From assembly GCA_003252375.1 (NCBI GenBank), contig QKEJ01000178.1:1-34374 (forward strand): a stretch of DNA of 34,374 nt, given 5' to 3'. A program made the translations under genes and the position numbers. How positions within the stretch are numbered: position 1 is the first letter of the stretch; each line of letters starts with the position of its first letter. The stretch comes from Halodesulfovibrio sp. (GTDB taxonomy: Bacteria > Desulfobacterota > Desulfovibrionia > Desulfovibrionales > Desulfovibrionaceae). Positions 1-34,374 of this stretch are shown here, piece by piece. The notes under the pieces were generated by a model. The model did not search any database and was not told the origin of the DNA. It saw only the letters and a program-made list of their open reading frames with translations.

Positions 1-446
1 GTTGTTAGCAAAGGGGATGCCGAAGTTGACCCGTCGCCGGAATACATAAAAATATACAATAATTATAGTATGTTACAATTTACAGCCTACATTTCTCGTG
101 CCCTCCGCCCCCTACCAAGACATAATTGTATTTACAAATATGTTAAATGATCTTTTTTGAATTTTACAATTTTGCAACCAGCTGAGCAGCAAATACAAAC
201 ACATGAGCAAGCACTCAACATGCTATAATAATATGACTTATCAAAAACCAGCCGTCCACCCCATGAACGTATTGCGTACATTTTCGGAGGTCAGACGGCA
301 CACACCCTACACAGGGCAGGGGTTTTCGTCATTTTTATCATTTTTGTAAAAGTAAAAAAGGAAATACAAAGGGCCCGCAAGCGGGCCCCGGAATATCTCT
401 GCCGTCCGTCCGTACGGACGACGGGACGGAACGCACATGCTGCGGT
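1..446. other. AT-rich gene-free region
   Basis: I see no convincing gene here. The first 350 bases are much richer in A and T than the rest of the window. The hexamer TTACAA occurs at 73-78, 132-137 and 164-169, with looser copies nearby. A 28-codon reading frame from ATG 264 has no ribosome binding site and is probably chance. The right end holds the likely terminator of the minus-strand SPFH gene and a perfect palindrome, CGTCCGTACGGACG, at 407-420. Confidence 0.6.
364..388 (-). terminator. terminator of the nfeD-SPFH pair
   Basis: GGGCCCGC and GCGGGCCC (371-378 and 381-388) form an 8-bp stem with a two-base gap. Read on the minus strand it is followed by TTTGTATTTC and further T-rich sequence. 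It lies about 60 bases past the SPFH stop codon. The T tract is interrupted, so the assignment is moderate. Confidence 0.55.
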
Positions 447-1376
447 CTACAGATCCCCCTTGGAGCTCTTCACCGTAGCCATGGCCGAGGCGATCATGCC
501 TGCCACATCCCCGACATTGGCAGGCATGAGGATGGTGTTCCCGGTCTTGGCGAGGTTGCCGAACTGGGCAATGTACTGTTCCGCAAGGCGCATGTTCAGG
601 GCTTCCAGCCCGCCCTGCACCATGAGGGATTCCGCCACCATGTTTATCCCCTTGGCCGTTGCCTGCGCCACCATGGCGATACGCTTGGCGTCTGCCTCCG
701 CAACCAGGGTGACCTGCTGGGCATGGCCTTCCGCCTCGTTGATCTTGCGCTGCTTTTCACCTTCCGACTGGTTGATCATGCTCTGCCGCACCCCCTCGGA
801 TGTGGCGATACTTGCACGCTTCTGCCGTTCGGCCGTCATCTGGGCCTCCATGGCCTCCTTCACGGAGATGGGCGGGGTAATATCCTTGATCTCGTAGCGC
901 AGCACCTTCACGCCCCAGGTCATGGCCGCCTGGTCGATGGCGTCAATAACCTCGTTGTTGATCTTCTCGCGTTCCTCGAAGGTCTTGTCGAGATCGATCT
1001 TGCCGATGGCCGAGCGCAGCGTTGTCTGGGCCAGCTGGGATGCGGCACGCAGATAGTCGTCTATGCCGTAGGCGGCCTTGTAGGCATCCTGCACCTCCAG
1101 ATAGATGATGCCGTCCACCTCCACGCTCACGTTATCCTTGGTGATGCAGACCTGGGCAGGCACATCCATCACCTGCTCCTTCAGACTGAAGGCGTAGGCG
1201 ATGCGGTCCACAAAAGGAATGAGCACGTGAAATCCCGCCTCCAGCGTACGGCTGTACTTGCCAAGACGTTCCACGATGGCGGCCGTCTTCTGGGGCACGA
1301 TAACCGCGCCCTTGATCAGGACGACGATAAGGAGAACAGCAACGGCTCCGAGAGCCACGACAGAAGGAGTAAGCAT
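447..1376 (-). CDS. SPFH/band 7 membrane protein (paraslipin/QmcA type)
   Basis: This 309-aa protein starts with one hydrophobic segment (about residues 5-25) that should anchor it in the inner membrane. A band 7 domain follows, with the family pattern of PQKTAAIVERLGKY, then GFHVLIPFVDRI, then ITKDNVSVEVDG. A long charged helical region (about 170-260), with repeated EGE, EAEG and EADAK, is typical of stomatin-like oligomers. Length and layout match bacterial QmcA/paraslipins, which form membrane rings and often work with an NfeD partner. The upstream gene is indeed NfeD, 24 bases away, so the two probably share a transcript. The start has AGGAG eleven bases or fewer upstream. The cellular role is not settled for the family; membrane microdomain organisation or protein quality control is inferred. 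Confidence 0.9.
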   Translation of the reverse strand: MLTPSVVALGAVAVLLIVVLIKGAVIVPQKTAAIVERLGKYSRTLEAGFHVLIPFVDRIAYAFSLKEQVMDVPAQVCITKDNVSVEVDGIIYLEVQDAYKAAYGIDDYLRAASQLAQTTLRSAIGKIDLDKTFEEREKINNEVIDAIDQAAMTWGVKVLRYEIKDITPPISVKEAMEAQMTAERQKRASIATSEGVRQSMINQSEGEKQRKINEAEGHAQQVTLVAEADAKRIAMVAQATAKGINMVAESLMVQGGLEALNMRLAEQYIAQFGNLAKTGNTILMPANVGDVAGMIASAMATVKSSKGDL

Positions 1377-1400
1377 GATGAGCTCCTGGGGGGTGATGGG

Positions 1401-1856
1401 TTATGCGCGCCGCACGATGAGGCAGGAACGGTTTGTCTCGCTGACACCGGTGATTTCCGCCTCGGTCCCGGCAGGAAGCTCCTCCTCGGAGGCCGCTGTC
1501 CACAGGGTGCCACGATAACGGACGCGCCCTTCCCTGCCCGGCGCAATGGCCTGTTCCACGGCAACACGGCCTCCCACCTGGATATTGCCCGGTTCCGACT
1601 CCTTGGCTCCCTCGCTTCGTCCCACAAAAATGCGTACAGCGAGGCGACGAAGGGTGAGCAGGGATACCAGGGAAACCACGATGAACACGGCAAGCTGCAT
1701 AGTCAGGGCATCGGGCGCGAGAGCCGCCGCAATGGCGGCCGCAAGACAGCCGAGACCAAAAAAGATGATGACGAACCCGGGCACAGCCAGCTCTGCCAGC
1801 AGCACGACCACGCCAATGAGGAACCAGATCAGCCACGGAGAAAATACGTCGGGCAT
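1401..1856 (-). CDS. NfeD family membrane protein
   Basis: This 151-aa protein begins with three or four closely spaced hydrophobic segments (about residues 5-75: WLIWFLIGVVVLLAELAVPG, then FVIIFFGLGCLAAAIAAALA, then the LAVFIVVSLVSLLTL segment). A soluble beta-rich tail follows (about 90-151), with GGRVAVEQAIAPGREGRVRYRG and a C-terminal EITGVSETNRSCLIVRR. That is the short NfeD layout: membrane part plus OB-fold, without the serine protease domain of long NfeD proteins. A clear ribosome site, AAGGAG, sits five to six bases before ATG 1856. NfeD genes are nearly always beside SPFH genes, as here, and the OB domain is thought to contact the SPFH partner. Confidence 0.88.
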   Translation of the reverse strand: MPDVFSPWLIWFLIGVVVLLAELAVPGFVIIFFGLGCLAAAIAAALAPDALTMQLAVFIVVSLVSLLTLRRLAVRIFVGRSEGAKESEPGNIQVGGRVAVEQAIAPGREGRVRYRGTLWTAASEEELPAGTEAEITGVSETNRSCLIVRRA

Positions 1857-1921
1857 GGGGTCTCCTTATTCACAACCGCCCGATATCCGGGCAATACTGA
1901 CAAACCACACAAGAATACGAA

Positions 1922-1935
1922 GCGGTTTCTACCGC
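1922..1935 (-). terminator. weak hairpin after the molybdopterin gene
   Basis: GCGGT-TTCT-ACCGC forms a short 5-bp stem about 65 bases past the stop at 1999. On the minus strand it is followed by TTCGTATTCTT, which is only moderately T-rich. A second stem, GCCCG-ATATC-CGGGC (1878-1892), lies closer to the nfeD start and would be in its leader. Either could be a partial terminator. Confidence 0.25.
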
Positions 1936-1998
1936 ATTTCCGTTACCATGTCACCCACCGCAGGCAACAGGAGCACCCTCTCTCCACGTACCAGCCAC

Positions 1999-4029
1999 TC
2001 AGGCACAGGGCTCCACATCCACGAGACTGCAATGGAAGGCGCATGTGCGGCCCATGTCCGTAAGCCGCTGACTGGTCAGCTGGTTGGCGCCGCAGCCCGC
2101 AGGTCCGCCTGACCAGCGCAGCCCCTCGATGACCAGGACATCCGTGCGGGTCCTGTCCGTTACTTCCGCCGCAAGGAAGCACTCTCCCCTGCCGTTGAAC
2201 ACCCGCACCCGGTCCCCGTGGACTATCCCGCGCGCTGCGGCCGTCTCCGGATGGATGAACACCGAGGGACTTCCTGCCTCTGCCAGCAGGGAGGGAATCT
2301 CGTTGAACGCGGAATTAAGCATGAGGTGATGGGGCGGCGTAAGACATTCCAGGGGATACCTGTCTTCTCCTTCCGGATCGCGCACCGGGTCCCCCACGGG
2401 AACGGGCGGCAGCCCCTGCGCGGCAAGACTTGCCGAAAAGCACTCCGCCTTTCCCGACGGGGTGCCGAATCCGTCGGCATACGGGTTGGAAGGGATATTC
2501 AGCCGCACGGCGCGTCCCTCGCGCAGGGGACCAAGGTCCACCCCGTCCAGATACCCCGAGGCGTCCTCCGCCAGCAGGCAGTCGATGAACTCCTGCTCCG
2601 TCATGCGGAACACGGGCTCGTCAAACCCCATCCGTGCCGCAAGGGCCTGAAAGATATCCAGCGTGGAACGGCATTCACCGACAGGCGGTATGACGGGTTC
2701 CGCCTGTTGTATGTAGTTGTGTCCGTACGCCCTGTAGAGATCGGCCACCTCGAGAAAACTGGCGCCCGGCAGAATGATGTCCGCATAGCGGGCCGTATCC
2801 GTCAGATACATTTCCTGCACCACGGTAAAGAGGTCCTCCCTGGCAAGCCCCTCCAGTACAAGACGCGATTGAGGGGCGACCACGGCAGGGTTGGAGAGAT
2901 AGACATAGAGCATCTGGATGGGCGGTCCTTCAAAGCCCCCGGCCCCCGTCAGGGCATTGCCCAGTTCCACCATGTTCACCACGCGGGGTGGACATGGCCG
3001 CAGGTCCGGACGCTCCAGACAGCGCGTATTGCCCGGTGCGCCTCCGAGCGATCGCGTGATGCCGCCGCCCGGTCTGGCAAACGCATTCACCAGCACGGGC
3101 AGCAACGCAATGGTCCGCATGGCCATGCCCCCGGCCAGCTGCCGGGCAGGCCCCCAGCCGGTCCGGATATAGGGAGCCCGCGCCCGTCCGTATTCCAGGG
3201 CCAGGGCTTCAATCCTGGCCGCAGGAATATCGCAGATATCGGCCACTCTCTCCGGAGGGTAGGCATCCGCCTCGCGACGGAGCGCGTCATACCCCACGCT
3301 CATGCGTTCCACATACGCCCGATCGACCAACCCTTCGCGGATGAGCACATGCATCATGCCCAATGCGAGCGCCGCATCCGTCCCCGGGCGGAGCATAAAA
3401 TGTTCGTCCGCAGCCTCCGCCGTGCTGTTCCGGTAGGGATCTATCACGAGTATTCGCGCCCCGTTGCGCCGCGCCTGCGCAAAATGGGGCCAGGCATGGA
3501 TGTTTGTGGTGCGGGTGTTGCTCCCCCAGATAATGATGCAGTCGGCCTTGGCCGCCTCCTCTATCGCCGTGCTGGGGCCCTTGCCCAAACTCGCCGCAAA
3601 CCCGGCGGACGCCGCCGCACTGCAAATGGTCAGGTCAGGCGTGCTGGCGCCGAGCCTGTTGAAGAAGGCATCGCCGCACCGCCGGTGCACCAGTCCCATG
3701 TGGCCCGCATAGAAGTATGGCAGTATGGACAGCGAACCGGACTCCGCCACGACCGACCGCATGCGACCGGCAACGGTGTCCAGCGCCTCATCCCAGCTGA
3801 TGGGGACGAACTCGCCGCTCCCCTTGGCTCCAACCCGCTTCAGCGGAGTGGTAATGCGCTCCCCGCCGTGCACATGAGCCGGGAAATGGCTGCCCTTCCG
3901 GCAGATGAACCCTTGTGTGTAGGGATGCTCGGGATCCCCCTTCACGGCAACAATCCTGCCATTCTCCACCCGGACCAGCAGGCCGCAGGTATCGGGACAA
4001 TCCTTGGCGCATACCGCACGCTTCCACAT
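1999..4029 (-). CDS. molybdopterin-dependent oxidoreductase, cytoplasmic
   Basis: This 676-aa protein is a catalytic subunit of the DMSO reductase (MopB) superfamily. The N-terminus carries a [4Fe-4S] site, C7-X3-C11-X3-C15-X27-C43. Molybdopterin-domain patterns follow: the IIWGSNTRTTN segment, ILVIDPYRNSTAEAADEHF, LRPGTDAALALGMMHVLI, and a C-terminal domain with HPETAAARGIVHGDRVRVFN. ATG 4029 was chosen because AAGGAG lies about seven bases upstream; a GTG five codons earlier is less well placed. There is no twin-arginine signal, so it should stay in the cytoplasm. No partner iron-sulfur or membrane subunit gene is adjacent, which suggests a stand-alone enzyme or a subunit of a complex encoded elsewhere. 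The substrate cannot be told from the sequence. Confidence 0.88.
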   Translation of the reverse strand: MWKRAVCAKDCPDTCGLLVRVENGRIVAVKGDPEHPYTQGFICRKGSHFPAHVHGGERITTPLKRVGAKGSGEFVPISWDEALDTVAGRMRSVVAESGSLSILPYFYAGHMGLVHRRCGDAFFNRLGASTPDLTICSAAASAGFAASLGKGPSTAIEEAAKADCIIIWGSNTRTTNIHAWPHFAQARRNGARILVIDPYRNSTAEAADEHFMLRPGTDAALALGMMHVLIREGLVDRAYVERMSVGYDALRREADAYPPERVADICDIPAARIEALALEYGRARAPYIRTGWGPARQLAGGMAMRTIALLPVLVNAFARPGGGITRSLGGAPGNTRCLERPDLRPCPPRVVNMVELGNALTGAGGFEGPPIQMLYVYLSNPAVVAPQSRLVLEGLAREDLFTVVQEMYLTDTARYADIILPGASFLEVADLYRAYGHNYIQQAEPVIPPVGECRSTLDIFQALAARMGFDEPVFRMTEQEFIDCLLAEDASGYLDGVDLGPLREGRAVRLNIPSNPYADGFGTPSGKAECFSASLAAQGLPPVPVGDPVRDPEGEDRYPLECLTPPHHLMLNSAFNEIPSLLAEAGSPSVFIHPETAAARGIVHGDRVRVFNGRGECFLAAEVTDRTRTDVLVIEGLRWSGGPAGCGANQLTSQRLTDMGRTCAFHCSLVDVEPCA

Positions 4030-4179
4030 ATTCTGCTCCTTCACTGACCGTTATCCGACACGGACGCACCCTACCCTTCACTCCCGCCTCATGTCCAATG
4101 TCCCCGCTCCCTTGCCCGGTTGCCTTCCCGTCCGCATGCCGTTACTCTGCCCACCACACCACAACACAGGACACCGACC

Positions 4180-4647
4180 ATGACGCCAGCCATCAACGCC
4201 GCCAAGAAGGCCCGCATTCCCTATTCCGTACACGAATACTCCCACGATCCCGGAGCGGCCTCCTACGGCGGCGAAGCTGCCGCCAAGCTCGGCATCCAGC
4301 CGGAACGGGTTTTCAAGACCCTGGTCGTGGCCGGTGACGGCAAGGATCTCATCGTGGCCGTGGTGCCCGTTGCAGGCCAGCTGGACCTGAAACTGCTGGC
4401 AAAGGCGCTGGGCATCAAGAAGACCGCCATGGCCGATGCCAAGGTCGTGGAACGGACCACGGGCTACGTGCTCGGCGGCGTCAGCCCTCTCGGCCAGAAA
4501 AAGCGCCTCAAGACGGTCATTGACGCCTCGGCCGACACCTTTCCCACCATCTTCGTCAGTGCAGGCCGCCGGGGGCTGGAAATTGAACTCACCCCGCAGG
4601 ATCTCGCCACCCTCACCGGAGCCCTGTTTGCAGACATAGGCCGGTAA
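4180..4647 (+). CDS. ybaK: YbaK/EbsC family aminoacyl-tRNA deacylase
   Basis: This 155-aa protein fits the length and layout of YbaK, the trans-editing factor that hydrolyses Cys-tRNA(Pro). Visible hallmarks are the early SVHEYSHDP strand, the VFKTLVV segment with the lysine expected near the active site, and [17 protein letters not shown], which matches the GGISPLGQKK pattern of YbaK proteins. A final [18 protein letters not shown] strand and helix complete the fold. ATG 4180 was chosen over upstream in-frame starts because AGGA lies eight bases before it and the protein begins where family members do. It is transcribed alone, divergent from the molybdopterin gene. A short GGCCG/CGGCC stem (4639-4656) spans the stop but has no T tract. 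Confidence 0.88.
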
Positions 4648-4792
4648 CATACGGCCATCACTTCCCCACATGCCCCCGCCAAGAACAGGATATTCGGCAC
4701 ACCCGTGTTACGCCTCCTCTTGCCGAGCAGGCATAGCCTAAAGAAAATTTATAAGACCCTCCCCCTATAAAACCCCCTTTACGCGCCGATAT

Positions 4793-4831
4793 GTTTCTGA
4801 AGAAACCCGCACCGGGGGGTGCAAGGGGGGG
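4793..4831 (+). promoter_or_regulatory. leader hairpins and G7 tract at glycosyltransferase start
   Basis: Two small perfect hairpins lie back to back: GTTTC-TGAA-GAAAC (4793-4806) and GCACC-GGGG-GGTGC (4809-4822). Seven consecutive G (4825-4831) then stand where the Shine-Dalgarno sequence of TTG 4838 should be. The hairpins could hide or expose this G tract. Whether they regulate translation is inference. Confidence 0.35.
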
Positions 4832-4837
4832 ACAGTC

Positions 4838-5719
4838 TTGATACCAATTCTCAGCATCGTGATCCCGAATCACAATTATGGCGGCTTTCTGCCACGCCTG
4901 TTCCGGTGCCTTGCGGAACAGACAGCGGACCTTGGGCAGATGGAAGTCATCTTTGTGGATGACGGCAGTACGGACGACTCCGTGCCTCTTGCCCGCACAC
5001 TGGGCAGCACCCTCGGATGCGCCCGTTTCCAGTCGCTTCAGGCCGGAGGAAAGGGCCACCCCGGCCCTGTCCGCAACAAGGGGTTTGCCGTGGCCCGGGG
5101 CCCCCTGCTGTGGTATCTGGATGCCGATGATCTGGTGGCCCCCACATTTCTCCAGTCGTGCCTCGACGTGTTTGCCAGCTCCCCTGAAACGGATCTTGTC
5201 TATACCGCGCAATACCAGCTGTGGAACGGCAGGGAACATCCCCTGCCGGACGCCGACGCTCCCATCATCCTCCCGAAAGCCACCCCCGCATTGCTGACAT
5301 GGCAAAACGTGCTGACCTCTCCGGCCATGTTCCGGCGCAAGGTCTGGCAAAGCAGTTCGGGATTCAGAACCAACACCCTGTATGAAGACTGGGATTTCTG
5401 GCTCCAGGCCGCATGCAACGGCTTTGCATTCTCCCGTATCAAGTCCCCGTTGTTCTACTACTGCCGACACGAAAGCAGTTTTTCGCACAAGGCGGAGCGC
5501 ACGGACGCCACGGCCAAGGCGCAGATTGTCCGCAACAATCCGGCGGCGTTCCATCCCATTGTACGCAAATGGGCCGAGGTCGTCCGGAGCGAGGCATGCC
5601 CCATGGATACTTTCCCGCGCGGCATCATCCCCCTTCCCAAGGATGCCCTTGCCGCGCTGGATACACACGTGCAGCAAGCCACCCCGCCATCCTTCGCTCA
5701 GGCGGGGTGCCAGACATAG
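4838..5719 (+). CDS. glycosyltransferase family 2
   Basis: This 293-aa GT-A fold glycosyltransferase transfers sugar from an activated nucleotide donor. The first strand, SIVIPNHNYGGFLPRLFRCL, is the usual GT2 opening. FVDDGSTDDS binds the nucleotide, YLDADDL carries the metal-binding DxD, and YEDWDFWLQAA supplies the acidic catalytic region. No membrane segment is visible. The start is a TTG behind a run of seven G; no ATG or GTG in frame gives a better start, and the protein begins only five residues before the first conserved strand. It has no glycan-cluster neighbours, so its acceptor (lipopolysaccharide, exopolysaccharide or a protein such as flagellin) is unknown. A strong bidirectional terminator follows 22 bases later. 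Confidence 0.85.
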   Translation: MIPILSIVIPNHNYGGFLPRLFRCLAEQTADLGQMEVIFVDDGSTDDSVPLARTLGSTLGCARFQSLQAGGKGHPGPVRNKGFAVARGPLLWYLDADDLVAPTFLQSCLDVFASSPETDLVYTAQYQLWNGREHPLPDADAPIILPKATPALLTWQNVLTSPAMFRRKVWQSSSGFRTNTLYEDWDFWLQAACNGFAFSRIKSPLFYYCRHESSFSHKAERTDATAKAQIVRNNPAAFHPIVRKWAEVVRSEACPMDTFPRGIIPLPKDALAALDTHVQQATPPSFAQAGCQT

Positions 5720-5741
5720 ATGCATCCTCCCTGCAACAGCA

Positions 5742-5772
5742 GAACGCCCCGGAGCCTTGCTCCGGGGCGTTC
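5742..5772. terminator. bidirectional terminator, glycosyltransferase/chemoreceptor
   Basis: A perfect 13-bp stem, GAACGCCCCGGAG and CTCCGGGGCGTTC, closes a five-base loop. It sits midway between two convergent genes (stops at 5719 and 5805). The flanks are not long T tracts, but position and stem strength make termination for both genes likely. Confidence 0.75.
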
Positions 5773-5804
5773 ATTCATTACGGGATCAGATAGGCAGCGC
5801 AGGG

Positions 5805-7967
5805 TTATCGCTCGCCCTGCTCCTTCATGCGCAGGACAAGCTCGCCGAGCACCCTGGCCTGTTCCGCAAGTTCCACCACCGCGGTGGCGGACTGCTGCAT
5901 GGAGCTGCTTGTCTCCATGGAGATCCGGTTGATGCCGCCGATACTGTCAGTGATTTCCTCACTGGCGGCCGACTGTTCTTCCGACGCGGTGGCAATGGAC
6001 ACAACCTGCGTCGTGTTGGATTCAGAAAAGGCCACGATCTCCTTCAGGGATTCTCCTGACTGGTTCACGAGCCCCGTCGTCGTTTCGATAATGGTCACGG
6101 CTTCATCCACATTATGGATGTTCTGCCGCGTGCCCTCCTGAATACCCTTGATCGCCGCTCCCACTTGGGTGGTGGCGCTCATGGTTTTTTCCGCCAGCTT
6201 GCGCACCTCGTCCGCCACAACGGCAAAGCCACGTCCTGCTTCTCCGGCACGGGCCGCCTCGATGGCGGCATTGAGGGCCAGCAGGTTGGTCTGGTCGGCA
6301 ATATCGGTGATCACCACCATGACCTGTCCGATTCCGTCGACCTTGGCGCCCAGAAGGGACATGTCTTCCTTGATGGCCATGGCGGACTGCTGCACCCGGG
6401 ATATCTGCGACACGACATCGGAAACCATGCTGGCTCCCTGCAGCGCCTTCTGCTTGGTCGATTCCGCCGTTTCCGAAGCCGTGGCAGCACTCTGGGCCAC
6501 CTCCAGCACGCTGGCGTTCATCTGCTCCATGGCGGTGGCGACTTCGGCCACCCGGTTGGTCTGCGCCTCGGCGCCACGACTTGCCTGCTCAACCTGCGCC
6601 GCCAGCTGCTCGGATGCCGTGGACACGACATGCACCACGTCCTCAAGCTGCAGGGCGGCTGAAAGCATGCTTTCATTCTTCACCTGCGCATCCTTCTGCA
6701 ACCGCTCAGCCTCTTCCAGAGCCTCTCTGGCCTTCACGGTCTGCTCCTGCGCTTCCGCGGCCAGCTGCTCGGACCGGGCGATATTTTCCACCAGCGAGGC
6801 GACCATTTCGCCAAACGTGCTGTGCAGGGTGCGCAGTTCGCCCCCGAAAAGACTGGCATCGCTCTTCGCCTGATAATTGCCGGAAGCGATCTCCTTGGCA
6901 TACTCCACCATCAGCTCAACAGGCCGGGACAGCTGACGGGAAATGAGCAGGATGGCCCCAAGCGTCACCAGGGTCGCGATCACGCACAGGATGATGAGAA
7001 AACGGGTCAGCGCCGTGGAATCCGCAAGAATCTCTTCCACGGGCGCCTTGATGGCGAGGTACCATGTAGTATCAGTCCCATCGAAATGGATGGGCATGAA
7101 GCTGTATACGGCTACCCTGTCGTCCTGCGTGGACATTTGCTCAAAGGTAATTGCCTTCCCATGCTGCATGGCGCCGCGAACATCACGGCGCTCCTTCCAT
7201 CCGGCAAGCGAAAAGAGCTTCTTGCCCACCAGATCCTCATTCTGATGCACAACAAACTGGCCATCACCGGTCAGAAGAAAGGCGTTCCCGGTTTCGTGCA
7301 CACGGATGGAGAGAATCTCTTCCTTGAGCGTGCCAAGATCAAAGTCCGTGCCCACTATGCCCACAAACTCGCCGTTGACGAGGATGGGGATGCACAGGCT
7401 GACAAGGGAATGCACCGTACCGGAGAAATCCCAATCATAGGGTGCCGTAATATAGGCCTTTCGGGTCTTCCTGGGAGTGCTGTAATAGTCCTCGCCATCC
7501 GGATTGCCCAGCGAGTCCACGGTAATGCTGCCGCCCGCCCGGTTCACGTTCGGCGTAAAACGGCCGGTGGCATCATGTCCCGGAGTGCCTGCATAGACCG
7601 CGTCGTTGCCGTCATAGGCGTCAGGCTCCCATCCGGTGTAGATGCCAAGCGCCGATTCGTTGTTTCGCAGCATGCCCTTCAGCATGGCCACAACCTTATC
7701 CCGGTCCATGGGCGCCCCAGTGGTCTGCACCGAGCTCATGCCGGCAGAAAGAGACTGCAGGGGGGCAAGGCTCTTCTCAAAGAAATTCTGCACATGCAGG
7801 CTCTCCTTGCCGGCAAGGGCCTCCAGTTCAAGCTGGGCGATATGCCTGATGGCCTGAGAGCTGCGGTCGGCCGCTATGGAAACGATGGTGACGAGTATTA
7901 TGGTCAGGACCAGGGCAACCGGCAGGACGATCTTGTACGCCATGCGCAGGTTTCGATACCATTTCAT
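5805..7967 (-). CDS. methyl-accepting chemotaxis protein with cache sensor
   Basis: This 720-aa chemoreceptor has a membrane segment at about residues 12-33, a large periplasmic region (about 35-318) of the double-cache type, a second membrane segment (about 321-343), a HAMP linker, and a cytoplasmic signalling helix pair. The sensor shows cache-like patterns such as [13 protein letters not shown] and [17 protein letters not shown]. The hairpin tip with [20 protein letters not shown] and [16 protein letters not shown] is the invariant CheA/CheW contact. The protein ends [14 protein letters not shown], with no C-terminal pentapeptide for CheR tethering. The ligand is unknown; cache domains often bind small organic acids or amino acids. 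It is monocistronic, with a possible sigma-54 promoter upstream. Confidence 0.93.
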
Positions 7968-8071
7968 GCAATTCTCCTGAGTGTGTCGCGGGAGCGGTTC
8001 GAGTTGTGTCTGTTGTCGTGAAGCCCTTTTCCGCCCCCCAGCGGAAAGGGAAAGATGCCCCGGCCCCGATG

Positions 8072-8087
8072 TGCAAGGATTGCTCCA
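8072..8087 (-). promoter_or_regulatory. possible sigma-54 promoter of the chemoreceptor
   Basis: Read on the minus strand the sequence is TGGAGCAATCCTTGCA. It keeps the GG and GC pairs with exactly ten bases between them and the TTGCA of the -12 element. The -24 element (TGGAGC against TGGCAC) has two mismatches. The start codon lies about 105 bases downstream. No enhancer site was identified. Confidence 0.4.
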
Positions 8088-8251
8088 AGGAACGGACGGC
8101 TGCCGCTTCCCGACGAATGGCCGTGCGCCGGCAGAAGATCAGGCCGTCATGCGCCCCCAGCGCGCGACAGGCACGTCGCAACAGCGACATGCGCGTCGCA
8201 CAACAAGAGCCTCTCCCCAGTCGAACCGCTGCCCATGTACCAAGGGCAAAC

Positions 8252-8285
8252 AAAAACTCCCCGCAAGCCGAGACTTGCGGGGAGT
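8252..8285 (-). terminator. terminator of the motA-to-ssb gene series
   Basis: ACTCCCCGCAAG (8256-8267) and CTTGCGGGGAGT (8274-8285) form a perfect 12-bp stem with a six-base loop. On the minus strand it is followed by TTTTTG. It lies 25 bases past the ssb stop codon, in the classic intrinsic terminator position. Confidence 0.85.
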
Positions 8286-8309
8286 AGATATACTGCAGCA
8301 ATTGCGCTG

Positions 8310-8837
8310 CTAGAACGGCACGTCGTCCATGCCGCTGGCTTCGGAGGGGAAGGCCGGACCAAGATCGTCCTCGTAGCTCGGACCATTGTCCATGCCGCCC
8401 TGCTGAGGGGGACGTCCGCCGCCCCTGTTGCCGCCGCCCTGATTGGCGTAGGAACGACGCTCCCCGCCACCGGCACCTGCTCCGGCTCCTGCTCCGGCAC
8501 CGGCGCCTTCACCGCGACGATCAAGGAACTGCACGCGCTGCGCCTTGATCTCCGTCGTATACCGGGTCTGCCCCTGCTGGTCCTGCCACTGGCGGGTCTG
8601 CAGGCTACCCTCTATGTAGACAAGGCTGCCCTTGCCCAGATAGTTGGCGCAGTTCTCAGCCTGACGCTGAAAGACGACCACGCGATGCCATTCGGCACGG
8701 TCCACGCGGTTGCCTTCGCGGTCGGTATAGGATTCGTCCGTCGCCACGTTGAAACTGGCAATGGGCGTTCCGTTGCCCGCATAGCGCAACTCCGGATCGG
8801 CGCCGAGTCGCCCGATGATCATCACTTTATTCAGCAT
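8310..8837 (-). CDS. ssb: single-stranded DNA-binding protein
   Basis: This 175-aa protein is bacterial SSB. The OB-fold domain (about residues 1-110) starts MLNKVMIIGRLGADPELRY and contains the family patterns WHRVVVF, AENCANYLGKGSLVYIEGSL and TEIKAQRVQFL. A flexible linker (about 112-165) follows, first an alternating Gly-Ala run, then Gly, Asn and Gln. The protein ends DDVPF, the acidic tip that recruits repair and replication partners. It should act as a tetramer on single-stranded DNA. It is the last gene of a long same-strand series and ends at a strong terminator. It lies 65 bases after the 115-aa gene, a gap large enough for a promoter of its own. Confidence 0.96.
   Translation of the reverse strand: MLNKVMIIGRLGADPELRYAGNGTPIASFNVATDESYTDREGNRVDRAEWHRVVVFQRQAENCANYLGKGSLVYIEGSLQTRQWQDQQGQTRYTTEIKAQRVQFLDRRGEGAGAGAGAGAGAGGGERRSYANQGGGNRGGGRPPQQGGMDNGPSYEDDLGPAFPSEASGMDDVPF
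8477..8500 (-). repeat. ssb: tandem 12-bp repeat in the ssb linker
   Basis: CTGCTCCGGCTC is followed directly by CTGCTCCGGCAC, two copies differing at one base. On the coding strand this encodes part of the Gly-Ala alternating linker of SSB. The in-frame period means copy number can change the linker length without breaking the gene. Confidence 0.7.
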
Positions 8838-8902
8838 AAGAAGGCTCCTTAGATACGTTTCAGTCAGCTGTCACGTCGGGGCAACAGCAGGGATTGAGCA
8901 GA

Positions 8903-9250
8903 TTACGCCTTGGGAAGGACTTTTTCAATAGCTGTAAGCGCATCCTCGATCTGGTCCGTCAGCCGATTGGCCCGGGTCGGGTTCCACTCCGCCAACGCTT
9001 CATCCAGCTCGCGCCGCAGGGAGGCCAGCGTGGCGAGTCCGTCAGCGGTCAGCGCCTTCACATCTGCGGACCAGTCCGCGAAACGATGCGCATCCACAAG
9101 GGTATCAATTAGCTCAAGCACGCCCTTTTTGGCCACATATACGGCATTGTCGTCGGGCCAGGCAAGTTTGTGCAGCAGGGGCCATGCTCCGCGCACTTCA
9201 TCTTCGTCATACGTGGAAGCCCAAACCCGAACCTGCAGCACTTTGCCCAT
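8903..9250 (-). CDS. conserved-looking protein of unknown function in the carboxylase operon
   Basis: I do not recognise this 115-aa protein. It is soluble and acidic, with no signal peptide or membrane segment. The first half is rich in Trp and Tyr (VRVWASTYDEDEVRGAWPLL, then KLAWPDDNAVYVA). The second half looks helical (LATLASLRRELDEALAEW and LTDQIEDALTAIEKVL). ATG 9250 is eleven bases after the biotinyl-domain gene, so it is almost certainly co-transcribed and probably translated with the carboxylase subunits. The context suggests a small accessory or assembly subunit of that enzyme, but this is inference only. Codon use and composition do not differ from its neighbours. Confidence 0.75.
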   Translation of the reverse strand: MGKVLQVRVWASTYDEDEVRGAWPLLHKLAWPDDNAVYVAKKGVLELIDTLVDAHRFADWSADVKALTADGLATLASLRRELDEALAEWNPTRANRLTDQIEDALTAIEKVLPKA

Positions 9251-9261
9251 GGCGTCCTCCG

Positions 9262-9912
9262 CTAGTCCTGTTCAATCCATTCGGTCTGCACGCGGATAAC
9301 CACATCCTCGATCAGGCCGACCTGGTCGGGCGGGCATACGCCGATAAGGGGCGCACCGGCATCAACGTTCTCGTTGTGCTGGAAGTAGACGGCGTAGATA
9401 ACGCCCTCCGGCCCGCTGTAGTTGAGCGCAGCCTCACGCTTCATGCGCGACATAATGAAGAGTTCCTGCCCGTCATGCACGGTCACGGCCTTGGGGCCGG
9501 AAGCCTTGATCTTCTTGTCCGCATCGGGCGCAAAGTAGTACTTGGCCCGCTCCGGCGCATTGAAGAGGTACAGCGCCTTCTTCAGGATGATGCCGAGCAC
9601 CTCGTCCTTGGACAGAAAGTGGCGCAGGTGCACCAGCGGTGTACCGGCCTCGACAAAACGCCCTTCCAGCTCGGTATGCACCTTGGAGATAACCCCCTTC
9701 TCATGGGCCACGATGGGCTTGGGGTTATGCTCGCGTTCCATGGTCGCAATACGGGTTCCGGGAATTTCCTTCCACATGCCCGTCGGCCCCACAACGCGGG
9801 TACCTTCGGCCACGTCGGCAAAATGCACCAGACCGGTGTGCGGCGCACGAATGACCACTTCCTCGTAGGGAGAGGCCTTTATCTCTTCAAGCAGTTTCGT
9901 AATATCCAGCAT
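9262..9912 (-). CDS. biotin attachment (BCCP-like) protein with two biotinyl-like domains
   Basis: This 216-aa protein looks like a biotin carrier of a carboxylase, but an unusual one. The second half (about 143-195) has the biotinyl hammerhead pattern: SRMKREAALNYSGPEGVIYA, then FQHNENVDAGAPLIGV. Lys158 in RMKRE lines up with the biotinylated lysine of the usual AMKM. The first half (about 18-97) resembles a second such domain, with EKGVISKVHTELEGRFVEAG and TPLVHL, but has TMERE where the lysine motif should be, so it should not be modified. The gene lies eleven bases after the accA-accD fusion. Its role would be to carry the carboxyl group between the carboxylase and transferase subunits. 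That it is really biotinylated is unproven. Confidence 0.75.
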   Translation of the reverse strand: MLDITKLLEEIKASPYEEVVIRAPHTGLVHFADVAEGTRVVGPTGMWKEIPGTRIATMEREHNPKPIVAHEKGVISKVHTELEGRFVEAGTPLVHLRHFLSKDEVLGIILKKALYLFNAPERAKYYFAPDADKKIKASGPKAVTVHDGQELFIMSRMKREAALNYSGPEGVIYAVYFQHNENVDAGAPLIGVCPPDQVGLIEDVVIRVQTEWIEQD

Positions 9913-9923
9913 GGCTAGCTCCC

Positions 9924-12191
9924 TTACCTGTAGTAGAGGTTGCGCCCACCCATGGTGAGCAGCGCCTGACGCAGGTTGTGCCGCGCATCACGACGATCCC
10001 AGATGCCCTGAATATGCCCACGCGACAGGGCGCGGTAGGCATTGTGGTAGTCGGGCGGGATGTCCATGCCCGTGGTCTCCTTGATGACGCCCGGACCGGC
10101 AAAGCCGATGTTCGCCGAGCGGATGGAGAACTGATACGGGGAGCAGCCCAGGAAGCTGGCCAGAGGGCCGGCATAGGAATTGGTATCATACAGGACGAGG
10201 TACAGACCACCGGCGTCGATGTAGCGGCGTACGGCCATGGTGCACCGGGCCATCTGGATGACGCCGTTCACGCCTTCCTGAATGCGGATACCGGCCGTGC
10301 CATGCACATAGGCGACAAAGGGGAAACGCTTCTTCTTGGCGCGCTCCGCTGCCTGGATGAACTTCTCGCCCTCGGCGGCCCCCACGGTGCCGCCGCGGAA
10401 CGGGGCAACCAGCATGGCGACCACAACCTTCACGTTGTCGATGCGGGCTTCGAAGGTGGTGCAGGCGGACTTGAGATTGGTTTTCTTCTTGGCCTGCTCC
10501 AGCTTCACGTCCAGCCCTTCGAATCCGAGCGGGTTGGCGGATTCCACTTCGCTGTTGAACTCGAAGATGGAACCCGGATCGAAGATGTTGTGCATGTACC
10601 ACTGGTATTCCATGGGGAAGTGGTGCCCGCAGTAGTTGCAGACCCCTGCGTATTCGCCGAACAGGTCCGGCGCCCACAGGTCGAGGCACCCATGCGTAGC
10701 GGCATTGGGACAGGTGATGGCCCTGTCTTCCTTGGACCGGGAGGAGACGTAGCTCCACTGGCCGTTCCGGGCCTCGTCTTCCTGGTCCCACTGGGACAGC
10801 ATGGTCAGCTCGCGTTCCTTGGAGTCGTCGCGGCCCTGGGTCGTGGGCAGCGCGTTGGTCAGCTTGCGCCACGGGCGCAGCACCTTCTCCACCAGCACGC
10901 GGGCTTCGGCGTCCACCTCTTCCACGGCGTAGATAACCTGCTTCTGGTGCTTCCGCCACAGGTCGTACTTGAAGTAGGAGTAGATATCCCAGCCCTTGTC
11001 GTACCACCATGCGGAGAAACGACGCACAAAGGGACGACGGTCAAGGAAGGCCTGCCGCGAAAGGCGCAGGAACTTCTTGTGCCGCTTGCCCACGAGACGG
11101 TCGCGCGCCGAGGAGGAAAGACTCCAGCGCACGTAGATGTTTTCGAGATCAAGATCCTCGATGGTCTTTCCGCGACGCCGACGCAGCGCCATGGCGCGGA
11201 AGGGAGTAAAGCCCTTCACGCTCAGCACCACCTCGTCCGTGGCACGGATCACTTCCTGCCGGAGGGTACGGAAGAACTCGTAGTGGAAGGGACGCGCCCC
11301 AAGGGCGGGCTCTTCAATGGCGTGATCGATGTACCCCATGCGCACGTTGTCTTCCGCCGTCATCTTCAGCTGCATGGCGCACTTTTCGATGAGTTCGGAA
11401 CCGGCACGTTCGCCCCCGCGCACGCGTCCTTCGATGGCTGCGGCGCCCTCGGGCGAAATGACGGAATAGTAGCCGTGCGACAGCATGAGCCGGATATCCG
11501 CAAGGCCGATGGCCTCGGCGCCACCGGACCCACCCTCGGAGAAGATGGAGACGATGGGCACGCGCAGGCCGGCCATCTCATACAGGTTCTTGGCAATCTG
11601 CTGGGCTGCGCCCGGAGCGTCCTCGATGGGGAACGAACCGGGGGTGAACACGAAGGTATGCACGGGAATGTTTTCGGTTTCCGCAACCTTCATGTAGTGC
11701 AGAGCCTTGGCATTGCCCCAGGGGGTTACGGAGCCGCCGTTGCGGAACTCCTCGCCATGGCCCTTTTCCTGCCCGATGACCATCACGGGCTGATGGTAGG
11801 TACGCTTGCCGCTGCGCCGGGTAATGTAGGCGCGGGCTATCAGCATGCTCGGGTCGATGCTGTTCTCGTCCTTGCCGCCGATTTCGGTGTAGTTGTCGTA
11901 CACGTTCTCAAGGATGTCGCGCAGGCAGATACGCTGCGAATGACGCACAATGCGCACCTTGTCCATGGGGGTCAGCTCGTTTTCGAGCTTCTTCTCCACA
12001 AAGGCGAACAGGTCCTCGATGGTCTCAACGGCCGCGGTCTTCTCCTTGAGGGGAAGCGCGTTCTCCCGCTGTACAAACTCTTCCAGCCGGGTTTCCAGCA
12101 GACGGACATTCTCGGTCTGCTTATCGCCGAAGATGTCCTTGATGTACGAAAGACGTTCGGTAAGATGCTGTATTTTCTTATCTATATCCAT
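9924..12191 (-). CDS. fused carboxyltransferase, AccA-like then AccD-like
   Basis: This 755-aa protein joins the two carboxyltransferase halves of an acyl-CoA carboxylase. The N-terminal half (to about 340) resembles AccA: a helical start, QPVMVIGQEKG, and an oxyanion and CoA region with SEGGSGGAEAIG and YYSVISPEGAAAI. The C-terminal half (about 480-755) resembles AccD: a zinc ribbon C494-X7-C502-X15-C518-X2-C521, then a crotonase-like fold with YVHGTAGIRIQEGVNG and SANIGFAGPGVI. The usual ribbon is CX2C...CX2C, so the first knuckle is enlarged. ATG 12191 was chosen because GGGGAG lies seven bases before it. Acetyl-CoA is the likely substrate by analogy, but another acyl-CoA is possible. Confidence 0.87.
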   Translation of the reverse strand: MDIDKKIQHLTERLSYIKDIFGDKQTENVRLLETRLEEFVQRENALPLKEKTAAVETIEDLFAFVEKKLENELTPMDKVRIVRHSQRICLRDILENVYDNYTEIGGKDENSIDPSMLIARAYITRRSGKRTYHQPVMVIGQEKGHGEEFRNGGSVTPWGNAKALHYMKVAETENIPVHTFVFTPGSFPIEDAPGAAQQIAKNLYEMAGLRVPIVSIFSEGGSGGAEAIGLADIRLMLSHGYYSVISPEGAAAIEGRVRGGERAGSELIEKCAMQLKMTAEDNVRMGYIDHAIEEPALGARPFHYEFFRTLRQEVIRATDEVVLSVKGFTPFRAMALRRRRGKTIEDLDLENIYVRWSLSSSARDRLVGKRHKKFLRLSRQAFLDRRPFVRRFSAWWYDKGWDIYSYFKYDLWRKHQKQVIYAVEEVDAEARVLVEKVLRPWRKLTNALPTTQGRDDSKERELTMLSQWDQEDEARNGQWSYVSSRSKEDRAITCPNAATHGCLDLWAPDLFGEYAGVCNYCGHHFPMEYQWYMHNIFDPGSIFEFNSEVESANPLGFEGLDVKLEQAKKKTNLKSACTTFEARIDNVKVVVAMLVAPFRGGTVGAAEGEKFIQAAERAKKKRFPFVAYVHGTAGIRIQEGVNGVIQMARCTMAVRRYIDAGGLYLVLYDTNSYAGPLASFLGCSPYQFSIRSANIGFAGPGVIKETTGMDIPPDYHNAYRALSRGHIQGIWDRRDARHNLRQALLTMGGRNLYYR

Positions 12192-12282
12192 ATAAGCACT
12201 CCCCTGCGCCGCAAGGCGGGGACGGTCGATGTCGAGACGGAACCGGCGGGAGGGGCCCACCAGCGTTCTGTCGGAACAAGCC

Positions 12283-13701
12283 CTAGAATTTCAGGATGAC
12301 AGGCGTCTTTGCCCGCAGGAAATTCACGTTGGACTTCAGAGCCTCGCCAGCCTTGTTGGCACCTTCAAGCCTGAGCTTGTCCAGGAACTCGATCCCGCGC
12401 TCCTTGACGTGCGCGAGATCCTTGCCCCAGATAATGGCCAATGCAAGGTTGGGGTCAAACTCCGTGGGTATGTCGTACGGCATGTCCGTGGGGACGTGGG
12501 TATGCATCTGGAACCAGTCTTCCTGTTCCCAGCCGAACTGTTCGATGCAGCCCACCCAGGGGGTGAACTTGTTGTCGGGGTTTTCCGCGATGAGGCGATA
12601 CTCTATGCCCACCCCTTCAAAGGTGACGTCCTGCTGCGTATAGCCAAGCGGCTCACCAAGACCGATGCGGATCTGCTCGCTGATGAGGTCGACACCCTTT
12701 TCCCCGCGGATGCGGGAAATCATGGCCGACACGCCGTTCTCCACCTGGATGCGGGTGTTGACTTCCATAAGGAAGGGGCGACCGTCACGCGTGACGATCC
12801 ACTCCCACGTCCCCACGTTGTCGTAGCCGACCTTGCGGGCCATGGCGAGCGAATGCTCGGTGATGTCGTCCAGCACCTTCTGGGCGTCGAAGGAGTACTG
12901 CAGGGCGCTGGGGTCAAAGCCGGGGGCTATCTCCAGCCGCTTCTGCAGGCCCGTGGACTGAATGGAGCAGTTACGGGTGCCGAAGTGAACGGGGTTCTTG
13001 CCGGAACGGTCCGACACGACCTGCACTTCAAGGTGGTTGAAATCGAGCACGCGCTGCTCGATGAGCACGCCCTCGTCGCTGAACTGACGCAGCGAGTAGT
13101 TTCGGATGCGCCGGTACACGGACTTGAAGAGGTCAATGTCATACACCTCTTCGATGCCCATGCCGCCGCCGCCCGCAGAGGCCTTGACCAGCACCAGCGG
13201 ACGTTCGATGCCCTGCTCCTCCTGAAATTCGAAGAGCTGCCGGGCCACCTTTTCCGCTTCCATCTCATCATAGATGGGCTTGTCGGATCCGGGGACCGTG
13301 GGGACCCCGAGGCTGCGCGCAAGGCGCTTGGTATTGATCTTGTCGCCCAGCTCGCGGATAACGCGCCACGAGGGGCCAATGAATATGAGCTTGTTTTCGC
13401 GTTGCGCCACACGACGCGCAAAGCGGTAATCTTCTGCAAAGAATCCGTATCCGGGATGGATGGCGGTGGCGCCGGAATCATCCGCTACGGCCAGCAGTTC
13501 GTTGGCATCCTGATAGGACGCTATGCGGTAGAGGCTCTTTTCGCCGCCCTTTTCACGCGCTATGCGCACATGACCTGAAGCGGCATCCTCTGCCGTGTAG
13601 ACACAGACGAATTCCAGGCCGAGCTTAAGGCAGGCCTGAACGATGCGGATGGCAATTTCCCCTCTGTTTGCCACCAGCACCTTATGGTCTTTTGTATGCA
13701 C
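12283..13701 (-). CDS. biotin carboxylase subunit (AccC-like, divergent)
   Basis: This 472-aa ATP-grasp enzyme should carboxylate biotin using ATP and bicarbonate. It opens with KVLVANRGEIAIRIVQACLK and has IHPGYGFFAED, Lys121 in GDKINTKRLARSLGVPTVPG, the glycine loop K173ASAGGGGMG, HLEVQVVSD, Lys254, and EVNTRIQVEN with Glu313, Asn315, Arg317, Gln319 and Glu321. These are most of the catalytic residues. The C-terminal region is unusual. The segment that normally reads GVRWES, holding the arginine that stabilises the biotin enolate, is here around EQEDWFQMHTHV (393-403) with no obvious arginine. A short insertion (ISRIRGEKG) follows QVEN. It lies 91 bases upstream of the transferase gene and 25 bases after pilZ. 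Confidence 0.86.
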   Translation of the reverse strand: MHTKDHKVLVANRGEIAIRIVQACLKLGLEFVCVYTAEDAASGHVRIAREKGGEKSLYRIASYQDANELLAVADDSGATAIHPGYGFFAEDYRFARRVAQRENKLIFIGPSWRVIRELGDKINTKRLARSLGVPTVPGSDKPIYDEMEAEKVARQLFEFQEEQGIERPLVLVKASAGGGGMGIEEVYDIDLFKSVYRRIRNYSLRQFSDEGVLIEQRVLDFNHLEVQVVSDRSGKNPVHFGTRNCSIQSTGLQKRLEIAPGFDPSALQYSFDAQKVLDDITEHSLAMARKVGYDNVGTWEWIVTRDGRPFLMEVNTRIQVENGVSAMISRIRGEKGVDLISEQIRIGLGEPLGYTQQDVTFEGVGIEYRLIAENPDNKFTPWVGCIEQFGWEQEDWFQMHTHVPTDMPYDIPTEFDPNLALAIIWGKDLAHVKERGIEFLDKLRLEGANKAGEALKSNVNFLRAKTPVILKF

Positions 13702-13726
13702 CTAGTTCCCTCGATGTCGTTTCTTT

Positions 13727-14107
13727 TCAGTCTTCTTCCAATCCAGTTCGCTTCTTGGCAATAATTCGCTTCTGGACTTCCAGCACCAGCTTGTCGAGTC
13801 GTGCTTCCTGTCTGCGATCCAGCGCCAGGAAATCGAATCCCACAATGCCATTGTCGAGCACGCGCACGACCTGGCACGGAAGTTCGCCTATATACAGCCG
13901 TTTGCTGAGCATGAGGTCCATATGCAGGTTCTCACCCTGCTTCATGCCACTGTTCGGCGCAAGAATGGCGAACCCGGTAGCGCTGATATCCTTGATGGGA
14001 TATCCCTGCTGCTTTTCCTTGATCACCCCTTCCAGTCCGGGGACCTCTGCCCTGAAGGCGCGACGAGAAGACTCGTCTCCGCCGATGGAAAATTCAAAGT
14101 TTGTCAC
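13727..14107 (-). CDS. PilZ domain protein (c-di-GMP binding)
   Basis: This 126-aa single-domain PilZ protein carries both c-di-GMP motifs: the arginine motif R15-R16-A-F-R19, and D40-I-S42-A-T-G45, matching (D/N)xSxxG. The rest is the expected small beta barrel (LHMDLMLSKRLYIGELPCQV, then VVRVLDNGIVGFDFLAL) and a basic C-terminal helix. It starts 14 bases after motB. In other bacteria PilZ proteins such as YcgR contact the stator or rotor to slow the flagellum when c-di-GMP is high. The position beside motAB suggests the same here, though it is much shorter than YcgR because the N-terminal YcgR domain is absent. It could also regulate the carboxylase genes that follow, but nothing in the sequence shows that. 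Confidence 0.9.
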   Translation of the reverse strand: MTNFEFSIGGDESSRRAFRAEVPGLEGVIKEKQQGYPIKDISATGFAILAPNSGMKQGENLHMDLMLSKRLYIGELPCQVVRVLDNGIVGFDFLALDRRQEARLDKLVLEVQKRIIAKKRTGLEED

Positions 14108-14121
14108 GTCGCAATACCTGC

Positions 14122-14859
14122 CTACTTGCCAACCTTGCGCTCAAGGACAAACTCGACCCGTCTGTTCTTGGCACGGTTTTCTTCACTTGTATTGGGTAAC
14201 AGGGGGTCTAAATCACCAAGTCCGGTGGCTGTCAACCTGTTTGCTTCAATTCCCGACCGCACGAAGAAGCGCAGCGTATTCACCGCGCGCAGTGCGGAAA
14301 TCTCCCAATTATCCTTGAAACGACTGCCCGTAACGGGCGGCGTGTCGTCAGTATAACCCTTAATATTGATAGTCTGGGTCTTATTTTTGAGGAAAAAATC
14401 TCGCAGCACATTCAGGGCGGCGATCCCCTGCGGGTTCAATTCCACCTCCCCCTTGTCGAAGAGCACGCCGGAGGGAACCTTGAGCGTAATGGTTCCCTCG
14501 TCGAACACGGCGCCGATCATGCCCTCCACGCCCTTCTGGTTCATGAAGGTGCGCACGTCGGAAAAAACCTTGCGCTGCGATTCGATAAGCTGCTTCTGCA
14601 GGCGCACGGTATCGAGAATGGCCGCATCATCATGCCGAACAGTCGTTGTAAGCAAGTCCTTATCTTTGCCGCCAAAAACCTGGCGCACGGTAAGAAAGGA
14701 GTCGGTAAACCGCTTCTGGTCAATAACCGACATGGAAAACAGAAGAATGAAGAACACGAGCAACAAGGTGGTGAGGTCCGCAAAGGTCATCAACCATTCC
14801 GCGGTTTCCTCGTCCTCCAGATCGCTGCCGCCCATGCCGCTGGTAGGATCATCTTGCAC
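14122..14859 (-). CDS. motB: flagellar stator protein MotB/PomB type
   Basis: This 245-aa protein has a short cytoplasmic start, a single membrane helix (about residues 22-43) with the ion-conducting Asp28 in FADLTTLLLVFFILLFSMS, a plug and linker, and a C-terminal OmpA-like peptidoglycan-binding domain. That domain (about 110-240) shows INIKGYTDDTPP, NWEISALRAVNTLRFFV and NRAKNRRVEFVL. The membrane motif is closer to PomB, which uses sodium, than to E. coli MotB, but ion choice cannot be settled from this. Its start codon lies inside the end of motA, an 11-base overlap that implies translational coupling. Together with MotA it forms the torque-generating stator anchored to the cell wall. Confidence 0.94.
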   Translation of the reverse strand: MQDDPTSGMGGSDLEDEETAEWLMTFADLTTLLLVFFILLFSMSVIDQKRFTDSFLTVRQVFGGKDKDLLTTTVRHDDAAILDTVRLQKQLIESQRKVFSDVRTFMNQKGVEGMIGAVFDEGTITLKVPSGVLFDKGEVELNPQGIAALNVLRDFFLKNKTQTINIKGYTDDTPPVTGSRFKDNWEISALRAVNTLRFFVRSGIEANRLTATGLGDLDPLLPNTSEENRAKNRRVEFVLERKVGK

Positions 14860-15604
14860 TTTTCCGCTCCTGAGCCGGCAGGAACGAACTCAGCTTTTCG
14901 TACACCAGCCGGGGGTTGTTGTTCTCAAGGATCGATTTGGCGCCTTCAAAGATGATAAAGAGGTGCACCTCTTCCTGCAGGGTACGGGCCTTCAGCTTGC
15001 CCGCAATGGGCAGGAAAAGCAGGTTGGCGAGGATGGCACCGTAAAAGGTGGTGATAAGGGCAACGGCCATGGCCGGGCCGATACGGCTGGGGTCGTCAAG
15101 CTTGGAGAGCATCTGCACCAGACCGATCAGCGTGCCGATCATGCCGAAGGCAGGAGCAAAGGCCCCCAGACGGTTGAAGACCGCGATGGAAACGGCATGG
15201 CGCCGTTTCATGGTGGCAATTTCGATCATCACGGTGTCCCGGATGAGGGCCGGATCGGCGTTATCCGCAATGAGCTGACAGGCTTTCTTGAGCAGAGCGT
15301 TTTCCGTCTGGATGTTCTCGAGGGCCACGAGGCCTTCACGACGGCTGATTTCCGCAATGCGGACCATGGTGTTGACCACTTCCTGCGGCTTGACGCGTCG
15401 TGCGGCAAACACCTGGATGCCCCCGGCGAAGGCATGAATGACCTCTTCCAGAGGAAAGGTGACGCTGATGGCGGCAGCCGTGCCGCCAAGGACGATCATC
15501 ATGCTGGGAACATGGACAAAATCGCCGACAGATCCCCCCATGAAAATAGCGCCGATGACAAGAGCAAACCCGAGTATGATCCCTAATAGTGTTGCAATAT
15601 CCAT
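14849..15604 (-). CDS. motA: flagellar stator protein MotA/PomA type
   Basis: This 251-aa protein has the four membrane helices of MotA. Two are near the N-terminus (about residues 3-22 and 33-50). Two are near the middle (about 150-195, with GAFAPAFGMIGTLIGLVQML, then AVALITTFYGAILANLLFLP). The cytoplasmic loop carries the charged residues expected to contact FliG. It is first in the series and precedes motB with an 11-base overlap. The ribosome site is weak (AGG eleven bases upstream). The leader, divergent from the phosphorylase gene, contains a 14-bp palindrome and a run of seven C. No sigma-28 or sigma-54 site is evident upstream. Confidence 0.95.
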   Translation of the reverse strand: MDIATLLGIILGFALVIGAIFMGGSVGDFVHVPSMMIVLGGTAAAISVTFPLEEVIHAFAGGIQVFAARRVKPQEVVNTMVRIAEISRREGLVALENIQTENALLKKACQLIADNADPALIRDTVMIEIATMKRRHAVSIAVFNRLGAFAPAFGMIGTLIGLVQMLSKLDDPSRIGPAMAVALITTFYGAILANLLFLPIAGKLKARTLQEEVHLFIIFEGAKSILENNNPRLVYEKLSSFLPAQERKSAR

Positions 15605-15654
15605 ATGTTCGGCCTATACATCCATGGTGTACGGACAATGGCAAATAGCTGACC

Positions 15655-15668
15655 ACGACAGCTGTCGT
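15655..15668. promoter_or_regulatory. 14-bp perfect palindrome between motA and punA
   Basis: ACGACAGCTGTCGT is a perfect palindrome 50 bases upstream of motA, in the divergent region shared with the purine nucleoside phosphorylase gene. A run of seven C (15687-15693) and a small AACTA-TAAG-TAGTT repeat (about 15707-15720) follow. It may be an operator for a dimeric regulator. Confidence 0.35.
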
Positions 15669-15729
15669 CCTTTTACTGCTGCCATGCCCCCCCAACGACC
15701 TGTTCAACTATAAGTAGTTTAGGAATGTT

Positions 15730-16560
15730 ATGCAAAAGCCAAAAAAAGTCCAGAATGCCGTTATCGCCATCCGCAACCGCATCAGCCACCTGCCGACCCC
15801 TGAAGTGGGCATAGTTCTCGGCACCGGCCTTGGGGGGCTGGCAGATGCCGTTGAGGTGCAGGCTACCGTCCCCTACGCGGAAATCCCCGATTTTCCGCGC
15901 TCCACGGTTCAGTCCCATGCCGGGCAGTTCCTCTTCGGCACACTGGGCGGCGTGCAGGTGGTCATGCAGCAGGGGCGCAACCATCTGTATGAAGGCTACG
16001 GTCCCGACGATGCCTGCATGGGGGTGCGGTGCATGGCGGAACTGGGCATACACACCTTCATCGTCACCAATGCCGCAGGCTGCCTCAACCCGCAATGGGA
16101 TGCGGGCGACCTGATGGTCATTACCGATCATATCAACTTTACCGGCAGGACTCCCCTTGCAGGGGAAAACCACGACGCCTGGGGACCACGTTTTCCGGAC
16201 ATGAGCCAGGCATACGACCCCGCCCTCGTGCGACTCGCCCTGCAGCAGGCGGACGCCCTCGGCGTGCGGCTGGAACGGGGCGTCTATGTGGGCGTTACCG
16301 GCCCGCAGATGGAAACCCCGGCCGAGACCCGCATGTTCAAGCGCCTGGGCGCCGATGCGGTGGGCATGTCCACGGTCATGGAAGTCATCGCCGCACGCCA
16401 CATGTCTCTGAGAGTACTCGGTTTTTCCTGCCTGACCAACAAGAATCTCCCGGACTGCATGGAGGAGGCCCCCCTGGAGGTGGTCATCGCCCAGGCAAAC
16501 AAGTCCGGCGGGAATCTCGCCCGCCTCATCGCTGCCGTGGTGGCAGAGATGCGGGCCTGA
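15730..16560 (+). CDS. punA: purine nucleoside phosphorylase
   Basis: This 276-aa enzyme belongs to the trimeric, inosine/guanosine-type phosphorylases. It splits purine nucleosides with phosphate to give the base and ribose 1-phosphate for salvage. Conserved stretches are VGIVLGTGLGGLAD, the phosphate-binding GRNHLYEGY with its histidine, TNAAGCLNPQWDAGDLMVI, VYVGVTGPQMETPAETRMF with the purine-site glutamate, GADAVGMSTVMEVIAARH, and a later CLTN asparagine. ATG 15730 has TAGGA six to ten bases upstream. It stands alone between motA and a terminator. High similarity to both human and bacterial members leaves little doubt about the family; preference for guanosine or inosine is inferred. Confidence 0.94.
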   Translation: MQKPKKVQNAVIAIRNRISHLPTPEVGIVLGTGLGGLADAVEVQATVPYAEIPDFPRSTVQSHAGQFLFGTLGGVQVVMQQGRNHLYEGYGPDDACMGVRCMAELGIHTFIVTNAAGCLNPQWDAGDLMVITDHINFTGRTPLAGENHDAWGPRFPDMSQAYDPALVRLALQQADALGVRLERGVYVGVTGPQMETPAETRMFKRLGADAVGMSTVMEVIAARHMSLRVLGFSCLTNKNLPDCMEEAPLEVVIAQANKSGGNLARLIAAVVAEMRA

Positions 16561-16582
16561 GACATTCTCCCGACCATGCAAA

Positions 16583-16612
16583 AACGCCCGCTACCATCTG
16601 GTGGCGGGCGTT
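16583..16612. terminator. punA: bidirectional terminator after punA
   Basis: AACGCCCGCTACCA and TGGTGGCGGGCGTT form a long stem with one G-T pair. It sits between the punA stop (16560) and the stop of the convergent gene at 16619. An AAAA tract flanks it on the left, giving a T tract on the minus strand. Confidence 0.75.
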
Positions 16613-16618
16613 ATCATT

Positions 16619-17014
16619 TCATTTCTTTCCGTCAAGATCCGCCTGAATCTCCTGCATCAGGCGCATGGCCTCGTTGAGCTTGCGGGCATGGTCATCGTTC
16701 TCAACGGTACCGGCCAGCACCCCCAGACGCTGGGACAGATCCACCAACGAAGCGGATATCACGGCCCTGCGGGCCACATTTTCCAGATCATCTATGCCGT
16801 CCAGACGCTTTTGCAGCGCCCCCATTTCCGTCCGCAGCCCCTCCATCTCAGCGCGCACGTCCGAGAGTTCTGCCACCTTGGCAATCTCCTGCCGGAGACC
16901 GGACACGTTCTGCGTCAGGCCAAAGCCGAAGACGACGGAAATCAGAAGCGCCAGCAGCGCCACGATAAGAGGCCAGCGTGACGCACACGCACGCGGGGTC
17001 GTTTCTTCACTCAT
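16619..17014 (-). CDS. small membrane-anchored coiled-coil protein, unknown
   Basis: I do not recognise a family for this 131-aa protein. A short cytoplasmic start is followed by one strong membrane helix (about residues 14-34: WPLIVALLALLISVVFGFGL). The rest is charged and helical with heptad-like spacing (VSGLRQEIAKVAELSDVRAE, then MEGLRTEMGALQKRLDGIDD), consistent with a periplasmic coiled coil. It lies 17 bases after the 84-aa gene and probably shares its transcript. A structural or scaffolding role at the inner membrane is possible, but nothing in the sequence identifies it. Confidence 0.8.
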   Translation of the reverse strand: MSEETTPRACASRWPLIVALLALLISVVFGFGLTQNVSGLRQEIAKVAELSDVRAEMEGLRTEMGALQKRLDGIDDLENVARRAVISASLVDLSQRLGVLAGTVENDDHARKLNEAMRLMQEIQADLDGKK

Positions 17015-17031
17015 GATCGTCCTCCTGCGAA

Positions 17032-17286
17032 TCAGATATCACCATGCTGGAGGATCTTCTCATCCTCATACGGCGCCAGCTTCTTGCGGTACCATTCCAG
17101 CTTGGCGTGCTCCATGGCCCCGGAGCACATGGACAGCTTGGCGTAGCTCTGGCCAATCCGCTCGATGAGCATGGCGGACATGGCGTATATGCAATAGTTC
17201 AGTTCTCCCTCGTTCTCGATGTGCCTGGCGCACTCGGCCAGCGCCGCGTCGAACACGGCCCGACGTTCAACCGGAATATACGGCAT
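17032..17286 (-). CDS. small DUF6899-like protein
   Basis: This 84-aa protein opens MPYIPVERRAVFDAALAECA and continues NEGELNYCIYAMSAMLIERI, then SYAKLSMCSGAMEHAKLEWY. The MPYI start, the ER or DR pair and the GELNY motif resemble the DUF6899 family as I remember it, small soluble helical proteins of unknown function. AGAGGA lies about five bases before ATG 17286, so the start is well supported. The last residues, APYEDEKILQHGDI, are typical of the group. It is upstream of the coiled-coil membrane protein and divergent from the fapA-like gene. Function is unknown. Confidence 0.8.
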   Translation of the reverse strand: MPYIPVERRAVFDAALAECARHIENEGELNYCIYAMSAMLIERIGQSYAKLSMCSGAMEHAKLEWYRKKLAPYEDEKILQHGDI

Positions 17287-17365
17287 ACAATCCTCTGCAT
17301 GGTCTGATACAGGTTATCTCCGCCTCACGGGATACGCACGTCCCTGTCAGGCTACCATTATCTCA

Positions 17366-17378
17366 AGACAATTTGTCT
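17366..17378. promoter_or_regulatory. palindrome in the divergent promoter region
   Basis: AGACAA-T-TTGTCT is a perfect inverted repeat between two divergent genes (starts at 17286 and 17583). Just to its right a direct repeat, TCGTAAACAATTCGTAAA, adds further structure. The gene-free gap of about 296 bases holds no other clear feature. The regulator that might bind is unknown. Confidence 0.3.
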
Positions 17379-17582
17379 ACATCGTAAACAATTCGTAAAA
17401 ACGCCACAAGTTATTGCCCTATGGTTCACTTTCGCCTACTGTATCGATGGGGAATTTCACAGAGACACACGCCGGCTTCACTCACCGGCTCACACCAGTA
17501 TGACGATGCGTGCCGTTTTGCGGACATGCATCTATGTGCTGTTGTGGTCATATAAACACTCACCTGTTTGTGCGGTAACACG

Positions 17583-19466
17583 ATGAGTCCACGAAACGCC
17601 GATATTTCCATCGCCATTTCCAAGGACGAACTCACGGCAACCATCGCCGCGTTCACTCCTGCCGACGAGACAGGGGCTTCACTCACGACCGACATGCTGA
17701 GCTCTGTCCTGCAACGAGCCGGTGTGGTCGTCAGCCCTGTCCAGTCCACCATTGATGCTGCGCTTTCGCCGGAAGCCGACGAGAGCATTGTCGGCATGGT
17801 CATAGCAAAGGCCATCCCTCCCAAGGAAGCCGTCAATGCGACCATCCGGCCGCTCGGCGACCTCTCGTGCCCCGTCCTGCCCGGCACACCATTCTGCGAA
17901 GTGATCAAGGCCCGTGCAGCCTCGGAAGGCAAGACCGTCACCGGCGCCTCCATCAAGCCCGCGGGCGAAATGTATGGCAAGAACATCATCTTTCCCGAAG
18001 ACGCCCACTGCCAGCTCAACCCGGACACCATGGAAGTGAGCGCCACCGCGTACGGATTTCCCGTGCTCGACAAGCAGACCCTGTTTGTCAGGCCGCTTAT
18101 CGAGGTGGACAAGGGATGCATGCGTGTCCGCGCCACGATACACGCCAAGGATTGCAAGGGGAAAACCATTGATGCCGTTCGGCTCGGCACAGAACTCAAG
18201 AACATGGGAATCCTATCCCAGCTGGACGCCAATGCCCTTGCCAAGGCGGTGAAGCTTGCCGCCTCCACCGGAGCCGCCATTCCCAATGTCGTCATCGCGA
18301 GGGGGTTGGACCCCATCAACGGAAAGGACGGCTGGTTCGAGCTGTACATCAAAGATGAACGTTCCGATGTCGGCATCATGGATGAAGACGGCACCGTGGA
18401 CTTTCGGTCCCGGGGCGTCATCCGCTCCGTGACTGCAAACGCGAAGCTGGGAAGAGTGCATGCCCCGACCAGGGGAATCCCGGGCCGGGACGTCTTCGGC
18501 AAGGTCATTCCCGCACACGATGGCGCCGTCCACCGCATGAGCATCGGTGAAAACGTGATGGCCACGGAGGAGGGATCCGAATTCGTATCTCTCATCGAAG
18601 GCATGGTCTTCTACGCGCAGAACATCCTGTCGGTCACCGAGGTGTTCGCCACCCGTGGCGACGTGAACATGTCCACCGGCAACCTCATGCTGGAAAAGGG
18701 GTCCGTCCTTGTCAGCGGCTCCGTCCTGTCCGGGTTCGTCGTGGAATGCCCGCGCAATGTGCTGGTGAGCGACACCGTGGAAAGCGCCACCATCAAGGCC
18801 GGGGGAGACGTGGAAGTACGCGGCGGCATCATCATGGACCGGGGCGGCCGCATCGTGACCGACGGCAGCATATCCGCCATGTTCGCCAAGGGGGCCACCA
18901 TAGAGGCGCAGGGGAGCGTGTGCATCGCCCATGAGATGTCCAACTGCATCGTCTATGCGGGCAGCGACATCGTGGTCACCAAGGGCCGCGGCAAGATCGT
19001 GGGCTCCACCATCCGTTGCGGCGGCTCCATCATTGCCAACGAAATCGGATCGGACCTTGGCGTCGCCACCACCATCTTCCTCGGGCTGGAACAGGAAACC
19101 ACGGATTTCAGCCAACGCAAAAAGGAACTCAACGCCCTGTTGCAGAAGGTATACGCCTCACTGGGCACCGGAGACCCGCGCAGCATCCTGCAGGGCACCC
19201 CGGCTGCCAAGAAGCAGACCGTGGCCCAGCTGCTCAAGATGCGTCTCGGAGCCGAACGGGAACTCCGGGAAATCGAGGAAGAGATCCGTAAGGAACGCGA
19301 CGCCATGCGACAGGCCATTACCTCCAGACTCAAGGTCAACCGGGTCATCCATCCCGGCACCGTCATCCACAGTTATGGCCTGATGTACAGGGTCATGACG
19401 CCGCTTGAGTACAGCACCATCTACTACTCCCCCGAGGAGGAGCGCATCGTGGTCGGCTCGCTCTGA
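17583..19466 (+). CDS. FapA-like DUF342 domain protein
   Basis: This 627-aa protein belongs to the FapA/DUF342 group, which is tied to polar flagellar placement in Vibrio and is found in many flagellated bacteria. The diagnostic segment is GRVHAPTRGIPGRDVFGKVI, followed by PAHDGAVHRMSIGENVMA. After it comes a long stretch of beta-helix-like repeats (about 360-500) with recurring Gly-Asp-Val turns (GGDVEVRGGI, GGRIVTDGSI, AQGSVCIA). A C-terminal coiled coil (about 515-590, with ERELREIEEEIRKERDAMRQ) and a short beta end complete it. ATG 17583 was preferred to a TTG five codons upstream; neither has a strong ribosome site, so initiation may be inefficient or depend on another start. A flagellar role is inferred from family. 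Confidence 0.85.
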   Translation: MSPRNADISIAISKDELTATIAAFTPADETGASLTTDMLSSVLQRAGVVVSPVQSTIDAALSPEADESIVGMVIAKAIPPKEAVNATIRPLGDLSCPVLPGTPFCEVIKARAASEGKTVTGASIKPAGEMYGKNIIFPEDAHCQLNPDTMEVSATAYGFPVLDKQTLFVRPLIEVDKGCMRVRATIHAKDCKGKTIDAVRLGTELKNMGILSQLDANALAKAVKLAASTGAAIPNVVIARGLDPINGKDGWFELYIKDERSDVGIMDEDGTVDFRSRGVIRSVTANAKLGRVHAPTRGIPGRDVFGKVIPAHDGAVHRMSIGENVMATEEGSEFVSLIEGMVFYAQNILSVTEVFATRGDVNMSTGNLMLEKGSVLVSGSVLSGFVVECPRNVLVSDTVESATIKAGGDVEVRGGIIMDRGGRIVTDGSISAMFAKGATIEAQGSVCIAHEMSNCIVYAGSDIVVTKGRGKIVGSTIRCGGSIIANEIGSDLGVATTIFLGLEQETTDFSQRKKELNALLQKVYASLGTGDPRSILQGTPAAKKQTVAQLLKMRLGAERELREIEEEIRKERDAMRQAITSRLKVNRVIHPGTVIHSYGLMYRVMTPLEYSTIYYSPEEERIVVGSL

Positions 19467-19478
19467 CCGGAGCACCCA

Positions 19479-19500
19479 GGCAAAGCAATACTTGCCCTTT
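19479..19500 (+). terminator. weak terminator-like hairpin after fapA-like gene
   Basis: GGCAA and TTGCC (19479-19483 and 19492-19496) pair around an eight-base loop, followed by CTTT. The hairpin begins 12 bases past the stop codon. The stem is short and the T tract poor, so some readthrough into typA is plausible. Confidence 0.25.
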
Positions 19501-19580
19501 CCCTCCGATGGGTATATGTCCCGCTGCACTGATACTGCCCGGAACACATTTTGTCCGTTATTCCTGCCGTCTCCGTTCCG

Positions 19581-19595
19581 ACACAGGAACTGTGT
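19581..19595 (+). promoter_or_regulatory. typA: inverted repeat upstream of typA
   Basis: ACACAG-GAA-CTGTGT is a perfect 6-bp inverted repeat about 38 bases before the start codon, followed at once by ATAGAG, which could be part of a -10 element. It may be an operator or a small leader hairpin. Confidence 0.3.
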
Positions 19596-19633
19596 ATAGA
19601 GAACGACCCTATTTTTCCCACGAGGATATTTAC

Positions 19634-21472
19634 GTGAAGACTATGACAACGAACGATTCCGTGCGTAACGTGGCCATTATTGCCCACGTTGACCACGGCA
19701 AGACCACCCTTGTTGACGCCATGTTCCGTCAGGGCGGCATCTTCCGCGACAACCAGGAAGTGAGCGACCGCGTGATGGACAGCATGGACCTTGAACGCGA
19801 GCGCGGCATCACCATCGCAGCCAAGAACTGTGCAGCCTACTGGGGCGATCGCAAGATCAACATCATCGACACCCCCGGCCACGCCGATTTCGGCGGCGAA
19901 GTGGAACGTTCCCTCTCCATGGCCAACGGCGCCATCCTGCTGGTGGACGCGTCCGAAGGACCGCTCCCGCAGACCCGCTTCGTGCTGAAGAAGACCCTTG
20001 AAGCCGGCCTCAAGGTCATCGTGGTGGTCAACAAGATTGACCGCAAGGACGCCCGCGCCGAAGAGGTTCTGAACGAAATTTACGATCTGTTCATCGACCT
20101 GGACGCCAACGACGCACAGCTGGAATTCCCCGTGCTGTACGCCATCGGCCGTGAAGGCGTGGCCATGCGCGGTCTTGAGGACGAACGCAAGGACCTGACC
20201 CCGCTCTTCGAAACCATCATCGCGGAAATCCCCGGTCCGTCGTACGACCCCGAGGAACCCTTCCAGATGCTGGTGGCCGACCTCTCCTACTCCGACTATC
20301 TGGGCCGTCTGGCCGTTGGCCGCGTCTTCCATGGCACGGCACGCAACAACGACGCCCTCGCCTGCCTCGGTGCCAGCGGAAAGCCCAAGTCGCTGAAGGT
20401 TTCCAAGCTCCAGACCTACGACGGTCTGCAGCTGCGTGAAACCAACGAAGCACAGCCCGGCGACATCGTCGTCATCTCCGGCATCGAGGACGTCGTCATC
20501 GGCGACACCATCTGCACCCGTGACAATCCCCGTGCGCTCAAGCGCATCAACGTGGACGAGCCCACGGTCTCCATGCGCTTCTCCATCAACACATCCCCGC
20601 TGGTGGGTCAGGAAGGCAAGCTGGTCCAGTCCAGCAAGATCCGCGACCGCCTGCAGAAGGAAACCCTGCGCAACGTGGCCATCCGCGTCGAGGACAGCGA
20701 GGATCGTGACAGCTTCATCGTGAAGGGCCGCGGCGAATTCCAGATGGCCATCATCATCGAACAGATGCGCCGCGAAGGATTCGAACTTACCGTGGGCCGC
20801 CCCGAAGTCATCTACAAGGAAGTGGACGGCAAGACGCACGAGCCCATCGAGCACCTCTTTGTGGACTGCGACGAAGCCTTCATGGGCGTGGTTACGGAAA
20901 AGCTTGCCATCCGCAAGGGCCGCATGACCAACCTCATCAATAACGGCACCGGCCGCATCCGCATGGAATTTTCCGTGCCTTCCCGCGGCCTCATCGGCTA
21001 CCGTGACGAGTTCCTCACCGACACCAAGGGAACGGGCATCATGAACTCCCTGTTCGCCGGATACGAACTCCACCGCGGCGATTTCCCCACCCGCTTCACC
21101 GGCTCCCTCGTGGCAGACCGTGCCGGAGCCGCCGTTGCGTATGCCCTGTTCAACCTTGAACCCCGCGGCGAAATGTTCACCGTGCCCGGCGAGCCCGTGT
21201 ACGAAGGCATGATCATCGGCGAACACAACCGTGACAACGACATCGACGTGAACGCCTGCAAGGGCAAGAAGCTCACCAACATGCGTGCCTCCGGCAAGGA
21301 CGAAGCCGTTACCCTCACCCCCGTGCGTCCCATGACCCTGGAACGCGCCATCCACTTCGTCCGCGAGGATGAACTGGTGGAAGTGACCCCGCAGTCCATC
21401 CGCCTGCGCAAGGCCTGCCTCTCGGCCACGGAACGCCACCGCATATTCGGCAAGAAGAAGAAGGACGCCTAG
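19634..21472 (+). CDS. typA: ribosome-associated GTPase TypA/BipA
   Basis: This 612-aa translational GTPase is TypA/BipA, which binds the ribosome and aids large-subunit assembly at low temperature and under stress. The G-domain motifs are clear: AHVDHGKTT near the start, [20 protein letters not shown] and NKIDRKDA. The rest follows EF-G order (domains II, III, V), then the TypA-specific C-terminal domain with [20 protein letters not shown] and [19 protein letters not shown] lies eight bases before GTG 19634, which therefore looks better than ATG 19643 three codons on, although family members usually start at the later site. It appears monocistronic and ends at a strong terminator. Confidence 0.95.
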
Positions 21473-21495
21473 CGTTCTGCACCACGCATAGACAG

Positions 21496-21529
21496 CGCCC
21501 CCGGAAGCAATGCTCCCGGGGGCGTTTTT
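21496..21529 (+). terminator. typA: typA terminator
   Basis: CGCCCCCGG (21496-21504) pairs with CCGGGGGCG (21516-21524), extended by AGC and GCT in the loop region, and is followed by TTTTT. It begins 23 bases past the typA stop. This is a textbook intrinsic terminator. Confidence 0.9.
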
Positions 21530-21564
21530 CTTTGCAGACCTGCGGGACGCGGAAAAACGGATGC

Positions 21565-21606
21565 AAAACGAGACGCTCCGGGGCCTGATGCCGCGGAGCG
21601 TCTCGT
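21565..21606 (-). terminator. terminator of the FlgO-like operon
   Basis: ACGAGACGCTCCG (21568-21580) and CGGAGCGTCTCGT (21594-21606) form a perfect 13-bp stem with a 13-base loop. On the minus strand TTTTGCAT follows. It lies 22 bases past the stop of the last gene of the operon. Confidence 0.85.
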
Positions 21607-21628
21607 CTGGTGTCTCATTTCCTGTAGG

Positions 21629-22285
21629 CTACGGGAGCCTGGTGCCCACCGAAGGCAGTATGCCCGTAAATCGCGTTTGAGAGGCCTGCATGCCCTTTCC
21701 TGTCGCCCCGTTTCCGGCAACAAGCATGCGCATCTCGGAATTCAGCGGAATGGTCTGACTGGACATGGCAAGCACCTCGTTGGTGGCGGCATGCAGCAGA
21801 CGCACGTTAAATCGGATGTTCTTCATGGTCTGCGAATAGGTGCTGACCATGATGAGCGCACTCCGGATATTTTCATTTCCCAGCAGGGTCGAACGGCGGG
21901 TCAGCAGGGTTTCCCCCTGGCCCGGATCAAAGAGGACGGTCCGTCCCTTGCGAATTTCCTGCACCTTGTAGCCCGACTGCACGAACCACAGGGAGAGTTC
22001 TTCCCCCATCTGGCGGGCCAACGGGCTGGAGGCCTCAAGGTTGTTCAGATCCACCGGAGTCGTCACGATAAGCGAGTACCCCTTGGCAGGCCCCTCGAGC
22101 AGATGCAACCGCTCCACCAGCTGACCATCAAGCATCTCCCCCATCTTGAAGGCGGCCGAGGCGAGACTGACCTGCGGTGCGGGTGCAGGCTCATCCTTCC
22201 AGAAATCGAATATTCCCGCAGAAGCCGCCATGGGCAGAAGCAGGCAGACCAGCATGGTCATGATTCTGATGATGATGTGCAACAT
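21629..22285 (-). CDS. FlgO-like secreted protein, shorter paralogue
   Basis: This 218-aa protein has a signal peptide (about residues 1-23, ending AASA-G) and one FlgO-like domain. In Vibrio FlgO is an outer-membrane protein needed for a stable flagellum. By eye the domain matches that of the first gene in the operon: a strand after a hydrophobic segment, then SPLARQMGEELSLWFVQSGY and KVQEIR, then FNVRLLHAATNEVLAMSS and QTIPLNSEMRMLV. It therefore looks like an internal duplicate with the N-terminal extension removed. AAGGAG lies eight bases before ATG 22285. It is the third gene of a three-gene operon that begins with a flagellar-type promoter. Location in the outer membrane or periplasm is inferred. 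Confidence 0.8.
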   Translation of the reverse strand: MLHIIIRIMTMLVCLLLPMAASAGIFDFWKDEPAPAPQVSLASAAFKMGEMLDGQLVERLHLLEGPAKGYSLIVTTPVDLNNLEASSPLARQMGEELSLWFVQSGYKVQEIRKGRTVLFDPGQGETLLTRRSTLLGNENIRSALIMVSTYSQTMKNIRFNVRLLHAATNEVLAMSSQTIPLNSEMRMLVAGNGATGKGMQASQTRFTGILPSVGTRLP

Positions 22286-22301
22286 GGGTCTTCTCCTTCG
22301 G

Positions 22302-22616
22302 CTACCGCAGGGTCTTTATCAGCCTGTCCACGGTCTGCAGTTCGGTCACCAGCGTATCACGCATGGCTTCCTCGCGGGCCGAGGCAAGGGCGAGCAGGTA
22401 GTGTTCCCGGGCCAGTTCATACCGCCCCTGCGCCACGTACTGTCTGCCGATGTAGAAATTCTGCAAAGCGTTGCCGCTGTAAGGCGCGGCAACAACATCC
22501 ATGGGAGTCGGCGGGGGCGGAGGATCCTTGGGCAGAAGCTCGCTCATGGTGGCGCACCCGCCCATGAGGGCGGCGGCAAGGATGGAGGCCAGAACGGTTC
22601 GTATACGTGTCTGCAT
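22302..22616 (-). CDS. small lipoprotein with a TPR-like helical pair
   Basis: This 104-aa protein starts with a lipoprotein signal (about residues 1-20) ending LMGGC, so Cys21 should be lipidated. Alanine at the next position favours the outer membrane. A proline-rich spacer (PKDPPPPPTP) follows. The remainder looks like one tetratricopeptide-type helical pair (NFYIGRQYVAQGRYELAREH, then YLLALASAREEAM) and a closing helix. A G-rich ribosome site (AGGGGGC) precedes ATG 22616. It sits nine bases after the larger FlgO-like gene and 16 bases before the smaller one. Vibrio pairs FlgO with the lipoprotein FlgP, but I see no sequence similarity to FlgP; the parallel is one of arrangement only. Confidence 0.8.
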   Translation of the reverse strand: MQTRIRTVLASILAAALMGGCATMSELLPKDPPPPPTPMDVVAAPYSGNALQNFYIGRQYVAQGRYELAREHYLLALASAREEAMRDTLVTELQTVDRLIKTLR

Positions 22617-22625
22617 GGCTGCCCC

Positions 22626-23510
22626 CTAGTGAAGATCCGCGCCCAGATCCAGGGCGGTAAGATCGACTGCGCGGGTCATGGTCCCGAAGTCCTGCATGCC
22701 CACATAGGTTTCTTCCAGCCGCTTGCCGGAGCTGGCGAGCATGCGTCTGGAGACCTCAGACTGGGGAAAGACCAGCTGAGCCGTACGCAGCACCATGCCA
22801 TCCGCAGCGCGGAACATGCGCACGTTCACAAAGATGTTCTGAAGATCGGCGTAATAGGTGCCTGCAACAAACATGGTATTGGGGCTGTTGGCGAACATGC
22901 GCTGCTGCTGGCGCGAAAGCAGGAATTCGCCTTCCCCCCGACGCAGGGCAAGCTCGCCCTCAGCACGATATTCCCGCACGGGAAAGCCGCGCTGGTTGAA
23001 CTCGTAGAACAGCGCCTCGGCGACATACCGCCCGAAGGACGAACTCTCTTCAAAGTCATCCTGGTTTACCAGACTCACAGGCATGGCCGTCACACCCTGC
23101 AGGGCACGACGGTCAAGTCCGCTGAGCAGCTGGTCCGCCAGCTCGCGCATCTTCAGTTTGATTTCCCGTGCGTTCACATGCGTGGGATCGGGCTCGGTGC
23201 GCTGTCCTTCGCGCCACACAATCCCTCCCTTGCCGTCAGGCAACATCATGCCGCTATCCACGGAATCCATGCGCCGCATGGGAACGGTGGCGCCATCCAG
23301 CGTCATCATTTCCTGCGACTGGGTCACCCGCATGGCCGTTGCGGCATCGAAGACCTCAACAAGCCCGGTGTACTCCATGGCGTTCATTACCGGCCCCTGC
23401 ACGGGCTGCACGCCCGGAGGTGCCGCATCCGGGCCGGCGGCCCGTACGGGAATGGAAGCGGCAGCCACAAGAAGCAGCACCGCACATATGCGTATCATGG
23501 TCCTAGACAT
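22626..23510 (-). CDS. FlgO-like secreted protein, longer paralogue
   Basis: This 294-aa protein has a signal peptide (about residues 1-27, ending VRA-A). An extension of about 80 residues (to about 110) is not obviously part of FlgO. A FlgO-like domain follows, with MPVSLVNQDDFEESSSFGRY and VAEALFYEFNQRGFPVREYR, then FVNVRMFRAADGMVLRTAQL. GGAGG stands six bases before ATG 23510, so that start was chosen over one 17 codons upstream. It is first in the operon, about 68 bases downstream of the expected transcription start of a sigma-28-like promoter. A flagellar envelope role is inferred from the FlgO similarity and the promoter. Confidence 0.8.
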   Translation of the reverse strand: MSRTMIRICAVLLLVAAASIPVRAAGPDAAPPGVQPVQGPVMNAMEYTGLVEVFDAATAMRVTQSQEMMTLDGATVPMRRMDSVDSGMMLPDGKGGIVWREGQRTEPDPTHVNAREIKLKMRELADQLLSGLDRRALQGVTAMPVSLVNQDDFEESSSFGRYVAEALFYEFNQRGFPVREYRAEGELALRRGEGEFLLSRQQQRMFANSPNTMFVAGTYYADLQNIFVNVRMFRAADGMVLRTAQLVFPQSEVSRRMLASSGKRLEETYVGMQDFGTMTRAVDLTALDLGADLH

Positions 23511-23585
23511 CCCTGTCCTCCCTGAGCCGGCGCAGGCTGCGTCCTTGCTGCCCATCGACATCCGGCTGTTTCCTTCTGCTTTTGC

Positions 23586-23612
23586 CTATCGGTTTCTCCG
23601 GAAAATACTTAA
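23586..23612 (-). promoter_or_regulatory. sigma-28 (FliA) type promoter of the FlgO-like operon
   Basis: On the minus strand the sequence is TTAAGTAT, eleven bases, then ACCGATAG. The sigma-28 consensus is TAAAGTTT, eleven bases, then GCCGATAA. Each element matches at six of eight positions, the CCGATA core is intact and the spacing is exact. It lies between the galE terminator and the operon, with no other gene between, so it should drive the three FlgO-like operon genes. Confidence 0.65.
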
Positions 23613-23663
23613 GGAGCGACAACATTTTTTTGCGCATCACAACGCCCGTCCTTGCGACCATAG

Positions 23664-23691
23664 AAAAAGGGGGAGGCCGTAAGCCTCCCCC
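23664..23691 (-). terminator. galE: galE terminator
   Basis: GGGGGAGGC (23669-23677) and GCCTCCCCC (23683-23691) form a 9-bp stem with a five-base loop. On the minus strand TTTTTC follows. It lies 31 bases past the galE stop and separates galE from the flagellar-type promoter. Confidence 0.85.
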
Positions 23692-23721
23692 CGGATATCA
23701 ATAGTACGCGCGTTTGCCCGT

Positions 23722-24744
23722 CTAGAACTTCTGGTCACTGTGCCAACGCCACGCCGTCTCCATGAGTTCGCGCATGTCGGTCACCTTCGGCTCCCATCCC
23801 AGCACCGCGCGCGCCTTTGCGCTGTCCGCAACCAGCACGTCGGCATCGCCGGGACGCCGGGGGCTTATGGTGTGCGGAATGGGCCTGCCCGTCACTTCCT
23901 CTGCGGCCTGCAGGACCTGACGGACCGAGAACCCCTGACCGTTACCCAGATTGAAGGTATGTGCGCCTTCCTCCCGGCGCATGAAGCCAAGAGCGCGCAG
24001 ATGGGCATCTGCAAGATCGTTTACATGAATATAGTCCCGGACGCAGGTGCCGTCCGGCGTGGCGTAGTCATCGCCGAAGAGATGCAGCTCCGGCCCCGTC
24101 CCGAGAGCTGCCCGCAGGATATTGGGAATAAGATGGGTTTCCGGATCATGCGACTCGCCCAGCTCGCCGTCGGGGGCCGCCCCTGCCGCATTGAAATAGC
24201 GGAAGGCAACGGAGCGCAGCCCGTAGGCCCGGGCCTGGGCCTGAAGCACCTGCTCAATGAACAGCTTGCTGTGTCCGTAGGGATTGAGCGGAGCAACCGG
24301 ATGCAGTTCATCCATGGTGAACACGCCGTTTCCCTGTGCGCCGCCATCAATGGGGTTCCCGTATACGGCCGCAGTGGAGGAGAACACGAAGCGCATCACT
24401 CCCTCCTCGCGCATGGCGTCCAGCAGGTTGAGGGTGCCGGCCACATTGTTCTCGTAGTAGAGCGCCGGATCGGTCACGGATTCGGGCACAATACTCTTGG
24501 CCGCGAAATGCATGACAGCGTCAAAGGCATGCTCTGCAAAGACACGACGCAAGGCGGACTTGTCACGCAGGTCACCCCGGACCAGACAGTCCTCCGGTAC
24601 GGCTTCCGCGTGTCCCGTGGAGAGGTTGTCGAAGACCACGGGGGTGTGCCCCTGTTCCTGGAGCAGCCGGACCATATGGGAACCAATGTACCCCGCTCCC
24701 CCGCAGACCAGTACGTTCATGGAATCATTCATGGAATCATCCAT
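23722..24744 (-). CDS. galE: UDP-glucose 4-epimerase
   Basis: This 340-aa short-chain dehydrogenase-type epimerase interconverts UDP-glucose and UDP-galactose. It begins with the NAD-binding GGAGYIGSH, followed by VFDNLSTGHAEAVP, HFAAKSIVPESV, FSSTAAVYGNP, the catalytic YGHSK, and RYFNAAGAAPDG. All are standard GalE landmarks, and the length is typical. ATG 24744 was chosen because GAGGGG lies about six bases upstream. Two further in-frame ATG codons follow at 24732 and 24720 because a 12-bp unit is duplicated there. The usual product would begin at the third. It supplies galactose for surface polysaccharide, stands alone with its own terminator, and is divergent from the DUF3179 gene. Confidence 0.95.
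   Translation of the reverse strand: MDDSMNDSMNVLVCGGAGYIGSHMVRLLQEQGHTPVVFDNLSTGHAEAVPEDCLVRGDLRDKSALRRVFAEHAFDAVMHFAAKSIVPESVTDPALYYENNVAGTLNLLDAMREEGVMRFVFSSTAAVYGNPIDGGAQGNGVFTMDELHPVAPLNPYGHSKLFIEQVLQAQARAYGLRSVAFRYFNAAGAAPDGELGESHDPETHLIPNILRAALGTGPELHLFGDDYATPDGTCVRDYIHVNDLADAHLRALGFMRREEGAHTFNLGNGQGFSVRQVLQAAEEVTGRPIPHTISPRRPGDADVLVADSAKARAVLGWEPKVTDMRELMETAWRWHSDQKF
24721..24744 (-). repeat. galE: duplicated 12-bp unit carrying the galE start codon
   Basis: On the coding strand ATGGATGATTCC is followed by ATGAATGATTCC (one base different), then ATGAACGTA. The result is three in-frame ATG codons spaced twelve bases apart, encoding MDDS, MNDS and MNVL. Confidence 0.85.
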
Positions 24745-24893
24745 GGCTTCCCCCTCGCTTTCTGTATGAAAATTCGCCCCATGCCAGCCGCAGTTGCGGC
24801 AACGGCATTGTTGCAGTATTCTTTTGGACTGGGTATGCAATAGCATAGGCTACCGCAATTGCAAACAGATTCATACTGAGAGGAGAGTTGCGC

Positions 24894-26009
24894 ATGCACT
24901 TCGTGTCACCAGGACACCCCGGCACAGCCCCGGGGCACTGCACCGTTTCCCATGCCCTGACCATCCTCCTTCTGGCAGTGCTCCTGCATCTCTGTCTGCC
25001 GCCGCAGACCATGGCGGAGGCACCGTCCACAGCCGCCCTCCAGCGCATGGCGGACCACCTGACGGACACGGGCATCAAGTTCGACCAGATTCCCTCTCTT
25101 ACCAAGCCCCACTACCTTCCCGTGGCCGATGCCGCGCTCAGCATGGACGGCGACGAACAGGTCTTCGTCGCCCGCTTTCCGAGCGGCGTTCGCATCTATC
25201 CGCAGCGCATCATGGTCTACCATGAAATCGTCAACGAGGACCTGGACGGCATGCGCGTCAGCATTACCTACAGCCCCCTCACGGGCGCCCTGGTGGGCTA
25301 CAGGGGGCGAGCCGGACGCTTTGACACCAGCTTCGGGGTATCCGGGAACCTGCTTAACGCCAACACGGTACTCTTTGACCGGGCCACGGGCAGCCTCTGG
25401 CCGCAGCTCTTCGGCATAGCCATAAGCGGCCCCCTGCGCGGCGCGCAACTGGACCGTTTCCCGCTCATATGGACCACGTGGGAGAGGGCTGCGCGCACCT
25501 ACCCCAAGGGCATGGTGCTCTCTCGTTCAACCGGCTTCAAGCGCCGCTACGGCACGGACCCCTACGGCGGATATTCGAATAGGAACTCCTACTACAATAC
25601 CCAGCAGATCACCTATCCCGTACAGAACCGCGACGACAGACTCCCTCCCAAGGAACGAATCATGGCTCTTGAACTGGAAGGACTGCACTACGCTCTGCCG
25701 TACGCCCTGGTAAAGCGGGATGACGTGGTCAACTTTTCCATGGGCATCACCCCCATGGTCGCCGTATGGGACAGGCGACTGCAGACCGTGCGCGTCTATG
25801 AACGCATTGTTGCGGGAAAGACAGTGAATTTCCTGTCACAGGACGGCAAGCTGCTGGACGGAGCCACACGATCGGAATGGTCCTATGACGGCGAAGCCCT
25901 GTTCGGCATCCTGCGCGGTTCGGCGCTTACCCCGGTCGCCGCCATGGACTCCATGTGGTTTGCCTGGGTCGCGTTCTACCCCGACACGGAGATCATTCCG
26001 CGTCCGTAA
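24894..26009 (+). CDS. DUF3179 domain secreted protein
   Basis: This 371-aa protein has a long N-terminal signal region (about residues 1-45, with a hydrophobic core TILLLAVLLHLCLPP), so it should be exported. The body matches the DUF3179 layout: YPQRIMVYHEIVNEDLDGMR, then VSITYSPLTGALVGYRG, then a later GTDPYGGY segment. Family members commonly have YCPLC or YCPLT in the central strand. Here it is YSPLT, with serine in place of cysteine. ATG 24894 has AGGAGA seven bases upstream. The family function is unknown. The gene faces a flavoprotein gene and overlaps its end by 17 bases. Confidence 0.82.
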   Translation: MHFVSPGHPGTAPGHCTVSHALTILLLAVLLHLCLPPQTMAEAPSTAALQRMADHLTDTGIKFDQIPSLTKPHYLPVADAALSMDGDEQVFVARFPSGVRIYPQRIMVYHEIVNEDLDGMRVSITYSPLTGALVGYRGRAGRFDTSFGVSGNLLNANTVLFDRATGSLWPQLFGIAISGPLRGAQLDRFPLIWTTWERAARTYPKGMVLSRSTGFKRRYGTDPYGGYSNRNSYYNTQQITYPVQNRDDRLPPKERIMALELEGLHYALPYALVKRDDVVNFSMGITPMVAVWDRRLQTVRVYERIVAGKTVNFLSQDGKLLDGATRSEWSYDGEALFGILRGSALTPVAAMDSMWFAWVAFYPDTEIIPRP

Positions 26010-27138
26010 CCCGGCGGAACAACCGGAATGACCGCCGCCCGTGGATGACATCGAGCAACACGGAACGCCCCATGCGTATGCCCCACTTCACCAGCGGATT
26101 CATGCCGTTGCGATCAAAGAAGTAGAGCATGCGCTGCAACCGTCGTGCACTGTGAATCTCCGTGAGGACATCCTCGTGCAGCGCCGCAGCGTACAGGGCC
26201 GCCACGCTCTCTCCGCTGCGCAGATTCCTGGCCACGGCCTCGGCCGCAGCCTCCCCGGAACGAATGGCGAAATAGATGCCTTCCCCGAACACGGGCTCCA
26301 CAAGGCCGCCGGCATCCCCTGTCAGCACCCCTCGCTGATGCACCGGCTCGGACAGGCAGTTGCCAAAGGGAAGCGGATGCCCCCGCAGCGCCATAGTCCG
26401 CGCATCCTGCACGCCAAGACTGGCCAGAAAGGACCGGAACAGGGAGGCAATATTCTCTCCCGGTCCCACCCGTCCGCCGAGACCGACCACCACCACATCC
26501 CGGTTGGGGAAGACCCACCCGTACCCTTCACGAATGGGGCCGATATGGACCTGCGGCCGTTCAATGCATTCCGGATACGCATACCGGGGAATCCGCACCT
26601 CGACCGTGGCGGCAAGCTGCCGGGCCCACCAGCGCCTGTCCACGGGGAACGACCTGCGGACCACACTGTTGGCCCCGTCGGCGCCGATGACATGCGTTCC
26701 ATGTACCACGGTCCCATCGGCCAGACGCACCTCGCCCGAGGCAAGGTCCGCGGAACGCACTGCGACACCGGAACGCACCTCGGCCCCTGCTTCACGGGCC
26801 TGCTCCAGAAGCCAGGCATCAAAGCCAGCCCTGTGGACAAAGTGGAAGGGGTAGTCATAGCTGTCGGAGCACAACAGGCGCTTTCCGAACACGATGTCGT
26901 ACCCGCACGATGAGTAGTTGATGAGCCCCTGCTGGGCCATGGTCTCTGCCGTAGCGCCGAACAGACGATTGACTATCTGCACCGACTTGCGTGACAACAG
27001 GCCACCGCAGAGCTTTTCGCGGGGGAGTGCACATGCCTCGAGCACGAGCACGGAAAGATCGTTTCTGGCCGATACCAATGCCGCCGTTGCCCCTGCCGGG
27101 CCTCCCCCCACAACAACAACATCGTACACGGACCGCAT
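25993..27138 (-). CDS. geranylgeranyl reductase family flavoprotein
   Basis: This 381-aa FAD-dependent enzyme starts with the dinucleotide-binding VVVVGGGPAGATAALVSA. EKLCGGLLSRKS follows, the cysteine and glycine motif of the geranylgeranyl reductase family, then VIGADGANSVVRR and LTGDAGGLVEPVFGEGIYFA, which place the FAD ring. Members reduce isoprenoid double bonds of quinones, lipids or chlorophyll side chains. Here menaquinone or polyprenol reduction is conceivable but unproven. ATG 27138 was chosen because it opens directly on the FAD strand and GAGG lies close upstream; the longer upstream frame shows no domain. Its end overlaps the DUF3179 gene and it is divergent from the HAD gene. 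Confidence 0.86.
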   Translation of the reverse strand: MRSVYDVVVVGGGPAGATAALVSARNDLSVLVLEACALPREKLCGGLLSRKSVQIVNRLFGATAETMAQQGLINYSSCGYDIVFGKRLLCSDSYDYPFHFVHRAGFDAWLLEQAREAGAEVRSGVAVRSADLASGEVRLADGTVVHGTHVIGADGANSVVRRSFPVDRRWWARQLAATVEVRIPRYAYPECIERPQVHIGPIREGYGWVFPNRDVVVVGLGGRVGPGENIASLFRSFLASLGVQDARTMALRGHPLPFGNCLSEPVHQRGVLTGDAGGLVEPVFGEGIYFAIRSGEAAAEAVARNLRSGESVAALYAAALHEDVLTEIHSARRLQRMLYFFDRNGMNPLVKWGIRMGRSVLLDVIHGRRSFRLFRRVTDAE

Positions 27139-27219
27139 AACGCCCTCACCCTCCTGCCGCAGAAGCGTCAACATGTCAGAAATGACCAATTTGCTGATTG
27201 TTCCGAATGGGATACGACA

Positions 27220-27909
27220 ATGAATCCTTCCGTGCAAGCCATGATATTCGATTTTGACGGCACTCTCGCCCACCTGACGCTGGATTTCACTGTCATGCGG
27301 CACAGGGCCATGGCGGCAGCCCGCACCGCTGCCGGAAGACACGGCAGGCACAACCTGCCGGAAGACGACGGACGACCGGTACTGGAATGGCTGCATGAAG
27401 CGCATGGCGCAATGGCCGCACAATGCACCGCAACGGCGGAGGCCGTGCGGCAGGCGGCGCACGCCGCCATCGAGGATGTGGAGATAGAGGCCGCAGCCCG
27501 CGGTGCGCTGTTCCCCTGGACAAGAACAATGCTGGGACGGCTGCGCAGCGAAGGCGTTGCCATAGGCATCATCACCCGCAACTGCCGCCGGGCCGTGCTG
27601 GCCGTATTTCCGGACGTCATGGACTTCAGCGCCTGCCTGCTGACCCGTGAAGACGTCCCGCAGGTCAAGCCCGACCCGGATCACCTGCACCGTGCCCTGG
27701 CCCTTACCGGCACGCCGCGGCAACACAGCCTGATGGTGGGGGATCACCCCATGGATATCGAGACGGGAAAGGCAGGGGGAACCCTCACCGCCGGAGTGGC
27801 CAGCGGCAATTCCTCCCGGGAGGTTCTGGAAGCCGCAGGCCCTGACTTCATCGCGGAGGACTGTCAGGACCTGTACCGGCAGTTACGGAGTCTGCGCCGG
27901 ATGCCCTAA
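27220..27909 (+). CDS. HAD family hydrolase
   Basis: This 229-aa protein has all HAD motifs: the catalytic aspartates in IFDFDGTLAHL (Asp11 and Asp13), the Thr of IGIITRN, the Lys of QVKPDPDHLHRA, and VGDHPMDIETGKAGG binding magnesium. The helical cap between motifs I and II marks the phosphoglycolate phosphatase or beta-phosphoglucomutase branch. It therefore likely hydrolyses a small phosphorylated metabolite; the substrate is not determined. No strong ribosome site precedes ATG 27220, and an in-frame ATG at codon 8 would still give a complete domain. The stop codon overlaps the end of the methyltransferase gene on the other strand by four bases. Confidence 0.88.
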   Translation: MNPSVQAMIFDFDGTLAHLTLDFTVMRHRAMAAARTAAGRHGRHNLPEDDGRPVLEWLHEAHGAMAAQCTATAEAVRQAAHAAIEDVEIEAAARGALFPWTRTMLGRLRSEGVAIGIITRNCRRAVLAVFPDVMDFSACLLTREDVPQVKPDPDHLHRALALTGTPRQHSLMVGDHPMDIETGKAGGTLTAGVASGNSSREVLEAAGPDFIAEDCQDLYRQLRSLRRMP

Positions 27910-28562
27910 ACGGCTTCCCCGCGTGCGCACAGGCAGATGGCGGCGCCTCCGCCGAAGAGAGGCTCCCGTTCAAGGATGACTGCCCCTGCCCGGTGCAGCA
28001 TGCCCTGCATGGCGCCTGCCCGCATGTATGACCGGAAGTTCCGCCAATGCTCGCCCCCTACCATGCGCTCGGGCACCATCATCAGCCACTGTGACGGCAG
28101 TTCAAGATTCCGCTCAGCCATGGTGTAGTCCACCACAAGACAACGCGAGGCGACCCGCAACGCCTCCGCAAGGGTGCGTTCTGCCTGATCGGCAGGCTGC
28201 TCGTGCAACGCAAAGGAGATGGCAGACAGAGCAAAGGAGGCGTCTGCAAAAGGCAGCCGGGTGCTGTCCGCCCGCATGAGCAGAGCGTTCCGCCCCGAAT
28301 TGCGATCAGTATTGCGGCTGGCAGCAGCAAGCATGGACGGAGAGCGGTCCACACCGGCCCAGCGCACCCCCGCCTGCGCAAGAAACACGCCCTGCCGGGC
28401 CGTGCCGCAGCAGATATCAAGCACCACGCCGTGCCCCTGACTGTGCAGCTCCGGCTGACGGGCGCACATGGTTGCCACGCGCCGCCGCGTACCGTCCAGC
28501 AGCGGATTAAGCAGCCTGTCATACCAGCAGGCCATGCGGGCGTAGGCATCTGCCTGAATCAT
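27906..28562 (-). CDS. class I SAM-dependent methyltransferase
   Basis: This 218-aa protein has the class I methyltransferase fold. VVLDICCGTARQGVFLAQAG is the SAM-binding glycine loop, and GVDRSPSML is the acidic loop that holds the ribose. RADSTRLPFADASFALSAIS then LHE corresponds to motifs II and III. The N-terminal region (ACWYDRLLNPLLDG) resembles UbiE/COQ5-type enzymes, though no UbiE signature is complete. The start chosen, ATG 28562, has GGAGG four bases upstream; a GTG six codons earlier is possible. It follows the aminotransferase by 50 bases on the same strand and may be in its transcript. Substrate unknown. Confidence 0.82.
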   Translation of the reverse strand: MIQADAYARMACWYDRLLNPLLDGTRRRVATMCARQPELHSQGHGVVLDICCGTARQGVFLAQAGVRWAGVDRSPSMLAAASRNTDRNSGRNALLMRADSTRLPFADASFALSAISFALHEQPADQAERTLAEALRVASRCLVVDYTMAERNLELPSQWLMMVPERMVGGEHWRNFRSYMRAGAMQGMLHRAGAVILEREPLFGGGAAICLCARGEAV

Positions 28563-28612
28563 TTCGCCTCCGGTGGGCACCAGTCCTTCGGTGTCAGGTC
28601 CGTCCCGGGATG

Positions 28613-29779
28613 CTACAGGGAGCCGAACCGTTCCCGCAGGTACCGTTCCAGCCTGTTCATGCCCTCGTTGATGTTCTCAAGCGAGTTGGCGTAGGAGAAC
28701 CGGATGTACCCCTCCGCCCCCTGCCCGAAATCAATGCCGGGAGTCACGCCGACATGGGCGTTTTCCAGAATTTCAAAGGCGAACTTGTAGGAATCCATGG
28801 ACCAGTGGCGGGCGTTGCCCAGCACATAGAAGGCCCCGGTGGGCTCCACGGTAATGCCGAACCCAATTTCCTTGAGCCTGCGGATAAGGAATTTGCGCCG
28901 TTCGTTGTAGATCAGCTTCATTCTGGCCACCTCGCGCTCGCAGTCGCGCAGGGCGGCAATGCCGGCGCACTGCGACACCGTATTGGGAGAGATGAAGAAA
29001 TTCTGGCACAGCTTGTTCAGGGTGCGCATGCACTGCATGGGGGCAATGAGGTATCCGAGACGCAGACCGGTCATGGCGTAAAGCTTGGAGAATCCGTTGA
29101 AAACGAACGCGTTTTCCGTGTACTCCAGAATGGAGTGCTCCTCGCCTTCATAGACGAGGCCGTGGTAGATCTCGTCCGAGATAACAGGCACGTCCATTTC
29201 CGCAATCTTCTTCATCCGCTCGGGAGAAAGCAGGTTCCCCGTGGGATTGGACGGCGAATTGATGAAGATGCCCTTGGTCCGTTCCGTCAGTCGTTCGCGG
29301 ATGGCATCGGCGCGGTACTGGAAGCCGTCCTCCTCGAACACGGGAACCTTCACGGGCACCCCGCCGTTGTAGCTGATGAAGCTGGGGTAGCAGGCATAGT
29401 GCGGGTCGGAGAGAATGATCTCGTCCCCCTGTTCAAGCAGGGCGCTGAAGAGCAGGGACATGGCCGGGGAGGTCCCGTTGGTCACCACGATCTGCTCGGG
29501 AGAAATAGTCACGCCGTACCGGGCATGGTAGTCCTCGGCAATGGCCTCCCGCAGCTCCATGGTGCCCATGGAGTGGGTGTAGTGGGTCTGGCCGTCATAC
29601 ATGGCCTTGCACACGGCATCCCGCACCGGCATGGGCACATCGAAGTCTGGCTCCCCAACCTGCAGGTGGATTACGTCTATTCCCTCCCGGGCCATGGCAT
29701 GCGCCCGCTCAAGCACATCCATGACGTAAAAGGGCTTGATATCCCGTGTTCTTGACGTTTCCACACATGCCTTCCTCAT
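28613..29779 (-). CDS. class I/II PLP-dependent aminotransferase
   Basis: This 388-aa fold type I aminotransferase opens with a disordered lead, then VIHLQVGEPDFDVPMPVRDA. The conserved PLP-site patterns are VTNGTSPAMSLLFSALL, FINSPSNPTGNLLSPERM, ISDEIYHGLVYEG, and the lysine in FNGFSKLYAMTGLRLGY, which forms the Schiff base. YIRFSYANSLENINEGM, near the C-terminus, supplies the carboxylate-binding arginine. AGGAGG lies five bases before ATG 29779; the longer upstream frame has no such site. The amino-acid substrate is not clear from the sequence. It is divergent from the adenylate cyclase gene and has a palindrome in its leader. Confidence 0.9.
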   Translation of the reverse strand: MRKACVETSRTRDIKPFYVMDVLERAHAMAREGIDVIHLQVGEPDFDVPMPVRDAVCKAMYDGQTHYTHSMGTMELREAIAEDYHARYGVTISPEQIVVTNGTSPAMSLLFSALLEQGDEIILSDPHYACYPSFISYNGGVPVKVPVFEEDGFQYRADAIRERLTERTKGIFINSPSNPTGNLLSPERMKKIAEMDVPVISDEIYHGLVYEGEEHSILEYTENAFVFNGFSKLYAMTGLRLGYLIAPMQCMRTLNKLCQNFFISPNTVSQCAGIAALRDCEREVARMKLIYNERRKFLIRRLKEIGFGITVEPTGAFYVLGNARHWSMDSYKFAFEILENAHVGVTPGIDFGQGAEGYIRFSYANSLENINEGMNRLERYLRERFGSL

Positions 29780-29833
29780 TCTTGCCTCCTGCTGGCAGCC
29801 GGGTATCCGGCACACGTATCTCTGCGTTGGGCC

Positions 29834-29857
29834 GTCCGGCATCATGCCGAACCGGAC
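29834..29857. promoter_or_regulatory. palindrome in the aminotransferase leader
   Basis: CGGCAT-C-ATGCCG (29837-29849) is a perfect inverted repeat, flanked by GTCCGG (29834-29839) and CCGGAC (29852-29857), which can pair in an alternative hairpin. It lies about 55 to 80 bases upstream of the aminotransferase start, between its possible promoter and the coding region. Confidence 0.35.
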
Positions 29858-29877
29858 AAACAGAACCAGTATACGAA

Positions 29878-29905
29878 AACATACCGGATGCCTACCCCGT
29901 GACAA
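29878..29905 (-). promoter_or_regulatory. possible sigma-70 promoter of the aminotransferase
   Basis: On the minus strand TTGTCA (-35) is followed after 16 bases by TATGTT (-10). The match is partial and there is no experimental support. The expected start of transcription is about 90 bases from ATG 29779. Confidence 0.3.
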
Positions 29906-30060
29906 GCGGATTTGCAGCCAACCTTCCCAAGCTTGACCTTGCTTGCCGCACCAACGTATACAGGACCAAGGGGAGGGAAAGGCATTATCATTCTGCTCGA
30001 TACCCCGCTGTAGTATGTAACTACCACGTTTTCGCCCAGTAACCCCCAGCAGAACAGGAT

Positions 30061-33000
30061 ATGCAGCAACACACGCCCACCTTAGGGGACCTGCTCGCCA
30101 CGTTGCGACGGTCGCACGACATGGCCGTCAAAGGGCCAGTCGCCCTGAAAGCCTTGCTCAACGAGGTTGTCGCTCTCTGCGCAGCTCATGAACAGGCCCA
30201 GGGCTACCCTCCGCCGGAGACCGTACCGCTGGCGCTGGCCGTGCGCGACATTGCTGCATCAGACTCTTCCGGCACCATTCTGGGGGCCTGCATCGAGTTC
30301 TGGCTCTCCATGCCCGTCTCCTGCTGGAACCACGCCATACGCCAGATCAACGGCACCACGCTTCCCTTCAATATCTGCGAGCCGGTCCTGAACGCCCTTC
30401 CCGCCCACTACAGGCTGCTGCTTGCGCACGAGACGCTGCGCGGCGGCATGGAGGAAGATACGCCGCTTGGCAAGTGGAGCCTGACCCTGCTGGAGCACGG
30501 AAGCAACTGGCCCTTCGAGGAGCTGCTTCTCTTTCTGGAACACCTGTTCCACGCCAAGCGCATCCTCAACCTGCAGGTGGCCGAACGATTCCGGCAGATG
30601 AAGCTGGCGCAGCAGTGCACGGCGCTGGCAGACGCCCCTCCGCACCCGGAGATGGGCATGCGTGCGGCCATGGCCCTGTGCATCCTTGAACAGCCCCCCT
30701 CCGCCAACACGTTGGCCAAGGCCCGGGAATCCGACTCGGTGGACTACATTGCCACCCTGCTGCAGGCAGCGCGCCACACCCCGGCCCAGAATATTCCCCC
30801 GGACCTGACCAAGGCGCTGCTGCAGCTTGCCCAGCACCCGCACCCCATGGTGCGCAAGGATGCCCTGTTCACCATGGTCGTGCTGAACGTGCCCAACCTC
30901 ACCACGATTTTCCTGCTGGTCCTGCGCAAATTCACCAAGGAGCGCAACTACTTCTATCCGGCCCTGCTCTATCTTTCGCCCAGCCAGTTCTCCGAATTCC
31001 TGAGCATGATGCCCCCGAAACTCAAGCAGGACGCCCTGGCCTATCTGCTGCACCTGTTCATGACCTGTGGCAGGGATCTGGCCTCACATTCCATGACCAG
31101 CGCATCGCATATTCTGAAGACGCTCCCCAAGGAGACCGCAGGGCACATCAAGAGCTTCATGCTTTCCTGCCGCCGCAAGCGATATCTGGAACCGCTCGAA
31201 AGCAGCATCAGAACGCCAAGGCCGCACATCCAGAAGGCGCAGACCGAAGAAAGCTCGCTCTTTGCCCGCAAGAAGACCAGCCCGGAGACGCTCTTTGCTC
31301 AGGCCCTGTCCTCACATTCCCGCATGGTCAAGCTGGACCTGGCCCATGTGGTGGTCTCCGACGCCTTGCTGGAAAACCGGGAACTGCAGGACGTGGACCT
31401 GTCCAATTCCTCCCTGACAAAACTGACGTTCAAGAACTGCACTCTCAAACAGGTAAACCTGCAAGGGGCCACCCTCAGCGACGTCCACTTCACGGAGTGC
31501 CGTTTCGATCAATGCGACCTTTCGGCGGCCATGCTGGAGTCGTGCTCCTTCACGGACTGCACCTTCACCAGGCTTGATGCGTCGGTGGCGGACATCTACC
31601 GTACCTCTTTCACCAACATCACAGTCTCGCGCTCCCTGTTCACCGCGGCCCATCTGCACACCTCGTCCCTGCACGAAGCCCACATGGACGAAGCGGTCCT
31701 GTGGGAGACGGGGTTCACCCGCGTGGAGATTTCCGCCACCCATTTCCAGCAGACCGACTTCACCCGCGCGGAGTTCTTTGGCTGCACCCTGCTCGGCTGC
31801 ACATTCGGCGCCTCCACCTTCTGCCAGACCAGTTTCGAGCGCTCCCGGATGGAGCACACCTCCGCCTCGGCGGGCAACTACTACCGTTGCAACTTCCGGC
31901 AAACCATCAGCGACGAACCGCATCTGCTCATGTCGGCGGAGCACCAGCGCTTCAACGAACTGATGGAGCTGGCCATTTCGCTGCCGCCCTCCAGCGTGCC
32001 CAAGTGGTGTCACACCGTACCGGCGCTGGCCGAACACGTACTCACCCAGGTGCTGCTGTTCCGCAACGTCATCCGCTGCCGCTACCGGTTCCTGCGCCAG
32101 AACAACCAGCGCATCACCCTGACGCACAAGACCCTGGATACCCAGCGTTCGGATTTCTTCACGCTTCTGCCGCTGCTCATCGAGACCGATCTCTTTGAAC
32201 GCCAGTTCACCCCGAGCCGGAAGTGGCCCATATTCAACATTGCCGGTTACGCGCCCACCTACCGGACCCTGCAGGTGGCCCGCACCATCTTCGGTGCCGA
32301 CATAACGCTCCCCGCCGAGCCCGCGCCCCGGACCGTGGATGCCGTGTATACCATCGGCAGCGTCGGCTCCATCGCCATGACCAGCGATTCGGACATCGAC
32401 TACTGGCTGAGCATAGACCCCAAAGATTTCACCCCCCGCGAAGCTGCGGCCCTGACCGAAAAGCTTGAGCACATCTCCGGATGGGCCGAGGAGCAATTCG
32501 GGCTGGAAACAACCTTCTTCGTGATGAACCGTACGGCCATCATCGAGAACGACTTCGGCATATCCGACAAGGAGAGCTCCGGCTCCGCACAGGCCCTGCT
32601 GCTCAAGGAGGAATTCTACCGCACGGCCCTCAAGGTATGCGGGCGCGACCTTGCATGGTGGGCCATGCCTCCGCACGTGGACCGGGCCACCCACAATTCG
32701 CTGCTCAAACAGTACAGCGCCCTGCCCTTCAATGCCGGAGACAGCTTCGTGGACTTCGGCATCGTGGAGGCCATCCCGCCGGAAGAATATTTCGGGGCCG
32801 CCCTGTGGCAGATCGTGAAGGCCTTCAAGAACCCGTTCAAGTCGGTCATGAAGCTGGGCATTCTGGAAGCGTACATCGCGGCGCAGGACGACATCCTGCT
32901 CTGCGAGACCATCAAGGAGCACATTCTCAGCGGCAACAGGCTGCTGCTGAAGACAGACCCGTACGTCACGCTCATGCGCACCCTGCAGGACCACTACCAC

Positions 33001-33936
33001 CGGTCGGGCAACAAGGATGCCGCCATGCTCCTGCAGACCGCCTTTCTGGCCAAGCTGCACGACACCTCCAAGGCGGGCGGCAACAGGCTGCTGTACACCC
33101 TGCGCAAGCGGGCCATCAACGAGCTGTACGGCACGGGCACGCTGCTCAAGCAACAGGATTTTACACAGGCCAAGGTGCTGGGGGACAAGCTCAATGCCTT
33201 TTTCCTCAAGTCGTACGCCACGCTGCAGCAGCGCCTGAGTGAGCAGCAGATTACCGCACGCATTTCCCCGGAAGATGTCACCCGGCTCGGGCGCAAGATC
33301 TTCGCCGCCTTTGCCCCGCAGGAGGACAAGGTGGCCCGGCTGCCCTTCGTCAACAGCATGGGGCGGACCATCAGGGAACTGATGTTCAAGAAGGACACCA
33401 CGCCCGGCAAGCGCAAGAAGTGGATCGCCATGGGCCTGCCGCAGGGCGTGGCCTCGCGCCGCGAAGCCTTTGTGGAGATCAAGACCGAGAGCGATCCGGT
33501 CCGGCTCATGGCCTGGCTGGTCGCCAACGGACTCTACTATTCGGGCATGCATGTGGAGGTGGACATGACCATGTCCCCCATCGCTGCGCAGGACGTGGTC
33601 TCCCTGCTGCAGGGGCTGCACGACTTCTTCCCCAAGACGCTGCTGGAAACGGACACCGAGCAGACCCTGCGCGGAGAACGGGTGCTGCGGGCCTACTGCG
33701 TGCTCAATTTCACCCTGCCCCGGGACACCAGCGTTCAGAAGCAGGCATCCGTGGCCTACGTGACCAACTGGGGAGAAATGTTCTGCAGCGCGCTGGATGT
33801 GGACGACCCGGTGCTGCTGACCAAATCGCTCCGCAGTTTCCTGAACAGGGCGCTCTCCCGCCGGGTGACCGCAGATACCGAGATGACCTACCTTATCCCT
33901 TCCAAGTCCCGCACGCCGCGCGTCGCCATTGCCTGA
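30061..33936 (+). CDS. class I adenylate cyclase with pentapeptide-repeat region
   Basis: This 1291-aa protein joins a large N-terminal part to a class I (enterobacterial CyaA-type) adenylate cyclase, which makes cAMP from ATP. Residues 1-420 are mostly helical and possibly HEAT-like (for example QLAQHPHPMVRKDALFTMVV). Residues 421-620 are about forty pentapeptide-type repeats (LSNSSLTKL, TFKNCTLKQVNLQGATL and so on), which fold as a right-handed beta helix. The cyclase part follows: G766-S767 and D778, D780 in YTIGSVGSIAMTSDSDIDYW form the nucleotidyltransferase active site, and ESSGSAQALLLKEEFYRTAL continues the family pattern. E. coli CyaA has 848 residues, so this protein is much longer. 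It is divergent from the aminotransferase. The repeats may sense or bind a partner; this is inference. Confidence 0.88.
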   Translation: MQQHTPTLGDLLATLRRSHDMAVKGPVALKALLNEVVALCAAHEQAQGYPPPETVPLALAVRDIAASDSSGTILGACIEFWLSMPVSCWNHAIRQINGTTLPFNICEPVLNALPAHYRLLLAHETLRGGMEEDTPLGKWSLTLLEHGSNWPFEELLLFLEHLFHAKRILNLQVAERFRQMKLAQQCTALADAPPHPEMGMRAAMALCILEQPPSANTLAKARESDSVDYIATLLQAARHTPAQNIPPDLTKALLQLAQHPHPMVRKDALFTMVVLNVPNLTTIFLLVLRKFTKERNYFYPALLYLSPSQFSEFLSMMPPKLKQDALAYLLHLFMTCGRDLASHSMTSASHILKTLPKETAGHIKSFMLSCRRKRYLEPLESSIRTPRPHIQKAQTEESSLFARKKTSPETLFAQALSSHSRMVKLDLAHVVVSDALLENRELQDVDLSNSSLTKLTFKNCTLKQVNLQGATLSDVHFTECRFDQCDLSAAMLESCSFTDCTFTRLDASVADIYRTSFTNITVSRSLFTAAHLHTSSLHEAHMDEAVLWETGFTRVEISATHFQQTDFTRAEFFGCTLLGCTFGASTFCQTSFERSRMEHTSASAGNYYRCNFRQTISDEPHLLMSAEHQRFNELMELAISLPPSSVPKWCHTVPALAEHVLTQVLLFRNVIRCRYRFLRQNNQRITLTHKTLDTQRSDFFTLLPLLIETDLFERQFTPSRKWPIFNIAGYAPTYRTLQVARTIFGADITLPAEPAPRTVDAVYTIGSVGSIAMTSDSDIDYWLSIDPKDFTPREAAALTEKLEHISGWAEEQFGLETTFFVMNRTAIIENDFGISDKESSGSAQALLLKEEFYRTALKVCGRDLAWWAMPPHVDRATHNSLLKQYSALPFNAGDSFVDFGIVEAIPPEEYFGAALWQIVKAFKNPFKSVMKLGILEAYIAAQDDILLCETIKEHILSGNRLLLKTDPYVTLMRTLQDHYHRSGNKDAAMLLQTAFLAKLHDTSKAGGNRLLYTLRKRAINELYGTGTLLKQQDFTQAKVLGDKLNAFFLKSYATLQQRLSEQQITARISPEDVTRLGRKIFAAFAPQEDKVARLPFVNSMGRTIRELMFKKDTTPGKRKKWIAMGLPQGVASRREAFVEIKTESDPVRLMAWLVANGLYYSGMHVEVDMTMSPIAAQDVVSLLQGLHDFFPKTLLETDTEQTLRGERVLRAYCVLNFTLPRDTSVQKQASVAYVTNWGEMFCSALDVDDPVLLTKSLRSFLNRALSRRVTADTEMTYLIPSKSRTPRVAIA

Positions 33937-34099
33937 TCGCACGCCTTTGCCCCGCGTTCCACGCTACCCTGCCGCCAATACACAATAAAATTACCAGCAC
34001 TCTCTTGCATTGCCGGACGACAACTGGCAATCATAGTGTTACTCGGCTGCTGTGCGGCACCGCCGGGAGAGACACATTCAATCAAGGGGGATCGTATCC

Positions 34100-34374
34100 A
34101 TGTCAGCAAGACAGATATCGAGAGATAGGCTCGACCTGATCATGCGGCTTGAAGAAATCATATCCTGCTGCAATGCGCACATGCAGCAGGGGGGGGACAA
34201 CGCGCTTGCACGCGGCAAAACGCCTTCCGCCTTTCCCGCCACCTTTCACAAGGCCGGACGTCAGGCACAGAGCTGGTCGGTTCTCACTGGGGGTGAGATC
34301 GAGGCCAGCGTCATCATGAACGGCGTGTACAAGTTCGGGGCAAGCCAGATTCCCGTCTACCAGAACCTCAACGA
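34100..34374 (+). CDS. protein of unknown function, cut by the right edge
   Basis: This open frame starts at ATG 34100, after a G-rich ribosome site (AAGGGGGA, 34084-34091), and remains open to the window end (91 codons visible). The visible part begins MSARQISRDRLDLIMRLEEI, then ISCCNAHMQQGGDNALARGK, and later SWSVLTGGEIEASVIMNGVY and KFGASQIPVYQNLN. I do not recognise a family. No signal peptide or membrane segment is seen. A run of eight G (34189-34196) encodes the Gly-Gly pair and could cause slippage. It follows the adenylate cyclase by 163 bases, in which no clear promoter or terminator was seen. Confidence 0.6.
   Translation, partial: MSARQISRDRLDLIMRLEEIISCCNAHMQQGGDNALARGKTPSAFPATFHKAGRQAQSWSVLTGGEIEASVIMNGVYKFGASQIPVYQNLN

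Follow-up and report, generated by a model that had tools for sequence, protein, structure and literature searches.

Two exported FlgO-domain proteins (A and C) and a small lipoprotein (B) are encoded by three consecutive genes of Halodesulfovibrio sp., a member of the Desulfovibrionaceae. Judging from the sequence, this trio is probably a late (sigma-28) flagellar operon whose products form an accessory ring or disk of the basal body in association with the outer membrane. The trio lies in a 34,374-nt stretch of DNA, here called the window, which was analyzed at its full length (contig QKEJ01000178.1 of assembly GCA_003252375.1). Protein B and the trio are new here, while the FlgO pair itself has already been published for Arcobacter.

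Outer-membrane rings determine the scaffolding of the stators and the torque of the motor, and to our knowledge the parts of such rings are known for few phyla. According to the accessible part of a 2018 BLASTP survey (PMC5758724), the known accessory proteins, FlgO among them, were all without matches in delta-proteobacteria, whereas our profile searches place FlgO in 123 of 149 Desulfovibrionaceae genomes, often together with a small lipoprotein. FlgO and a lipoprotein of no named family thus offer defined genes to aim at in imaging and deletion studies. The literature searched, with subscription papers and most preprints outside its scope, contained no paper joining FlgO and Desulfovibrio, no Desulfovibrio motor structure recognizable by title, no imaged motor ring in this group, and no description of B.

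Organization of the locus

All three genes are on the minus strand, with gaps of 9 nt between A and B and 16 nt between B and C. Gene A (positions 22626 to 23510 of the window) encodes the first FlgO paralog, an exported protein of 294 aa; the assignment is based on the Pfam FlgO domain, the alignment of homologs, and a ribosome-binding site, with the signal peptide recognized by eye. Gene B (22302 to 22616) encodes the 104-aa lipoprotein, which has a single TPR-like hairpin and ends in a conserved Arg. The second paralog, an exported FlgO-domain protein of 218 aa, is encoded by gene C (21629 to 22285) and was likewise assigned with Pfam and a signal peptide read by eye. The preliminary description had started gene A at 23561. 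We replaced this start, which appears to be too early, with position 23510 (MSRTMIR..., 294 aa) as the most likely one, because AGGGAGGA directly precedes the ATG at 23510 and because the homologs of A have a common signal peptide that begins further in than 23561.

The neighbors of the trio in the window are typA and galE. Terminator-like hairpins, both on the minus strand, are found downstream of C (21564 to 21580) and between galE and the trio promoter (23668 to 23692); each is weak when taken alone, and 3 such sites occur in the region versus 2.0 expected from shuffles. The stator genes motB and motA are present at positions 14122 to 15604, about 6 kb from the trio, and a chemoreceptor gene is found at 5805 to 7967. 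The window also encodes a 1291-aa protein with pentapeptide repeats fused to a class I adenylate cyclase (30061 to 33936) and a DUF3179 protein (24888 to 26009; E value of 5.1e-96). The host assembly is incomplete (86.5% complete, 203 contigs).

A and C are FlgO-domain proteins

Both A and C exceeded the curated cutoff of the Pfam FlgO family (PF17680; 22.6 bits), with 104.3 bits (E value of 5.5e-30) for A and 90.6 bits (9.4e-26) for C. The same family was matched in 21/21 A and 21/21 C proteins of the aligned sets (E value of 0.001); NCBIfam models gave no match for A or C. A BLASTP comparison of C with A showed 28% identity over 169 aa (E value of 1e-14), and both motif pairs that had been quoted for the two proteins are present, so that the common FlgO-like core of two secreted proteins, originally noticed by eye, is borne out. 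The lipobox pattern was found in 0/21 A and 0/21 C proteins. Two A proteins (L042 and L054) have a Cys near the end of the signal peptide that was rejected by the pattern used.

Most A proteins end in a D-x-H tail, His being the last residue in 15/21, and the C proteins of the aligned set often have PSVxT-like ends. Together with the C terminus of B, these conserved tails suggest contacts. The AlphaFold2 model of A reached a low to fair confidence, with a mean pLDDT of 65. The best Foldseek matches of this model were LpoB, GNA1162, and PelC, none of them flagellar, and its structural neighborhood included LpoB, PelC, CsgG, and TolB, all at low TM-scores.

B is a small lipoprotein distinct from FlgP

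Protein B contains the lipobox LMGGC. The lipobox Cys is invariant in 21/21 aligned B proteins, 16 of which satisfy the strict lipobox pattern, and the last residue is Arg in all 21. A C-terminal Arg was also found in 34/34 B matches of a second set, some of whose genomes are common to the first. B had been described as a 104-aa lipoprotein with a TPR-like pair, and the lipobox agrees with the first part of this description. The second part did not hold, as the AlphaFold2 model of B (mean pLDDT of 87) consists of a single helical hairpin and a third helix, with pLDDT values mostly above 95 in these parts. The Pfam TPR models matched B only below the cutoff (best E value of 0.0034; best score of 18 bits versus 30.1); across the aligned homologs, TPR_2 was matched in 16/21 members at E values of up to 1, and the best TPR match had an E value of 1.4e-4. 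Foldseek with the B model returned generic helical-hairpin matches only, the best with an E value of 0.05.

LPP20 is the domain of FlgP. Since no LPP20 match was found in B or its 20 homologs at an E value of 1, the possibility that B is FlgP was ruled out, in agreement with the initial view that this lipoprotein is a different one. B matches no named family and appears to be undescribed.

Conservation of the trio

We surveyed two sets of loci for whether the three genes travel together. The first set comprised 20 loci that were picked for holding an FlgO pair, so the presence of B between the pair in 20/20 speaks for B and not for the pair. For the second set, 55 named loci were fetched with A as the query, and 37 of these (L093 to L129) were examined for the trio. 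Two FlgO frames were found in 34/37 (L100 and L117 have none, and L122 has one), and B lies between the FlgO pair in 33/34, partly in the same genomes as those of the first set. The single exception is a Desulfobulbaceae locus (L129), which has an A/C-type pair without B. Among the species found to have the trio is N. oxamicus (L096).

In the genome-wide searches, FlgO matches were taken as strong at E values of <1e-15, which excluded the weak matches of 27/123 family genomes and 46/81 phylum genomes and left 96 Desulfovibrionaceae genomes with strong FlgO. With up to 33 B candidates scored per genome, B was matched in at least 73 of the 149 Desulfovibrionaceae genomes. When one weak B match (G016) is set aside, 72/72 B genomes have strong FlgO, and 24 strong-FlgO genomes of the family have no B among the matches listed. 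Outside the Desulfovibrionaceae, where up to 20 candidates per genome were scored, a clear B-like gene was seen, among the matches listed, only in genome G289, where it lies between an FlgO pair.

A constant location of the trio within a flagellar gene cluster was ruled out, as the neighbors vary (typA-galE, lon, ispG, hemB, and znu; names were read by eye except for those confirmed by Pfam). Flagellar genes were recognized beside 2/20 trio loci of 8 kb each, namely flgM in L052 and fliS-fliD in L042, all three confirmed by Pfam. Just upstream of flgM in L052 is a gene for a 137-aa protein with no Pfam family above the cutoff (L052:2049-2462), and a look-alike, recognized by eye, precedes an FlgM-like gene in L056 (2424-2843). 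In L073, a locus of another family, BLAST revealed a run of genes, flgG to fliW, that lies upstream of the FlgO pair at a distance of about 2 kb, with three intervening frames on the opposite strand.

A predicted sigma-28-type promoter upstream of the trio

The sigma-28-type promoter that had been proposed for the operon was retained as a prediction. Sites were scored with a weighted Escherichia coli consensus, the weights being our own and the maximum being 23. The trio site, TTAAG-N15-CCGATAG (23586 to 23612, minus strand), reached 18.5 of 23 and is the best of its 310-nt stretch; 100 shuffles all scored lower (maximum of 18.0). Conserved TAAA-N-GCCGATAA-type sites with scores of at least 17 were found upstream of 18/21 trios versus 1/65 control starts, the latter coming from the same loci and possibly including frames that are not genes. 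First-order shuffles reached a score of 17 in 5% of the cases. FliA is encoded in the host genome (E value of 7.2e-77). The upstream regions of flagellin genes gave a mixed result as a positive control: scores were obtained for 13 of the 16 loci, in one case in the wrong frame, and 5/13 had a score of at least 19, with none between 16 and 19. Among the tandem FlgO pairs of other families, only 2/13 have a sigma-28-like site with a score of at least 17.

Association of the trio with flagella

The host genome encodes FlgH on contig C196, has flagellin-type matches, and carries motA and motB in the window. FlgH was found in 92/96 strong-FlgO genomes of the family. Among the 120 near-complete family genomes, FlgH is present in 78/79 genomes with strong FlgO versus 31/41 without it, and in 58/58 genomes with B versus 51/62 without it; Fisher tests of such co-occurrence ignore relatedness. 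Of all B genomes, 70/72 have FlgH, the two misses being 88% and 62% complete. When 18 named genomes were tested, FlgH was found in 6/6 with the trio. FlgH and strong FlgO are jointly lost at high completeness in three genera (g7, g40, and g42). A phylum-wide draw gave FlgH in 35/35 strong-FlgO genomes, 7 of them from Desulfovibrionaceae, versus 142/247 genomes overall. The trio is thus not widespread in genomes without flagella. As 31 near-complete family genomes carry FlgH without strong FlgO, the presence of a flagellum does not depend on the trio.

It might be argued that the work of the trio is done in the envelope but not in the motor, for example as a regulator at the outer membrane or a partner in export, in the manner of LpoB or PelC, and that its link with flagella is one of coexpression only. 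The fold class of A, common to LpoB, PelC, CsgG, and TolB, is consistent with such a role, and FlgO-domain genes do occur where an FlgH match is absent, in 4/8 Competibacter-type genomes tested, in the Desulfobulbaceae genome of L129 (completeness not given), and in the near-complete genome G026, which has strong FlgO. However, the gammaproteobacterial proteins sit on the branch of a third FlgO of the host (see below), and the only FlgO of G026 is a 184-aa lipoprotein whose gene follows that of a second lipoprotein; the surrounding 8 kb contain no B. The pair of L129 belongs to the A/C type, but B is missing there. The restriction of B to FlgH-containing genomes in the near-complete set and the presence of FlgO homologs in solved basal bodies also argue against an envelope role, which we consider unlikely.

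Comparison with known systems

A profile of A retrieved an "FlgO domain-containing protein" in PDB entries 9yfg, 9yh6, and 9yh7 (E value of 7.8e-22) and 9yds (8e-22), and a profile of C retrieved the FlgO-domain protein of the same entries (5e-13). The domain is homologous to those of A and C, but only one FlgO-domain sequence per entry is found among the matches. There are 174 FlgO-domain chains over 9yfg, 9yh6, and 9yh7 (58 each if evenly distributed) and 58 in 9yds. Searches with FlgH and FlgI also led to 9yfg, 9yh6, and 9yh7; these searches matched 156 chains in six entries, or 26 per entry for an even distribution, and 9yds was absent from their matches. Because the FlgO-domain chains occur beside FlgH and FlgI, a protein related to A and C is part of basal bodies of solved structure, and the different chain counts indicate that the copy number of the FlgO-domain protein is unlike that of the L and P rings.

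In Vibrio, the membrane anchor is carried by the lipoproteins FlgO and FlgP. The accessible part of PMC7990780 describes Vibrio FlgO as an outer-membrane lipoprotein. The trio resembles the Vibrio H-ring in its exported FlgO-domain proteins, in having a lipoprotein partner, and in its occurrence in flagellated genomes with the L-ring gene flgH. It differs in that there are two FlgO paralogs, both without the lipobox that would be expected of a lipoprotein such as Vibrio FlgO, and in that the partner is a TPR-like lipoprotein, with flgP and flgT not adjacent. Neither FlgP (LPP20) nor FlgT was found beside the trio. FlgT_C was over the cutoff in 0/149 Desulfovibrionaceae genomes and LPP20 in 6/149, four of these being in the genus of the host, the host included (29.9 bits). 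The LPP20 match of the host is a 300-aa exported protein encoded on contig C146 (L166:2465-3367) among TPR-like and lipoprotein frames, with no FlgO-like frame in the 5.7 kb around the gene. A distant FlgP-like role of this protein is conceivable.

The Vibrio proteins also bear on the view that the trio helps the flagellum cross the outer membrane during assembly and leaves no permanent ring. As far as the accessible part of PMC7990780 goes, Vibrio flgT, flgP, and flgO mutants have fewer external flagella, consistent with such a function in biogenesis, but the same proteins are also structural parts of the H-ring. Moreover, a late sigma-28 promoter would better fit a part that is added after hook completion. 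A role confined to biogenesis is, in our estimation, quite unlikely.

For Arcobacter, an operon encoding FlgO and FlgO' has been published (PMC9321776), and the motor has 5 to 6 concentric outer-membrane rings (PMC5758724), both according to the accessible parts of these papers. As judged by published description only, the Arcobacter operon is like the trio in having two FlgO paralogs in one likely operon and no FlgP. It is unlike the latter in that no lipoprotein is mentioned between FlgO and FlgO' in the accessible text of PMC9321776.

Tandem FlgO pairs are also present in other families, mostly of Thermodesulfobacteriota (L073, L076 to L080, L083 to L088, and L129). These differ from the trio in having no B match, except for L080, and in that the second FlgO is often a lipoprotein itself (7/13 by pattern). 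In some of these loci, a third gene comes after the FlgO pair and encodes a protein of about 205 to 260 aa that looks by eye like a lipoprotein or exported protein and has no FlgO-profile match (L073:11933-12706, L076:7557-8270, L078:3332-4000, L079:8644-9261, and L080:6140-6763). The product of this third gene may belong to the same structure as well.

Proposed function of the trio

In the favored reading of the trio as an operon for an accessory ring or disk, A and C would probably form at least one ring encircling the L/P ring. Ring formation is proposed because the solved structures contain numerous copies of a homologous protein next to FlgH and FlgI. B would then probably tether the ring to the outer membrane via its lipid and use its TPR-like hairpin to hold on to A or C. 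In the Desulfovibrionaceae, B is the sole lipobox bearer of the three proteins (by pattern, 16/21 for B and 0/21 for A and C each). The absence of a lipobox from A and C, together with its presence in 7/13 second FlgO proteins of other families, suggests that the anchor has moved to B, and this different small lipoprotein may thus replace the lipoproteins FlgO and FlgP of Vibrio. The idea of an exchanged anchor is weakened by L080, where the second FlgO keeps its own lipobox although a B-like gene is present.

It is tempting to imagine a motor disk of new make-up, in which alternating or concentric rings of the two FlgO paralogs are held by a dedicated TPR-hairpin lipoprotein, with contacts through the C-terminal Arg of B, the D-x-H tail of A, and the PSVxT-like tail of C. 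We put this arrangement forward tentatively, as a possibility that we would not yet expect to hold in full.

Phylogeny of the FlgO domains

In a midpoint-rooted tree of 77 FlgO domains, the first genes of the tandem pairs of other families fall on the side of A in 13/13 cases (support of 87/80), and the second genes group with C in 10/13 (95/69); both values are below what the tree program itself counts as strong support. As the branches of A and C are common to other families, A and C are, by this tree, two old FlgO types whose order is kept across families. A recent local duplication of FlgO was ruled out by the tree, in which the forks of the pair are below the mark for strong support. The preliminary description had noted a duplicated FlgO domain as a property of this operon; the pair is indeed homologous, but it is old and widespread and not special to the operon.

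That A and C are redundant ordinary FlgO copies and B is a bystander lipoprotein, as a third FlgO in the host genome might suggest, is very unlikely, given the separate old branches of A and C with their order kept across families, and a B that lies between the pair in 33/34 loci with its C-terminal Arg in 34/34. The third FlgO of the host belongs to a group of 18 sequences, comprising 13 single FlgO and 5 gammaproteobacterial FlgO proteins (support of 96/94), and by its position in the tree is of a more ordinary type. At L001:1159-3306 (contig C60), its gene comes after a gene for a 236-aa lipoprotein that has no Pfam match and a gene with an Hpt domain. In Competibacter-type Gammaproteobacteria, relatives of this 236-aa lipoprotein are encoded immediately upstream of FlgO. 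A sigma-28-like site with a score of at least 17 is present upstream in 6/7 third-FlgO loci, the host's own site having a score of 16.
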